Positions 1 to 62,774 of a stretch of 62,774 nucleotides of DNA are shown here, piece after piece. Location: NCBI GenBank assembly GCA_945787575.1, contig CALZKB010000024.1, forward strand, positions 1 through 62,774. The letters run 5' to 3'. The notes under the pieces were generated by a model that saw nothing but the letters and a program-made list of their open reading frames with translations, did not search any database and was not told where the DNA came from. Within the stretch, counting starts at the first letter, position 1; every line of letters starts with the position of its first letter. Both the position numbers and the translations under genes were made by a program. This DNA is from Thermoanaerobaculia bacterium. Lineage in GTDB: Bacteria > Acidobacteriota > Thermoanaerobaculia > Multivoradales > JAHEKO01.

Positions 1-809
1 CGCTCTCCATCGAAACCGAGCCGGTAGGCGGCCACGTGGCAGGTCGCGCACCTGTCGACGCGGTCGACGTTGGTGAAGTTGATGTTCTGGTAGAGCCCGG
101 AGATCATCACCTGGTCGACTCTGAGATCGGGCTCGATGAAGTCGGTCAGCGGGGCGTTGAGGACGAAGTAGTCGAGCTTCTTGTCGAGATTGGCAATCCG
201 CAGCTCGAGCGAGCTGATGTCGCTGCGCAGGGCGGCCATCCGGTCTTCCACCGCCGCGATCGACGATCGACGCTGCTCCAATTCGGCATCGAGCTCGCTG
301 CGCTGTTCGATCAGGAGCTCGAGCTGCTTGAGCTCTTCCACCCACCGTTCTCGCAATCGATCGACGTCGCCCCGGGCCTCCTCGACGTTCTTCTCCTTCT
401 GGAGCGCGGAGTCGAGCTCGTAACGCGCCGTGTCGAGCAGCGACTTGGTCCCGCGCGACCGCGCATCCATCGCGTAGACCTTCTTGTCGATCTTGGACCG
501 CGTCCCTTCGGTCTCGGCGATCTCGGCTCGCTGGGATTCGAGCTTCGCCGCTTCCTGGGCCAGCTCGGCCTCGAGCGCGCCGACGTCGGCCGCATCGAGC
601 TTCTGCCGCTCCACTTCGAGATCCTCGGCCACCGCCGCCCGCTCGAGCTCCCGGAACCGGGCCTGCAGCTGTTTCCACGGCTTGGCGTAGTCGGCGAAGA
701 CCATCCAGACCGTCACCACGAGGAGGACGATCGAGCTCACAGCGAACAGGATGTTCGTCTTGCGGAAGTTGTAGTGGCGATCGGGTCGCTTGTGCGGAGG
801 TACCGGCAT
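1..809 (-). CDS. Membrane-anchored c-type cytochrome of the bc-type complex (3' end beyond window)
   Basis: Last visible gene of the leftward Rieske/cytochrome b operon; about 269 residues are seen before the window edge. The N-terminus is basic (MPVPPHKRPDRHYNF), then one hydrophobic helix at about residues 17-38, then a long charged stretch to about residue 190 rich in E, L, K, R and Q, typical of a coiled coil. A CATCH haem-binding motif is encoded at 36-50, close to the edge, so more haem motifs may follow. Inferred role: periplasmic electron acceptor replacing cytochrome c1 or f. The ATG at 809 lies 9 bp after the upstream stop. Seen: helix, heptad-rich region, one CxxCH. Inferred: multihaem nature and complex membership. 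Confidence 0.75.
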   Translation of the reverse strand, partial: MPVPPHKRPDRHYNFRKTNILFAVSSIVLLVVTVWMVFADYAKPWKQLQARFRELERAAVAEDLEVERQKLDAADVGALEAELAQEAAKLESQRAEIAETEGTRSKIDKKVYAMDARSRGTKSLLDTARYELDSALQKEKNVEEARGDVDRLRERWVEELKQLELLIEQRSELDAELEQRRSSIAAVEDRMAALRSDISSLELRIANLDKKLDYFVLNAPLTDFIEPDLRVDQVMISGLYQNINFTNVDRVDRCATCHVAAYRLGFDGE

Positions 810-818
810 CGCTAACGC

Positions 819-1901
819 CTATACGTTGAAGAAGAACTCCTGAATGTGGACGAGGTACTTCAGGTTGAAGGCCCAGCGCAGGTACATCTTGATCGGCAAG
901 AGCATCATCGTGAGGAAGAGGCCTATGCCGACGTAGAAGCGTGACGCACCCATGTCGTCGTAGTAACGCTTGAAGAACTGGAGCTTGGTGAGTCCCACCG
1001 GCAGGACCACGAAGTAGAGCAACAGCAGGAGGATCCCCGGTAGCTCGCGGACCAGCCAGAACGAGGGCAGGCCGACGCCCAGCATCTTGATGAAGATGTA
1101 CTCCGAGAGATCGACGTTGACGAGCGGCTCGACCTTGTTGATGTCCCAGTACTCGTAGAGCCCGAAGAAGTTCCAGTTCGGCCCCCGCATGAAGGTGCCG
1201 ACGACGATCAGGTAGCACCAGAGGACGACGAAGCCGTACATGAAGAGCACGATCTCGCTGCGGCGCTCCTTGAAGGTGAAGTAGCCGTTGCCCTTGGTGT
1301 TGGTGTCGATGTAGGGGATGGCGCAAAGGCCGACGATGATGAGGCTGGGAAGCACGACGCCCGCCATCCACGGGTCGAAGTAGACGAGCATCTCCTGCAG
1401 CCCGAGGAAGTACCAAGGCGCTTTGGACGGGTTCGGCGCGACCGCGGTGTTGGCCGGCTCCTCGAGCGGCGCCTGCAGCATGATCGACCAGACGACCAGA
1501 AGCACCGTGAGAATGACCATGCAGATGAACTCGGAGAAGACGAGATCGGGCCAGGTGAAGATCTTGTCGTTCGCCTCCGTCTTCTCGAAGGTCGGTTCTC
1601 CGTTGGCGATCCGCTCGTCGTTGTCGTAGGCCTTCTTCATCGACAGCCAGACGAAGAACCCCACGAAGTAGACCATCATCACGATCGGCACGTTGTCGGG
1701 TTTGGCGACCACCAGTCGGAAGTTCTCGTCGAACATGCTCACCACGAAGTAGAGGGTGACGCCGACGAGCATTACCAGGCCGCCGAGGTTGGTCCACAGC
1801 CGCCGCCAGAAGAGCGCCGCCACGAAGACCACCGTCGTGATCGTGAACGACCACTTGGGGTCCGAGAAGTAGTTGACCAGCTCTTTCAGCGCGTCGAACA
1901 A
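819..1901 (-). CDS. Cytochrome b C-terminal domain subunit (subunit IV-like)
   Basis: 360-residue integral membrane protein with about eight hydrophobic helices. The motif APWYFLGLQEML near residue 160 corresponds to the quinol-site PEWY loop of cytochrome b/subunit IV; here Glu is replaced (APWY), as in several non-proteobacterial bc complexes. It is much longer than the roughly 160-residue b6f subunit IV, with additional N- and C-terminal helices. The start is a TTG at 1901, supported by AAGGAG 8 nt upstream. It follows the cytochrome b gene by 17 bp, so the two halves of cytochrome b are separate polypeptides. Predicted role: quinol oxidation in the cytoplasmic membrane. Confidence 0.85.
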   Translation of the reverse strand: MFDALKELVNYFSDPKWSFTITTVVFVAALFWRRLWTNLGGLVMLVGVTLYFVVSMFDENFRLVVAKPDNVPIVMMVYFVGFFVWLSMKKAYDNDERIANGEPTFEKTEANDKIFTWPDLVFSEFICMVILTVLLVVWSIMLQAPLEEPANTAVAPNPSKAPWYFLGLQEMLVYFDPWMAGVVLPSLIIVGLCAIPYIDTNTKGNGYFTFKERRSEIVLFMYGFVVLWCYLIVVGTFMRGPNWNFFGLYEYWDINKVEPLVNVDLSEYIFIKMLGVGLPSFWLVRELPGILLLLLYFVVLPVGLTKLQFFKRYYDDMGASRFYVGIGLFLTMMLLPIKMYLRWAFNLKYLVHIQEFFFNV

Positions 1902-1918
1902 CAGAGAGCTCCTTGCCC

Positions 1919-2698
1919 CTAGACCGGTCCCGAGATCCCGCCGTCGCGACGCACTCGCCAGAAATGAACGGCGATGAGGAACGCCGCCACGAACGGGATG
2001 GCCACGCAGTGCAGAACGTAGAAGCGGATGAGCGTTCCGCCGCCGATGGTGCGGCCGGCGATCAGGCCGAATCGGGCATCGCTACCCACGTGAATGAGCT
2101 TCGTCCCCCCTAATTGGAGCAAAGCCGCACCCGGCCCTTCGTGTCCCAGGAGCGGAGTCGCTCGCGCCATGTTGGAGCCGACCGTGATCGCCCAGATCGC
2201 CAGCTGGTCCCACGGCAGCAGGTAGCCGGTGAACGAGAGCAGCAGGGTCAGCACGAGGAGGATGACGCCGACGTTCCAGTTGAACTCGCGCGGCGGCTTG
2301 TACGAGCCGGTCATGAACACGCGGAACATGTGGAGCCACACGGCGATGACCATGGCGTGGGCGGCCCAGCGATGCATCTCGCGCATGATCCCGAAAGCCG
2401 CCACCTCACGAAGATCGACCATGTCGAAGTAGGCGTACTCGACGGTCGGCCGGTAGTAGAACATCAGCAGCAGGCCGGTGATCGTCTCTACCAGAAACAG
2501 GAAGAAGGCGGTTCCGCCCATGCACCAGGTGTAGCTCATCCTCAGGCCCGATTTCTTGACCTTGATCGGATGGAGGTGGAGGACGACGTTGCCCAGCATC
2601 GCCATCGCTCGCTTGCGGTTGTCGGTCGGGATGCCGACCCGGAAGATTGACTTCCAAACCTGGGACTTGACGATGGCTTTCTGAAGGTCTTTGAGCAT
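1919..2698 (-). CDS. Cytochrome b N-terminal subunit (b6-type)
   Basis: 259-residue haem b subunit. The first His pair lies in [15 protein letters not shown] (14-residue spacing) and the second in the region starting RFYVLH and ending AVHFWRV (15-residue spacing). The 14/15 pattern is that of cytochrome b6 rather than mitochondrial cytochrome b. About four to five membrane helices; GYLLPWDQ is the conserved Qo-side motif after helix C. The Rieske gene is 82 bp upstream and the C-terminal subunit 17 bp downstream. Predicted function: transmembrane electron transfer from quinol through two b haems. Confidence 0.9.
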
Positions 2699-2780
2699 CA
2701 GCGCTGAACTCCCTGCCCGAACTCGCTATCCGGACGATCCCCGAGCCCATTCCAAGACGGGTGCGGATTCCTGCTTCCCC

Positions 2781-3404
2781 TCATCCCGACAAGATGTACG
2801 AGTTGGGGTCTTCCCACTGCCCCTGCTCCCACAAGTACTTCTGAGCCTTGTCGACGAGGATCTGATTGTCGCTCGGATCGATCGAGATTCTCGCGCGCTC
2901 CAAAGGACGAGGGGTCGGTCCTTCGAAGTTGATCCCGCTCTTGTAGTAGCCGCTGCCGTGGCAGGGACACTTGAACTTGTTCTGAGCGTCGAGCCATGCC
3001 GGCGGACAGCCGAGGTGGGTGCAAATAGCGATCAACGAGTAGATCTGGCCGTCGTTGTTGACGATCCAGACTCCGTTCGTCTCCTTGAACCGCTCGTCGA
3101 CGACGCCCGGCGGAAAGTCCTCGGGCTTGCCGACCTTGAAGCTCGTCGGTGGCTCGTAGAGCACGTTGGGGAACATGAACCGACCCCAGGCGGTCACGCA
3201 GGCACCAGTGGCCGCGGTGAAGCCGACCCAGGCGACGGCGGCCCACGAAAAAAACCCGCGACGAGAGACATCCGCCTCTTGGGCCGGTCTCGCCGGCACC
3301 GGTGCCGGCGTAGGCTTCACGGGCGGCGCCTCCGCCGCCGCAGCGCCTGCCTCGGAGTCGGTCGGCGAGGCGGAAGCGGACTCTCTCTCGATGTCTTCAG
3401 TCAT
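2781..3404 (-). CDS. Rieske [2Fe-2S] protein
   Basis: 207 residues. Box 1 is CTHLGC and box 2 CPCHGSGY, giving the two Cys and two His ligands of a Rieske cluster plus the structural disulfide. A Pro/Ala-rich cytoplasmic N-terminus of about 45 residues precedes SRRGFFSW and a hydrophobic helix, a twin-arginine-type signal anchor usual for Rieske proteins. First gene of the leftward operon for the bc-type complex and the electron entry from quinol. A consensus-like promoter lies upstream at 3439-3468. Confidence 0.95.
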   Translation of the reverse strand: MTEDIERESASASPTDSEAGAAAAEAPPVKPTPAPVPARPAQEADVSRRGFFSWAAVAWVGFTAATGACVTAWGRFMFPNVLYEPPTSFKVGKPEDFPPGVVDERFKETNGVWIVNNDGQIYSLIAICTHLGCPPAWLDAQNKFKCPCHGSGYYKSGINFEGPTPRPLERARISIDPSDNQILVDKAQKYLWEQGQWEDPNSYILSG

Positions 3405-3438
3405 ACGAGCGGTAACGAACCTTGGAAATAGCCCGCCC

Positions 3439-3468
3439 TTTCTAGTGGATGCCCGGCGGGGGTGTCAA
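3439..3468 (-). promoter_or_regulatory. Sigma70-type promoter for the Rieske/cytochrome b operon
   Basis: On the minus strand TTGACA (3468-3463, 6/6 to consensus), an 18-bp spacer and TAGAAA (3444-3439, 4/6). Expected start near 3432, giving a leader of about 28 nt before the ATG at 3404. Inferred from sequence only. Confidence 0.5.
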
Positions 3469-3620
3469 GTGAAGAGAGGCGACGCGGCGATGCTCGGGAG
3501 CGCGCAGCTATACTCACTTCCGAACACCGATAGAGCCGCAGAGGCAGCCGCGCGGCGGCTATCGTACCGCGCGACCGGTCGCTTGAAGCAAGACGCCCTA
3601 CGGGTGTCCACAGGAGGTCG

Positions 3621-6600
3621 ATGATGGATGGCAGACTGACCCTCGTAGTCCTACTCCTCGTGTCGCTTCTGTGCGGCGCTGCCGTCTGGGTACAAATGCG
3701 CGAAGCCGACCCCGAGCGCGGCGCGCTTCTGTTCAAGACCGCCTTCACCCAGGATCGTGTACAGGAGCTGCTGGCCCACCCCCCGCTCAACGACGACAAG
3801 GGCCGGGAACAGGTGCGCCAGGGTCTCGCCTGGGACTACGTCTTCATCCCCCTCTACGCCTTCTTCCTCTGGGCGGCGATCAAGTTGACCACCGGTCCTT
3901 ACACCAAGACGCCCGTTCCGTTCGCCCGCTGGGTCACTGCCGTGCCGATCGCCGCGGCAGCGCTCGATGCAATCGAGAACCGAGGCGTCTTGGCCCTGCT
4001 CGGCGGAAGCCGGGCCGGATGGCTGCCACCGATCGTAGCGGGTGTCGCCATTCTCACCCTGGTCCTGGTCTTCGGCACCGTGCTCTACATGCTCGCGGCC
4101 CGTCTCTACGCGCGGATCACCGGCCGCGAGCCGCTTCCCGCGCCGGAGCCGCCCGCCGACTTCGAGGAAGTCCTCGCAGCCGAGCACGCCGCTCTCGACC
4201 TCGCGGGTCGGGGCAACCGAGCGATCGGGCTCGCCCTCTCCGGCGGCGGGATCCGGAGCGCCACGTTCAACCTCGGGATCCTCCAGGCGCTCGCCCGCCT
4301 CCAGCTGCTCGAGCGGCTCGACTATCTCTCCTCGGTGTCGGGCGGCGGCTACATCGGAACCTGGCTCTCCCAATGGGTCCGGCGCAAGGCGGACGACGGG
4401 AGCGGTCCGTCCCCGATCGAGCAGGTCGCCAGAGAGCTCGCAGCCGATCCCCACCAGCAGAAGCCGGAGCCCGATCCGGTCGTCCACCTGCGCAACTACA
4501 GCAACTACCTGACCCCGAGAATAGGCGTCCTCTCGGCCGACACCTGGACGACCGTGGCGACCTACGGGCGCAACTTCGTCCTCAATCTCGTGATTATCGT
4601 GGCCCTCACCGGGGTCGTGCTGCTACTGCCACGAGCGGTCGTCGACTGGCTCCGCTTCCTCAAGGACGACGTGTTCTATGAGACCCCGCTCCAATACCTC
4701 AAGATCGTCGAAGCCGGCGGAGTCGACCAGATCTGGGCGGCTCTCGCCGGTGCGAGCCTCCTCGGGCTCGCCGTACTCGGCACCGGAATCAGCCTCGCCG
4801 GCGCGGTCACCCGCGAAGCGGACCCCGAGGACGGCCTGACCTCCCAGGGCTCCGTCCAGCGGCTGGTCATCCTTCCACTCGTAGTTTCATCGATCTTCGG
4901 AGGCTACTGGCTCGCTCGGATCGACACGACCGGGTCGGCGCTCCTATGGGTGCCGCTCACCACGGTGCTCTACGCCGCCAGCTGGGCCATTTCCACCGCG
5001 GTCGCCGTGCTCGTCTCCAACGAGCGCAAGCTGGCACCGTTCCTGAAGCTCGGCTTCCGGATGACCGCCTGGGCGGTGCCGGTGGGCATTGTCGCCGGAT
5101 TCGCCCTCATGGCGGTCAACCGGCTGGTCGCCAGACAGCTCGACGGGCCACCGCTACACGGTCCGGCCGGGTACCTGTGGAGCGACTGGCAGGTGGTCGC
5201 CTTCTGCCCGCCGATCCTGATGACCGTATTTACCCTGACCATTGTGCTCCACATCGGTCTGGCAGGGAGGAGTCTCGACGACTACCTTCGCGAGTGGCTG
5301 GCGAGAGCGGGTGCCTGGATCACCATCTACAGCCTCGGCTGGCTCGCCTTCACCGGACTCGCCTTCTACGGCCCGGTGGTCGTCGCCCAGCTGGCACCGT
5401 GGGCCAAGGGGATCATCGCCTCCGGTTGGCTGGGGACCTCGATCGCCGGGGCGCTCGCCGGCAACGCGCAGCAGCAAGGGTCGAGCAGCAAGTGGCATCC
5501 GATCGTCGCCAAGTTCGCTCCATGGGTGTTCATCGTCGGGCTCGTCGTCTCGGTGAGCTGGGGCTTCGACTACCTGCTCTCCCGCCACCAGCCGGAAGTG
5601 TGGAAGTCGTTCACGGCCGCGGCCGCCAGAGAGGATGCCGGCGAGACAGTGCGCTACGATCGCAAAGACCTCTCGGTGTCGGTGACCCGGGGCGTCACCG
5701 GCGCCTCGGCGCCCGCCACGCGCGGCCTTGCCGACCGGCACCACGAGCTGCTCGACGGTCAGCTCCACGAGGGCGACTTCTGGTGGTGGATCCTCGCGCT
5801 CGCCGCTGTCGCGTGCGCCTTCTCGGCGCGAGTCGCGATCAACGAGTTCTCGATGCACCAGTACTACCGCAACCGACTCGTGAGAGCCTATCTCGGCGCC
5901 TCCAACAGCAAACGGATGACGAATCCATTCACCGGCTTCGACCCGGACGACGATGGCCCGCTCGGTCTTGCAGACCCACCCCGCCCGTTCCATCTGATCA
6001 ACGCCACCCTCAATCTCGTCCACGGCAAGCGCCTCGGTTGGCAGGAGCGCAAAGCCGCCTCCTTCGGCTTCTCCCCGCTCCACAGCGGCTACGAGCTGGC
6101 GGCGGACGAGCAGGAGGAGCGGCCGCAGGGAGCCTACCGGGAGAGCTCCACCGCCTTCGGGCTCACCCTCGGCACCGCGATGGCGATTTCGGGCGCCGCC
6201 GCCAGCCCCAACATGGGATTTCGTTCGACCCCGGCCCTCACCTTGCTGTTGACGGTCTTCAACGTTCGCCTCGGCTGGTGGCTGGGTAACACCCGCTACA
6301 AGAGGGCGTGGGAGTCCGGGGGCCCGGTGTTCGCACTCCGCCCACTCGTCGCCGAGCTCTTCGGCCTGACCTCGGAGGATTCACGCGACATCTACCTCTC
6401 CGACGGGGGCCACTTCGAGAACCTCGGCGTCTACGAACTGGTACGCCGCCGATGCCGATTCATCATCGCCAGCGACGCCGGCGCCGATCCTGAGCTCGCG
6501 TTTACAGACCTCGCCAACGCGATCCGCAAATGCCGAACCGACTTCGGTGTCGAGATCGACATCGACGTCGGCGCGATCGGAGAGACGAAGGACGGTCACA

Positions 6601-7748
6601 GTCGAAGGCACTGCGCGGTCGGCCGCATCACCTATCCGCGGCAGGCGAAGCACGGTCAGCCGGGTGACCTGCCTGAGCGCGGTTGGCTTCTCTACATCAA
6701 GGCCTCGATCACCGGCGACGAGCCCGAAGACGTCATGCACTACGCTGTTGCCGACCCCGCGTTCCCCCACCAATCGACGGCTGATCAGTTCTTCGACGAG
6801 TCCCAGTTCGAGAGCTACCGCCGCCTCGGTCTGCACATCGGCCACCAGGTTCTGGGTGCCCGGCGCGCAGGCTCCGAGCCCAACTGGGAGGCGCTGTTCA
6901 AGAAGCTATATCAGCGGTGGTACACCCCGACCGTTCCGACCGAGCGCTCGTTTGCTCAGCACGGCCGGACGCTAGCCTCGCTGTTTGGCGACCTCGGCTC
7001 GAAGCCGGAGTTGGCGTTCCTTGCGCCGCAGATCTACAAGGAGTGGGACGGGCTGGGCAATCCGGAGCAGGGCGATCTGGCCAACGGTGTCCCGACAACC
7101 CCTGCCCAGCGCCGCGCGGGCTTCTTCTTCTGTAACTCCCTCGTCCAGCTTATGGAGAACGTCTATCTCGAGCTGCGACTCGACCAAGAGCACGCGAGCC
7201 CCGACAATCGTGGCTGGATGCAACTCTTCCGACGCTGGGCCGGGACGCCGATGTTGCGAGCGACCTGGGCGCTCTCGGCCGGGACGTACGGCTCGAGATT
7301 CCAGAGCTTCTGCGAGCGGCACCTCGGGCTCGAGCAGGGGGCGGTCAGCGTCGGCGAGCCGGCCGACGCCGAGACCATCGAACGGCTCAGCGCGCCGCTC
7401 AAGGAGGACGTCAAGCGAGAGCTCTCCGAGCGTGCCGAGCGGGGGGAGGAGATCGAATGGAGGGAGCTCCGGCTCGACGCGCCGGGGATGGGATTCCCCG
7501 TCGGCTGCTGTGTGCTCAGCCGCGAAGCGAAGCCGGGAAGGGCGCCCGTTGCCTACGTCTGCTACCTCCACGTCGACAAGGACCTCAGGCGAAGCGGGCT
7601 CGCCGAACGAGGGCTGCGCACTCTTCACGCCGAGCTCCAAGATCGTGACACCCGACTCAAGATCTCGAGCAAGCATCGACTCGCCGCGGTCGGCGAGCGG
7701 CGATGGCTCGCCTTCCAGCACTTCTTCGCCGGTTCGGTCGACTCCTGA
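3621..7748 (+). CDS. Large polytopic membrane patatin-like phospholipase
   Basis: 1375 residues. Four hydrophobic helices lie in the first 170 residues. The patatin oxyanion motif SGGGIRS is near residue 208, the nucleophile Ser is in SVSGGGYIG near residue 240 (SxSxG rather than GxSxG), and the dyad Asp is in DGGHFENLG near residue 926. Between Ser and Asp are about 680 residues with eight or more further membrane segments, so the hydrolase fold is interrupted by a membrane domain. The last 80 residues contain a stretch resembling motif A of GNAT acetyltransferases (VDKDLRRSGLAERGLR); that is tentative. AGGAGG at 3612-3617 supports the ATG at 3621. Family function: lipid acyl hydrolase. Substrate unknown. 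Confidence 0.85.
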   Translation: MMDGRLTLVVLLLVSLLCGAAVWVQMREADPERGALLFKTAFTQDRVQELLAHPPLNDDKGREQVRQGLAWDYVFIPLYAFFLWAAIKLTTGPYTKTPVPFARWVTAVPIAAAALDAIENRGVLALLGGSRAGWLPPIVAGVAILTLVLVFGTVLYMLAARLYARITGREPLPAPEPPADFEEVLAAEHAALDLAGRGNRAIGLALSGGGIRSATFNLGILQALARLQLLERLDYLSSVSGGGYIGTWLSQWVRRKADDGSGPSPIEQVARELAADPHQQKPEPDPVVHLRNYSNYLTPRIGVLSADTWTTVATYGRNFVLNLVIIVALTGVVLLLPRAVVDWLRFLKDDVFYETPLQYLKIVEAGGVDQIWAALAGASLLGLAVLGTGISLAGAVTREADPEDGLTSQGSVQRLVILPLVVSSIFGGYWLARIDTTGSALLWVPLTTVLYAASWAISTAVAVLVSNERKLAPFLKLGFRMTAWAVPVGIVAGFALMAVNRLVARQLDGPPLHGPAGYLWSDWQVVAFCPPILMTVFTLTIVLHIGLAGRSLDDYLREWLARAGAWITIYSLGWLAFTGLAFYGPVVVAQLAPWAKGIIASGWLGTSIAGALAGNAQQQGSSSKWHPIVAKFAPWVFIVGLVVSVSWGFDYLLSRHQPEVWKSFTAAAAREDAGETVRYDRKDLSVSVTRGVTGASAPATRGLADRHHELLDGQLHEGDFWWWILALAAVACAFSARVAINEFSMHQYYRNRLVRAYLGASNSKRMTNPFTGFDPDDDGPLGLADPPRPFHLINATLNLVHGKRLGWQERKAASFGFSPLHSGYELAADEQEERPQGAYRESSTAFGLTLGTAMAISGAAASPNMGFRSTPALTLLLTVFNVRLGWWLGNTRYKRAWESGGPVFALRPLVAELFGLTSEDSRDIYLSDGGHFENLGVYELVRRRCRFIIASDAGADPELAFTDLANAIRKCRTDFGVEIDIDVGAIGETKDGHSRRHCAVGRITYPRQAKHGQPGDLPERGWLLYIKASITGDEPEDVMHYAVADPAFPHQSTADQFFDESQFESYRRLGLHIGHQVLGARRAGSEPNWEALFKKLYQRWYTPTVPTERSFAQHGRTLASLFGDLGSKPELAFLAPQIYKEWDGLGNPEQGDLANGVPTTPAQRRAGFFFCNSLVQLMENVYLELRLDQEHASPDNRGWMQLFRRWAGTPMLRATWALSAGTYGSRFQSFCERHLGLEQGAVSVGEPADAETIERLSAPLKEDVKRELSERAERGEEIEWRELRLDAPGMGFPVGCCVLSREAKPGRAPVAYVCYLHVDKDLRRSGLAERGLRTLHAELQDRDTRLKISSKHRLAAVGERRWLAFQHFFAGSVDS

Positions 7749-7756
7749 CCGCGCCG

Positions 7757-8650
7757 CTAACCGGCTGCGCGCAGCGCTTCGATCGCCGCCTGGCGCACCT
7801 TCAAGCTCGGATCGTCGTCCGCCAGACGTTGCAAGAGCTCGTTGCCGGAGGGGGTCTGGAGCGCGGCGAATGCCTTTACCGCTTCGATCATCGCGTCTTC
7901 TTGCTGCTCGGGAGTGATGCCGGGAACCTGGGCGACGAGGTCGCGGTCGAGCATTTCGTTGAGCACCGCGGCGCCCGCATCACTGCCGAGTCGCGCCAGC
8001 GCCAGCGCCGCGTTCCACCGCACGTCGGCGACGGTGTCCTCGAGCAGCACCTCGAGACGGGGACCCGCCTGCGGCAGGCCGAGCTCTCCTAGGGCGTATG
8101 CAGCGGTCTTGCGAATGCCCGGATCGCGCTCGCTCGACGCCTCGAGCACCGGCTCGAGGGCGCGCGGATCGCCGAGCGCGCCGAGCGCCCACAAGCTGTA
8201 GATCCTCAGCTCTTCGTCGGAGCTCTCCAGCGCCTCCAGGAGTTGAGGCAACGCCGCCGGATCCTTGGTGAAGCCGAGAACCAGCGCCAGGTAACGCTTC
8301 ATGTCCTCGTTCTCGGCGGAGGAGAAGACTTCTCGGACCTGCTCCTTCAAGCCTGGCGTCTCGTCGAGAGCGTCGGGGTCGGCGATGAGAATCTTGGCGA
8401 GCTCGTAGGCCGCCTGTGCGCGGCGGGGCTTCGACCAGTGACGCAGGTCGTTGAGGTAGTCCTGGGTCGTATTCTGGTCGTAGGCGATCCAGCCGAATCC
8501 GATGAAGACGACGACGCAGGCGACGACGACGAACAGAGGGACGACGAAGAGCCCCATGAAGGTCCGAAGCGGGCTCGGACCGTCGTCGATCTCGTCCTCG
8601 GGTGGGGCCAGCGGATCGCGGAACTGCGGTTCCTGATGCTCGTCTTCCAT
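7757..8650 (-). CDS. Membrane-anchored HEAT-repeat protein
   Basis: 297 residues. An acidic cytoplasmic N-terminus of about 28 residues is followed by a strong transmembrane helix (residues 30-55) and then Ala/Leu-rich helical repeats with recurring patterns such as YSLWALGALGDPRALEPV and AAYALGELGLPQAG, characteristic of HEAT/PBS-lyase repeats. Such domains are protein-protein scaffolds; no catalytic motif is visible. Convergent with the patatin gene, 8 bp between stops. Partner unknown. Confidence 0.8.
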   Translation of the reverse strand: MEDEHQEPQFRDPLAPPEDEIDDGPSPLRTFMGLFVVPLFVVVACVVVFIGFGWIAYDQNTTQDYLNDLRHWSKPRRAQAAYELAKILIADPDALDETPGLKEQVREVFSSAENEDMKRYLALVLGFTKDPAALPQLLEALESSDEELRIYSLWALGALGDPRALEPVLEASSERDPGIRKTAAYALGELGLPQAGPRLEVLLEDTVADVRWNAALALARLGSDAGAAVLNEMLDRDLVAQVPGITPEQQEDAMIEAVKAFAALQTPSGNELLQRLADDDPSLKVRQAAIEALRAAG

Positions 8651-8737
8651 GGCCGCGGGCAGCTTACCGCGACTCCGCCCACCTCCGTAACCGCGCGACC
8701 TCGGCCCCCGGATCGCTTCAGACCGGAGGCAGCGAGG

Positions 8738-10285
8738 CTATTCGCGGAGCTCGGCCTTGAGGATCTTGCCGGTGGCGGTCATCGGCAGCGAATCGCGGAA
8801 CTCGATCAGACGCGGGTACTTGTAGGCGGCCAGGCGCTCTTTGCACCAGGCGATCAGCTCATCGGCGCCGAGCTCGGATCCTTCGGCGGGCACGACGAAA
8901 GCCTTGATCTCCTCGCCGTGCTCCTCGTGAGCCTCGCCGATCACCGCGACCAGAGAGACGGCGGGGTGCTCCATCATCAGCTCCTCGATCTCCCGCGGGT
9001 AGACGTTGAATCCGCCGCGGATGATCATGTCCTTGGTCCGATCGACGATGTAGAAGTAGCCGTCTTCGTCCATCGAGCCGACGTCGCCGGTATGGAACCA
9101 GCCGCCACGCATCGCCTCGGCGGTCTCTTCCGGCCGCCGGTAGTAGCCCTTCATCACGTTGTGGCCGCGAATGACGATCTCGCCCGGCTCGCCCAGTGGG
9201 GGCGGATTGCCGCTCTCGTCGACGAGCCGCATCTCGACCCCCCAGACAGGCGTCCCCACCGAGCCCGGCTTGCGCTCGCGGTCGAGATGGTTGAAGGAGG
9301 CGACCGGCGAGGTCTCCGAGAGGCCGTAGCCCTCCAAGATCGGCACCTCGAACCGCTCCTCGAAATCGTGGAGCACCTGAACCGGCAGCGCCGCCCCACC
9401 GCTCACCGCGATCCGCAGGCTGGCAGCGATCCGGGCGAGATCGAGCTCTTCCGTGTCGGGGTGATGCAGCAGCGCCCAGTACATCGTCGGCACGCCGGCG
9501 AAGAAGGTCACTGAGTGCGCTTGCATCAGCGCGAGCGCACCGCCTGGGTCGAAGCGCGGCTGCATGACGGTCGTGACGCCGGTATAGACGCCGGTGTTCA
9601 TCAGCACCACCTGACCGAAGGAATGGAAGAGCGGCAACACCAGCAGCCCGACGTCCTCCGGGCGGTAGTCGAGAGTCTCGCGGTTCACGACGCAGTTCAT
9701 GAAGATGTTCGAATGCGAAAGCTCCGCGCCCTTGGGCTGACCGGTGGTTCCCGAGGTGTAGAGAATGACCGCCGTGTCGTCGGGCCGAGTCTGGACGGTG
9801 TCGAACGAGGCATCGCCGGTCGCGAGCAGGGTTCCAAGAGTGCTCGCTCCCTCCAACGGCGAGGCGGCCGCCGGATCGACGGTGATCGCGATCAACTGCT
9901 CGCAGCCCGGGGTCGCGGCGAATCCCGCGGCCCCCTCCGCGCCCATGGGCAGCTCCGGTGTGCCCTCGAAGCAGACGTAGGCTTTGGCCTCGGAATCCGC
10001 CAGGTGGTAGGCGACCTCGCGCCGCTTGAACAGCACGTTCAGCGGCACGACGACGGCGCCCGCTTTCAGGATCCCGAAATAGGCGATCGGGAAGAACGGC
10101 AGGTTGGGGCAGGTCAGAGCGACTTTGTCTCCGGCGACCACACCGAGCTGAGCGAGGCCGCTCGCCACCCTGCGAGCCGAGGCGTCCAGCTCGGCGTAGG
10201 TCAACTCTCTCTCACCCAGGACGAAAGCCGACTTGTCCGGGTAGCGAAAAGCGCTCTGCTCGAGCAAGGTCGCCAGATTCAGCAT
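8738..10285 (-). CDS. Long-chain fatty acid-CoA ligase (ANL superfamily)
   Basis: 515 residues, complete. The AMP-binding P-loop YTSGTTGQPKG lies near residue 175, with GYGLSETSP near 320, the adenylate-binding Asp in the HTGD motif, the hinge DRTKDMIIRGG, NVYPREIEE, and the C-terminal catalytic Lys in TATGKILK. These are class I adenylate-forming acyl-CoA synthetases that activate a carboxylate as acyl-AMP and then acyl-CoA. Motif pattern fits medium/long-chain fatty acyl-CoA ligases; substrate not assignable. Divergent from actA with 210 bp between. Confidence 0.88.
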   Translation of the reverse strand: MLNLATLLEQSAFRYPDKSAFVLGERELTYAELDASARRVASGLAQLGVVAGDKVALTCPNLPFFPIAYFGILKAGAVVVPLNVLFKRREVAYHLADSEAKAYVCFEGTPELPMGAEGAAGFAATPGCEQLIAITVDPAAASPLEGASTLGTLLATGDASFDTVQTRPDDTAVILYTSGTTGQPKGAELSHSNIFMNCVVNRETLDYRPEDVGLLVLPLFHSFGQVVLMNTGVYTGVTTVMQPRFDPGGALALMQAHSVTFFAGVPTMYWALLHHPDTEELDLARIAASLRIAVSGGAALPVQVLHDFEERFEVPILEGYGLSETSPVASFNHLDRERKPGSVGTPVWGVEMRLVDESGNPPPLGEPGEIVIRGHNVMKGYYRRPEETAEAMRGGWFHTGDVGSMDEDGYFYIVDRTKDMIIRGGFNVYPREIEELMMEHPAVSLVAVIGEAHEEHGEEIKAFVVPAEGSELGADELIAWCKERLAAYKYPRLIEFRDSLPMTATGKILKAELRE

Positions 10286-10495
10286 GATCGTGCCCTCCGA
10301 TAAGAACGCGACTCAGGGTTGCTGCAGCATGCCACACCGGCGCTCGGGAAGAGAAGAGCGGGCTGATGGCCCGGCTAGGCGAAACCAACCTGGGAAGGTG
10401 TCCGAAGCAGCTTGTGAGAGCTCCGACGAGCTTGTAGTCTCGTCGCCCTCAACCGAGGCTTGCGTATACTCGGCGGCTCTCAGGACGCTTCGCGA

Positions 10496-11143
10496 ATGCC
10501 CCAGATCTTCCACCGATCGACCAACACGGTCGCCAGAGTCAGCCTGTTCGGCGCGGTCTTCTTCATCGGAGTCCTCGGCTGGGTCTTCGTCACCCTCGAT
10601 CGTTCGTCGTACGCGACCGGTCAAGGGGTGACGATCAAGCAGCCGGTGCCTTTCTCGCACGATCACCACACCGCTGGCCTCGGCATCGACTGCCGCTACT
10701 GCCACACGTCGGTCGAGGTCGAAGCCGCCGCCGGCATTCCGCCGACGGCGACCTGCATGAGCTGCCACAAGTTGATCTGGAACGACAGCGAGATGCTCGC
10801 GCCGATCAGAGCGAGCCTGGCGACCGGCGAGCCGATCCGGTGGACGCGGATCCACGATCTACCGGACTTCGTCTACTTCAACCACTCCATCCACGTCGCC
10901 AAGGGGGTGTCGTGCGCCAGCTGCCACGGCCGAGTCGACCAGATGCCTCTGATCCACCAGGCCGAGTCGCTGCACATGGAGTGGTGCCTCGACTGCCATC
11001 GCAACCCCGAGCGCTTCCTGCGTCCACCCGACGAAGTCTTCAACATGGCGTGGGAGACCGACGACCCGGAGACGGTCGGCGCCCGGCTCGCCGCCGTCAA
11101 TCGGATCCAGCCGCGGATCGACTGTTCGACCTGCCACCGCTGA
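10496..11143 (+). CDS. actA: Alternative complex III subunit ActA, pentahaem cytochrome c
   Basis: 215 residues. One N-terminal membrane helix (signal anchor) precedes five CxxCH motifs: CRYCH, CMSCH, CASCH, CLDCH and CSTCH, the last at the extreme C-terminus. The family signature start MPQIFHRSTNT supports the ATG at 10496. A -10-like TATACT at 10465-10470 precedes it without a convincing -35. ActA receives electrons in ACIII (quinol:cytochrome c/oxidase oxidoreductase) on the periplasmic side. Its stop overlaps the actB start (TGATG), the first of many couplings in this operon. Confidence 0.95.
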   Translation: MPQIFHRSTNTVARVSLFGAVFFIGVLGWVFVTLDRSSYATGQGVTIKQPVPFSHDHHTAGLGIDCRYCHTSVEVEAAAGIPPTATCMSCHKLIWNDSEMLAPIRASLATGEPIRWTRIHDLPDFVYFNHSIHVAKGVSCASCHGRVDQMPLIHQAESLHMEWCLDCHRNPERFLRPPDEVFNMAWETDDPETVGARLAAVNRIQPRIDCSTCHR

Positions 11144-14100
11144 TGACGATCCACGACCACCCCGATTCGCCAGCCGGACGAGACCCGGCCGCCACCGGTG
11201 CGCGCAAGAACCTCGATCTGGGCAAGGTTCGCGAGCGCCTCGCCGGCCGCAGCGGCAAGCTGTTCTGGCGCAGTCTGGAAGAGGTGGCGGAGACGCCCGC
11301 GTTCACCGAGATGATTCACCGTGAGTTTCCCCAGCTCGCGAGCGAATGGAGCGATGATCCCGACGGCGTGAGCCGGCGGCGCTTCCTGCAGCTGATGAGT
11401 GCTTCGGTCGCTCTCGGCGGACTCACCGCCTGCACTCGCCAGCCGCTCGAAAAGATCGTGCCGTGGGTCGAGCAGCCCGAACAGATCGTGCCCGGCCTGC
11501 CGCTCTACTACGCGACCGCGATGGAGCTCGACGGGTACGCCGCGCCGCTGCTTGCTGAGAGCCACATGGGACGGCCGACCAAGATCGAGGGCAATCCCGA
11601 CCATCCGGCGAGCGGCGGCGCGACCGACCTGTTCGCGCAGGCCTCGGTGCTCGACCTGTACGACCCGGACCGCCACCAAACGGTGACCGAGCTCGGGCGG
11701 ATCCGGACGTGGGGCGCACTGGCTGCCCGGGTCTCGGAGCAGCTGGCGGCTCGCGAATCGAGCGGCGGCCTCGGACTCCGGGTTCTCACCGGCCCCGTCA
11801 CCTCCCCGACCGTGCTCCGGTTGATTCGGACGGTGCTCGACGAGCAAGGTCCGCGCGCCCGTTGGCATCAGTACTCTCCGCTGCGCTCGAGCGCCGCGGT
11901 GCGGGCGGTACGCGCCGTGTACGGAGGCGACTACGTGGCGCGCTTCGATCTTTCGAAGGCCGACCGCATCGTCGCCCTCGACGCCGACCTGCTGACCCTC
12001 GGGCCTGCGGCCGTGCGGTATGCCCGCCAGTTCGCCCAGCGCCGCAGAGCTCGTGCCGAAGGCTCGGATCTCAATCGCCTCTACGCCTTCGAGACGACGC
12101 CGACCTCCACGGGAAGCATCGCCGACCACCGTGAGGCGATGTCGACCGCCGAGCTCTCCCATCTCACCGCCGAGCTCGCCGAGGCGGTCCGCGGCGGCAG
12201 CGCCTCCGATCCGCGAGTGAGGGCGGTCGCCGCCGACCTCAGCGCTCATCGCGGCCGCAGCCTGGTTGTCGCCGGCGACCAGACGCCGGAAGCCGTTCAG
12301 CTGCTCGCCCACGCGATCAACGAAGAGCTGGGCAACGTCGGGCAGACGGTCCTTCTCGGCCAGGCCGACGAGGGCGAGCTCGTCGCCGGCGCCGAGTCGA
12401 TCGCCGAGCTCGTCTCCGACATCGACGCCGGCACCGTCGACATGATCCTCATTCTCGACGGCAACCCGGTCTTCGACGCCCCCGCCGACCTCGAGCTCGC
12501 CGCGGCGCTGCAGAAGATCCCTCAGTGTATCTACTTGGGGTCCCACGACAACGAGACCGCTCAGTACTGCCACTGGAACCTGCCGCTCGCCCACTACCTC
12601 GAGAGCTGGGGTGACGGTCTGACGCTCGACGGCACGGCGACCCTGACCCAGCCGCTCATCGAGCCGCTCTACGGTGGCCGCACCGCTGCGGAGGTGCTGT
12701 CGTTGTTTACCGCCGCCGGCGGACGTGGGGGTGACACCCTGCTCAAGGAGACCTGGCGCGTGAGGCTCGACGGCGACTTCGAGACGGCCTGGCGGCGTTG
12801 CCTGCACGACGGCCTGGTCGCCGGCACCGGCCGACCGGTCGCGGCTCCGGTCTTCGACGCAGAATCGGTGGCTCGGGCCCTCGAACAGATCCGCTCGGCG
12901 CCGACCGCCGACCTCGAGCTCTCCTTTCGTCCCGACCCCACGATCCTCGACGGCCGCTTCGCCAACAACGGTTGGCTTCAGGAATGTCCCAAGCCGTTCA
13001 CCAAGCTCACTTGGGACAACGCGCTGTTGGTTTCGCCCGCCCGCGCCGAGGCGCTCGGTCTTGACCACGAGCAGCTCGTCGAGCTCACCGTCGATGGTCG
13101 AGCTCTCGAAGTGCCGGTTTGGATCCACCCCGGTCAGGCCGAAGGGACGGTGACCCTCCACCTGGGCTACGGCCGCACCCGCGCGGGTCGGGTCGGCACC
13201 GGCACCGGCTTCGCCGCCTCCCGATTGCGGACCACCCGCCACGAGTGGTCGGCGCCGGTCGAGCTCCGACCGACTGCCGGCCGCTACGCCCTCGCCAGCA
13301 CTCAGCTGCACGGCAACATCGAGACCGATCGCTTCCAGGGAGACAACCTCGAAGGCCGCACCGCCGAGGCGCGACATCTGATCCGCGAAGCGACCCTCGA
13401 GCAGTTCGAGCGTCAGCCCGACTTCCCGCACCACGGCGGCCACGGGCTGGACGAGAGCCTCACCCTGATGCCGGGCTACGACTACTCGGACGGCCACGCC
13501 TGGGGAATGTCGGTCGACCTCGGGAGCTGCACGAGCTGCAACGCCTGCGTCATCGCCTGCCAGTCCGAGAACAACATCCCGGTGGTGGGCAAGGATGAGG
13601 TGGCCAAGGGCCGCGAGATGCACTGGATCCGGATCGACCGCTACTACCAGGGCGATCTCGAGGACCCGGACGTGCACCACCAGCCGGTGATGTGCATGCA
13701 TTGCGAGCAGGCGCCCTGCGAGGTGGTCTGCCCGGTGGCGGCCACCGTCCACAGCGACGAGGGGCTCAACGACATGGTCTACAACCGCTGTGTCGGCACC
13801 CGCTACTGCGCCAATAACTGCCCTTACAAGGTGCGCCGTTTCAACTTCTTCAAGTACAGCGACACCGAGACGGAGTCGCTCAAGATGCAGCGTAATCCCG
13901 ACGTCACGGTCCGCACCCGCGGCGTCATGGAGAAGTGCTCTTACTGCGTGCAGCGAATCTCCAAGGCGCGCATCGAGGCGCGCAAGGAGGACCGCCGGGT
14001 GCTTGACGGCGAAGTCCAGACCGCCTGTCAGCAGGCGTGCCCGACCGAGGCGATCGTCTTCGGCGATCTCAACGACCTCGAGTCCAGAGTCGCCAAGCGC

Positions 14101-14241
14101 AAGGCGGAGCCGCACGACTATGGGATCCTGACCGAACTGGGCACCCGGCCGCGCACCAGCTATCTGGCGAAGGTCACCAACCCGAATCCCGGGTGGCCCG
14201 GAACGAGCGGCGGCACGACTGAGAAGGGCCACCATGGCTGA
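11143..14241 (+). CDS. actB: Alternative complex III subunit ActB, molybdopterin-oxidoreductase-like iron-sulfur protein
   Basis: 1032 residues, the usual fused form. The N-terminus carries a Tat-like SRRRFLQLM followed by a hydrophobic stretch ending in LTAC, a possible lipoprotein Cys. Residues about 50-740 resemble the molybdopterin-binding (MopB) fold, which in ActB is thought to lack the cofactor. The C-terminal ferredoxin-like domain has Cys clusters beginning at about residue 796 ([11 protein letters not shown]), then [24 protein letters not shown] and CQQACP, enough for four cubane-type clusters. The ATG overlapping the actA stop is preferred to upstream in-frame starts because those lie inside actA. 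Overlaps actC by 8 bp. Confidence 0.93.
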
Positions 14242-15625
14242 CCTCTCACCGGACGGTCGGATGGGCAAGCCGCCGGTCCTCGCCCCCGGTCACACTCCGG
14301 CGACGGTGACCGACCACATCAGCGCGATCGTCTTGAGACAGACGCCGCGCTGGTGGTGGGTGGCGTTCGGCATCTCTTTCCTCGTGATGCAGCTGCTGCT
14401 CGTCGGCATCGCCTACCTGGTCTTCGAGGGTGTCGGTATCTGGGGCGTCAACAACCCGGTCGGCTGGGGCTTCGCTATCATCAACTTCGTCTGGTGGATC
14501 GGCATCGGCCACGCCGGCACCTTGATCTCGGCAATCCTGCTCCTGCTGCGCCAGGAGTGGCGCACTTCGATCAACCGCTTCGCCGAGGCGATGACACTGT
14601 TTGCCGTCGCCTGCGCGGGCGTCTTCCCCTTGATCCACGTCGGCCGCCCGTGGCTCGCCTACTGGCTGCTGCCGTACCCCAACACGATGGGGTTGTGGCC
14701 CAACTTCCGCAGCCCGCTGATCTGGGACGTCTTCGCGGTTTCGACCTACGCGACGGTGTCGGCGCTGTTCTGGTACGTCGGGCTGATTCCCGATCTCGCC
14801 ACCCTCCGTGACCGCTCCCGCCGCCGGTGGAAGAAGATCGTCTACGGATTCGCCTCGATGGGCTGGCGGGGCCACGCCGCGCACTGGCACAACTACGAGG
14901 TCGCCTACCTGCTGCTCGCCGGACTCGCGACTCCGCTCGTCGTCTCGGTCCACACCGTCGTTTCCTTCGACTTCGCGGTCGGCCAGATCGCCGGCTGGCA
15001 CGCGACGATCTTCCCTCCCTACTTCGTGGCCGGCGCGGTCTTCGCCGGCTTCGCGATGGTGCTCACCCTGGCAATTCCGCTGCGCGAAGCGTTCGGGCTC
15101 AAAGACTTCATCACCCTGCGCCACATCCAGAATATGGCGAAGATCATGCTCACCACCGGCTTGATCGTCGGCTACGGCTACCTCGTCGAGATCTTCCTCG
15201 CGTTCTACAGCGGCAATCAGTACGAGGAGTTCATGATCCTCAACCGCATCCAAGGGCCGTACAAGATCCACTGGTGGGCGCTGCTGCTGTGCAACGTGCT
15301 CGCTCCGCAGCTGATCTGGGTCCGCAGGGTGCGTAACTCCCCGTGGCTCGTTTTTCTCGTCGCCATGTTCGTCAACGTCGGTATGTGGCTCGAGCGCTTC
15401 GTCATCGTCGTCACGAGCTTGTCGCGCGACTTCCTACCCTCGTCCTGGGGCACTTACTCCGGGACGCGCTGGGACTGGGCGATCTACGTGGGGACCATCG
15501 GCCTCTTCCTCTCGCTGCTCTTCCTCTTCGTGCGCTTCCTGCCGATGATCTCGATCTTCGAGATGCGCACCATCCTGCCCGAGGCCAAGGACGTCCACAA
15601 GAAGACCGGAAAGGCACAAGGATGA
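14234..15625 (+). CDS. actC: Alternative complex III subunit ActC, NrfD-like quinol-binding membrane protein
   Basis: 463 residues with about ten membrane helices, an NrfD/PsrC-type polytopic protein that pairs with the ActB iron-sulfur subunit. Charged/aromatic conserved segments include [10 protein letters not shown], a typical NrfD-family motif in the quinol-site helix. Starts inside the last codons of actB and ends overlapping actD (ATGA). ActC and ActF are paralogous membrane subunits of ACIII; ActC is the proposed quinol-oxidising one. Confidence 0.93.
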
Positions 15626-16176
15626 GCCGCTTCAAGACCGCCGAGGGCAAGAACCTATATGGGCTCATGGCCGAGTTCGACTCGCCCGACAAGCTCGTCG
15701 CCGCTTGCTACTCGGCCCGCGATGCCGGCTTCAGGCGCCTCGGCGCCTATACCCCCTACCCGATCGAAGCGGTGTGGGAGGCGATCGATCACCACCGGTC
15801 GAAACTGCCTCTGATCGTCCTCGCCGGCGGCCTGATCGGAGCGATCGGCGGTTTCATGCTTCAGTACTGGACCTCGGTCGAGGTCTATCCGATGAACATC
15901 GGCGGCCGGCCGTTCAACTCCTGGGTCGCCTTCATCGTCCCCGCCTTCGAGACGACGATCCTCTGCGCGTCATTCGCGGCGGTGCTCGGCATGTTCGCCC
16001 TCAACAAGCTGCCTCACCCCTACCATCCGGCGTTCAACGTCGAGCGTTTCGCCGAGGCCTCGCGGGATCGCTACTTCCTGCTCATCACGACCAAGGATCC
16101 CGATTTCGATCCGGTTCGCGCCCGCGAGGTCCTCGAGCGCACGCACCCCGTGGAGATCAACGAAGTTGAGGAGTGA
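15622..16176 (+). CDS. actD: Alternative complex III subunit ActD
   Basis: 184 residues. A soluble N-terminal domain of about 60 residues ([23 protein letters not shown]) precedes two membrane helices and a C-terminal domain ending near [12 protein letters not shown]. This layout and the YTPYP motif match the DUF3341 family known as ActD, a structural subunit of ACIII. The ATG at 15622 overlaps the actC stop; its 3' end overlaps the proposed TTG start of actE by 11 bp. Confidence 0.92.
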
Positions 16177-16801
16177 GGCGACAAGCCGCCGCGCCTCGGG
16201 TCGGCGGGCGCGAAGCCGACGTCGGGCACACGTCCCGACGCTGCCGGCCGTGGGACTGGCACTGTTGTTCCTCGTCGGGTGCCGGCAGGACATGCACGAC
16301 CAGGCCAAGTACGAGCCGTACGAAGCGAGTGACTTCTTCGCCGACGGCCTGAGCTCACGACGCCCGGTCGAGGGGACCGTCGCCCGCGGTTGGCTGCGTG
16401 AAGATTCGCACCTCTACCGCGGGATAGGCGCGGATGGTTCGTTCGCCAAGACGCTACCGGTGCCCGCCACTCGAGATCTTCTCGCCCGCGGCCGGGAGCG
16501 TTTCGAGATCTTCTGCTCGCCGTGCCACGGTCGCGTCGGCGACGGACGCGGCATGATCGTCGAACGCGGTTTCAAGCAGCCGGCCTCCTTCCACGACCCA
16601 CGACTGCGGGCGATGCCGGTCGGCTATTTCTTCGACGTCCAGACCAACGGCTTCGGGCAGATGTCGAGCTACGCCTCTCAGGTCCCGGTTGCCGATCGGT
16701 GGGCCATCGCCGCCTACATCCAGGCGCTGCAGTTGAGCCAGAACGTGCCCGTCGAGAAGCTCTCGCGCGACGAGCGCGAACTGCTGGAGAGGATGCAATG
16801 A
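16166..16801 (+). CDS. actE: Alternative complex III subunit ActE, monohaem cytochrome c lipoprotein
   Basis: 211 residues from a TTG start within the end of actD. An Arg-rich n-region and hydrophobic stretch end in LFLVGC, a lipobox; the only alternative, a GTG at 16250, would leave too short a signal sequence. One haem site, CSPCH near residue 116, with later Met residues available as the axial ligand. ActE is the membrane-tethered monohaem cytochrome of ACIII and passes electrons toward the oxidase. Confidence 0.9.
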   Translation: MRSEATSRRASGRRARSRRRAHVPTLPAVGLALLFLVGCRQDMHDQAKYEPYEASDFFADGLSSRRPVEGTVARGWLREDSHLYRGIGADGSFAKTLPVPATRDLLARGRERFEIFCSPCHGRVGDGRGMIVERGFKQPASFHDPRLRAMPVGYFFDVQTNGFGQMSSYASQVPVADRWAIAAYIQALQLSQNVPVEKLSRDERELLERMQ

Positions 16802-17979
16802 ACCATCAGTTCGCCCCACCCAGGCAGGAACTGGCGACGCTCGAGCGCAGGGCCTGGCTCGTCGGCGTCATTGCCAGCCTCGCCACCGGCGCGGGTTTCT
16901 TTCTCGATCACACCCAGGCGTTCCGCTCCTATCTCGTCGCCTGGCTGTTCTACGTCGGCATCGCGCTCGGATGCTACGCGGTCGCCCTCCTCCATCAGCT
17001 GACCCGCGGTGCCTGGGGACTGATGATCCGCCGAGTGCTCGGCGCCGCCACCCGCACGTTGCCGTTCCTGCTCCTCGGCTTCCTGCCGGTGGTGCTCGGT
17101 CTCGAGGAGGTCTTCGCCTGGGCGGGGCCCGAGGCGCTCGACGACCCGCTCGTTCGGCAGAAGGCGTGGTGGCTCAACGAGAGCGGCTTCACCTTTCGGG
17201 GCGTCCTCTATTTCGCGATCTGGATCTTCTTTGCCTGGGTCCTCAACCGGATGTCGCTCAAGCAGGACGTGCTGGCGAGCGACAAGCTGTTCCGGAGGAT
17301 GCAGGCGGTCTCCGCGCCGGCCCTCGTGATCTACGTGCTAACCGCCACTGCGGCCTCGGTCGACTGGCTGATGTCGCTCGATCCTCACTGGTACTCGAGC
17401 CTCTTCGGCATTGCATTCGTCGTCGGCCACGGTGTCGCCGGCCTCGCGTTCGCCATCGTCATCGCGCTCTACCTCGCTCGACGCCCACCGCTCAAGGCCG
17501 AGCTCAAGCCGCACCATTTCCACGACTACGGCAAACTGCTCCTCGCCTTCGTGATGCTCTGGACCTATATGCAGCTGTCGCAGCTGATCATCATCTGGTC
17601 CGGTAATCTGCCGGAGGAGGTCACCTTCTACCTCAACCGAACGGAGGGTGGCTGGAAGTGGCTCACCATCGCCCTGGTGCTCGGCCACTTCGCCTTGCCG
17701 TTCGTCCTCCTCCTGTCGCGCGATCTCAAGCGTGACTCCAAGAAGCTCGCTTGGGTGGCGGTTCTTCTCTTGGTGATGAGGTGGTTCGATCTCTATTGGC
17801 TGGCGGCGCCCGCCTGGGGCCACGGCGAGGGCACGCACGGCCTCCAGCTCCACTGGCTCGACCTCACCGCCGTCGTCGGGCTTGGCGGTTTGTGGCTCGC
17901 TCTCTTTCTGCGGGAGTTGGCCAAGCGGCCACTCCTCCCGGCCTTCGAGCCGTTCTTGAACGAGGCGCTCGAGGAATGA
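16798..17979 (+). CDS. actF: Alternative complex III subunit ActF, polytopic membrane protein
   Basis: 393 residues with about ten hydrophobic helices, related to ActC/NrfD proteins. Conserved-looking aromatic segments include SVDWLMSLDPHWYSS and FVMLWTYMQLSQ, the latter typical of ActF. The ATG at 16798 overlaps the actE stop (ATGA) and its stop overlaps the next gene in the same way. Second membrane subunit of ACIII. Confidence 0.92.
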   Translation: MNHQFAPPRQELATLERRAWLVGVIASLATGAGFFLDHTQAFRSYLVAWLFYVGIALGCYAVALLHQLTRGAWGLMIRRVLGAATRTLPFLLLGFLPVVLGLEEVFAWAGPEALDDPLVRQKAWWLNESGFTFRGVLYFAIWIFFAWVLNRMSLKQDVLASDKLFRRMQAVSAPALVIYVLTATAASVDWLMSLDPHWYSSLFGIAFVVGHGVAGLAFAIVIALYLARRPPLKAELKPHHFHDYGKLLLAFVMLWTYMQLSQLIIIWSGNLPEEVTFYLNRTEGGWKWLTIALVLGHFALPFVLLLSRDLKRDSKKLAWVAVLLLVMRWFDLYWLAAPAWGHGEGTHGLQLHWLDLTAVVGLGGLWLALFLRELAKRPLLPAFEPFLNEALEE

Positions 17980-18407
17980 ACGAACATCTCGATCGAGAGC
18001 TGGGTGTCAAGGCGATCGTCGGCTTCGCCGCCGGTCTGGTCGTCGTGACGGTGGTGAGCGCGGCCCTCCTCTGGTGGCTCTCCGGCTCGCTGCGCGATTG
18101 GGAGGCCGCGAAGGACCCGCCGCCGCCGGCTCTCGCCGCCGCGTCCGAGTCGCACACTCCGCCGGCGCCCCGACTCCAGGCCGACCCGGTGGCGGACATC
18201 CTTGAGCTGCGAGCTCGGGAGGACGCGGCTCTCAACTCCTTCGGATGGGTCGATCGTGAGGCGGGCATCGCCCGAATCCCCATCGAGCGGGCGATCGAAC
18301 TGACGGCATCTGCGCCTGAGCATTCCGGCGATAGCCCGGAGCCGATCACCGCGCTTTCTTCCGAGGCCGCACGTACCGAAGATCAGACCGCTGGAGGTCA
18401 TCCGTGA
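17976..18407 (+). CDS. Small single-pass membrane protein of the ACIII-oxidase operon
   Basis: 143 residues. One membrane helix (residues 14-35), then a Pro/Ala-rich linker, then a compact motif region: DILELRAREDAALNSFGWVD followed by REAGIARIPIERAIEL. The LRxxEDxxLxxxGWVDxxAGxxRIPIxRA pattern recurs in small proteins between actF and SCO genes in other ACIII operons. No enzymatic motif. Likely an accessory or assembly factor for ACIII-caa3. Starts on the actF stop and ends overlapping the SCO gene. Confidence 0.8.
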   Translation: MNEHLDRELGVKAIVGFAAGLVVVTVVSAALLWWLSGSLRDWEAAKDPPPPALAAASESHTPPAPRLQADPVADILELRAREDAALNSFGWVDREAGIARIPIERAIELTASAPEHSGDSPEPITALSSEAARTEDQTAGGHP

Positions 18408-19216
18408 GGATCTGGGTCGCGGCGTTGATGATGGGCGCCACCGTGGCGAGCGCACAGGTCCAGGACAACACCCTGCCGCCGGCGCTCGAAGGGGTCGCCT
18501 TCGAGCAGCGGCTCGGCAGTGACCTGCCGCTCGATGCCCGATTCGTCGACGCGACGGGCAAAGCCATCAGGCTCGGTGAGCTGTTCGGCGATCGTCCGGC
18601 GGTGCTGGCTCTCGTCTATTACGAGTGTCCGATGCTCTGTAACCTAGTGCTGAACGGGCTCGTCGCCTCGCTGCGGGCGGTCGATTTCGATCCCGGCCGG
18701 GAGTTCGACGTCGTCGCGGTCTCGTTCGACCCCCGTGAAGACCCGGATCTCGCGGCCGCCAAGCGGGCTGGCTACGTCGAAAGCTACGGGCGTGAGGGCA
18801 CCGAGGCCGGCTGGCACTTCCTCACCGGTGACGCCGAAGCCATCCGGCGGCTGACGGAGGCGGTCGGCTTCCGCTATAACTTCGACGAGGAATCGGGCGA
18901 GTTCGCTCATTCGGCGGGTGTCGTCCTGGCGACCGCCGACGGGCGCGTCGCTCGCTACTTTTTCGGGGTCGAATACCCGCCTCGCGATCTGCGTCTCGGG
19001 CTGGTCGAAGCCTCCGACAACCGGATAGGCTCCGTCGTCGATCAAGTGCTGCTCTACTGTTTCCACTACGACGCGGTGTCCGGACGCTACAGCTTCGCTA
19101 CTCTCACCGCGGTCCGTATCGGCGGCGTTCTGACCGTCGCCGTCCTGCTCGGGTTCATGATCACCATGCTGCGGCGCGAGCGCGCCGGAACAGCGGCCCC
19201 CGCGAACCTTCGATGA
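18404..19216 (+). CDS. SCO1/SenC-family copper chaperone for cytochrome oxidase CuA
   Basis: 270 residues from a GTG overlapping the previous stop. Signal peptide (first 18 residues), thioredoxin-like fold with the copper-binding CPMLC (Cys about 75 and 79) and the third ligand His in EFAHSAG. A C-terminal membrane helix near residues 240-260 is an addition to the classic SCO layout. Role: delivery of copper to, or reduction of, the CuA site of the subunit II encoded next. Confidence 0.92.
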   Translation: MRIWVAALMMGATVASAQVQDNTLPPALEGVAFEQRLGSDLPLDARFVDATGKAIRLGELFGDRPAVLALVYYECPMLCNLVLNGLVASLRAVDFDPGREFDVVAVSFDPREDPDLAAAKRAGYVESYGREGTEAGWHFLTGDAEAIRRLTEAVGFRYNFDEESGEFAHSAGVVLATADGRVARYFFGVEYPPRDLRLGLVEASDNRIGSVVDQVLLYCFHYDAVSGRYSFATLTAVRIGGVLTVAVLLGFMITMLRRERAGTAAPANLR

Positions 19217-20204
19217 AACTCGGCTTCCCCCTCTTCCCCGACTCAGGCTCGACCCTGGCACCCCAGGTCGATGCGATCTATTTCTTCGGCCTGTTGGTAG
19301 CGGCCTTCTTCTCCCTTCTCATCGCGGTCTCCATCTTCTTCCTGGCGTTCAAGTACCGGCGCACGCCCGAGAACCTCGTCGGCAAGCGCGAGAAGGCTGG
19401 GCTGCTGCTCGAGATCACCTGGTCGGTCATCCCGTTCGGCATCATGCTGGTGATGTTCGGCTGGGGGGCGAAGGTCTTTTTCACGGCTCAGAGGCCCCCT
19501 GAGAACGCCGTCGAATACTACGTCACCGGTAAACAGTGGATGTGGAAGTTCCAGCATCCGGAGGGTCGGCGCGAGATCAACACGCTCCACGTTCCGCTGG
19601 GACAGCCGATCAAGCTCATCATGACCTCGGAGGACGTCATCCACTCGTTTTTCGTCCCGGCGTTCCGGGCCAAGATGGACGTGCTGCCCGGGCGCTACAC
19701 GCACTACTGGTTCGAGGCGACCAAGCCCGGGACCTACAGGCTCTTCTGCGCCGAGTACTGCGGCGCCGAGCACTCCCTGATGGGCGGTTCGATCGTCGTC
19801 CTCGAGCCGAGGGAGTACGAAGCTTGGCTCGCCGGGGAACCGGTTGGCGGCGCCGGGCTCGCTTCGGGCGCCGACCTCTTCAAGGCGAAGGCCTGCAATA
19901 CCTGCCACCGTCCGGACTCGAATCTTCAGGGACCGAGTCTCAGCGGCATCTTCGGGGCGCAAGCCGAGCTTGCCACCGGAGGGTCGATCACGGTCGACGA
20001 AGACTACCTGCGCGAGTCGATCCTCGACCCGACCGAGAAGATCGTCAAGGGTTATCAGCCGCTGATGCCGACCTACAGGGGACAACTCTCGGAAGAGGAG
20101 CTGATGCAGCTGATCATCTACATCAAGTCAATGAGCGAGGAGTCGGATTCCGTCGGCCCTGAAGCGGCCGGACCTCGTTCCGGCAGAGCGAGCGAGACCG
20201 CCTC

Positions 20205-20208
<4 letters not shown>
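19213..20208 (+). CDS. coxB: Cytochrome c oxidase subunit II fused to cytochrome c (caa3 type)
   Basis: 331 residues. Two N-terminal membrane helices, a cupredoxin domain with the CuA ligands (His in VIHSFFVP and the [14 protein letters not shown] motif), and a C-terminal cytochrome c domain with CNTCH near residue 228 and a candidate Met ligand in LMPTYRG. The fused haem c domain makes this a caa3-type oxidase that can take electrons directly from ACIII. Overlaps SCO and coxA by 4 bp each. Confidence 0.95.
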
Positions 20209-22554
<2,346 letters not shown>

Positions 22555-22558
<4 letters not shown>

Positions 22559-22848
22559 GCGATCACGAGCAGGTCACGGGAGTCGGTGCTTACGTCGTCG
22601 TCTTCCTCGCCCTGATGGTGCTGACCTCCCTCACGGTGGGTGCCGCTTTCGTCGATCTCGGTCCGTTCAACGACGTCGTCGCCCTGGCGATCGCGTTCAC
22701 CAAGGCGACCTTGGTGGTGCTCATCTTCATGCACGTTCGCCACGCCAGCCGCCTGACCAAGATCACGGTTGTGGCCGGCTTCCTCTGGCTCCTGATTCTC
22801 TTCGGAATCACCCTCACCGACTATTTCAGCCGAGGCTTCCTCGGGTAG
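22555..22848 (+). CDS. coxD: Cytochrome c oxidase subunit IV (small prokaryotic type)
   Basis: 97 residues with three hydrophobic helices. FTKATLVVLIFMHVR is the signature of the prokaryotic COX4-like family. Last gene of the operon that begins at actA. A hairpin CCGAGG-CTT-CCTCGG spans 22830-22844 at the end of the gene without a following T-run, so it is not a clear terminator. Confidence 0.9.
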
Positions 22849-22954
22849 CCGGGTCAGGTTTCGGCTTCGGGCTCGGTGTCTTCACCTGCACCCTATGCCT
22901 CCACTGGAGCGGGCTCGGCGACTCCCGCAGCACGTCTCGGGCGAGAGGCGGGAC

Positions 22955-23368
22955 TCACCCGGCGACAAAGTCGACGAGCTCGGCGAGCTCGGCCTTCCAA
23001 CCGCCGATGTTGGACTGGCGGTCCTGCTCGCGCACGAAGCCCGACTCACGCAGATCGAGGATCGTTCCGCCGCCGGCGCGCGGCGTGAGAGTGAACTCCA
23101 CCAACGTCGAGGGTCCGTCGTCGAGGGGGGTCTCGGCATCGCGTGCCCAGCGCCACGCGACATGGCGTGGGGGGTCGAACGCCTCCACCCGCACGGCGTA
23201 GGTGCCGTGGTTGTCCCAGACGAAGTCGCCCTCGGCACCCGGGGCGAGGTCGAAGGCGCCGGCATCGGGGAACCAGCTCGCGAGCTCCCGGCCGTCGGTC
23301 ACCGCCTTCCACACCCGCTCGGGCTCGGCGTCAAACTCCACTCGTCTTTCGATCGCATCAATCGTCAT
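22955..23368 (-). CDS. SRPBCC/AHSA1-domain protein
   Basis: 137 residues from the ATG at 23368, whose first codons overlap the end of the ArsR gene by 11 bp. The AHSA1-like pattern is visible: IERRVEFDAEPERVWKAVTD, GRELASWF, a central GDFVWDNHGTY, and a C-terminal amphipathic helix (GGWKAELAEL). These are small helix-grip hydrophobic-ligand-binding proteins commonly paired with an ArsR regulator. Ligand unknown. Probably co-transcribed with, and controlled by, the upstream ArsR gene. Confidence 0.85.
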   Translation of the reverse strand: MTIDAIERRVEFDAEPERVWKAVTDGRELASWFPDAGAFDLAPGAEGDFVWDNHGTYAVRVEAFDPPRHVAWRWARDAETPLDDGPSTLVEFTLTPRAGGGTILDLRESGFVREQDRQSNIGGWKAELAELVDFVAG

Positions 23369-23672
23369 CTTCTGCCTCCAGATGGCGCCGAAGCCGTTCG
23401 AGACGACGATCCCAGGCCGCCGCATAGGGCGCCAGCCATCGGTCGACCGCTTTCAGCGGCTCGGCATTGAGACGGTGGAGCTTCTCGCGCCCCCGCCATT
23501 CGACTTCGACCAACCCCGCCGCCTCGAGGACGCCGAGGTGCTTGGTCACGGCTTGCCGGCTCATCGCCAACGGCGCGGCCAATTCGCTCAAGGTGAGCGC
23601 CTTGGCTTCCCGCAGACGCTTCAGCAGCTCGCGCCTCGTCGGTTCGGCCAAGGCCTGGAACACCAGCTCCAT
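23358..23672 (-). CDS. ArsR-family winged-helix repressor
   Basis: 104 residues. Family pattern: ALAEPTRRELLKRL, LTLSELAAPLAMSRQAVTKHLGVLEAAGL (recognition helix) and a basic wing VEWRGREKLHRL. No CxC metal motif, so not a metal sensor; this is the subtype paired with SRPBCC proteins. The ATG at 23672 is chosen over longer in-frame starts because it begins at the conserved N-terminus and lies 6 nt after a perfect -10 element. It has no Shine-Dalgarno, consistent with a leaderless mRNA. Confidence 0.9.
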   Translation of the reverse strand: MELVFQALAEPTRRELLKRLREAKALTLSELAAPLAMSRQAVTKHLGVLEAAGLVEVEWRGREKLHRLNAEPLKAVDRWLAPYAAAWDRRLERLRRHLEAEDDD

Positions 23673-23678
23673 GGGCGA

Positions 23679-23708
23679 ATTATATGCAACCTTAAAGTTG
23701 CATGTCAA
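23679..23708 (-). promoter_or_regulatory. Perfect consensus promoter containing the ArsR operator
   Basis: On the minus strand: TTGACA (23708-23703), an 18-bp spacer and TATAAT (23684-23679), both 6/6 to sigma70 consensus. The spacer is a palindrome: plus-strand ATGCAAC (23684-23690), six bases, GTTGCAT (23697-23703). Repressor binding there would block RNA polymerase directly. The expected start is the A of the ATG at 23672. Autoregulation by the adjacent ArsR protein is inferred. Confidence 0.75.
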
Positions 23709-23733
23709 GGAATCAAGGCCGACTTCCAACCCA

Positions 23734-23757
23734 GTCGGCGGAGGGGTTCCGCCGGAC
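23734..23757 (-). terminator. Possible hairpin terminator after the sulfotransferase gene
   Basis: Plus-strand GTCGGCGGA (23734-23742), loop GGGGT, TCCGCCGGAC (23748-23757): a GC-rich stem with one bulge, placed between the sulfotransferase stop and the ArsR promoter. No clear U-run follows, so termination is uncertain. Confidence 0.3.
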
Positions 23758-23820
23758 GCCCGGTGGCTGCCTTGAGCTACGGCAAGCGTGTCGATGGTGG
23801 ATTGGTCGCGGCTCGCGCCG

Positions 23821-24432
23821 TCAGGCGCGGTTGCGGTAGAGATCGGGGTCGACGATCGAGACCATCGCGCGGACATCGAGATCGCGGCCCACGAAATCGG
23901 CCAACATCCGCGCGTGGACCTCGGGGTCCTCGATCACCGAGCTGTAATGGAAATCGAGCACCTGCATGTGCGGGGCGCGCTTCAGATGGTAGTTCGCCTT
24001 CCACAGATCCGCCTCGAAGAACTCCCGCATCGAAGAGTCCTCCGCCCCCGACTCCTCGCCCCGCCGTTCGAGCATCTTCGCCTGCGAAGCCAACACTTCG
24101 GTCAACTCACGGCGCATGAAAACGACCTTGTAGTTGTTGTCCGAGGGAAGGTGGCGCAGCAGGTAGGAGATGATCTTGACGGCCCTTCCCCGCGTAGCCT
24201 TGAGCCACTCCTTGTCGACCTCCTTCGCGAGATCGAGCACCCGGTCGTCCTCGTAGTATCCCTTCGGGTTGTCCTCGTCGGCAGCGCGATTGCCGTCCGT
24301 CACCGTCGAGATCCCACCCGCCTCGAGCATCTTCATCGCCATCGAAGTACCCGAGCGGGGCAGCCCGGAGACCACGATGATCGGATCTCCGTAGATCCTC
24401 CTGCGAAACCAACCTACGACCTTGCTGCGCAA
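23821..24432 (-). CDS. Sulfotransferase-family protein
   Basis: 203 residues from a TTG at 24432, chosen because AAGGAG lies 10 nt upstream and the conserved fold starts about 15 residues later; the reading frame stays open to 24588. The PAPS 5'-phosphosulfate loop is VSGLPRSGTSM near residue 20. Further on are NPKGYYE, a VKIISYLLRHLP helix and YKVVFMRRELTEVLASQ, matching the strand-helix that holds the 3'-phosphate Arg/Ser. PAPS-dependent O-sulfation of a small molecule or glycan is the family role. Divergent from the phosphatase-superfamily operon with 167 bp between. Confidence 0.75.
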   Translation of the reverse strand: MRSKVVGWFRRRIYGDPIIVVSGLPRSGTSMAMKMLEAGGISTVTDGNRAADEDNPKGYYEDDRVLDLAKEVDKEWLKATRGRAVKIISYLLRHLPSDNNYKVVFMRRELTEVLASQAKMLERRGEESGAEDSSMREFFEADLWKANYHLKRAPHMQVLDFHYSSVIEDPEVHARMLADFVGRDLDVRAMVSIVDPDLYRNRA

Positions 24433-24599
24433 CGCTCGGGATCTCCTTGAACTCGGCTCGAACTCGAGATTTGGGGGGAAGCGCGTGGACTCAGGATGCG
24501 TCTTCGAGCCCCGGCGTGCAATAGGATAGTATGCCGCGCAGTCAGGCACTAGCCCCCGATTCTCGAGGGGCCTCCCATCCACGGACAACCCGTCTATTC

Positions 24600-26809
<2,210 letters not shown>

Positions 26810-26813
<4 letters not shown>

Positions 26814-28618
26814 ACATCCGAATCGTTTTCGGTTACTTGCTCGTCGCCGCGCTGCTCACCGTCGGTGGGTGCGGCCGAGCCCATCGCGAGACCGGCAAGC
26901 AGCTGGTCGTCATCGGCATCGACGGGATGGACTGGGACTACGCTCAGCGAATGATCTCGAAGGGTCGGATGCCGGCGTTGGCGCAGCTGCAGCGCGAAGG
27001 CACCGCCGCTCCGCTCGGCACCTCGATCCCACCGCTCTCCCCGATCGCCTGGTCGAACTTCATGACCGGCACCGACTCCGGAACCCACGGCATCTTCGAC
27101 TTCCTCCATCGCGACCGCGAGAGCTACTTCCCGACCTCCTCGCTTTCCAAGTCCGAGCAGGGTGAACCGGGGCCTTGCTTCGGCAGGTACAGGCTGCCGG
27201 CGGACGGCACGTTCGAGATGCTCCGCCGTGGCGACCCGTTCTGGAAACCGCTCGAAGAAGACGGCGTCGAATCGTGGATCCTCCGGATGCCCGTCAACTT
27301 CCCACCTTCGGGTCTCGCTACCCGCGAGCTGTCCGGGATGGGGACGCCGGACCTCACCGGTTCGCTCGGCGAGTTCTCGTTCTTCACCTCGGCGCTTTTC
27401 TACGAGGACGTCGGGAGCGGCGGCAAGGTCTACCCTCTCGATCTCTGGGAGGATCGCGCCGAAGGCACGCTCTATGGGCCCGAGAACATCTACCTGTGTG
27501 AGCGGGCCAAAGCCGAAACCCCCCTCATCGTCTACTTCGACTCCGAGGAGGCGGTCGCCAAGGTGATGATCGGCGACACGGAGACGATCCTCGAGGCTGG
27601 GGAATGGAGCGATTGGGTCACCGTTACCTTCGAGCTCGCTCCGACCCAGTCGCTGACCGCCAAGGTCCGCCTTTATTTGCGCGCGGTGCGCCCCGAAGTC
27701 GAGCTCTACGTCTCCCCGCTCCAGATCGATCCGATGGCTCCGGTCATGCCGATCTCGACCCCCGCCGACTTTGCCGCCGAGCTGGCGAAGACCACGGGTG
27801 GGTTCTACACCCAGGGGATGCCCGAGGACACCAAGGCCGCTACCGAGAGTCTCTTCTCGATCGACGAGTTCCTCGCCCAGGCCCGCATCGCCAGTCACGA
27901 GATCAGCGCGGCGAAGTACGCGGAGGTCGTGCCCGAGCTCTACGAGCGGGCCGACCGGATGGTCGCCAAGGCTCTCGAGAAGCTCCCGGACGCGACCATC
28001 GTCGTGATGTCCGATCACGGTTTCTCGAGCTGGCGGCGATCGATGAACCTCAACAGCTGGCTGCGCGACGAGGGCTACCTGGTGTTGAAGGATCCCTCGC
28101 TCGCCAAGGATCCAGGTCTTTTTCGCAACGTCGATTGGGCGCGTACCCGCGCCTACGGGGTGGGCTTCAATGGTCTCTACGTCAACCAGCGGGGTCGGGA
28201 GAGCAACGGGATCGTCGATCCCGTCGGCGCGGCCGATCTTCTCGACGAGATCGGCGCGAAGCTCCTCGAGACCGTTGATCCGAAGACCGGCGCACCGGCA
28301 GTAACCCGGGTCTACCCCTCGCACCGGGTCTTCTCCGACGGTGGCGCGCTCGAGATCGGCCCCGACATGGTCGTCGGCTACGCCAAGGGGAGCCGCGGGT
28401 CGAACGACGGGGCTCTTGGCGAGATCGAGCCGGAGGTCTTCAGCGACAACACCGGCGCATGGACGGCGGACCACAGCATGGACCACGAGAGCGTGCCCGG
28501 CGTGCTGTTCACCAACAAACCCCTATCCAATCCGGCCCCGACACTCACCGACCTCGCTTTTGCCGTGGTCGCCGAGTTCGGGATCGACGAGTTCCCGGTC
28601 GACACGACCGGCCAGTAG
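26810..28618 (+). CDS. Alkaline-phosphatase-superfamily lipoprotein lacking one metal-site motif (paralogue 2)
   Basis: 602 residues, ATG overlapping the stop of paralogue 1. The signal peptide ends in LTVGGC, a lipobox. The same domain plan is clear: GIDGMD near residue 37, PPLSPIAWSNF near 73, HGIFDF, the beta-rich insert, SDHGFSSW near 400 and ADHSMDH near 554. The segment holding FDGTDRIQHMFW in paralogue 1 (about 45-50 residues) is absent here: the sequence runs from IDEFLAQARI to SAAKYAEVVPELYERAD. One metal site should therefore be altered, and the protein may be catalytically inactive or act as a partner of paralogue 1. Confidence 0.82.
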
Positions 28619-28629
28619 GAGGCCCGCAC

Positions 28630-28833
28630 ATGTTCGGAGGCGACAAGATCAAACTCGACAAGGAGCTGATGGAGAAGGTGAAGAGGATCGCCGACATCGC
28701 CGGCTACTCGTCCGCCACCGAGTTCGTCACCCACGCGCTCGAGAAAGAGCTAGCCAAGATCGAGGGCGAGGGCGAAGCCCTCTCCGAAGCAGAGATCAAG
28801 AAACGCCTGCAAGGGCTCGGCTACATCTCCTAG
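28630..28833 (+). CDS. 67-residue RHH-like protein with C-terminal LGYIS tail
   Basis: Starts 11 bp after paralogue 2. The N-terminal half reads like a ribbon-helix-helix fold: a short beta segment (DKIKLDKELMEKV) followed by two helices separated by GYSSATEF. The C-terminal half ends in AEIKKRLQGLGYIS. A terminal LxxLGY motif also ends many sulfatase/alkaline-phosphatase-superfamily and TPR proteins, suggesting it docks on the same partner as those enzymes. It could be a DNA-binding regulator of the operon or a small structural partner; the sequence does not decide. Confidence 0.7.
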   Translation: MFGGDKIKLDKELMEKVKRIADIAGYSSATEFVTHALEKELAKIEGEGEALSEAEIKKRLQGLGYIS

Positions 28834-28861
28834 CTCTCCCCGTTTCCCCACCGCTCCCCCA

Positions 28862-29680
28862 GTGGAAACCTTCAACGCCCTACTGCGCTCGGCGTTCGAC
28901 GCCCTACTCGGCGTCCTCGCCGGCCTGCCCGAGTGGGTGGCGCTCGCCGTGTTGGCGATGCTGGTCACCCTCTTGATCCTGCCGGTCATCCGATGGACCT
29001 TCAACCACTCTCTGGCAGAGCGATTCAAGCGGGGAATCTACTCCGGCCTGTTCGAGATTCGGCTCTTCAACGACCGGCTGGGTGCGACCTTCCGCGGCCT
29101 CTTCGACGTGTTGCGAAGCACCGTCGCGTACATGGGTGCTTGGCTGCTGCCGCTCGTGGTGATGAGTATCCCGATGCTTCCGATCTTCGCTCATCTCCAC
29201 TTCCACTACGGCTACTCCGGCCTCGAGCCCGGCAGCTCGACCGTCCTCAAAGCGGAGTTCGCCGCCGATCGCGAAGCGGCGAAGCCGGAGGTCTCGATCG
29301 TCGCGCCCGCCGGACTGTCAGTCGACACTCCGGCTCTCTGGATCCCCGCTCAGCGCGAGCTCAGCTGGCGTCTCTCGGCGGTGGAGCCGGGCGACTATGT
29401 CGTCGAGATTGAAATCGACGGTGAGCGCTATGACAAGACGGTCGTCGTTTCGGAGGGGAGCGCCCGTCGCTCGCCGCTGCGCCCCGCTCGGGGCTTCCTC
29501 GACCAGCTCATCTATCCGGCCGAGCCACCCCTGCCGGCGGCCAGCCCGCTCGCCAAGATCACGCTCGACTACCCGGAGAGGTCGAGCTTCCTCTTCGTTC
29601 CAGGCTGGTGCTGGCTCTTGATCGCTCTCTCGATTCCGTTCTTCCTTCTCTTCAAGGGGTGGTTTGGCGTCGAGCTCTGA
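28862..29680 (+). CDS. Membrane protein of unknown function with periplasmic beta domain
   Basis: 272 residues from a GTG. Two N-terminal helices (about residues 20-45 and 85-110) flank a cytoplasmic loop with RFKRGIYSGLFEIRLFNDR. A predicted extracytoplasmic beta-rich region (residues about 120-225) follows and a C-terminal helix at about 245-265. Family not recognised and no catalytic motif. Its position within the phosphatase-superfamily operon, 28 bp after the small RHH-like gene and overlapping the next by 17 bp, suggests a shared envelope process. Confidence 0.7.
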   Translation: METFNALLRSAFDALLGVLAGLPEWVALAVLAMLVTLLILPVIRWTFNHSLAERFKRGIYSGLFEIRLFNDRLGATFRGLFDVLRSTVAYMGAWLLPLVVMSIPMLPIFAHLHFHYGYSGLEPGSSTVLKAEFAADREAAKPEVSIVAPAGLSVDTPALWIPAQRELSWRLSAVEPGDYVVEIEIDGERYDKTVVVSEGSARRSPLRPARGFLDQLIYPAEPPLPAASPLAKITLDYPERSSFLFVPGWCWLLIALSIPFFLLFKGWFGVEL

Positions 29681-30677
29681 CGCTGCGCCGATCCTCGTCG
29701 CGCTGTTCCTGGTGACCCTCCTCTGGGGGGCGGCCTGGGTCGAGGTGCCCACGGCTCTCGGCATCGGCCTGCTCGTCGTCGCCGGTCTCGCGACCGCGCT
29801 CCTGTGCCTTTGGACTCGGCGGCGCGCCGCCGCTGTGGTGGGTGTCGCCTGCGTCGCCGCTATCGCACTTTTCGTCATCGACGTCCTCGTTCTGGAACGC
29901 CGAGCCCTGCTAGTCACCAACCGCACCGACTTCGTCGTCGAGCCGCCTGACACCCTGACTCTGCTCGACTTCAACGTGCTCCACGGCTACTCGGAGTTCC
30001 CCCAGCAGGAAGCGCGCGCCGAGCGCACGATCGCGGCCATCGCCGCCCTCGATCCCGACGTCATCGTCCTGCAGGAAGCGTGGCGCACGCGCCGCCACGG
30101 CGACTTCGTCGAACGGCTGGGAGAGGCCTTGGGCATGAACGGTGCCTTCGCCCGCGCCAACGGGAGCCTCGAGCGGATCGGATTCGAAGAGGGTGAAGCG
30201 ATTCTCAGCCGATATCCGATCGTCCAGGCAACCCGCACCCAGCTCCGGCCCCGGAAGCCGTTCTTCGAACGACGGGTCGCTTTGGCTTGCGTGGTCGACC
30301 TCGGCGGCGGCGAGACCCTCACCGTCGTCGGCACCCACCTCGACCACCGCGACCCGGCTACCGCCGACTCCCAAGCCGCTCATGTCGTCGATTGGATCGA
30401 CCCGTTGCGGGGACCCATCGTCGCCGGCGACCTGAACGCACCGAGTGGCAGCCGCGCGGTCGCTCTGTTCGAGCAGTTGGGCTTCATCGACCTCCTGCCC
30501 GGCGGGATCGATCATGTGCTGTTCCCGGCTTCGTCGCCTTGGCAGGTCGAGCGAGTCGATTGGACGCTGCGACCCGATGACCTCGAGGAGCTGCTCGGCT
30601 TCAAAGCCGAAATCTCCGATCACCCCGGGATCGTCGTCGAGCTCCGCAGGGCTCGACGCCCGGCGGGCGCTCGCTGA
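29664..30677 (+). CDS. Membrane-anchored endonuclease/exonuclease/phosphatase (EEP) family hydrolase
   Basis: 337 residues from a TTG that overlaps the previous gene by 17 bp. Three membrane helices fill the first 80 residues; the EEP domain follows with DFNVLHG (Asn), QEAW (Glu metal ligand), GTHLDHRD (His), GDLNAPSG (Asp and Asn) and the final SDHPGIV (Asp-His). All catalytic positions are present. Membrane-tethered EEP proteins usually act on lipid-linked phosphodiesters or phosphoinositide-like head groups; the substrate is unknown. Last gene of the operon starting at 24600. Confidence 0.85.
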   Translation: MASSSDAAPILVALFLVTLLWGAAWVEVPTALGIGLLVVAGLATALLCLWTRRRAAAVVGVACVAAIALFVIDVLVLERRALLVTNRTDFVVEPPDTLTLLDFNVLHGYSEFPQQEARAERTIAAIAALDPDVIVLQEAWRTRRHGDFVERLGEALGMNGAFARANGSLERIGFEEGEAILSRYPIVQATRTQLRPRKPFFERRVALACVVDLGGGETLTVVGTHLDHRDPATADSQAAHVVDWIDPLRGPIVAGDLNAPSGSRAVALFEQLGFIDLLPGGIDHVLFPASSPWQVERVDWTLRPDDLEELLGFKAEISDHPGIVVELRRARRPAGAR

Positions 30678-30791
30678 GGCCGGTTGCCTTGAGCACGCCG
30701 AAGGACAGCACACGGCGGCCTGCCGTTCCGAGGCGGCGAGCCGCCGCCCGGGTTGAGGCCTTCGCGGCCGTCCGCTACGCTCCCGGAGCCG

Positions 30792-32339
30792 ATGAGCTTC
30801 CAGCCTCCCGATCGGTTCAATATCGCCGACTACTTCCTCGACGACCGCATCGCCCAGGGCGACGGCGAGCGCACGGCGCTGCGTATCGGCGACGCCACTC
30901 ATACCTATGCCGAGGTTCAGGCGGCGGCCAATCGCTTTGCCGGAGCGCTGCAGAAGCTCGACGTGCGACCCGAGGAGCGGGTGATGATCGCCATGGCGGA
31001 CGGGCTGCCGTGGGTGGCCACGTTCTTCGGCATCTTGAAGCTCGGTGCCGTGGTAGTCATGGTCAACCCGAAGCTCAAGGCCGACAATCTGGCGCGGCTC
31101 TTCGATTACGTCGAGCCCGAGCTGGTGGTCGTCGACGCCGAGGAGCTGGCGCAGTTCTCGGCAGCGGCCGAGGGCGCCGCGCGGCCGCCGCGCTTGCTCG
31201 TCCACGGCGGCGGTGACGGTGCCGGCCACGCCCGCCACGAGGAGCTGACGCTGGCCGCCAAGCCGGACTTCGAAAATGCTCCAACCCACCGTGACGACCC
31301 CGCCATCTGGCTCTTTTCCGGCGGCACGACGGGCCTGCCCAAAGGCGTGGTCCAGAGTCACGCCTCGTTCGCCAACACCACCGAGCTCTACGCCAAAGGC
31401 ACGCTCGGATACTCGGAGGACGACGTCACTCTCTCGGTGCCGAAGCTCTTCTTCGGCTACGCCACCGGCTCGAACCTGCTCTTTCCCTTCGCCGTCGGGG
31501 CGACCGTCGTTCTCTTTCCCCAACATCCGACGGCCGAGCTGCTATTCGAGCTCATCGAGCACTTCGAGCCGACCGTCCTCATCAACGTGCCCAAGATGGT
31601 CAACCAGATGGTCAGTCACCCCGACGCCCGAGCTCACGATCTGTCTACGCTGCGTTTTTCCACCTCCGCCGGCGAGGCACTCCCGGTACCGCTCTATCAC
31701 CGCTGGAGAGAGACCTTCGGCGTCGAGCTCCTCGATGGTCTCGGCACGGCCGAGATGTGGCACATCTTCGTTACCAACCGGCCCGGCGACGTCAAGCCGG
31801 GCACTCTCGGCCGCGTCGTCGAGGGGTTCGAGATCGAAGTTCGCGACGACGCCGGAAACCCGGTCGGTGTCGGCGAGCCCGGCAAGATGTGGGTGCGCGG
31901 CAGTTCCAGGGCGATCGGATACTGGCGCAACGCCGGACGCAACCACGAGGCCTTCCAAGGGGAGTGGTTCGTCGGCGGCGATCTGATCTCCCGTGACGCC
32001 GACGGCTACATCAGCTACTGCGGACGCGGCGACGACGTCCTCAAGGTCGGCGGCAAGTGGCTGGCACCACAGGAGGTCGAGAGCTGCCTGATGCGCCATC
32101 CGGCCGTGCGCGAGTGCGCGGTCGTGGGAGTCGAGAGTCGCGATGGTCTGACGAAGCCGGTCGCCTTCGTCTTGGCTCGGAACGACGACGACGATCTCGA
32201 CGAGACCCTCAAGCAGCATGTCCTCGACCACCTCGACGCTTACAAACATCCCCGGCGGGTGATCCTCGTCGAAGACCTCCCGCGAACCCACCTCGGTAAG
32301 ATCGATCGCGGCGCGCTCAAAGAGCTCGCTCGAGAATAG
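30792..32339 (+). CDS. Benzoate-CoA ligase family protein (candidate 2-aminobenzoate-CoA ligase)
   Basis: 515 residues from the ATG at 30792. ANL motifs: LFSGGTTGLPKG (P-loop), FFGYATGSNLLFPF (typical of benzoate-CoA ligases), DGLGTAEMWHIF, the hinge GRGDDVLKVGGKW and the C-terminal catalytic Lys in THLGKIDRG. Overall pattern fits aryl-CoA ligases of the benzoate/2-aminobenzoate/4-hydroxybenzoate type, which convert an aromatic acid, ATP and CoA to the CoA thioester. The 2-aminobenzoate assignment is inferred from the kynureninase and monooxygenase/reductase genes nearby, not from the protein itself. Confidence 0.85.
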   Translation: MSFQPPDRFNIADYFLDDRIAQGDGERTALRIGDATHTYAEVQAAANRFAGALQKLDVRPEERVMIAMADGLPWVATFFGILKLGAVVVMVNPKLKADNLARLFDYVEPELVVVDAEELAQFSAAAEGAARPPRLLVHGGGDGAGHARHEELTLAAKPDFENAPTHRDDPAIWLFSGGTTGLPKGVVQSHASFANTTELYAKGTLGYSEDDVTLSVPKLFFGYATGSNLLFPFAVGATVVLFPQHPTAELLFELIEHFEPTVLINVPKMVNQMVSHPDARAHDLSTLRFSTSAGEALPVPLYHRWRETFGVELLDGLGTAEMWHIFVTNRPGDVKPGTLGRVVEGFEIEVRDDAGNPVGVGEPGKMWVRGSSRAIGYWRNAGRNHEAFQGEWFVGGDLISRDADGYISYCGRGDDVLKVGGKWLAPQEVESCLMRHPAVRECAVVGVESRDGLTKPVAFVLARNDDDDLDETLKQHVLDHLDAYKHPRRVILVEDLPRTHLGKIDRGALKELARE

Positions 32340-32370
32340 AACCGGAAATCTTCCTGTTCACGTACCGGAG

Positions 32371-32901
32371 ATGATGTTGCGCCTCCATCCCGCCCTACTC
32401 GCCGGCCTCGTCCTCGTGACGCTGCCGATGGCCCCGCCCGCCGCCCGAGCTGCGGATTCACCGCTCGACTTCACGGCCACCGCCCTCGACGGATCGGAGT
32501 TCGACCTTGCCACGCTCGCAGGCAAGGTGGTCCTCCTCGATTTTTGGGGTACCTGGTGCGCTCCGTGCGTCCACGCCTTTCCCAAGCTCAACCGACTCCA
32601 CGCCGATTTCGGCGACCGGCTCGAAGTCGTCGGGCTCGCCTTCTACTCGGGCGAGCCGGCCGCTATCGCGGCGTTCGCCGCCGAGCACGAGCTCGACTAC
32701 ACCGTGCTCGCCGGGCACGAGGAGGCGATCGAACGTTTTGCAGTATTCGCTTTCCCGAGCTACGTCTTGATCTCAGCCGACGGCGAAGTGCTCTTCAGCC
32801 AAGCGGGAGAGATGGCGGATCTCTACGAGCGAGTCGCGGCGCATCTCGACGGCGAAGGGGCGTCCGCTCAGAGCGCCGTCGCCGCAAACGCCGACCGATA
32901 G
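32371..32901 (+). CDS. TlpA/ResA-like periplasmic thioredoxin
   Basis: 176 residues. Signal peptide of about 27 residues ending in AARA, then a thioredoxin fold with the active site WCAPC in FWGTWCAPCVHAFPKLN and a cis-Pro in AFPSYVLI. Periplasmic disulfide reductase of the TlpA/AhpC-TSA group. Starts 31 bp after the ligase, and its 3' end overlaps the convergent thioesterase gene by 34 bp. Confidence 0.88.
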   Translation: MMLRLHPALLAGLVLVTLPMAPPAARAADSPLDFTATALDGSEFDLATLAGKVVLLDFWGTWCAPCVHAFPKLNRLHADFGDRLEVVGLAFYSGEPAAIAAFAAEHELDYTVLAGHEEAIERFAVFAFPSYVLISADGEVLFSQAGEMADLYERVAAHLDGEGASAQSAVAANADR

Positions 32902-33308
32902 TCGGCAAGACGCGATCGCAGCCACTCGGGAATCGGGGTCTTCTCGAAGCTGTCGAGATCGATGTTGACGGTGGCGACCCTCCCGACCGCATGCGCAGCA
33001 TCGCCTCCACGGGTGAAGACCGTATAGTTCCAGACCACCGAGGTGGTGCCGATCCGCTCGATCAACACCTCGATCTCGACGAAATCCCCGTAGCGCAGCG
33101 GCACTTTGAAATCGACCTCGAGATGGACCGTCGGATGGCCCAGCTTGTGTTCGTTCATCACCTGTGGGTAGTCGATCCCCACGACGTCGCGGAAGAACTG
33201 CTCCATGGCGACGTGGAAGTAGTGGATGAAACGCGGGTAGTAGACGATCCCCGCCTGGTCGATGTCGCCGAACTGGACCTCGAGGTGGGCGCGGTAGGGG
33301 GCGGTCAT
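32868..33308 (-). CDS. Hotdog-fold acyl-CoA thioesterase (4HBT/YbgC family)
   Basis: 146 residues. FGDIDQAGIVYYPRFIHYF near residue 14 is the 4-hydroxybenzoyl-CoA thioesterase motif with the catalytic Asp in DIDQAG; EVDFKVPLRYGD and ERIGTTSV follow as hotdog-fold strands. It hydrolyses acyl- or aroyl-CoA. Beside the aryl-CoA ligase it could release CoA from stalled aroyl-CoA esters; that role is inferred. Confidence 0.85.
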   Translation of the reverse strand: MTAPYRAHLEVQFGDIDQAGIVYYPRFIHYFHVAMEQFFRDVVGIDYPQVMNEHKLGHPTVHLEVDFKVPLRYGDFVEIEVLIERIGTTSVVWNYTVFTRGGDAAHAVGRVATVNIDLDSFEKTPIPEWLRSRLADYRSAFAATAL

Positions 33309-33361
33309 CCGCCGATTCTACCGGTGCGGCGAAGGAGCGATCTCGGGCGTCCATAGGGTAG

Positions 33362-33898
33362 CTTGCACCCTGGACGCGGCACAGGAGCGCCAGGCCGGGG
33401 GAGCCCTACCGTCTCAGCTGTCTGCTCGAACACTGGGACGAGTATCCGTGCGGCACCGAGCTCGACGTCCTTGCGGAGAGCAGCGTCCGCGAGGAGCAGG
33501 CCACCTTCTGTGTCAGCGAGGATCGTTAGGGCGCTTACGAGTGTGTGGCCGACCATGGAGACGAGTACCTGAGCGCCTGTATCTCTCGAGGAGTGTCTCG
33601 GCGACTTCGCAGACGACTGGGCTCGGAGTGTCTGCAGAAGAACGAGTCCGACTACCGGATCGCGTGCGTCGACGACCACGGTAAGGACTACTTCGACGAC
33701 TGTGTAGACGAGGCCGGTCGGGACTGCCTCGACGACCGGGGAGAGGACTACTACGGCGAGTGTCTCGACTTCGACGTCTCCGGGCTTGGCGCTGACTGCC
33801 TGGACGTCCACAGAGCCGACTACCGCCTGAGTTGCCTCCTCGAGCACGCCAGCGAGTACGGACCGCGCTGCCAGCAATGGGAGCAGCGTGTCCCTTGA
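33362..33898 (+). pseudogene. Decayed Cys-repeat protein with in-frame stop
   Basis: One frame, open from 33362 to the TGA at 33896-33898 except for a TAG at 33527-33529, encodes a tandem motif Cys-x11-Cys with internal His/Arg and Tyr: CLLEHWDEYP (shortened), CVADHGDEYLSAC, CLQKNESDYRIAC, CVDDHGKDYFDDC, CLDDRGEDYYGEC, CLDVHRADYRLSC and CLLEHASEYGPRC. This matches the spacing of the cysteine-rich repeat seen in GLG1-like and bacterial secreted proteins (CLxxHRDELxxxC), with Tyr in place of Leu. There is no ATG, ribosome site or signal peptide at the 5' side. A GTG at 33545 could start a 117-residue fragment. Most likely a gene remnant. Confidence 0.55.
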
Positions 33899-33919
33899 CC
33901 ACCGTGGTGCCTGAGCCCG

Positions 33920-34236
33920 TCACACCCGCGCGGCCTGTCGGATCGCCGTTGCCAGCTCCAGCGGCTCGTCGGTACCGATCCGAAAGCACGTGCCGGAATC
34001 GAGCTCGAGCTCGACGGTTCGCTCGTCACCGCGACCCTCAAAGAGCCTAACAGCCAGCCGATGACCACGAAGAGAAAGCCGCACCCGATCAGCACCCAGA
34101 CGAAGACGGTCGTCACTTCCGACGGCGCCGAGGCACCGACCAGCGCGAACACCGTCGCCTCGAAGACGAGGGCCGTCAGCAGAGCGACCCAGATGATCGT
34201 GCCCGATTGACGGTGGCTGTAGCTCTCTAGCCTCAC
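33920..34236 (-). pseudogene. Frameshifted small two-helix membrane protein
   Basis: From a GTG at 34236 the frame encodes two hydrophobic helices (TIIWVALLTALVFEATVFAL and VFVWVLIGCGFLFVVIGWLL). After about residue 70 the sensible sequence moves to another frame: ERTVELELDSGTCFRIGTDEP and then LELATAIRQAARV to a TGA at 33920. The unshifted frame instead runs on with low-complexity Ser and Arg residues. A single-base indel near 34050 would join them into about 105 residues with a C-terminal beta hairpin and helix of the IGTDEPxELxxAI kind. Either a recent pseudogene or an assembly error. Confidence 0.5.
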
Positions 34237-34342
34237 GACTGGGCTTACGTTCGGCGAGCAGAGCCGATTCCCGCGAGCGCATTCATGCTGGCGAACTTAT
34301 CGTCGTGCCTCGAGACTCCCAGGTCCTGACCAGAGTCGACCC

Positions 34343-35239
34343 CTAGACCGACTCTGCTCGCTTGCGCCAGTAACGCACGATGCCGTCCACCGACATGTGT
34401 CGAGGGTTTGCCGCCTTGTAGGTACCTAGCAGCCTGGGATCGACCCCGAAGCTCGTGATCCGCTCTTGGGTCCAATCGCCGAAGCGGTCGATCATGGCGG
34501 CGCGGTCGAGGTCCGCTTCCATCATTTCGCGGACAAACGCCGCGGTCTCCTCGAGCGCTGCCTCGAGGCCGTCGAACTGCTCTTCGACCCCGGTGGTAGC
34601 GCCGAAATGCGTCGGGTAGATGGTCGTGAGGGCCTGATCGCGCAGCCGCACGAGGGTCTCCTTCCACGCCTCGAGATCGAACTCGGGGGGTGGTGCAGGC
34701 AGATCGACCCATCGCGTCCCCGGAAGACGGATTCCGGCGGCATCGCCGGTGAAAGCGATCTCTCCAAGTCGGAAAACGTGGTGGTGTCGGGCATGGCCGG
34801 GAGTGTCCAGGGCGGTGAAGGTCAAGCCGCCAGCCCGGATCGTCTCGCCGTCGTGCACGGCTACTACCCGGTCAAGGGGTGCGGGCAGGATCTGGCCCCA
34901 GAGCTCCTCCATCTCATCGCCGTAGATGCGGGTGGCGCTGGCCACCAGCTTCGACGGATCGATCAGATGCGGCGCGCCGGCCGGATGGACGTATACCGTG
35001 GCCCCCCGATCGGCCCACCAGCCAGCTGCTCCCGCATGGTCGAGGTGGATATGAGTCACCAGCACGTGACGGATCTCCTCGGGATCCACGCCGTGCTCGG
35101 CCAGCCGACCGAGCAGCGTGGACAGCGTCGAGGCCGGCCCGGTCTCCACCAGCACGGGGCCCTCCGACCCGAAGACCAGATAGGCGGCGATTGCGTGAGG
35201 TTTGCCCTGAAAGTCCAAGTCGAGAGTCTCGATGCGCAC
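34343..35239 (-). CDS. Metallo-beta-lactamase-fold hydrolase
   Basis: 298 residues from a GTG at 35239 that follows AGGAG by 4 nt; the open frame extends further upstream but with non-protein-like sequence. Metal motif THIHLDHAG near residue 65, with further His/Asp candidates in PGHARHHHVF, FTGDAAG and PTHFG. Glyoxalase-II-like thioester or lactone hydrolase class; substrate not predictable. A C-terminal helical region after residue 210 is usual for the MBL proteins that end with a small helical domain. Confidence 0.88.
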   Translation of the reverse strand: MRIETLDLDFQGKPHAIAAYLVFGSEGPVLVETGPASTLSTLLGRLAEHGVDPEEIRHVLVTHIHLDHAGAAGWWADRGATVYVHPAGAPHLIDPSKLVASATRIYGDEMEELWGQILPAPLDRVVAVHDGETIRAGGLTFTALDTPGHARHHHVFRLGEIAFTGDAAGIRLPGTRWVDLPAPPPEFDLEAWKETLVRLRDQALTTIYPTHFGATTGVEEQFDGLEAALEETAAFVREMMEADLDRAAMIDRFGDWTQERITSFGVDPRLLGTYKAANPRHMSVDGIVRYWRKRAESV

Positions 35240-35798
35240 TGTGCTCCTCTTGTGGATAGCTGCTCCGGTGACCGATGCGCTCTCCCTCGGCGACGAGGAC
35301 GAAGACGAGCCTACTATCTTCGACTCAAGAAGTCCGTGATACGGATAGGGTGTCGTCATCCCGTTCCGGCTGCGAATGCGGATCTCCCCCCGACCATGCG
35401 TTGCGGTCGGCAAGCGCGCCGACTGGCAAGAGCGTTGGCTACAGAATCCAGGCGTACCCGACCTTGACGAAGAAGGTGCGGTCTCTCGGTGAGGTCGATC
35501 CCCTGCAGGCCGTGTCTGTTGCTCGAGTAGCCGGCGAACAGCGCGGTCTGCGCGTTGAGCTTCCTCTTTCTTCTTGTTCATGGCCGCCGGTTACGGCCGG
35601 GCAGCCTGGTCTCTGACCGTTTCGTAGCCCACGATCTCGGTCGCCACCTCCGCACCGGGAGGACGAGGCCGAGAGAGCCGGTCTCGAGCTCTGACGATGA
35701 GCCCTTGCGACTCGGGCGTAACGACCTTGCACGCCCGTTCGCCAGCTAAGAGAGAAAACGTCCACTGTTCCCCGACCTCTGGACAAGGAGCCCACACG
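35240..35798. other. 559-bp gap without an intact gene
   Basis: Between the MBL gene start and the lipoprotein gene. Apart from the DUF5916-like remnant at 35439-35577 I see no reading frame with protein-like composition, no RNA gene and no clear promoter. AAGGAG at 35785-35790 belongs to the next gene. Confidence 0.6.
35439..35577 (-). pseudogene. C-terminal remnant of a DUF5916-type outer membrane protein
   Basis: Two overlapping minus-strand frames together read LNAQTALFAGYSSNRHGLQG, then IDLTE, then RDRTFFVKVGYAWIL and a TAG at 35439. This is the C-terminal beta-strand pattern of DUF5916/CBM9-like outer membrane proteins (GYSxxxxGxxxIDLTxxDRTFFxKxGYAW). The frame changes at the IDLTE/RDRTFF joint, and a TGA (35580-35578) cuts it upstream. 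The rest of the gene (normally over 600 residues) is missing. Confidence 0.55.
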
Positions 35799-36407
35799 AT
35801 GAGCCATGCTTGCTTCAACCGCCTCGCGGTCCTGCTGCTGGTCCTGGCAGCGCCGGGCTGCTCACTCAACATCGCCAGCGTCTCATCCCCCGATATCAAC
35901 TGCCGCTTCGACAACGACTGCACTATCACCGTCAACGACTCGATCGGTGCCATCCCGGTCCCGCTCGCCACTCCCGACGGGCGGCTGCAGTCGCGCACCC
36001 AGCCTCCCGGAGAGCCCGGCACCCCCGGCCAAGGCCTGTACGCCTACGAATATCGGGTCGACCTCACCCCAGCGGGCGCGCTGACAGCGCAGATCTGTGT
36101 CGATAGTCTGAGTCTCGACTTCGGGGCGATCGAGCCTCTCGACTACGACGTCGACGGCGACCTCGACGACGTCTACGTCGTCACCGCCGGAGGCCTGGGC
36201 TCGGTGGCGCCGTTCCGCGCCCGGCGCAACGGCGACCGTGTCACCTTTACGTTCAACCCCCCGGTCTGCCCCGGCAACGCCCCGGGCAATGGCGAGACCA
36301 GCTACTTCTTCGGCCTGGCCTCGACCGATCCACATCAGCCTGTCTCCGCAACCGTCGGCTTCACCGACGGCACCTCCATCGAGGCCACCGCACGCGCACC
36401 GAGTTGA
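35799..36407 (+). CDS. Secreted lipoprotein of unknown function
   Basis: 202 residues; ATG 8 nt after AAGGAG (35785-35790). Signal peptide with lipobox APGC near residue 20. The mature part is rich in Asp, Pro and Gly, with paired Cys (CRFDNDC; two more at CVD and PVCPG) and a predicted beta-sandwich (TAQICVDSLSLDFGAIEPLD). No family recognised; probably a surface-exposed beta domain. Confidence 0.75.
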   Translation: MSHACFNRLAVLLLVLAAPGCSLNIASVSSPDINCRFDNDCTITVNDSIGAIPVPLATPDGRLQSRTQPPGEPGTPGQGLYAYEYRVDLTPAGALTAQICVDSLSLDFGAIEPLDYDVDGDLDDVYVVTAGGLGSVAPFRARRNGDRVTFTFNPPVCPGNAPGNGETSYFFGLASTDPHQPVSATVGFTDGTSIEATARAPS

Positions 36408-36523
36408 CTGGCATCCCGCTCGACTCCGGACCTGGTAATCCGGTCCATTCCGAGTCTCGAAATGAGGTTCGGTCTGGGCCGGTCGCACATCGAGACCGGC
36501 GCCGCAGCCGATATGCTGACCCC

Positions 36524-37096
36524 GTGCAACCCCGTTTCTTTGCCACCGCCGGCGAGTTCGGCGCCTGGCTGGCAGAACACCATGCCACCCAAACCGAGCT
36601 CTGGGTAGGGTTCTACAAGAGGCACAGCTCGCGGCCGAGCATGACCTGGCCCGAGTCCGTCGACGAGGCTCTGTGCCATGGATGGATCGATGGCGTGCGC
36701 AAGCGGCTCGACGACGAGAGGTACGTCATTCGCTTCACTCCACGCAAGCCGCGCAGCGGGTGGAGCGCGGTGAACATCCGCAACATGAAGCGACTGCTTG
36801 CCGCCAGCCGAGTACAGCCCGCCGGGCTCGAGGAGTGGGAGAACCGGTCGAAGAAGAAGTCCGGCTACTCCTACGAACAGCGGCGAGCCGCACGCTTCGA
36901 GAGCGCGCAGCGGGAGCGTTTCGAGGCCGATGCCGCCGCCTGGGAGTATTTCAACGCACAGGCCCCTTGGTATCGGCGCACCGCGACGCACTGGGTGATG
37001 AGCGCCGAGCGAGAGGCGACCCGCGAGCGGCGGCTCGACAAGCTCATCGAGTTCTCGGCTCGCGGCGAGCCGATCCCACCGCTGCGGCGCAGTTAG
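36524..37096 (+). CDS. YdeI/OmpD-associated family protein
   Basis: 190 residues from a GTG at 36524, placed where the family normally begins (FFATAGEFGAWLAEHHA). Motifs: TELWVGFYKRHSSRPSMTWPESVDEALCHGWIDG in pieces, IRFTPRKPRSGWSAVN and a C-terminal helix ending RLDKLIEFSARGEPIPPL. This is the YdeI/OmpD-associated (bacteriocin-protection-like) family; the biochemical function is not established. Convergent with the monooxygenase/reductase gene, 32 bp apart. Confidence 0.85.
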   Translation: MQPRFFATAGEFGAWLAEHHATQTELWVGFYKRHSSRPSMTWPESVDEALCHGWIDGVRKRLDDERYVIRFTPRKPRSGWSAVNIRNMKRLLAASRVQPAGLEEWENRSKKKSGYSYEQRRAARFESAQRERFEADAAAWEYFNAQAPWYRRTATHWVMSAEREATRERRLDKLIEFSARGEPIPPLRRS

Positions 37097-37128
37097 CCGT
37101 TGGTGGCTAGCAGCGACCTGGCGCCGAG

Positions 37129-39384
37129 TTACGAACGGCGCGGCTTTCCCGCCTGATACTGCCCGGGCCACCAGACGTCCCACTGCTCGTAGTGCTCCGC
37201 CGCGTGGAGCGTCAGGTAAGGATCGCGCAGATGAGGCCGCGCCATGAACGCCAGATCGGCCCGGCCGGCCGCGAGCACGGTGTTGGCGTGGTCACTGCCG
37301 AGCAGCGCGCCCACGGCGGCGACCGGGACGCGCGCTTCGTAACGGATCTTCTCGGCAAACGGCACCTGGTACATGCGGCCGTAGACGATCTCGGAGTCGG
37401 GCACGTTGCCGCCTGAGGAAACGTCGATCAGATCGCACCCCGCGTCCTTGAGCCGGCGCGCGATCGCTACCGCTTCCTCGGGCGTCGTGCCGGAGCCGTC
37501 CGGCATCCAGTCGCTCGCCGAGATCCGCGCCAGGAGCGGTCTGTCGTCCGGCCACGCGTCGCGCACCGCGCGCACCACTTCGAGCGGAAAGCGCAGCCGG
37601 TTGTCGAGACTGCCTCCGAATTCGTCCTGCCGCAGGTTCGCCAGCGGCGAGAGGAAGCTCGACAGCAGGTAGCCGTGGGCGAGGTGAAGCTCGATCAGGT
37701 CGAAGCCCGCCTCCGCGGAGCGCTCGGTGGCGGCAACGAACGCATCCCGAACGGCGTCCATGTTCGCACGGTCCATCGCCTTGGGCACTGGCCAATCCGG
37801 CCGGAACGGAACCGCCGAAGGGGCGAGCGTCCTCCAGCCGCCCTCCTCGGCCGCCAACGGGGTGTCGTCGCCCTCCCAAGGATGCAGGGTCGAGCCTTTG
37901 CGTCCGGCGTGAGCAAGCTGGATGCCGATCTTCGCCGGGGTGTGTCGATGCACATAGTCGACGATTCGGCGCCAGGCCGCCACGTGCTCGTGGGCGTACA
38001 TTCCGGCGCAGCCGTGGCTGATCCGCCCTTCAGGGGTGACGTCGGTCATCTCGGTGATCACCAGTCCGGCGCCGCCGAGCGCCCGGCTTCCGAGATGGAC
38101 GAGATGCCAGTCGTCGACGGAGCCGTCGACCGCCGAGTACTGGCACATCGGGCTGACCACCACCCGGTTGACGAGCTTCAGCCCGCGCAGGCGGAGCGGG
38201 GTGAAGATCGGCGGCTTTGCTTTGCCGTCGGGCTCTGGCTTTGCCCCTTCGCGGGCGGCGAACGCGGCATCGACCCGCGCGACCAGATCGGGATCGCGTT
38301 GCCGGAGGTTGTCGTAGGTGATCCGTTTCGAGCGGGTCATGAGGTTGAATGTGAAGGTGTCGGGATCCTGCTCGAAGTAGCGCGCCGAGTTCTCGAACCA
38401 CTCGAGACTGGTCTGTGCCGCTTTTTGGAACTTGAGGACGTCGACCCACCGTGCCTCCTGGTAGGCAGCGAGAGCCGCCGGCAGGTCGCGGATGCCGAGA
38501 CGCTCGAAGGTCTCGGCCAGGATCATCGCGTCCTCCATCGCCATTTTGGTACCCGAGCCGATCGAGAAATGCGCGGTGTGGGCCGCGTCGCCCAGCAGGA
38601 CGATGTTCTCGTATATCCAGCGTTCGCAACGGACGGTCGGAAACGTCCGCCACAGGGAGCGATTGCTCAACAGGCGATGGCCGTCGAGCTCCTCGGCGAA
38701 GAGCTGCTCGCAGTAGGCGACGGTCTCCTCCTCGCTCGCGTTCTCGAGCCCGGCACGCTGCCAGACCTCCTCGCGGCACTCGACAATCCAGGTGGCGAGC
38801 CCCTCGGAAAAGGGGTAGGCGTGAACCTGAAAGAGGCCGTGCTCGTTTTCCTTGAAGATGAAGGTGAACGCCTCGAGCGGCTTGTCGGTGCCGAGCCAGG
38901 TGAACTTGCAGCGCCGCCAATCGAGAGTGGGCCGAAACCGCTCGGCCAACTCGCCTCGAACGAACGAGTTGACCCCGTCGGCCGCCAGCACGAGGTCGGC
39001 GTCGGCGATCTCGGACAGAGAGGCGATCTCGCGCTCGAACTCGAGCTCGACGCCGAGCTCCCGGCAGCGGCGTTGCAGGATGAGCAAGAGCTCCTTGCGT
39101 TCGAGTGCGGCGAATCCGTGGCCGGTCGAGACGACCTTCCGGCCGCCGACGAAGGTCTCGATGTCACGCCAGTAGCGGAATCTCGCCGTGATCTCGGCGT
39201 AGCTCTCCGCGTCCGCGGCCTCGAAGTTCTCGAGCGTCTCATCGGAGAAGACGACCCCCCAACCGAAGGTGTCGTCCGCCCGGTTGCGCTCGACGACCCG
39301 CATCGACACCTCGGGGCGAGCCTTCTTGATGAGGATGGCGAAGTAGAGGCCAGCCGGTCCACCCCCCACGCTCAAGATTCTCAT
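37129..39384 (-). CDS. FAD monooxygenase/old-yellow-enzyme fusion: candidate 2-aminobenzoyl-CoA monooxygenase/reductase
   Basis: 751 residues, two flavoproteins in one chain. Residues 1-370: FAD-dependent aromatic hydroxylase with GGGPAGLYFAI at the N-terminus, DLVLAADGVNS and LLGDAAHTAHFSIGSG. Residues 385-751: old-yellow-enzyme barrel starting FTPLRLRGLKLVNRVVVSPM, with LAHAGRKGS, ELHLAHGYLLSSFLSP and FMARPHLRDP. This architecture is shared by salicylyl-CoA 5-hydroxylase-like proteins and by 2-aminobenzoyl-CoA monooxygenase/reductase of Azoarcus evansii (about 87 kDa). Predicted reaction: hydroxylation and dearomatising reduction of 2-aminobenzoyl-CoA to 2-amino-5-oxocyclohex-1-enecarbonyl-CoA. 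ATG overlaps the stop of the methyltransferase gene. Confidence 0.88.
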   Translation of the reverse strand: MRILSVGGGPAGLYFAILIKKARPEVSMRVVERNRADDTFGWGVVFSDETLENFEAADAESYAEITARFRYWRDIETFVGGRKVVSTGHGFAALERKELLLILQRRCRELGVELEFEREIASLSEIADADLVLAADGVNSFVRGELAERFRPTLDWRRCKFTWLGTDKPLEAFTFIFKENEHGLFQVHAYPFSEGLATWIVECREEVWQRAGLENASEEETVAYCEQLFAEELDGHRLLSNRSLWRTFPTVRCERWIYENIVLLGDAAHTAHFSIGSGTKMAMEDAMILAETFERLGIRDLPAALAAYQEARWVDVLKFQKAAQTSLEWFENSARYFEQDPDTFTFNLMTRSKRITYDNLRQRDPDLVARVDAAFAAREGAKPEPDGKAKPPIFTPLRLRGLKLVNRVVVSPMCQYSAVDGSVDDWHLVHLGSRALGGAGLVITEMTDVTPEGRISHGCAGMYAHEHVAAWRRIVDYVHRHTPAKIGIQLAHAGRKGSTLHPWEGDDTPLAAEEGGWRTLAPSAVPFRPDWPVPKAMDRANMDAVRDAFVAATERSAEAGFDLIELHLAHGYLLSSFLSPLANLRQDEFGGSLDNRLRFPLEVVRAVRDAWPDDRPLLARISASDWMPDGSGTTPEEAVAIARRLKDAGCDLIDVSSGGNVPDSEIVYGRMYQVPFAEKIRYEARVPVAAVGALLGSDHANTVLAAGRADLAFMARPHLRDPYLTLHAAEHYEQWDVWWPGQYQAGKPRRS

Positions 39385-40193
39385 CGGGCTCGATCCAGCG
39401 GGCTGAGCCGGGAGGCGTCCGGGCTCACCACCAACAGTCGCAACGGCCGATCCTTGGCGAGGATTCGTTGGCAACGGACGTAGCGATGGGGCATCGCCGC
39501 GAGCTCCGAGAACGGCTCGAAGGTGTGATGCACGGTGAAGATCGCGATCGACTGCTCGGTCAGCAGCGTTCGGATCTCGCTCCAAAAATCGGCCAGCGAC
39601 CAGTGGAACCCGACGCCGTAGAACGAGTAGACCAGGTCGTACGGACCGGGCAGCCGGTCCAATCGATAGCCGAGAGCGTGAGCGTCGAACAGACTGCAGC
39701 CGGTGACCCCGTTGTGAGCGAGCACCAGTTCGAGGCTCGCGAGATCGCCGCAGAACGAATCGCTCGAGCGCGGCGCGTTGAGCGGGTACTTCCGGGCGTC
39801 ACCATCCGCTTCGTAAAGGTGGAACTCGGCTTTCGACCAGCCCATCTTCTTTCTCAAGAAGACCACCGAGCGGCCCATCCCGGGGCCGATCTCGAGCACC
39901 TTGCGAGGCTCGGCGATGGTCTCCAGAAGCGGCGCCAGGGCGTCGTACTCGGCCCAGCTCGAGCCGTTCTGCGAGAGCTCCCAGACCCGGCGCGACTCTT
40001 CATCGCCGTGCAGCGAGAACTGGGGAGTGATCGCCTTGATCGCGCGAATCAGCTCGCGGGTCAGCGGCGGAGCCTCGAAGAACAGCTCTTTGCCGGCAAG
40101 CGACGCCGAGAGCTCCTCCAATTTGTGGCCCGAACCGATGCGCTTGGCGAGCTCGGTGCGCAAACGAAGCCAGAGCTGCCTCGGCCCCAGCAT
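39381..40193 (-). CDS. Class I SAM-dependent methyltransferase
   Basis: 270 residues from the ATG at 40193; a GTG at 40250 is an alternative, with a TATACT -10-like box (40265-40260) 9 nt before it. The SAM-binding motif I is VLEIGPGMGRSVVFLR near residue 120, preceded by an all-helical N-terminal region (LWLRLRTELAKRI) and followed by FHLYEADGD and DLVYSFYGVGFHW. Substrate unknown. It is translationally coupled (ATGA) to the monooxygenase/reductase gene, so it may serve the same pathway or simply share transcription. Confidence 0.78.
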   Translation of the reverse strand: MLGPRQLWLRLRTELAKRIGSGHKLEELSASLAGKELFFEAPPLTRELIRAIKAITPQFSLHGDEESRRVWELSQNGSSWAEYDALAPLLETIAEPRKVLEIGPGMGRSVVFLRKKMGWSKAEFHLYEADGDARKYPLNAPRSSDSFCGDLASLELVLAHNGVTGCSLFDAHALGYRLDRLPGPYDLVYSFYGVGFHWSLADFWSEIRTLLTEQSIAIFTVHHTFEPFSELAAMPHRYVRCQRILAKDRPLRLLVVSPDASRLSPLDRAR

Positions 40194-40399
40194 CGCTGCG
40201 ACCCGAGCGGGTCCCCTCGCGGCGGACGTCGAGCGTCTCTCCGTGTTCACGACCCGGCGAGTATAAGCGTCCGTTTCCCGGCGAAGGCAAACGTGCTCTA
40301 ATCGGCAAGTCCCAACATAGCGGGGACGGCAACCTCCGGAAGACGAGATGTCGACGCTTCCGACGACCACAAAGCCCCTGACTCTCAGAGTCTCTTACC

Positions 40400-40519
40400 C
40401 TGAAGCACCTTAGGCCACTTCTCGACGCGTGTTTGGCTTCGGCCGCGAACGGCATCCTGATCGTCGATCGTGACGGCCGAGTCCTCCGCCACAACGATCG
40501 CTTCCTCCGATCTCGCTGA
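40400..40519 (+). pseudogene. N-terminal PAS-domain fragment of the downstream kinase
   Basis: This frame reads LLDACLASAANGILIVDRDG and RVLRHNDRFL, then TGA at 40517-40519. That is the start of a PAS domain. The expected end of the same domain (SLTDGTVLARSTRPIW, KDGKIAGRIWEYEDQTE) is encoded just after in another frame, so roughly 55-65 central PAS residues and the frame have been lost. Confidence 0.6.
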
Positions 40520-40530
40520 CCGACGGAACC

Positions 40531-41889
40531 GTGCTGGCACGCTCGACCCGACCGATATGGGGTAAGGACGGGAAGATCGCGGGGCGGATCTGGGAATACG
40601 AGGACCAGACCGAGCTCGTCACCGCTCGACGCGAGCTCCGCCGCCTCGAGTCCTTGGCGAAGGAGACCGAGGTCGAGCTCGAGCAGCTCAGGACGGCTCA
40701 TTCGGTGCTCGAATCGAGCCTCGAGCCGGCGCAGCGCTCAGAGAGCCTGGCGCTCTTCGCCGAAGGCATCGGCCACGACTTCAACAACCTCTTGGTCGGT
40801 ATGCTGGGCAACATCAGCATCGCGCAGAGCGAGGTCGACTCCAACTCCCCCCTCGGAGAGCTCCTCGAGCAGATCCGGGATGCCGGAAGCCACGCCTCCG
40901 AGCTCGTCACCGAGATGCTCGAGTTCGCCGGCCGTAACCAGCCCCAACCGGAGCGCTACGACCTGTCGCGAATGATCGACCAGACCTTCGGGATTCTCCA
41001 CTCCGCGGTTCACAGCGATTGCGCACTCGAGCTCGATCTGGCGGAGGAGCTCCCGCCGGTCGAGGTCGACGCGACGCGTATTCGACAGGTGCTCGTCAAC
41101 CTCGTCTCCAACGGGTCGGAGGCGCTGCGCGGCGAGATCGGGACGGTGAGGATCTCGACGACCGTGGCGGAGCTCACCCGCGAGCGACTCGCGGAGGCGG
41201 TCTTCGGGGCCGACCGCGAGCCCGGCCCCTACGTCGCCATCAGCGTCACCGACACGGGCTCGGGAATCGACGAAGCCGACCGCGAACGCATCTTCGAGCC
41301 CTTCTTCACGACCCGCATCTGTGCCCGCGGTCTCGGTCTCGCGGCGGTTCGCAGCATCCTCGAGGAGCACTCCGGGGCACTCGAATTGGAGTCGGAGGCC
41401 GGGTCCGGGACCACCATGACGGTGTGGTTGCCGGCCGTCGTGGGCAGGGGTCTCGCGGCCGCGCCCGTCGACGAGCCCGAGGACGACGGTGGAAAGGGCT
41501 GGACAGGTTCTGGGCGAGTGCTTCTCGTCGACGACAACTTCACGGTGCTCGAAGTGGGGCAACGAATGCTCCGGATCCTGGGCTTCGAGGTCGAGAGCTA
41601 CCAGTCGGGGTTCGATGCCGTCGAGGAGTTCCGGCTCCGACCCGACCGGTTCGACTTGGCGATCGTAGACCTCACGATGCCGCAGATGGACGGCTCCGAG
41701 ACCGTGCGTCAGTTGAGGGAAGTCCGGCCTGAGCTTCCGATCGTGATCTCGAGCGGCTATAGCGCGATCGAGGTGGCAAGCCGCGCGGACGAGCGCACGG
41801 CCTACCTGCACAAGCCCTACACCCTGCGCGAGCTGCGACTGCAACTGCGCGCTCTCGACCGGCACGACGAGGCCGACTGGCTGGAGTAG
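40531..41889 (+). CDS. Hybrid histidine kinase with receiver domain, PAS domain truncated
   Basis: 452 residues if started at the GTG at 40531. Remaining PAS tail (residues 1-28), short coiled coil, HisKA box GIGHDFNNLLVGMLGN with the phospho-His, N box LVNLVSNGSEAL, G1 box VTDTGSGID, F box IFEPFFTT and G2 GLGLAAV. A receiver domain follows (VLLVDDN, phospho-Asp in AIVDLTMPQMDG, Lys in YLHKPY). Kinase and receiver look intact but the sensor domain is interrupted (see 40400-40519), so the protein may be unregulated or unexpressed. No linked response regulator gene; the output partner is unknown. Confidence 0.82.
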   Translation: MLARSTRPIWGKDGKIAGRIWEYEDQTELVTARRELRRLESLAKETEVELEQLRTAHSVLESSLEPAQRSESLALFAEGIGHDFNNLLVGMLGNISIAQSEVDSNSPLGELLEQIRDAGSHASELVTEMLEFAGRNQPQPERYDLSRMIDQTFGILHSAVHSDCALELDLAEELPPVEVDATRIRQVLVNLVSNGSEALRGEIGTVRISTTVAELTRERLAEAVFGADREPGPYVAISVTDTGSGIDEADRERIFEPFFTTRICARGLGLAAVRSILEEHSGALELESEAGSGTTMTVWLPAVVGRGLAAAPVDEPEDDGGKGWTGSGRVLLVDDNFTVLEVGQRMLRILGFEVESYQSGFDAVEEFRLRPDRFDLAIVDLTMPQMDGSETVRQLREVRPELPIVISSGYSAIEVASRADERTAYLHKPYTLRELRLQLRALDRHDEADWLE

Positions 41890-41902
41890 CCGCCGCTCTG
41901 CC

Positions 41903-43348
41903 TTACCGTCGCCAGTCGGGCGCGAGCAGCCGCCGCTTGCCGTCGGAAGTCCGCGCGACGCCCGGCTCGTCGAGACCTTCACGATCCCAGAGCTGGCAGG
42001 TCACCTGCTTGTGTTTCTGATCCAGCCCCTCGCAGTAGTTCGTGTAGACGCAGCGACGGACCTCAGAACCGCGTCCCAGCCGCATCTTGAGGAACCAGTC
42101 CGGATCGGCGAGGCTCTGTCGCGCCGCGGCCAAGACGTCGGCCCCACCCTCTCGCAAGATCGTCTCCGCTTGATCGAAGCCGTGGAGGCCACCCGCCACG
42201 ACGATCGGGGTGGAATGGCCCGCCGCGCGGATCGCGGCGCGGATCCGGGCGACCGGTTCGACGTTGCGACCGAACGGGCCGCGCTCGTCCGAGATCGCCG
42301 TCGGCATGCACTCGTAGCCGCTCGGTCCGGTGTAGGGGTAGGCCGCCCAACCGATCCGCGGCTGCTTGGCGTCCTCGAACTTGCCACCTCGCGACAGCGA
42401 GAGGAAGTCCATCCCGGCCGCGGCAAACTCGACGCCGAAGAACGCGGCATCCTCAACCGTCGTGCCTCCGCGAATGCAATCCTCGGAGAGATATCGGCAG
42501 CCGACCGCGAAGCTCTCTCCGACCCGATCGCGCACGGCACGATAGACCTCGAGCGGAAGCCGGACTCGCCCTCCCCGCGAGCCGCCGTAGCCGTCCTCAC
42601 GGGTATTGCGAGCGGAGAGGAAGGAGGCCATGGTGTAGGCGTGAGCGAAGTGGAGCTCGACCCCGTCGAATCCCGCCGCTTCCGCTCGTCGCGCGGCGGT
42701 GGCAAACAGCTCGGGAAGAACCCTCGGCAGCCGTCGAATCGGCTCGAGGTGCATGTCGGTCACCCGCTCTCGGTATCCGAACCGCAGGGACTCGAGCTCA
42801 CGCTCCGTCAGGATCCGCTCTAGATCGCTCTCTTCGAGCTCGAGGAGACGCTCGCGGACGGTGAGGTCGTCGTCGGATCCGACCGCCCGGCGGTGACGGT
42901 CGGTCACCTCTAGGTAGCGCCTGAAGTACTTAGTCGGCTCCGGCCGGCGCCGAATCGTCAGGAAGTCGATGACTTGGATCAGTACTCGAGTGCGGCCGCC
43001 GCTGGCCCGACGGACGGTGCGCACCAGCTCGGCGAGGCCGGGGACGAAGCGATCGTCACCGATCCGCAGTAGTGGACCACTGGGGATGTCTCGAATGCCG
43101 GTCGCCTCGACCACCAGGGCTCCTGGCCGGCCACGCGCGAAGCGCTCGTACCAACCGAGAATCTCGGGGGTGACGAACCCGTCCTCGCTCGCGCGCCACG
43201 GCACCATGGCGGGCACCCAGGTTCGCTCCGCCAGCTCGATCGGGCCCAGGGCGAGGGGTGAGAAGAGCTTCGACGAGGCCGCCCGAGCCGCCGTCGGCCA
43301 ACGCACCGGAGGCAGGGGGTGCCGGATCCGCTCGGGCGGCTTCCACAT
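41903..43348 (-). CDS. Old-yellow-enzyme family NADH:flavin oxidoreductase
   Basis: 481 residues. TIM-barrel OYE pattern: LFSPLALGPIELAERTWVPAM, FDGVELHFAHAYTMASFLS, NTREDGYGGSRGGRVRLPLEV and VVAGGLHG, then DVLAAARQSLADPDWFLK. After the barrel is CVYTNYCEGLDQKHKQVTC, a Cys4-x-Cys type cluster region that differs from the CxxCxxxC of 2,4-dienoyl-CoA reductases; it may or may not bind an Fe-S cluster. An insertion of about 60 charged residues lies in the barrel (EPTKYFRRYLEV to TDMHLEP). Predicted ene-reductase, possibly for an alicyclic CoA intermediate. Preceded by a methyltransferase gene 9 bp upstream. Confidence 0.82.
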   Translation of the reverse strand: MWKPPERIRHPLPPVRWPTAARAASSKLFSPLALGPIELAERTWVPAMVPWRASEDGFVTPEILGWYERFARGRPGALVVEATGIRDIPSGPLLRIGDDRFVPGLAELVRTVRRASGGRTRVLIQVIDFLTIRRRPEPTKYFRRYLEVTDRHRRAVGSDDDLTVRERLLELEESDLERILTERELESLRFGYRERVTDMHLEPIRRLPRVLPELFATAARRAEAAGFDGVELHFAHAYTMASFLSARNTREDGYGGSRGGRVRLPLEVYRAVRDRVGESFAVGCRYLSEDCIRGGTTVEDAAFFGVEFAAAGMDFLSLSRGGKFEDAKQPRIGWAAYPYTGPSGYECMPTAISDERGPFGRNVEPVARIRAAIRAAGHSTPIVVAGGLHGFDQAETILREGGADVLAAARQSLADPDWFLKMRLGRGSEVRRCVYTNYCEGLDQKHKQVTCQLWDREGLDEPGVARTSDGKRRLLAPDWRR

Positions 43349-43357
43349 GATCGGGCC

Positions 43358-44155
43358 TCAGTCGCGGCGTGCTCCCCGGCGGTGCGCCGAGGGAGACGGC
43401 TCTTCCGTCTTGATCGCGGTGAGGTCGTGGGACACTCGCCAGCTCTCCCCGAGGTGTCGGTCGGCCTCGCAGACGTAGACGTCGCCGCGGCTCCGTATCA
43501 CTCGGAAGCCGGCGCTCCGCAGCACCGCCTCGATGCCGCTCCGGTTGCAGACGAACCAGTTGTTGAGGGCGCCGGCAAGGCGGTTCTCGATGAAGTGGAG
43601 ACTCGGGAACCCCGGGTTTCCAAGAAGCTCGAGATCGGTGAGATTCTCGGTGATCTCGGGCGTTTCCACTCCGGGTGTCTCTCGGATCACCGTTTGAAAG
43701 TACATCTCGCGGCGGGTCAGCTCAGCCAGGCGATCCAGCACGAGGAGCGGGTATCGCAAGTGATAGAAGACCCCCATGAAGACGACGTAGTCGAAACGCT
43801 CCTCGGTGCTCATGACGAACTCGTAGATGTTGGCGACGCGGTACTCGATGTCGAGCGCAAGCACGTCGGCCGCGAACCTCGCCTGGTCGATCGCTTCACG
43901 ATGCCAGTCGATGCCGAGCACGTCGGCACCTCGCTCGCGCATCTTGATCGCGAAGTAGCCGGCGCTGCATCCGAGGTCGAGCGCTCTGCTGCCGGTCAGA
44001 TCGTCGGGGACAAAGTGCTCGAGCAGCTCCCAGCGCATGGCGGAGTGGTCCGGCCGTGACGGGTTCGTTTCGATCCCCTGGAGGCAGATGTTCTGAAACC
44101 AGGACCCGAGCTGTTCGATCCGGCTCGTGAGCTCTGTGGGCGTCAATTTGCTCAT
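43358..44155 (-). CDS. SAM-dependent methyltransferase, CmoB/DUF1698-like
   Basis: 265 residues; ATG 8 nt after AAGGAGG. Motif I is ALDLGCSAGYFAIKMRERGA near residue 55, then VLGIDWHREAIDQARFAA and FDYVVFMGVFYHLRYPLLVLD, the last typical of the CmoB/DUF1698 group. N-terminal LGSWFQNICLQGIETNP also fits that group. Likely a small-molecule or lipid methyltransferase rather than the tRNA enzyme, because context is catabolic. In the same transcription unit as the OYE gene. Confidence 0.82.
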   Translation of the reverse strand: MSKLTPTELTSRIEQLGSWFQNICLQGIETNPSRPDHSAMRWELLEHFVPDDLTGSRALDLGCSAGYFAIKMRERGADVLGIDWHREAIDQARFAADVLALDIEYRVANIYEFVMSTEERFDYVVFMGVFYHLRYPLLVLDRLAELTRREMYFQTVIRETPGVETPEITENLTDLELLGNPGFPSLHFIENRLAGALNNWFVCNRSGIEAVLRSAGFRVIRSRGDVYVCEADRHLGESWRVSHDLTAIKTEEPSPSAHRRGARRD

Positions 44156-44252
44156 CTCGAGTCCTCCTTCGGTTCCTCGGAGACTCCGGGGCCCAGGGTG
44201 CGATCGACTCTACTACCGAGGGTAGATCGCGCGGAGCGGAGCAGGCGATCTC

Positions 44253-45413
44253 TCAAGGTAGCCGGCGGGCGATGACGAGACGCTGGATGTCGCTCGCGCC
44301 CTCGTAGATACGCAACGCCCGCACCGACCGGTAGAGGTGGTCGACCGGGCTCGCGGCCAGGACCCCGCGGCCGCCGAGGATCTGAACCGCGCGGTCGACC
44401 ACCCGCTGCGCCGCCTCGGTCGCGGCGAGCTTCGCCATCGCCGAACGGTAGGAGACCTCCTCGCCGCCGCGGTCGACCTCCCAAGCGGCGCGATAGGTGA
44501 GCAAGCGCGAGCTCTCGAGATCGGTTGCCATCTCGGCAAGGGAGGCTTGAACCAGTTGAAGATCGTCGAGGCTTCGGCCGAACTGACGCCGTTCGGTGGC
44601 GTGCCGGCGCGCCTCGGCGAGCGCGCGCGCCGCCATCCCGCACGCGGCGGCGGCGACGGTCGCACGCAACCGATCGAGGGTGCGCATGCCGAGCTTGAAG
44701 CCCTCGTTCTCGATCCCCAACAAATGGTCTGTCGGGAGCCTGCAGCCGGCAAGCTCGATCTCGCCCAGCGGATGCGGAGCCGACAAGATTTGCGGGCCGA
44801 CGAAGCGCAACCCTTCGGCATCGGCGGGAACGAGGAAGCACGAGAGACCGCGAGTCCCCGCACCCGGCCGAGTGACGGCGAAGACGGTGTAGAAATCAGC
44901 GATTCCGGCATTCGAGATAAGCCACTTGCGGCCCTCTAGCACCCACTCGTCCCGACTCCGCACCGCCTCGGTCCGAATCCCCCCGACATCTGAACCGGCA
45001 TCGGGCTCGGTCATCGCGAAGGCCGCCATGGCCGAGCCCGCGGCCACTCGCGGCAGCCACCGCGCACGCAGATCTTCACTACCCCCGTCGATCAGCGGAC
45101 GGCTGCCCAGAGCCTGCAGGGCGAAGACCGCGTCGGCGAGCGGCGAAGCGTGCGCGAGGGTCTCGCGAATCAGACACGCCGCGCGCAGATCCGCCGGTGG
45201 CGAGTCAGGCCGATCGCCGTCCGGCGCCGCGAAGGCGGCCCACCCCGAGGAACCCAGACGAGCGAGAATCTCGCGCGCTTGAGCCCTTCCCTCGTCGTCG
45301 TCCGCGGCCGCCGGCAGCGGCGCGATCTTCTCGGCGACGAACTCCTCGACGGCGGCAGCGGTCTCCAGATGCTCGGGATCGAGGAACGGCTCGATGGTGG
45401 TGACGCTGGGCAT
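44253..45413 (-). CDS. Acyl-CoA dehydrogenase
   Basis: 386 residues from the ATG at 45413. Family motifs: AFAMTEPDAGSDVGGIRTEA (FAD/substrate), GRKWLISNAG, RRQFGRSLDDLQ and the C-terminal IYEGASDIQRL with the catalytic Glu at the medium-chain position. Last gene of the SDR-RidA-hydratase-dehydrogenase operon, 4 bp after the hydratase stop. Probably oxidises an alicyclic or opened-ring acyl-CoA in anthranilate degradation. Confidence 0.92.
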   Translation of the reverse strand: MPSVTTIEPFLDPEHLETAAAVEEFVAEKIAPLPAAADDDEGRAQAREILARLGSSGWAAFAAPDGDRPDSPPADLRAACLIRETLAHASPLADAVFALQALGSRPLIDGGSEDLRARWLPRVAAGSAMAAFAMTEPDAGSDVGGIRTEAVRSRDEWVLEGRKWLISNAGIADFYTVFAVTRPGAGTRGLSCFLVPADAEGLRFVGPQILSAPHPLGEIELAGCRLPTDHLLGIENEGFKLGMRTLDRLRATVAAAACGMAARALAEARRHATERRQFGRSLDDLQLVQASLAEMATDLESSRLLTYRAAWEVDRGGEEVSYRSAMAKLAATEAAQRVVDRAVQILGGRGVLAASPVDHLYRSVRALRIYEGASDIQRLVIARRLP

Positions 45414-45417
45414 TCTG

Positions 45418-46224
45418 CTAGCTACGGTCGAAGCGCGGCTCGCGCTTCTCGACGAAGGCCTCATAGGCTTCGCGGAAGTTGGGATCTTCCATACAGGCGG
45501 CCTGGATCTCCACCTCCGCGGCCATCGCGGACTCGAGGTCCATCGCCGCCTCGCGCAGCACCATCTTCTTGGTCACCTCCAGCCCGAAGGCCGGCCCTTC
45601 GGCTAGCCGCCGGGCCCACGCTCGTGCTTCGTGCGCGAGCGCATCGTCCGCCACGACCCGGTTGTAGAGGCCGATCCGCTCAGCAGTAGCCGCGTCGATG
45701 AAATCGCCGGTCATGAGCAGCTCCATCGCCCGCCCCATGCCGACGATTCGGGGCAGCAGCCATGAGGCGCCCATGTCCGCCCCGGAGAGGCCTACTTTGG
45801 TGAAGAGGTAGGCGATCCTAGCGCGCTCGGAGGCGATGCGTACGTCGCAAGCCGTGGCGATCACGGCGCCGGCCCCGGCGACGGTCCCGTTGAGAGCCCC
45901 CACGATCGGGCGCCGGCAGCGCAGCATCGCAAGGATGACGTCGCCGGTGTTGCGCGTGAACTCGAGCAGGCCCCGGTAGTCGCGCTCGAAGAGCGCACCG
46001 ATGATCTCCTCGACGTCACCCCCCGAGCAGAACGCCTTGCCCGAGCCGGTGATGAGGATCGAGCGGACTCCAGGCTCGGTGTCGAGCGCCCGAAAAACGT
46101 CGCGCAGCTCGCGGTAGACCTCGAAGGTCAACGCGTTGTATCGCTCCGGCCGGTTGAGCGTGACGGTGGCCACTCCGCTTTCGGTGTCGCAGGCGTAGTC
46201 GAAGCTATCGGGCGCAATCGTCAT
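45418..46224 (-). CDS. Enoyl-CoA hydratase/isomerase family protein
   Basis: 268 residues from the ATG at 46224 overlapping the RidA stop (ATGA). Crotonase motifs: TLNRPERYNALTFEVYREL, ITGSGKAFCSGGDVEEI (oxyanion hole) and GALNGTVAGAGAVIATACD. At the second catalytic Glu position is LFTKVGLSGADMGASWLLPR, where Gly-Ala-Asp replaces the canonical Glu, as in many non-hydratase crotonases. It may therefore hydrolyse or isomerise a ring CoA-ester rather than hydrate a simple enoyl-CoA. Confidence 0.9.
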   Translation of the reverse strand: MTIAPDSFDYACDTESGVATVTLNRPERYNALTFEVYRELRDVFRALDTEPGVRSILITGSGKAFCSGGDVEEIIGALFERDYRGLLEFTRNTGDVILAMLRCRRPIVGALNGTVAGAGAVIATACDVRIASERARIAYLFTKVGLSGADMGASWLLPRIVGMGRAMELLMTGDFIDAATAERIGLYNRVVADDALAHEARAWARRLAEGPAFGLEVTKKMVLREAAMDLESAMAAEVEIQAACMEDPNFREAYEAFVEKREPRFDRS

Positions 46225-46640
46225 TCGACCCACTCTCCCGTCGGCACGACGGCGGTGCCTTCGATCTCGACCAGAGCGCCGGGTTCGAGCAGGTCGACCA
46301 CCTCGACCAACGTCATCGCCGGGTAGTGCCGGCCCATGATGCGGCGGTACGCCTCGCCGACCGCCTTTAGATTCCGAGTGTAGAGCTCTTTGTCGACGAC
46401 GTAGAGAGTGAGGCGGCCGAGGTCTTCGATTCGTCCCCCCGCAGCCTCGACGACCGTCACGACATTGCCGAGCGCCCGCCCGAACTGCGGCACGAACTCA
46501 GAGCTCACCAGCCGCTGCTCCCGGTCCCATCCGACCTGGCCGGCCACGAAGAGCAGCCGGCCGACCGACCGCGCCAGCATGCCGTTGCTGTAGCCGCGCG
46601 GTGCCCCGAGGCTCTTCGGGTCGATGACCAGATAGCTCAC
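46221..46640 (-). CDS. RidA/YjgF-family protein lacking the catalytic Arg
   Basis: 139 residues from a GTG overlapping the SDR stop (GTGA). Rid fold: GYSNGMLARSVGRLLFVAGQ, EDLGRLTLYVVD and ALVEIEGTAVV. The position of the imine-hydrolysing Arg of RidA proper (PARxxVEV) reads PAMTLVEV, so this belongs to the Arg-less Rid subgroups. A putative RidA-like protein is also encoded in the A. evansii 2-aminobenzoate cluster, supporting a role in handling the amino group or an enamine intermediate. Confidence 0.88.
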   Translation of the reverse strand: MSYLVIDPKSLGAPRGYSNGMLARSVGRLLFVAGQVGWDREQRLVSSEFVPQFGRALGNVVTVVEAAGGRIEDLGRLTLYVVDKELYTRNLKAVGEAYRRIMGRHYPAMTLVEVVDLLEPGALVEIEGTAVVPTGEWVE

Positions 46641-47410
46641 GCCTGCACCGAGCCCCCGTCGAGCAGCACGCACTGACCGTTGATTCCGCCCGCGAGCTCG
46701 TCGCACAGCGTCGCGACCAGGAAGGCGACCTCCTCGGGCGTGTAGAGACGCTTCTGGGGGGACTGCTCGCTCAAACTCGCGCGGGCCGCCGCGGCATCGA
46801 GGCCGGTCTTAGCCGAAATGTTCTCGACGGCGGCGTCGACCATCGAAGTCGCGACGTAGCCCGGACCCACCGCGTTGACGGTGACGCCGGTCGGCGCGTA
46901 CTCCATCGCCAGCGACCGCGTGAAGCCGACCACCGCGTGCTTGGTCGCGGCATAGGCCGAGATGTACGGAGCGCCCATCCGGCCGGCGATCGAAGCGATG
47001 TTGACGACCCGCCCCCAACCGCGCTCGGCCATCGCCGGGAGGAACGCTTGGGTACAGAGAAAAGTGCCCCGCACGTTGACGGCGAACAGTCGGTCCCAGT
47101 CCGAAAGACGGATCTTGGGGAGCGGAGACGCAGCGGCAATCCCGGCGTTGTTGACGAGAATATCGACCTGACCCATCAGCCCGAGAGCCCGATCATGGAG
47201 TCTCGCGACCGACTCCGAGTCGGTCACGTCGGCTGCGACCGCCCACGCCTCGGCGCCGCTGTCGCGCAGGTTCTGCGCCGTCGCTTCGATCTCGTCCTCG
47301 GAGCGGGCGCTGACGAGGACGCTCACGCCCGCGGCGGCAAGCGATCGGGCAACGGCCGCACCGATGCCTCGCCCACCGCCCGTGATCACGGCATTCTTGC
47401 TTCGCGGCAT
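46637..47410 (-). CDS. Short-chain dehydrogenase/reductase (3-oxoacyl reductase type)
   Basis: 257 residues. TGGGRGIG (NAD(P) site), ADVTD, NNAG, the catalytic Ser in IASIAG and YAATK (Tyr-x3-Lys) are all present; C-terminus NGQCVLLDGG is typical of FabG-like SDRs. First gene of the four-gene catabolic operon. Likely acts as hydroxyacyl-CoA dehydrogenase or ketone reductase on the 5-oxo ring intermediate. The ATG is 6 nt after a possible -10 and has no Shine-Dalgarno. Confidence 0.92.
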   Translation of the reverse strand: MPRSKNAVITGGGRGIGAAVARSLAAAGVSVLVSARSEDEIEATAQNLRDSGAEAWAVAADVTDSESVARLHDRALGLMGQVDILVNNAGIAAASPLPKIRLSDWDRLFAVNVRGTFLCTQAFLPAMAERGWGRVVNIASIAGRMGAPYISAYAATKHAVVGFTRSLAMEYAPTGVTVNAVGPGYVATSMVDAAVENISAKTGLDAAAARASLSEQSPQKRLYTPEEVAFLVATLCDELAGGINGQCVLLDGGSVQA

Positions 47411-47416
47411 GGAGCA

Positions 47417-47445
47417 AAGGTAGAGGCGCCACCCAGCGCTGTCAA
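47417..47445 (-). promoter_or_regulatory. Possible leaderless promoter of the SDR operon
   Basis: Minus strand TTGACA (47445-47440, 6/6), 17-bp spacer, TACCTT (47422-47417, 3/6), then 6 nt to the ATG at 47410. Same spacing as the ArsR promoter at 23679. The -10 is weak. Confidence 0.4.
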
Positions 47446-47452
47446 GCGGTCA

Positions 47453-47618
47453 CTAGTGTCCCGTCCGGGAAGTTCGCTGTTCAGGCCTGTGAGTCATCAG
47501 CTTCGCTGGCAAGGCGCGTTGACGAAGGACTAGCGGGCTTAATCCGAGAAGACGCAACGCAGCCAGCGAAGTGGAGGGCCGCAGGACTGGGTAGCGTACT
47601 TTCCGGACGGGACACTAG
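47453..47618. mobile_element. MITE-like element, 166 bp with flanks
   Basis: Near-perfect terminal inverted repeats: CTAGTGTCCCGTCCGGGAAG from 47453 and its partner ending CCGGACGGGACACTAG at 47618, one mismatch over 21 bp. CTAG at both outer ends may be the target duplication or part of the repeat (it is palindromic). An inner inverted pair is also present (CTTCGCTGGC near 47511 and GCCAGCGAAG near 47562). No coding capacity. It lies 8 bp upstream of the SDR -35, and its right end contains the creatininase stop codon. Confidence 0.7.
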
Positions 47619-48358
47619 GTCAGGGTCTGGAGCACGGCGTCTTCCAGGATCGCGCCGAGCTCCGAGATCGTGTCACGCCCCTCGCCGGGAGTGGCGTCAG
47701 CCGGCGCGCCGAAGTAGGCGTCGGGGCCTCCCGCTTCCGTGAAGGTCTTCTTCCCTTCGCGAATCGCCTTGCCGAGCGACACTGGATTGGGCTCGAGGGT
47801 ACGGCGCAGAGCGCCGCGAACGAGATCGGGGCGTTCCGCCAGTACGATTGAGGTCTCGTAGCAGCCCGCATGACAAGCTCCCGACTTGAACTCCTCGGTG
47901 AGCCGCAGCGCCCACGGCCTGAGCGTCAGGTCCGGAAAAGCGACCCGGATCCGGTACTCTCTGAGCTCCTCCACCGCCGAGTGGAGCGATCCGAGATGGG
48001 CCGGGTCGAGATGGGCGTTGGCGAGGGCGAAGCACCCTACTTGGGGCGACAGCGAGAAGCCGATGTCCCGCACCAGGGCGGCGATCGTGGCCGGACGCAC
48101 CGAGATCGTGCCCGGGAACTCCCGCGCGAACGGCGCCGCCGAGTAGTCGAGGGTGGGAAGCACGAACGGCTCGTAGCTCCTCGTCCGGAGGCGGCGAGCG
48201 CCCTCGAGGGCCATCGCTCGAGCGATGAGACCGTCCGTGCGCAGCGGTAGGTGGGGCCCGTGTGCCTCTACGGCTCCGAGCGGCAGGATGGCTATCAGGC
48301 TCTCGCCCGCCCGCAACGCGATCTCACGATAGGTGCGATCTCCCCAGGAGCGACTCAT
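47615..48358 (-). CDS. Creatininase-family amidohydrolase (candidate formylkynurenine formamidase)
   Basis: 247 residues. Metal-site motifs: PLGAVEAHGPHLPLRTDG (Glu, His, Asp) near residue 27 and GACHAGCYETSIVL near 160 (HAGxxETS). The usual NGHGGN is replaced by ANAHLDPAHLGS. Creatininase-family proteins hydrolyse creatinine, formamides (FAPy deformylase) and some peptides. No KynB- or arylformamidase-type gene is visible in the window, and this gene sits between the SDR operon and the dioxygenase/kynureninase pair, so hydrolysis of N-formylkynurenine is a reasonable guess. The TAG stop at 47615-47617 lies in the MITE end, so the original C-terminus may have been longer. Confidence 0.82.
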   Translation of the reverse strand: MSRSWGDRTYREIALRAGESLIAILPLGAVEAHGPHLPLRTDGLIARAMALEGARRLRTRSYEPFVLPTLDYSAAPFAREFPGTISVRPATIAALVRDIGFSLSPQVGCFALANAHLDPAHLGSLHSAVEELREYRIRVAFPDLTLRPWALRLTEEFKSGACHAGCYETSIVLAERPDLVRGALRRTLEPNPVSLGKAIREGKKTFTEAGGPDAYFGAPADATPGEGRDTISELGAILEDAVLQTLT

Positions 48359-48467
48359 CGAGGCGCGAGGCTACCACCGCCGTCGGCGACCCGATGCGCC
48401 GGCCACCATCTCCAACCGAAAGAAGGTGGTAGAGACCCGTCTTTCTTCCGCCGGAGGCTCTCCTGAC

Positions 48468-49850
48468 ATGACCGCTCGAGCGTTACATCTCAGATCGTCC
48501 CTCGCCCTCTTGCTCGCCGCGGCCCTCTTCACCGGCGGCGCGACTCCCGCCTCCGCCTGCCTCCTCGCAGACCGCCTCCGGGTCGTCGCTCCTCATCTCA
48601 CGGAAGAAGAGGTGATGGCGCTCGCCCACGGCACCATGCAGCACGTGACAATACCTTACGATATACCGGCTCCGGCTACCAGCGTCGACGGCAAGGCCGA
48701 CGGATTCCCTTGCTCCAAGTTTGATCAGCTCGGCTACATGACCCTGGCTGAGATCGGCGGTGGCTCCGGCAACGACCTTTGGGGCTGGACCGATCACGTC
48801 GACGGCAGCGAGTACGCTCTCGTCGGTCGCAGCTCCGGCCTTTCTTTCGTGGACGTTTCGACGCCCAGCGCACCCGTCTACATCGGCAACCTGCCGAGTC
48901 ACACCGGGAGCAGCAGCTGGCGTGACGTCAAGGTCTACGCCGACCACGCCTTCGTCGTCTCCGACAACAACGGCTCTCACGGCATGCAGGTTTTCGACCT
49001 GACCGAGCTGCGCTCCGTGACCACGCCCCCGGTCACTTTCAGTGAGACCGCCCACTACCCGGGCTTCGGCAGCGCCCACAACATCGTGATCAACGAGGAC
49101 ACCGCCTTTGCTTACGCCGTCGGCTCCAGCAGCTGCGCGGGGGGCCTGATCATGATCGACATCTCGACGCCGACAAGCCCGGTCTCGGCCGGTTGTTTCT
49201 CCTCCGACGGCTACACTCACGATGCCCAGTGTGTGGTCTACGACGGCCCCGACCTCGAGCACGTGGGAAGCGAGATCTGCGTCAACTCGAACGAGGATAC
49301 GGTGACGATCGTCGACGTCACCGACAAGTCCGACCCGGTCCAGCTGTCGCGTACCGGATACCCCGATAGCGGCTACACCCATCAGGGGTGGCTGACGGAG
49401 AATCACCGTTACTTCGTGCACGACGATGAGTTCGACGAGCTCAGCAGTGGTCACAACACCCGCACCTACACCTGGGACGTCACCGATCTCGATGCGCCGT
49501 TTCTTACCGGTTCTTGGGACGCGGCCGGCCAGTCCATCGATCACAACCAGTACGTCAAGGGCCAGTTCACCTTTCAGGCCAACTACGAACGCGGCATGCG
49601 AATCCTCGAAATGGTCGATCCGACCACCGGCTCGATGCAGGAGCACGCGTTCTTCGACACCTATCCGGAGAACGACCAGAACGGTTTCTCCGGAGCCTGG
49701 AGCGTCTACCCGTTCTTCGAGAGCGGAATCGTCCTGGTGAGCGACATCTCGCGCGGCCTCTTCATCCTGCAGCCGAGCCTTCCCGGACCGATCTTCGAGG
49801 ACGGCTTCGAAAGCGGCGACACTTCGGCGTGGTCCTCGACGATTCCCTGA
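48468..49850 (+). CDS. Secreted choice-of-anchor-B-type beta-propeller protein
   Basis: 460 residues; ATG 10 nt after GGAGG, with a signal peptide of about 30 residues ending ASA. Repeats of the LVIP/DVSTPSAPVYIGNLPSHTG, MIDISTPTSPVSAGCF and WDVTDLDAPFLTGSW kind are the blades of the LVIVD/choice-of-anchor B family. The C-terminus ends GPIFEDGFESGDTSAWSSTIP; the FxDGFESGDTSAWS tail resembles a recurring end of secreted proteins in related lineages. Likely a cell-surface or secreted protein of unknown ligand. Unrelated in function to the tryptophan genes on either side. Confidence 0.82.
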   Translation: MTARALHLRSSLALLLAAALFTGGATPASACLLADRLRVVAPHLTEEEVMALAHGTMQHVTIPYDIPAPATSVDGKADGFPCSKFDQLGYMTLAEIGGGSGNDLWGWTDHVDGSEYALVGRSSGLSFVDVSTPSAPVYIGNLPSHTGSSSWRDVKVYADHAFVVSDNNGSHGMQVFDLTELRSVTTPPVTFSETAHYPGFGSAHNIVINEDTAFAYAVGSSSCAGGLIMIDISTPTSPVSAGCFSSDGYTHDAQCVVYDGPDLEHVGSEICVNSNEDTVTIVDVTDKSDPVQLSRTGYPDSGYTHQGWLTENHRYFVHDDEFDELSSGHNTRTYTWDVTDLDAPFLTGSWDAAGQSIDHNQYVKGQFTFQANYERGMRILEMVDPTTGSMQEHAFFDTYPENDQNGFSGAWSVYPFFESGIVLVSDISRGLFILQPSLPGPIFEDGFESGDTSAWSSTIP

Positions 49851-49909
49851 CCCGACTCGACTATCCCTCGTCGGCAGCGACCCTGCACCCCCTCCATGGG
49901 CTGCGAGGG

Positions 49910-49939
49910 TTGCGAGCGCTCAGTCCCTGGCCGTAGCAT
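49910..49939 (+). promoter_or_regulatory. Possible promoter for kynA-kynU
   Basis: TTGCGA (49910-49915, 4/6), 18-bp spacer, TAGCAT (49934-49939, 4/6). Expected start near 49946, about 4 nt before the ATG at 49950. Weak; supports that ATG over the one at 49938, which lies in the -10. Confidence 0.3.
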
Positions 49940-49949
49940 GCCTCCAATC

Positions 49950-50756
49950 ATGCCCTTCGACGAAGGCAGCGACAGGCCACTCACCTACTCGAGCTACCTC
50001 AAGATCGACGAGCTGCTCGAGCTCCAGCGGCCCCTTTCGGAAGGGCCGGAGCACGACGAGCTGCTGTTCATCGTCATTCACCAGGTGTACGAACTCTGGT
50101 TCCGGCAGGTTATTCACGAACTGGAAGGGCTGCGGCAGCGGCTCACCGAGGGCGACTCTGCCCTCTCGCTGGCGAGCCTCAAGCGAATCCTGACGATCTT
50201 GAAGACCCTCGTCGCACAGGTGGACGTCCTGGAGACGATGACGCCTGTCTCGTTCAATTCGTTTCGTAGCCGGCTCGACTCGGCAAGCGGCTTCCAGTCC
50301 GCCCAGTTCCGCGAGGTCGAGTTTCTACTCGGATTCCGCAGCAAGAGGGCCGTGGAGCACCATCCCGAAGGCAGCCGTGGGCGGACGCGCCTCGAGCAGC
50401 GACTCCACGAACCCAGCATCTGGGACGGCTTCCTGCGCTATCTGGCACACCATGGCCACGCCGTGCCGACCGAGCTTCTCGAGCGCAATCCTGCCCGCTC
50501 GACCCGCGCATCTGCCGAAGTCCAGGAGATTCTGCTCGACATCTACAACCATCAGCCGGTGCAGAGCATGGTCTGCGAACGCCTGATCGACCTCGACGAA
50601 GGGCTCCAGGAGTGGCGCTATCGCCATGTGAAGATGGTCGAGCGCACCATCGGGGCGAAGGTCGGGACCGGGGGATCGGCCGGAGCGGAGTATCTCAAGA
50701 CGACGCTCTTTCGAGCTGTTTTTCCCGATCTGTGGGAGATTCGATCGCAACTATGA
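49950..50756 (+). CDS. kynA: Tryptophan 2,3-dioxygenase
   Basis: 268 residues from the ATG at 49950 (one at 49938 is also in frame). Diagnostic motifs: TYSSYLKIDELLELQ, HDELLFIVIHQVYELWF (distal His), FNSFRSRLDSASGFQSAQFR (substrate-carboxylate Arg) and WRYRHVKMVERTIGAKVGTG with the proximal haem His, then GGSAGAEYLKTTL. Converts tryptophan and O2 to N-formylkynurenine. The stop overlaps the kynureninase start (ATGA), so the two are one operon. Confidence 0.95.
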   Translation: MPFDEGSDRPLTYSSYLKIDELLELQRPLSEGPEHDELLFIVIHQVYELWFRQVIHELEGLRQRLTEGDSALSLASLKRILTILKTLVAQVDVLETMTPVSFNSFRSRLDSASGFQSAQFREVEFLLGFRSKRAVEHHPEGSRGRTRLEQRLHEPSIWDGFLRYLAHHGHAVPTELLERNPARSTRASAEVQEILLDIYNHQPVQSMVCERLIDLDEGLQEWRYRHVKMVERTIGAKVGTGGSAGAEYLKTTLFRAVFPDLWEIRSQL

Positions 50757-51979
50757 AATCCGCAGCCAGTTTCACCGCCGCGCAGCTGCTCGCCGACGTC
50801 AACCCGCTCGCCGACCACTACCGGCAGTTCCGGGTTCGCGACCGCATCCTGCTGTCGGGCCATTCGCACCAGGCCTGGCCCGACTGCGGTCTCGAAGCGC
50901 AGGCGCGCGCCTGGTACGACGCCGCGCGTTGGGTCGACGACAAGTGGCAGCTCGCGTTCGAGGAGGCCGACCGAATCCGCGCGGGGTACCGGCAGCTTCT
51001 CGGCGATCCGACGGGCCTTTACTCGTTGGCGCCGAGTACCCACGATCTGCTGATCAAACTCCTCTCGGCACTGCCGCTGACCAAGCGGCCTCGGCTCGTC
51101 ACCACCGACGGGGAGTTTCACTCGCTACGCCGTCAGCTCGATCGCCTGTCCGAGGAGGGAATCGAAGTCGTCAAGGTGCCGGCGCTGCCTGCCGCCACGG
51201 TCGGTGAGCGGCTGGGGGCCGCCGTCGACGATCGGACTGCTGCCGTCTTCACCTCGACGGTCTTCTTCGTCAGCGCTCAGATCGCCGGCGACCTGACGCC
51301 GGCTACCCAGGCGTGTCGTCGTCACGGCGCCATCCTCGTGCTCGACGTCTACCATCAGCTCAACGTCGTTCCGTTCTCTCTGGAACAGCGCGACCTGCTC
51401 GATGCCTACGTCGTGAGCGCGGGATACAAGTACTGCCAGTTGGGTGAGGGCAACGCCTTCCTGAGATTCCCTCCCGACTGCTCGCTGCGTCCGGTAGCCA
51501 CCGGCTGGTTCGCGGAGTTCGGGCAGCTCACGGCGGCTCGAGAGGGCGAGAGAGTCAGCTACAACTCCGCCGACGACCGCTTCGGCGGAGCCACCTACGA
51601 CCCGACGAGCCATTACCGAGGAGCGGAGGTTTTCCGGTTCTTCGATCGCCACGGACTCGAGCCCGAGCTGCTGCGTGAGGTGAGCCAGACTCAGATCGGG
51701 TGGATCTGTGAGGATTTCGACGCCCTCGATCTCGACCCGACCGTCATCGATCGGGACCGCGGTGTCGCTCGGGAGGAAATCGGTGGGTTCGTCGCCTTCG
51801 AGTCACCGATCGCCGGACAGCTCTGTCGAGGGCTCAAGCAACGGGGCGTCTGGAGTGACTTCCGAGCCTCGATCCTGCGGCTGGGTCCGGCGCCTTACCT
51901 CGGACGCACCCAGATAAGAGACGCGATCGGCGTCCTCGGGGTGACCGTTCAAGAGCTAGCCAAGCCGGTCAGAGCCTGA
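50753..51979 (+). CDS. kynU: Kynureninase-like PLP enzyme
   Basis: 408 residues. Aminotransferase class V fold with the probable PLP Lys in SAGYKYCQLGEGNAFLRFP and the ring-Asp in VLDVYHQLNVVPF, where kynureninases usually have DxxHxxG. N-terminal LLSGHSHQAWPD and LAPSTHDLLIKLLSAL also fit. Cleaves kynurenine to anthranilate and alanine; the assignment rests on fold motifs plus coupling to kynA. Overlaps the convergent DUF1232 gene by 11 bp. Confidence 0.85.
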   Translation: MKSAASFTAAQLLADVNPLADHYRQFRVRDRILLSGHSHQAWPDCGLEAQARAWYDAARWVDDKWQLAFEEADRIRAGYRQLLGDPTGLYSLAPSTHDLLIKLLSALPLTKRPRLVTTDGEFHSLRRQLDRLSEEGIEVVKVPALPAATVGERLGAAVDDRTAAVFTSTVFFVSAQIAGDLTPATQACRRHGAILVLDVYHQLNVVPFSLEQRDLLDAYVVSAGYKYCQLGEGNAFLRFPPDCSLRPVATGWFAEFGQLTAAREGERVSYNSADDRFGGATYDPTSHYRGAEVFRFFDRHGLEPELLREVSQTQIGWICEDFDALDLDPTVIDRDRGVAREEIGGFVAFESPIAGQLCRGLKQRGVWSDFRASILRLGPAPYLGRTQIRDAIGVLGVTVQELAKPVRA

Positions 51980-52469
51980 AACCGCGCTTGGCGAGCAATC
52001 GGGCGAGGCGACTGTAGAGCCGTTCGCCGAGGAGCTCTTCGGCGACGCCCACCACCGCAGCCAGAGCGGCACGCACCTCACCCCTGCCGCTCCAGTGACG
52101 CTCGGCGTGCTCCTCGAGACGGGGCCCAAGCGCTTGCGCCAAGACGGCGCTGGCGAGTACCACGTCGTCGAGATAGCCTCCCGGCCCGAGGAGCACCTCT
52201 GGAAGGAGGTCGACCGGCACGAGGAAGTAGATCAGCGCGCCGCCGAGCGTCTTGCGCACGGTTGCGGGAACCGAGTGATCCACCGTGAGGCGGGCCATCA
52301 GGAAGAACACGTCCGGCACCAGCATCAGCGCTTCGGCGGTCGGGCCACCCCATTTACCCCACCGCGAGAGCGCCGTCGTCACCCGCTCTCGCAGCGCGTC
52401 GTAGAAGCTCAGGAGGTGAGCTTCCGATGGCAGGTCCTTGTCGTGAGCGTCGAGCGCTGGGATCGTCAT
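51969..52469 (-). CDS. YkvA/DUF1232 membrane protein
   Basis: 166 residues from the ATG at 52469, which overlaps the stop of the kinase-fusion gene (ATGA). The DUF1232 signature is ALIYFLVPVDLLPEVLLGP followed by GYLDDVVL, with a preceding helix LMARLTVDHSVPATVRK. Small membrane-associated protein, function unknown. Its coupling to the phytol-kinase-like gene suggests co-expression. Confidence 0.85.
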   Translation of the reverse strand: MTIPALDAHDKDLPSEAHLLSFYDALRERVTTALSRWGKWGGPTAEALMLVPDVFFLMARLTVDHSVPATVRKTLGGALIYFLVPVDLLPEVLLGPGGYLDDVVLASAVLAQALGPRLEEHAERHWSGRGEVRAALAAVVGVAEELLGERLYSRLARLLAKRGFRL

Positions 52470-53785
52470 GCCAAGAGTGCCGCCGCCCAGGCGGCGGCGA
52501 GGGTACTCATCAGGTTCACGCCTTCGTTGTCGAGGGCGCCCTGCCGCTCCAGTGTGCCACCCAGCAAACTGTCGAGTAAAGCACCGCCGACTCCGACCAC
52601 GAAGACGATCGAGGAGTGCCGGGCATCGAGCGCTCCCAACGCCCACGCAGCCCCCGCGACAGAGCCCGCGCCGAACAGCGTCGCTAGCGTGCCAACGAGA
52701 GAGACACCTCCTTCGGTGCCGACGGCGACCCGCTCTCCGTCGGCCAGTCTCACCGTCGCGCCGCCGGCGAGACGGCCGACCTCGCTACCGAGGGTGTCGG
52801 CGCAGGCCGCCGCAAGCGACGCGGCCAGAGCCGTCACTCCCAACGGAGAAGGGAGAGACGACGCGAGAAGGCCGCATGCGGCGGCCACGACACCGTTGGC
52901 CAGGACGTTACGCAAGCCGCGCGGCCTCCGCGGCTCGCTCGAACGCTGCCGGCGACGCCGCCATCGGGTCGTCGAGGTCCCTGCCGCCACGAAGACGGCC
53001 AGCAGCAGGAGACCGGCTCCGCCGGCGCCGACCCAGACGCCCAAACCGATCAATCCGCCAGCGATCGAGCCCGCCGTGTCGACCGCCCCGGCAATCCTCG
53101 CCACGACCCCGGCAGCGATCCCGAGAAGCACCCCGTAGGCGCCGACGCCACCTACGAACGTCGGCTCGATCGTCCCTCCAGTCGCGCCCTCGGCGACTGT
53201 GAGACTCGCGTAGAGGACCGCCGCGCCCAGGACGGCCACGCTCAGGTTGTCGTCCATCCGCCAAGAGAGCGATTCGATCACCGCCCCCAAGAAGCCGGCC
53301 ACGCCGGCGGCGACGACAAGCTCAGCAAGGGCGAAGCGGCCCGGCACCGTCCAGGCGACGAGCACCCCGATCGCGGCCCACGAAGCGACGGCGAACGCCA
53401 CGAAGCCGATCCAGCTCTTCGCTCGGTTCCAAGGCAGCGGTCGCCGTCCGAACCTCCGTCCCGCGAGCGTCGCCGCCGCGTCCCCGAATGCCAGCATCCC
53501 CCACCCCCCGGCGAGCACCTCGGGCCGCCCAGGTGTCGCCACCGCCACGACCCCGAGCGCCACCGGGTAGAGAATCATCCCCTCCGAGAGTCCGCGTGCC
53601 CACTCCTCTCGACGCCATAGGCGACGACCGCCGATGTGGGGCAACGCCCACAGATTGAAGGCGGTGAGCGCCAGGGTGAGCGCGATGGCGCCAGAGTAAC
53701 CGAGATCTCGGACCGCAAAGGCGAGCAGGCCCGGCGCGAGATGCAGCCACTTGCGGGCGACCTCGGGGTCGGCTCTAGACTGCAT
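52466..53785 (-). CDS. Phytol/dolichol kinase-like domain fused to DUF92 (VTE5-VTE6-like)
   Basis: 439 residues from the ATG at 53785. Residues 1-190 match CTP-dependent prenol kinases: RKWLHLAPGLLAF, GMLAFGDAAATLAGRRFG, PLPWNRAKSWIGF. Residues 200-439 are the DUF92 family (VTE6-like prenyl-phosphate kinase): VLANGVVAAACGLL, ACADTLGSEVG, GTEGGVSLVGTLA and LDNEGVNLMST. Together the two domains could phosphorylate a prenol twice to give a diphosphate for quinone or lipid synthesis. Substrate not shown; phytol itself is only one possibility. About ten membrane helices. Overlaps the 3' end of the Rmd gene by 11 bp. Confidence 0.8.
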   Translation of the reverse strand: MQSRADPEVARKWLHLAPGLLAFAVRDLGYSGAIALTLALTAFNLWALPHIGGRRLWRREEWARGLSEGMILYPVALGVVAVATPGRPEVLAGGWGMLAFGDAAATLAGRRFGRRPLPWNRAKSWIGFVAFAVASWAAIGVLVAWTVPGRFALAELVVAAGVAGFLGAVIESLSWRMDDNLSVAVLGAAVLYASLTVAEGATGGTIEPTFVGGVGAYGVLLGIAAGVVARIAGAVDTAGSIAGGLIGLGVWVGAGGAGLLLLAVFVAAGTSTTRWRRRRQRSSEPRRPRGLRNVLANGVVAAACGLLASSLPSPLGVTALAASLAAACADTLGSEVGRLAGGATVRLADGERVAVGTEGGVSLVGTLATLFGAGSVAGAAWALGALDARHSSIVFVVGVGGALLDSLLGGTLERQGALDNEGVNLMSTLAAAWAAALLA

Positions 53786-54674
53786 CCGCGACGGAGCGCC
53801 ACAGCTGCTCGAGAGCCTGGTCGATCGTCTTCGCCGGCGCCCATCCGAGGTTGCGAAGCCGGTCGGAGTCGGCACACAAGAGGGGTATGTCGGCGGGGCG
53901 GAATCGCTCCGGATCGACTTCGATCCTCGCTCTGACCCCCGAGACGTCGATCAATCGATGGAGCGCCTCTGCGATGCTCAACGCCTGACCGCTGCCGAGG
54001 TTGTAGACCTCACCCTCGACACCGCGATCGAGCAGCAGTGCGTAGGCGGCCACGGCATCATCGACCGCGATGAAGTCCCGCCTCGCCTCGAGGTTGCCCA
54101 CCCTGAGCACCGGCTCCTGCCTGCCATGGTGGATCGCGGCGAGCTGAGCCGCAAAAGCCGGCAGCGCAAAGTCGCTCGACTGTCCGGGACCGATCACGTT
54201 GAATGACCGCACCGCGATCGAACCTCGTGGAAGGGCGATTCGCTCGAGACTCGCCTTGGTCATCGCGTAGGGGCTGGCCGGTGCCGGCTCTCGGTCCTCG
54301 CCGATCGGTTGCTCGCCCTCGGGCACAGCTCCGTAGACCTCGGCACTCGACGCGACCAGCACGCGACAGCCGGCCGCCGCCTCCAGGACATTCTCGGCCC
54401 CCACCACGTTGACCTGGTAGTAGCCGGTGAGATCACTCCAGGAGCCCCCGACGTGGCTGAGACCCGCGAGATGGACGACGGCCTCCGGACGGAACCGGTG
54501 AAAGAGCTCCACCACCCTCCGGCGATCGAGGATGTCGAGCTCGACCCCGCTCACACCGTCGGGCGGTGACGTCTCCTGAAGGTAAGTGCCCCACACCTCG
54601 TTCCCACGCCTCGCCAGATGATCCGCGAGGTGCGAGCCGATGAAGCCCGCAGCGCCGGTGACGAGGACGCGCAT
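53775..54674 (-). CDS. rmd: NAD-dependent epimerase/dehydratase, probable GDP-4-keto-6-deoxymannose reductase
   Basis: 299 residues. Extended SDR: VTGAAGFIGSHLADHL (NAD site), VASSAEVYGAVPEGEQP, SPYAMTKASLER (Tyr-x3-Lys), VRSFNVIGPGQ and FIAVDDAVAAY. Placed 9 bp after a Gmd-like gene and ordered Gmd then Rmd, it should reduce GDP-4-keto-6-deoxy-D-mannose to GDP-D-rhamnose. GDP-6-deoxytalose or another product is not excluded. Confidence 0.8.
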   Translation of the reverse strand: MRVLVTGAAGFIGSHLADHLARRGNEVWGTYLQETSPPDGVSGVELDILDRRRVVELFHRFRPEAVVHLAGLSHVGGSWSDLTGYYQVNVVGAENVLEAAAGCRVLVASSAEVYGAVPEGEQPIGEDREPAPASPYAMTKASLERIALPRGSIAVRSFNVIGPGQSSDFALPAFAAQLAAIHHGRQEPVLRVGNLEARRDFIAVDDAVAAYALLLDRGVEGEVYNLGSGQALSIAEALHRLIDVSGVRARIEVDPERFRPADIPLLCADSDRLRNLGWAPAKTIDQALEQLWRSVADAV

Positions 54675-54682
54675 GCCGACGC

Positions 54683-55654
54683 CTAGCCGTTTTGCGCCGC
54701 GAGCTTCTCGCGCCAGTAATCGAGGGTGTCGATCAACGTCTGGTCGAAGGGTATCTTCGGCTCCCAGCCGGTCTCTTCCCTGAACTTCGTATTGTCGCCG
54801 ATCAAGATCTCCACGTCGGACGGCCTCAACCTGGCCGGGTCGATCTCGACCTCCACCTTGACTTCGCTCAACTCGATAAGACGATCGAGCAGCTCTCGAA
54901 TCGTGATTCCCGAGCCGCTCGCCAAGTTGTAGACCTCGCCCGGGGTCGCTCTGTCGACCGCCAGCCAGTACCCGCGCACCATGTCTCTCACGTCGGTAAA
55001 GTCTCGGATCGCGTCGAGGTTGCCGACGCGGATCTTGGGTTCGACGAGACCCGCCTCGATCGAGGCGACTTGCTTGGCGAAGTTCGACGTCACGAACACC
55101 TCGCCCCGCCGCGGGCCGGTGTGATTGAAACCCCGGGTGCGGATCGCCCTCAAGCCGTAGCTCTGGTGGTACTGGTAGGCCAGGTAGTCCTGCGCGACCT
55201 TGGAGACCGCGTAGGGCGACAACGGCCGCAGCGGGTTCGTCTCCTTGATCGGAGTCTCTTCCGGCTTGACGAGCCCGTACTCCTCACTGGAGCACGCGAT
55301 CTGGATCACCGGGTCGAGCGCGAGCGCCCGCACCGCCTCGAAGAGATGGGCCTGCCCTTCGATGTTGGTCGTCAGAGTGTCGGCAGGCGAGCGCCAGCTC
55401 GTCGGCACGAAGCTCTGCGCCGCGAGATGGAAAATGTAGTCGGGTCGCACCTCGGCCAGCGTGGCGTGGATCGATGTGTAGTCCCTCAAGTCGGCCTCGA
55501 CCAGGTTCACCCGGCCCTCAAGGTGCTCGACGTTCTCCATCCGACTGCGCCAACGGAACGTGCCGAACAGCTCGACATCCGAGTGATCGGCCAGCAGGTA
55601 GTCCGCCAGGTGGGAGCCGGCAAAACCGGTGATCCCGGTTATCAATGCACGCAT
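54683..55654 (-). CDS. gmd: GDP-mannose 4,6-dehydratase-like protein
   Basis: 323 residues. ITGITGFAGSHLADYLL, LRDYTSIHATLAEVRPDYIFHLAAQSFVPTSW in pieces, ACSSEEYGLVKPEETPI with the catalytic Ser-Ser-Glu, SPYAVSKVAQDYL, RGFNHTGPRRGEVF and DVRDMVRGYWL are Gmd-type. Makes GDP-4-keto-6-deoxymannose for surface polysaccharide. Upstream of, and likely co-transcribed with, Rmd. Confidence 0.88.
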   Translation of the reverse strand: MRALITGITGFAGSHLADYLLADHSDVELFGTFRWRSRMENVEHLEGRVNLVEADLRDYTSIHATLAEVRPDYIFHLAAQSFVPTSWRSPADTLTTNIEGQAHLFEAVRALALDPVIQIACSSEEYGLVKPEETPIKETNPLRPLSPYAVSKVAQDYLAYQYHQSYGLRAIRTRGFNHTGPRRGEVFVTSNFAKQVASIEAGLVEPKIRVGNLDAIRDFTDVRDMVRGYWLAVDRATPGEVYNLASGSGITIRELLDRLIELSEVKVEVEIDPARLRPSDVEILIGDNTKFREETGWEPKIPFDQTLIDTLDYWREKLAAQNG

Positions 55655-55685
55655 CTTGCAGAGTCTCCTACTCTCCTCGCCGGAG

Positions 55686-57914
55686 TCAGAACCGGTCGTT
55701 CTGGCGAGTCGAGTCGTTCAAGTCGAGGAAGGTCCCGATGTTCTTGAGAGAAATGGAGAAGCGGATGTCGCGATCTTCCCTGGCGAGAGACTTGTACTCT
55801 CGCAGATCCATCCGCAAGCTCCAACACTGGGTGTTGAAGGCGATGACGTGACTTTGCTGCTGCAGCAGACTCAGCTCCAGGTCGTAGTTGACCTGCGAGG
55901 CGATCAGCAGACGCTGCCTGAAGAACCCGAGGACGCTCCCGAAACGGGCTTGGCTCCCCGTGGTCTCACCCGTCTGCGGGTCGAAAACCGCCGAGTAGTT
56001 CAAAGAGAAGCGCCAAGAGCCGAACTGTTTCGCTCCCGAAATCGCGGCCCGATTGAACTGATTGAAGAGCGTGTTGTAGGTGCCCGAAAGGTCGATATTG
56101 GTCGTCTGGCTCGGCCGGTACCTGTACTGCAGAGAGATCGGGCTCTCCTGTTTCGTCAGGAGCTCCGGGCTTCCGTCGCCGTCCATGTCGGGCACGGTAA
56201 GTCGGGTCAGCGGCTGCTCGTCCTTGAAGCTGAAGGACTGCGAGAGCTCGAAGGACATGATCTCCCGGGCACCGAAGGGGGAATCCTCGTCCTCGGGTTT
56301 GGCGAGCAATCGGTTCACGAGACGGAAGGTCGCCAGCTCGGTGGCTTGCCGCGTCGAGTCGATCTGATCGAACTGCGGAATGAGCTCCCTATCGTCCACG
56401 TCGGCCGATGAAAAGTAGTCCCAACGCGGTTCGATGACGTGTTTGAACTTGCCCCATTGCCCGACCCCTTTGTGGAACACTCTCGAGAACGAGGGGCCGA
56501 TGATGTTCGCCGAGGCGGATCCCACTGTCTGGGTGATCGACTCGCCCGTGAACTCTCGATTGCCGCTGTCGTTGAGCTCCGCGCTCAAGCTGTCGGAGTA
56601 GGTGGCGGCCCGTGCGTCGATGTTGACCGTCGCCGAGAGCCAGGACACGCCGAGCGGCACGGACAGTCGCGGGTTGAGGTTCACCCGCTGATAGGAGATC
56701 GAGGGGCTGTCGGTGCTCTTGATCTCGAAGCTGTGGGCGCCGGCGGCCATGTTGAAGTAGAGGGGAAGACCGGCTATCTGCGTCGCCCGCAGCCGGTACT
56801 CGAGCTCCGGCAACTGGCGCCTCGAGCGGGTGAGGCCAGCGTTGATGAACTGTTCCTGATTCTCGAGCAGCAGGCTGCCGGAGTGCTTGCCCCACGAGCC
56901 CTGGAGAAACGCGCTCGACTGGATCCGGCTGATCCGGATCGAGTCGAAGTTACGCGAGAAGTCCCGGAAGAAGTTGAAGTCGGAGAAATCGGTGTGATTG
57001 ACGACCGCGGTCAATCCCAAAGGGAGCTCGCTGCTGCGGTGCCTCCAGTTGACCCGCCAGCGGAGCTCCCCCTCATCCTCAGGATTGCCGAAGATGTTGT
57101 TCTTGTCGTCGACGAAGTCGGCCACGAGATAGCCTGCCGTGCCGGTCAAGGGCGCGTAACGGAACTCCGTGCCGAAGGCTTCGATCCCCTCGGTGTAGTG
57201 ATCGAAGAAGGCGGTCGCGTCGTAACTGTCGCCGAAGGTCTGAAACCACGCGAGTCCGACCACACCTCCTCGGCGCTCCGAGTAACCGAGGTTGGGGGTG
57301 AGCAATCCCGAAGTCCGCTCGCTCTTGGCCGGCACCATGATGAACGGCGTGTAGAGGAAGGGGAGTTTCTTGACCCGCATGCGGGTGTTGTAGATCTTGG
57401 CGAAACCCTCCATCACGATCCGCGCTCGTGAGAGGCGAAAGCTCCAGGCAGGATCCTCGCTGTCGCAGGAGGTCAGGACCCCGTCACGGACAGTGTAGAC
57501 GTCCGGACCCACCTTGCTCATTTCGGCGCCGTAGAAGTAGAGGTCCTTCGCGAGGGTAGCCTTGGCGTCGTAGACCGTGCCCGTTCGGGTGCCCAGGTCG
57601 TACTCGAGGCGCTCGCCCGCGAGCCGCTGCGGACCTTCGTCGAGGATCACGTCTCCCTCCGCCAGAACCGTCTCGTTGTTCAGGTCCATCTCGAGACGCT
57701 GCGCCCGGATCCGTTGAGCCCCGTAGCGAACGTCGACGCCGCCGGAGGCGACGATGAAATCCGGCCTCAGGTACTCCATCTGCCCGGCAAGCCCGATAGC
57801 CGTGCCACCGCCCTGCTCCGCCGCGATCGGCAGATTGAAGCTCAGGCGCTGGAACTGTGGGATCTCGGAGTAGATCTGAGCCGACAGGATCAGGGCGAGA
57901 AGCGTGCCACTCAC
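55686..57914 (-). CDS. lptD: LPS-assembly outer membrane protein LptD
   Basis: 742 residues from a GTG overlapping the thiolase stop (GTGA). Short signal peptide, then an OstA/LptA-type beta region (about residues 30-150: VASGGVDVRYGAQRIRAQRL, LAEGDVILDEGPQRLAGERL) and a long C-terminal beta-barrel domain with alternating aromatic strands. ERTSGLLTPNLGYSERRGG and the C-terminal TQCWSLRMDLREY are LptD hallmarks. Inserts lipopolysaccharide into the outer leaflet. Few Cys are visible, so the disulfide-controlled maturation of E. coli LptD may not apply. Confidence 0.9.
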   Translation of the reverse strand: MSGTLLALILSAQIYSEIPQFQRLSFNLPIAAEQGGGTAIGLAGQMEYLRPDFIVASGGVDVRYGAQRIRAQRLEMDLNNETVLAEGDVILDEGPQRLAGERLEYDLGTRTGTVYDAKATLAKDLYFYGAEMSKVGPDVYTVRDGVLTSCDSEDPAWSFRLSRARIVMEGFAKIYNTRMRVKKLPFLYTPFIMVPAKSERTSGLLTPNLGYSERRGGVVGLAWFQTFGDSYDATAFFDHYTEGIEAFGTEFRYAPLTGTAGYLVADFVDDKNNIFGNPEDEGELRWRVNWRHRSSELPLGLTAVVNHTDFSDFNFFRDFSRNFDSIRISRIQSSAFLQGSWGKHSGSLLLENQEQFINAGLTRSRRQLPELEYRLRATQIAGLPLYFNMAAGAHSFEIKSTDSPSISYQRVNLNPRLSVPLGVSWLSATVNIDARAATYSDSLSAELNDSGNREFTGESITQTVGSASANIIGPSFSRVFHKGVGQWGKFKHVIEPRWDYFSSADVDDRELIPQFDQIDSTRQATELATFRLVNRLLAKPEDEDSPFGAREIMSFELSQSFSFKDEQPLTRLTVPDMDGDGSPELLTKQESPISLQYRYRPSQTTNIDLSGTYNTLFNQFNRAAISGAKQFGSWRFSLNYSAVFDPQTGETTGSQARFGSVLGFFRQRLLIASQVNYDLELSLLQQQSHVIAFNTQCWSLRMDLREYKSLAREDRDIRFSISLKNIGTFLDLNDSTRQNDRF

Positions 57915-59095
57915 TCGTCCGTCCTCTCGACGACCACCGCCGTCGCCTCGCCGCCTCCGATGCAGATCGAGGCACAGCCACGCCGCGCGCCGCGCTCGCG
58001 CATCGCGTGAAGCAGGGTGACGAGAATTCGCGCTCCCGAGCAGCCGATGGGATGGCCCAAAGCCACGGCCCCGCCACGCACGTTCACCCGGTCGTGCGCC
58101 AGGCCCAACTCCTCGATGAAAGCCATCGCGACAACCGCAAACGCTTCGTTCACCTCCCAAAGGTCGATGTCAGAGACCTCGAGGCCGGCGCGATCGAGGA
58201 CCCGGCGAACCGCGGAGATCGGAGCGGTCGTGAACCACTCCGGCGCTTGGGCGACCGAAGCTTGCGCCACGAGTCGAGCTATCGGCTCGGCCCCGAGCTC
58301 GGCCGCGGCCTCCTCCGTCGCGAGAACGAGCGCTGCGGCGCCGTCGTTGATCTTGCTCGCATTCGCGGCGGTGACGGTTCCGTCCTTCTGGAAGGCCGGG
58401 CGCAGGTGCGGAATCTTCGCCAGATCGGATCGGAACGGCTCGTCGTCGCGATCGACGAGAACGGGGTCCCCCTTGCGCTGCGGTACCGATACGCCGACGA
58501 TCTCGCCGACGAAAGCTCCGCTCTCGGTCGCCGCTCGCGCACGTTCGTAGCTCATTCGCGAGTAGTCGTCCTGCGCCTCGCGACCGAACTCGTACTTGGC
58601 GGCACAAATCTCCGCGCAGTTACCCATGTGCTGGTCGTCGTAGGGATCCCAGAGACCATCGTGAATCATCGAGTCGATCAACTTGCCGTGTCCGAGACGG
58701 AGCCCGTCGCGGGTTCCGGCTGCCAGATAAGGCGCCTGGCTCATGCTCTCCATGCCGCCTGCCGCCACCACCGAGAAGTCTCCGCAACGCAGATCGTTGG
58801 CCGCGGTCATGACCGCTCTCATCGCCGAGCCGCAGACTTTCCCGACCGTGACCGCACCGGTACCTTGCGGGCACCCAGCCTTCAAGGTCGCCTGCCGCGC
58901 GGGCGCCTGGCCCACACCTGCCGTCAATACCGCTCCCATGTAGACCTGCTCTACCGCCCCCGGCGTGACCCCGGCTCGCTCGATGGCACCGGCCAACGCG
59001 CAAGCGCCCAACGTCGGCGCTGGGACGCTCGTGAGACTTCCCTGAAAGGCGCCGATCGGGGTCCTCGCGGCGCTCAGGATCAGTACGTCGTTCAT
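57911..59095 (-). CDS. Acetyl-CoA acetyltransferase (thiolase)
   Basis: 394 residues from the ATG at 59095. KVCGSAMRAVM (acyl-accepting Cys), GGMESMSQAPYL, VNEAFAV (His/Asn loop) and GHPIGCSGARI (second Cys and His) are all present. Degradative or biosynthetic thiolase; here it could finish beta-oxidation of ring-cleavage CoA esters, though it lies apart from that cluster. Divergent from ruvX with 80 bp between. Confidence 0.93.
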   Translation of the reverse strand: MNDVLILSAARTPIGAFQGSLTSVPAPTLGACALAGAIERAGVTPGAVEQVYMGAVLTAGVGQAPARQATLKAGCPQGTGAVTVGKVCGSAMRAVMTAANDLRCGDFSVVAAGGMESMSQAPYLAAGTRDGLRLGHGKLIDSMIHDGLWDPYDDQHMGNCAEICAAKYEFGREAQDDYSRMSYERARAATESGAFVGEIVGVSVPQRKGDPVLVDRDDEPFRSDLAKIPHLRPAFQKDGTVTAANASKINDGAAALVLATEEAAAELGAEPIARLVAQASVAQAPEWFTTAPISAVRRVLDRAGLEVSDIDLWEVNEAFAVVAMAFIEELGLAHDRVNVRGGAVALGHPIGCSGARILVTLLHAMRERGARRGCASICIGGGEATAVVVERTDE

Positions 59096-59175
59096 GTGTT
59101 TGCTATGGTCGGCGCGCTGTGGAAATCGGCCGGTGTGAACCATCTCGACCGACCGGATGCTAGCACAGCGTTCCC

Positions 59176-59595
59176 ATGCGATTTCTCGCTATCGACTTCG
59201 GAGAAAAGCGCGTCGGAGTTGCGATTTCGGACGCCTCGGGCGAAATTGCGACCCCGCTCACGACGCTCGCGCGATCCAACGACCTGGAGCTGGCCAAAGC
59301 GATCTCGAAGATCGTGCAGGCGGAGGACGTCGATCAGGTGATCATCGGCGAACCGCGCGGCCTGGACGGCCGACGTGGCGAGGCGGCCGAGCGCGTCTCC
59401 TCCTTCGCCCGCAAGCTCGAGGCCGTTTGCGACCGTTCCGTCGAGATGATCGACGAAGTGCTGACTTCGGTGGCCGCGATCGAGCGTCTGCGCGAGGCCG
59501 GAGTCGACATCCGCCGCCACCCCGACAGGATCGATGCGGTCGCCGCCCAGATCATTCTCGAGGATGCGCTGGCCAAGTTCCGGAGGAGCTCGTGA
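59176..59595 (+). CDS. ruvX: Holliday-junction resolvase-like RuvX/YqgF
   Basis: 139 residues. RNase-H-like fold: LAIDFGEKRVGVAISDASG at the N-terminus, VIIGEPRGLDG, and a C-terminal MIDEVLTSVAA followed by DAVAAQIILE. Involved in 16S rRNA 5' maturation or recombination in studied bacteria. Stop overlaps the mltG start (GTGA). Confidence 0.92.
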   Translation: MRFLAIDFGEKRVGVAISDASGEIATPLTTLARSNDLELAKAISKIVQAEDVDQVIIGEPRGLDGRRGEAAERVSSFARKLEAVCDRSVEMIDEVLTSVAAIERLREAGVDIRRHPDRIDAVAAQIILEDALAKFRRSS

Positions 59596-60623
59596 GGAGT
59601 ACGGTCGCGACCCTGCTCGTCGGGGGGCTGCTCCTCACGGTCGTCGCCGTCGGCGCTTGGGCCGCCTGGAGCTGGCGCCGACTGCACGAGCCGTTCGGAG
59701 AGGTTGCCGAGGTCGAGATCGAGGTCCTCGCGGGCCAGAGCGCGGCTCGGATCCTCGAGCGGCTCGAAGAGCGCGGCGTCGTCTGGGACGCTCGCCTCGC
59801 CAGGCTCTATCTGATCTACGCCCTCGACGATCCCCCCCTCCAGGCGGGCGACTACAGTTTCGCAACCCCGATGACGCTTCGCGCCGTGCTCGAGAAGCTC
59901 ATTCATGGCGAGGTCGTGATGCGCTCGGTCACCGTGATCGAGGGACTTACCCTCGAGGAGGCCGCACGGCACCTTGCTTCGCAAGGATTCGGAGACGAGG
60001 AGCTGTTTCTGGCTCAGATGCGCTCGCCGGAGCGGATCGCCGATCTCGATGGGGAGGCGATCGACCTCGAGGGGTATCTTTTCCCCGAGACCTACAGCTT
60101 TCGCAAGCGGGTCGAGGAGTCCGAGATCGTCGACACCATGGTGCGCACTTTTCGCCAAGCTTACGAAGAGTTCGAGGAACTGGATGTCGGGGTTCGCGAT
60201 TGGGTCACCCTGGCTTCGATCGTCGAGAAGGAAGCTCGACTCGACGACGAGCGTCCGATCATCGCCGGCGTCTACCGGAATCGGCTGGATCGCGGAATCG
60301 CCCTCTACGCGGACCCAACCATCATCTTCGCCCTGAAGCGGCTCGGCCGCTGGGACGGTGACATTCGACGGAAAGACCTCGCTCTCGAATCACCGTATAA
60401 CACCTACCTCCACGGCGGATTGCCGCCAGGGCCGATCTGCTCCCCGGGACTGGCTAGCCTCGCAGCAGCGGCCCGACCCGCGGAGGTGGCATACCTCTAT
60501 TTCGTCAGCCGCAACGACGGGTCTCACGTCTTCGCCGAGACGCTGCGCGAGCACAATCGAAACGTCGATGAATGGCAGCGCCGGTACTGGCGCGCACGAC
60601 GGCGAGAGGATGCCGGCGGCTGA
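59592..60623 (+). CDS. mltG: Endolytic murein transglycosylase MltG
   Basis: 343 residues from a GTG overlapping ruvX. One N-terminal membrane helix, a LysM-like domain (LAGQSAARILERLEERGVV), LEGYLFPETYSF, and the catalytic region LASIVEKEARLDDERP with the active-site Glu; C-terminal YNTYLHGGLPPGPI and FVSRNDGSHVFA are invariant in YceG/MltG. Cleaves nascent peptidoglycan glycan strands. ruvX-mltG pairing is common. Confidence 0.94.
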   Translation: MRSTVATLLVGGLLLTVVAVGAWAAWSWRRLHEPFGEVAEVEIEVLAGQSAARILERLEERGVVWDARLARLYLIYALDDPPLQAGDYSFATPMTLRAVLEKLIHGEVVMRSVTVIEGLTLEEAARHLASQGFGDEELFLAQMRSPERIADLDGEAIDLEGYLFPETYSFRKRVEESEIVDTMVRTFRQAYEEFEELDVGVRDWVTLASIVEKEARLDDERPIIAGVYRNRLDRGIALYADPTIIFALKRLGRWDGDIRRKDLALESPYNTYLHGGLPPGPICSPGLASLAAAARPAEVAYLYFVSRNDGSHVFAETLREHNRNVDEWQRRYWRARRREDAGG

Positions 60624-60733
60624 CCGCGCTGATTACCACAATATGGTACGATACCTGCCGCAATTTCGGCGCATCATCTCTGACGGTCTCCGTTAGGATG
60701 GGCTCCCGAGACGCACCAGCCAGAGGGTCGAAG

Positions 60734-62774
60734 ATGACGACACCACAGCAATTCGGCGAATACCTCCTCTTCCGTCGGTTGACATCCGACGCGATGGGAG
60801 AGACCTTCCGCGCCGGCAAGATCGGCAGCCAGGGAATCGAGCGGGTCGTGCTCCTGCGCCTGTTCAACGGGGCCGGCATCCAGCCGGACACGCTCTGGCG
60901 GACGATCGCCGATCGAATGGGGCTTCATCGGATCTTGCAGAACCCGCACATCGGAGACGGCGCCGACATGGGGAGGGTGAGCAACGTCCCCTTCGTCGCC
61001 TATGAATACGTATCGGGCAAGAGCTTGGCGGAGATGCTCCACCAGGCTCGATCCCGCGTCTTCCAGATTCCCACCGAGCACGCACTCTTCATCATCGAGC
61101 GCCTCACATTTGGATTGACCGCGGCCTATTCGACGCGCCACCGGGAAGAGCGGATTCAGCATGGATTCCTCGTACCCGAGAAGGTCCTCCTCTCGAACGA
61201 AGGAGAGGTGCGTCTCATCGGCTTCGAGTCGGGACCGGGGCTGCGGGACTTCCTCACGGCCGCTCCAATGCGAGAAGCGTTCGGTTCTTACATCGCCCCC
61301 GAGGTCGGGCCCGGAACCCAGCGTCGCAGCACCGACGATGTTTTCGCAATCGGCTCGCTCCTTTACGAGCTGCTGACCGGCAACCGCCTAGCACATCCCG
61401 AGGACGGCAACTTCGACTCGATCGTAGACGAAGCGATGCTGACGGCGGAGGACAAGCCGCTGCAACCGGCCTTGCGCGCGCTGCTCAAGAGCAGTCTTGC
61501 CGCCGGTCCGCAGCGAATCAGCGATATCCAACAGTGGCAGCAGGCGTTCAGCCGCTTCATCGCCGAAGCCGAATACAGTCCCACGACGTTCAATCTCGCT
61601 TTCTTCATGCACACCCTGTTTGGCGGCGAGATCGAGCAGGAGAGCGTCGAGATCGAACGCGAGAAGGCCACCCAGGTCGATGTCGCGGCGCTCGCCCAGA
61701 CTGCGGTTCTCGAGCCGACGCCCGGACCGTCCGACACCGTACTGATCCCACCGGCCGAGACAGCCGGAAGCCGCCAGACCACCACGCCGGCTCCCTCCGC
61801 CGTCGGCCAGTACGGGGGCGCCGCTCGCAAGACGACGAATTGGAAGCTCCTGGCTCCGTTCGCGCTTCTCGCGGTGCTCGGCGGCCTGGCAGCCGCTTAC
61901 TATATGTCCGGCGGGAGAGGCATCCGGACGGCCACCGCCACCTTGAGCAAGCCGGCGGCAAGCGTCTCCTTCCCCGAGAGCGTTCCCGACGACGATTCGA
62001 CGCCCCTGGGAGAGGCTGTGTCGAGCAACATGGACCCCGCCTTCGACGCGGGAGCAGAGACGGCGGTCGTCACTTCAACCGACGACCCGGCACCGACCGA
62101 CGCCGTGAACGTCACCGAGATCGAGGTGCCACCTACTCCCGAAGAGGTCGAAAAGCAGATCCGCGAGCTCGTCTCGAAAGAGGTCGAAGGTTCGCTGCAG
62201 GCGAAGTACGAGGAGGAACTGGCTCTCTTGCGCGAACAGCTCGCAGAAGCCCGCGCAGCGCAGGCCACTCAGGCCGCGGCGGCAGAGGCGACTCCGACCC
62301 GACAGGCGGTCGTCGAGCCGGCTGCGGCAAGACCTCCGGGCCTATCCACGGCGAGGAGCGGACCCCCGGACCAACGGGAGCTGGCCGACCCCCAGGGTCG
62401 ACCCTCGGACGCCGAACCCACTCCGTCCGGCCCGGAGACCACCACCCAGAGCCGGTCCGACACTCGGGTGAACTCTCCTCAGGTGACCTCTCCTCCGGCA
62501 ACCTCTCGGCCGACACCCGAAGCCCCCACGGAGCCGGAGGCTGCCACGTCCGAGATCGAGACGCCGCCGATCACGCCACCGGTCCAGGTCGGAGATCTAG
62601 TGGAGCCGGGCGCCGGCGTCGTGCCGCCCAAGATCAAGCAGCGGCCAAACCCGCGCTACCCGCCGGGCGCGCAGCGCCTGCGCAGGGGCGCGATCGTCAG
62701 GCTCCGAGTACTGGTCGACGAGAACGGGCGGGTCGAGGACATACGCACCGTCAGCGAAGCCGCCGGCTTCGGAT
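60734..62774 (+). CDS. Pseudokinase-transmembrane-TonB fusion protein (C-terminus beyond window)
   Basis: At least 680 residues; ATG preceded by GAGGG 6 nt away. Residues about 8-270 follow the protein kinase fold (IIERLTFGLTAAYSTRHREE, APEVGPGTQRRSTDDVFAIG, SLLYELLTG), but the catalytic loop is QHGFLVPEKVLLS near residue 142 (no HRD) and the DFG site is GFE (163-165). The beta3 Lys is also not present. So the domain should be catalytically dead. A transmembrane helix lies at about 372-394, a Glu/Ala-rich coiled coil at about 465-510, a Pro/Thr-rich linker, then from about residue 628 a TonB C-terminal-type domain (KQRPNPRYPPGAQR, AIVRLRVLVDENGRVED). Likely links an envelope or energy-transducing function to a cytoplasmic ligand or partner. 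Confidence 0.8.
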   Translation, partial: MTTPQQFGEYLLFRRLTSDAMGETFRAGKIGSQGIERVVLLRLFNGAGIQPDTLWRTIADRMGLHRILQNPHIGDGADMGRVSNVPFVAYEYVSGKSLAEMLHQARSRVFQIPTEHALFIIERLTFGLTAAYSTRHREERIQHGFLVPEKVLLSNEGEVRLIGFESGPGLRDFLTAAPMREAFGSYIAPEVGPGTQRRSTDDVFAIGSLLYELLTGNRLAHPEDGNFDSIVDEAMLTAEDKPLQPALRALLKSSLAAGPQRISDIQQWQQAFSRFIAEAEYSPTTFNLAFFMHTLFGGEIEQESVEIEREKATQVDVAALAQTAVLEPTPGPSDTVLIPPAETAGSRQTTTPAPSAVGQYGGAARKTTNWKLLAPFALLAVLGGLAAAYYMSGGRGIRTATATLSKPAASVSFPESVPDDDSTPLGEAVSSNMDPAFDAGAETAVVTSTDDPAPTDAVNVTEIEVPPTPEEVEKQIRELVSKEVEGSLQAKYEEELALLREQLAEARAAQATQAAAAEATPTRQAVVEPAAARPPGLSTARSGPPDQRELADPQGRPSDAEPTPSGPETTTQSRSDTRVNSPQVTSPPATSRPTPEAPTEPEAATSEIETPPITPPVQVGDLVEPGAGVVPPKIKQRPNPRYPPGAQRLRRGAIVRLRVLVDENGRVEDIRTVSEAAGFG

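Follow-up and report, generated by a model that had tools for sequence, protein, structure and literature searches.

A conserved Acidobacteriota family joining a membrane pseudokinase to a TonB_C domain, a possible trans-envelope adaptor

The final gene of the window, a 62,774-nucleotide stretch of DNA corresponding to the entire contig C24 of a 484-contig draft genome from a soil-type bacterium of the Acidobacteriota, encodes a kinase fold followed by a transmembrane (TM) helix, a coiled coil, a Pro/Ala-rich linker and a TonB_C domain. Judged by alignment and structural modelling, this protein is a pseudokinase, in which the catalytic motifs are both degraded and conserved in their degraded form. 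The family to which it belongs spans Thermoanaerobaculia, and is also found in other Acidobacteriota classes. Its retention in much of the phylum suggests that it is probably a genuine trans-envelope adaptor, although an unstudied one. We put at about evens the more specific proposal that it is a conserved adaptor or scaffold with a layout resembling that of GltG, in which the pseudokinase would serve as a docking module.

Results

Completion of the gene across a contig boundary

The open reading frame begins with the ATG at 60734 on the + strand, and is still open after 680 codons at the contig end. This start agrees with those of relatives from the same genus, with MTTPQQFGEYLLFRRL common to all three proteins. 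As the sequence stops at the right edge of the window, interrupting the TonB_C domain, the missing residues were regained from the opening of contig C42 in the same genome, which was located by searching that genome for CsgG genes, the family encoded next in relatives. The first 96 bases of C42 encode SAARRTRWEPAKKDGVRAKMWIDLTIEFRPQ and a stop codon, representing the absent tail of TonB_C, and two CsgG genes follow in the same order as in the complete relative L083. The two contigs share no overlap, with approximately five residues unread between them, and it is homology and synteny that support the join; on that footing, the doubt previously raised over whether the C-terminus continues as TonB_C can be set aside. 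A single-sequence scan of genome contigs for relatives returned no match; an alignment-based scan did recover them, and those from the profile scan were metagenome-assembled Acidobacteriota, several labelled as Thermoanaerobaculia.

A kinase fold with degraded catalytic motifs

Approximately 370 residues precede the TM helix, comprising a predicted cytoplasmic domain. The pseudokinase domain itself (residues 1–324; 60734..61705, +), delimited using Pfam, an AlphaFold2 model and structural alignment, includes a C-terminal helical extension, TTFNLAFFMHTLFGGEIEQE (61583–61642, +). Residues 62–257 matched the Pfam Pkinase profile above its gathering cut-off (4.9e-10), while matches to the NCBIfam MADS6, PknB-type and StpK7 kinase models fell far below theirs and were discounted. 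The model of the kinase domain, built from 19 sequences, had a pLDDT of 90.6 and a pTM of 0.88, and structural alignment (VIA) gave Z scores of 24–25 to MST3, CDK2, MEK1 and PknI.

Alignment with active paralogues identified how catalytic residues have been replaced. Firstly, the Lys of the former beta3 ‘VAIK’ region (VLLRLF, 60848..60865, +) is Arg42, and the alphaC Glu position is likewise occupied by Arg. Secondly, H143-G-F aligns with HRD in the former catalytic loop (HGFLVPEK, 61160..61183, +), such that Phe145 replaces the Asp, and Lys150 the catalytic Asn. Thirdly, G163-F-E aligns with DFG in the segment GFES (61220..61231, +), placing Gly163 at the position of the Asp. Fourthly, only the last Gly of the G-loop is kept, the first two having been lost. 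The Lys of beta3 and the Asp residues of HRD and DFG, all three expected of an active Ser/Thr kinase, are therefore missing. The first-pass annotation had recognised the replacements at HRD, DFG and beta3, and was exact in the case of GFE, but its ‘QHG’ was one residue out of register with the HRD motif, which corresponds to HGF; the ‘Leu/Arg’ it gave for beta3 is Arg42 when read in ungapped register.

Relatives within the class show the same pattern. All of the approximately 45 aligned lack the HRD Asp and DFG Asp, the alphaC Glu has gone from all but one, and the catalytic Asn is retained once, in L083. The beta3 position is mostly Arg, with Lys in three relatives. By contrast, the paralogues with a receiver-like (REC) N-terminus retain every motif (K/E/HRD/N/DFG). 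Residues with a structural role have nevertheless been retained: the HRD His, the alphaF ‘DDV’, the APE Pro and Arg261 are invariant, and the APE Glu is present in more than 90% of sequences.

Age, selection and distribution

In the phylogeny, the pseudokinases all fell on one side of a branch separating them from the active paralogues (SH-aLRT 100), although a slower tree placed one very long outgroup branch among the pseudokinases. The replacements of HRD seen in the family were HGF, HGL, HGA and HGV, and in other classes this position was always HG followed by a further residue; one sequence from those classes, L203, still has the Lys and Glu. Both observations are consistent with the HRD Arg-Asp having been lost once, early, with the other motifs decaying stepwise afterwards. 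Within the genus, dN/dS was approximately 0.13 for the kinase domain versus 0.43–0.45 for the linker, figures that are rough because dS is near one. Judged from its sequences, this is a pseudokinase family of ancient origin, maintained by purifying selection.

Matches at E<=1e-25, a cut-off that paralogues pass as well, were found in 127 of the 149 genomes of the class, representing 69 of 70 genera; at 1e-55, the family was detected in 52 of 396 genomes across the phylum. The gene is absent from the approximately 20 mostly near-complete genomes of genus g23 (G063–G082), apparently through lineage-specific loss, and hence is dispensable there. Variation in copy number and structure was also observed: L091 (1543–5600) carries a tandem duplication of the pseudokinase–TonB_C gene directly after mltG, and the pseudokinases encoded by L100 and L101, also of this family, are shorter and lack both the membrane helix and TonB_C.

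The membrane-spanning and periplasmic regions

The juxtamembrane segment (61706..61843, +) contains PTPGPSDTVLIP, which is identical in three proteins of the genus and constitutes a weak lead. Within this fast-evolving stretch, DTVLIP (61733–61750) is identical in three same-genus proteins, and may be a phosphorylation or docking motif; the FHA-like motif T..[ILVD] was not enriched in juxtamembrane regions. A hydropathy scan found a single TM helix, KLLAPFALLAVLGGLAAAYY (61844..61903, +), which lacks His. Beyond it lie a predicted periplasmic coiled coil (residues 469–513; 62138..62272, +), judged from the sequence and its conservation in relatives, a Pro-rich (20%) periplasmic linker (62273..62641, +), and the TonB_C domain (62642..62773, +), which is cut by the contig end.

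Even in its truncated form (residues 638–674), the last of these exceeded the gathering cut-off of the Pfam TonB_C profile (4e-6), and the complete relative L083 matched the full profile at 4.2e-14. The model of the L083 C-terminus had a pLDDT of 94.3, and superimposed on the TonB of the FoxA–TonB complex (6i97_D) with a TM score of 0.71 and an rmsd of 1.8 A; it also fitted TonB 1u07 and the BtuB-bound TonB (2gsk), with TolA a much worse match. The original description is borne out for the pseudokinase, the membrane helix, the predicted coiled coil and the TonB-like domain alike. Kinase–TonB_C architectures are also listed in domain databases.

A conserved position behind mltG

Upstream of the gene are what we take, by recognition of their sequences, to be an LptD-like ORF (55686..58160, -), a thiolase (57911..59143, -), ruvX (yqgF; 59176..59595, +) and, immediately adjacent, mltG, encoding a YceG-type peptidoglycan transglycosylase (59596..60623, +; the exact start is approximate). 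All four are conserved neighbours by synteny, supported by BLAST for ruvX; the Pfam scan of neighbours covered CsgG, PEGA and DUF3891 only. Across the order, the layout is LptD-like–thiolase–ruvX–mltG–pseudokinase, with CsgG genes following in most loci. Either or both of ruvX and mltG adjoin the gene in nearly all order-level loci, and in 23 of 25 loci from the wider class, although no CsgG linkage was seen in wider-class loci outside the order. As neither ruvX nor mltG was found beside the gene in loci of other classes, the link with mltG may be local.

Discussion

A possible route for information across the envelope

A signalling or scaffold role for this protein is possible, and of the readings considered we favour that of a trans-envelope scaffold. 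Unable to phosphorylate, the pseudokinase would provide a site for docking, or a switch, in the cytoplasm; the coiled coil would dimerise the protein; and the Pro-rich spacer would allow TonB_C to reach either the peptidoglycan or a partner in the outer membrane. A literature search for binding of TonB_C to peptidoglycan returned nothing relevant. In this way a change of state on one side could be relayed to the opposite side, a mechanism that has been proposed for GltG-type adaptors in Myxococcus. As the gene follows mltG throughout the class, the likeliest job would be the positioning or regulation of MltG-linked work on the cell wall or envelope. In Enterococcus, MltG is phosphorylated by the Ser/Thr kinase IreK (PMC12369325).

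The C-terminal half is also found in other combinations, as the TM–coiled coil–TonB_C arrangement occurs behind DUF4388 (L045 and L046) and behind the active REC-kinase (L044 and L051). The proteins of L045, L046, L057 and L058, in which a DUF4388 or DUF4388-like domain precedes the TM helix and TonB_C, have 35–41% identity to the C-terminal half of the pseudokinase protein. It is conceivable, and can be put forward tentatively, that these represent a phylum-wide Acidobacteriota system of motor-independent trans-envelope signalling, in which this half has been shuffled onto interchangeable cytoplasmic inputs (pseudokinase, active REC-kinase or DUF4388), and a dead kinase would link the assembly of the cell wall or outer membrane to the state of the cytoplasm.

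A somewhat unlikely alternative is that the pseudokinase allosterically controls, or is phosphorylated by, its REC-kinase(-TonB_C) paralogue. Both families are found through the class, and in many genomes the REC-kinase gene lies between folC-accD and yebC-ruvC-exbBDD-tonB. A REC-active kinase–TM–TonB_C gene is conserved between folC-accD and yebC-ruvC-exbBD(D-tonB) in several Acidobacteriota (loci L186, L190 and L204), with L204 covering the accD–folC side only. Furthermore, the juxtamembrane motif [DE]T[VLI] was present in 11 of 55 sequences, versus a shuffle mean of 3.4, in a post hoc comparison of related sequences. However, in the genus of the window the REC-kinase gene has degenerated independently into a second pseudokinase, which lacks TonB_C (L009 and L018), leaving the pair with no active member there and weakening the simple form of this model; approximately 20 other kinase-like genes remain in the window’s own genome. 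The L009 copy, on contig C60 of that genome (G000), has acidic Glu/Ala repeats, and adjoins yebC-ruvC-exbB-exbD-exbD-tonB.

The presence of a true TonB fold, close to that of receptor-bound TonB, together with the Pro-rich linker, might instead suggest an accessory TonB, driven by ExbBD encoded elsewhere, with the pseudokinase gating the energy supplied to a TonB-dependent receptor. ExbD genes are available in the genome, albeit on contigs C60 and C474 only, neither linked to the pseudokinase gene, and ExbBD was not seen beside a gene of the family in any of the loci read. TonB and TolA reach ExbB and TolQ through a Ser-x3-His (SHLS) motif of the membrane helix, the Ser and His of which touch ExbB; Ton and Tol activity requires the His (PMC12215075). 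This motif was found in none of 67 membrane segments from the family and its kinase paralogues, whereas the genome’s own TonB, on C60, keeps the helix His. The absence of the His, the lack of nearby ExbBD, and the 370-residue cytoplasmic domain all argue that the protein is probably not an ExbB/ExbD-driven TonB, making the accessory role improbable, and the energy transduction envisaged in the first-pass annotation unsupported.

Still less probable is an atypical kinase that binds nucleotide or transfers a group non-canonically: some pseudokinases that are believed to bind ATP carry Arg in place of the beta3 Lys (PMC12599244), and a few relatives keep the Lys, but the alphaC Glu, HRD Asp, Asn, DFG Asp and first two G-loop Gly have been lost together. 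That this is a functionless kinase gene in decay, as the missing catalytic residues alone might imply, is strongly disfavoured by purifying selection, phylum-wide retention and intact reading frames.

Relationship to known systems

Bacterial pseudokinases are almost unstudied, as is much of the envelope biology of the Acidobacteriota, and to these the present protein adds a large and ancient family, in which both the architecture and the gene neighbourhood are clear. With it, one can ask if events on the far side of two membranes can be controlled by a dead kinase, and if TonB_C domains can function when no ExbBD motor drives them. A literature search for pseudokinases in combination with TonB found no paper joining them, and a 2025 review, which defines seven bacterial families (ActPs1-3, GLW, CP1, DYD and DLHK), mentions neither TonB nor Acidobacteriota (PMC12599244). 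Compared largely by their descriptions, the protein fits none of these seven. CP1 and DLHK were set aside as they are described as having no TM regions (PMC12599244), and ActPs1, ActPs2 and DYD by the review’s taxon and motif descriptions alone. The GLW pseudokinases share a C-terminal TM helix (PMC12599244), but are proteobacterial, with GLW at the HRD position rather than the HGF of this acidobacterial protein. The mycobacterial MviN/MurJ (ActPs3) is likewise a membrane pseudokinase, and is tied to peptidoglycan synthesis, which it restrains, recruiting FhaA (PMC12599244); however, it is actinobacterial and lacks TonB_C, the pseudokinase being joined to MurJ (as in M. tuberculosis MviN) together with a carbohydrate-binding domain, whereas this protein has a single TM helix and no match to MurJ.

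Among proteins associated with TonB, the energy transducer itself shares the C-terminal fold (6i97_D, 1u07 and 2gsk) and Pro-rich linker, but differs in its SHLS motif and TM His, in the absence of a large cytoplasmic domain, and in its linkage to ExbBD. SjdR of Anabaena is annotated as TonB, yet acts on septal peptidoglycan rather than siderophore transport (PMC8262864); it is nevertheless short, with neither a kinase domain nor a TonB-like periplasmic domain. Also close are GltG (PglI) and GltJ (AgmX), which belong to the Agl-Glt machinery for gliding in Myxococcus. GltG has the order FHA–TM–TonB_C and binds AglR of the AglRQS motor (PMC3169522), whereas the Pfam scan found no FHA in the pseudokinase protein, and its locus has no linked motor genes. 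Hence the domain facing the cytoplasm differs, but both proteins combine a cytoplasmic signalling domain with one TM helix and a TonB_C end (PMC3169522).
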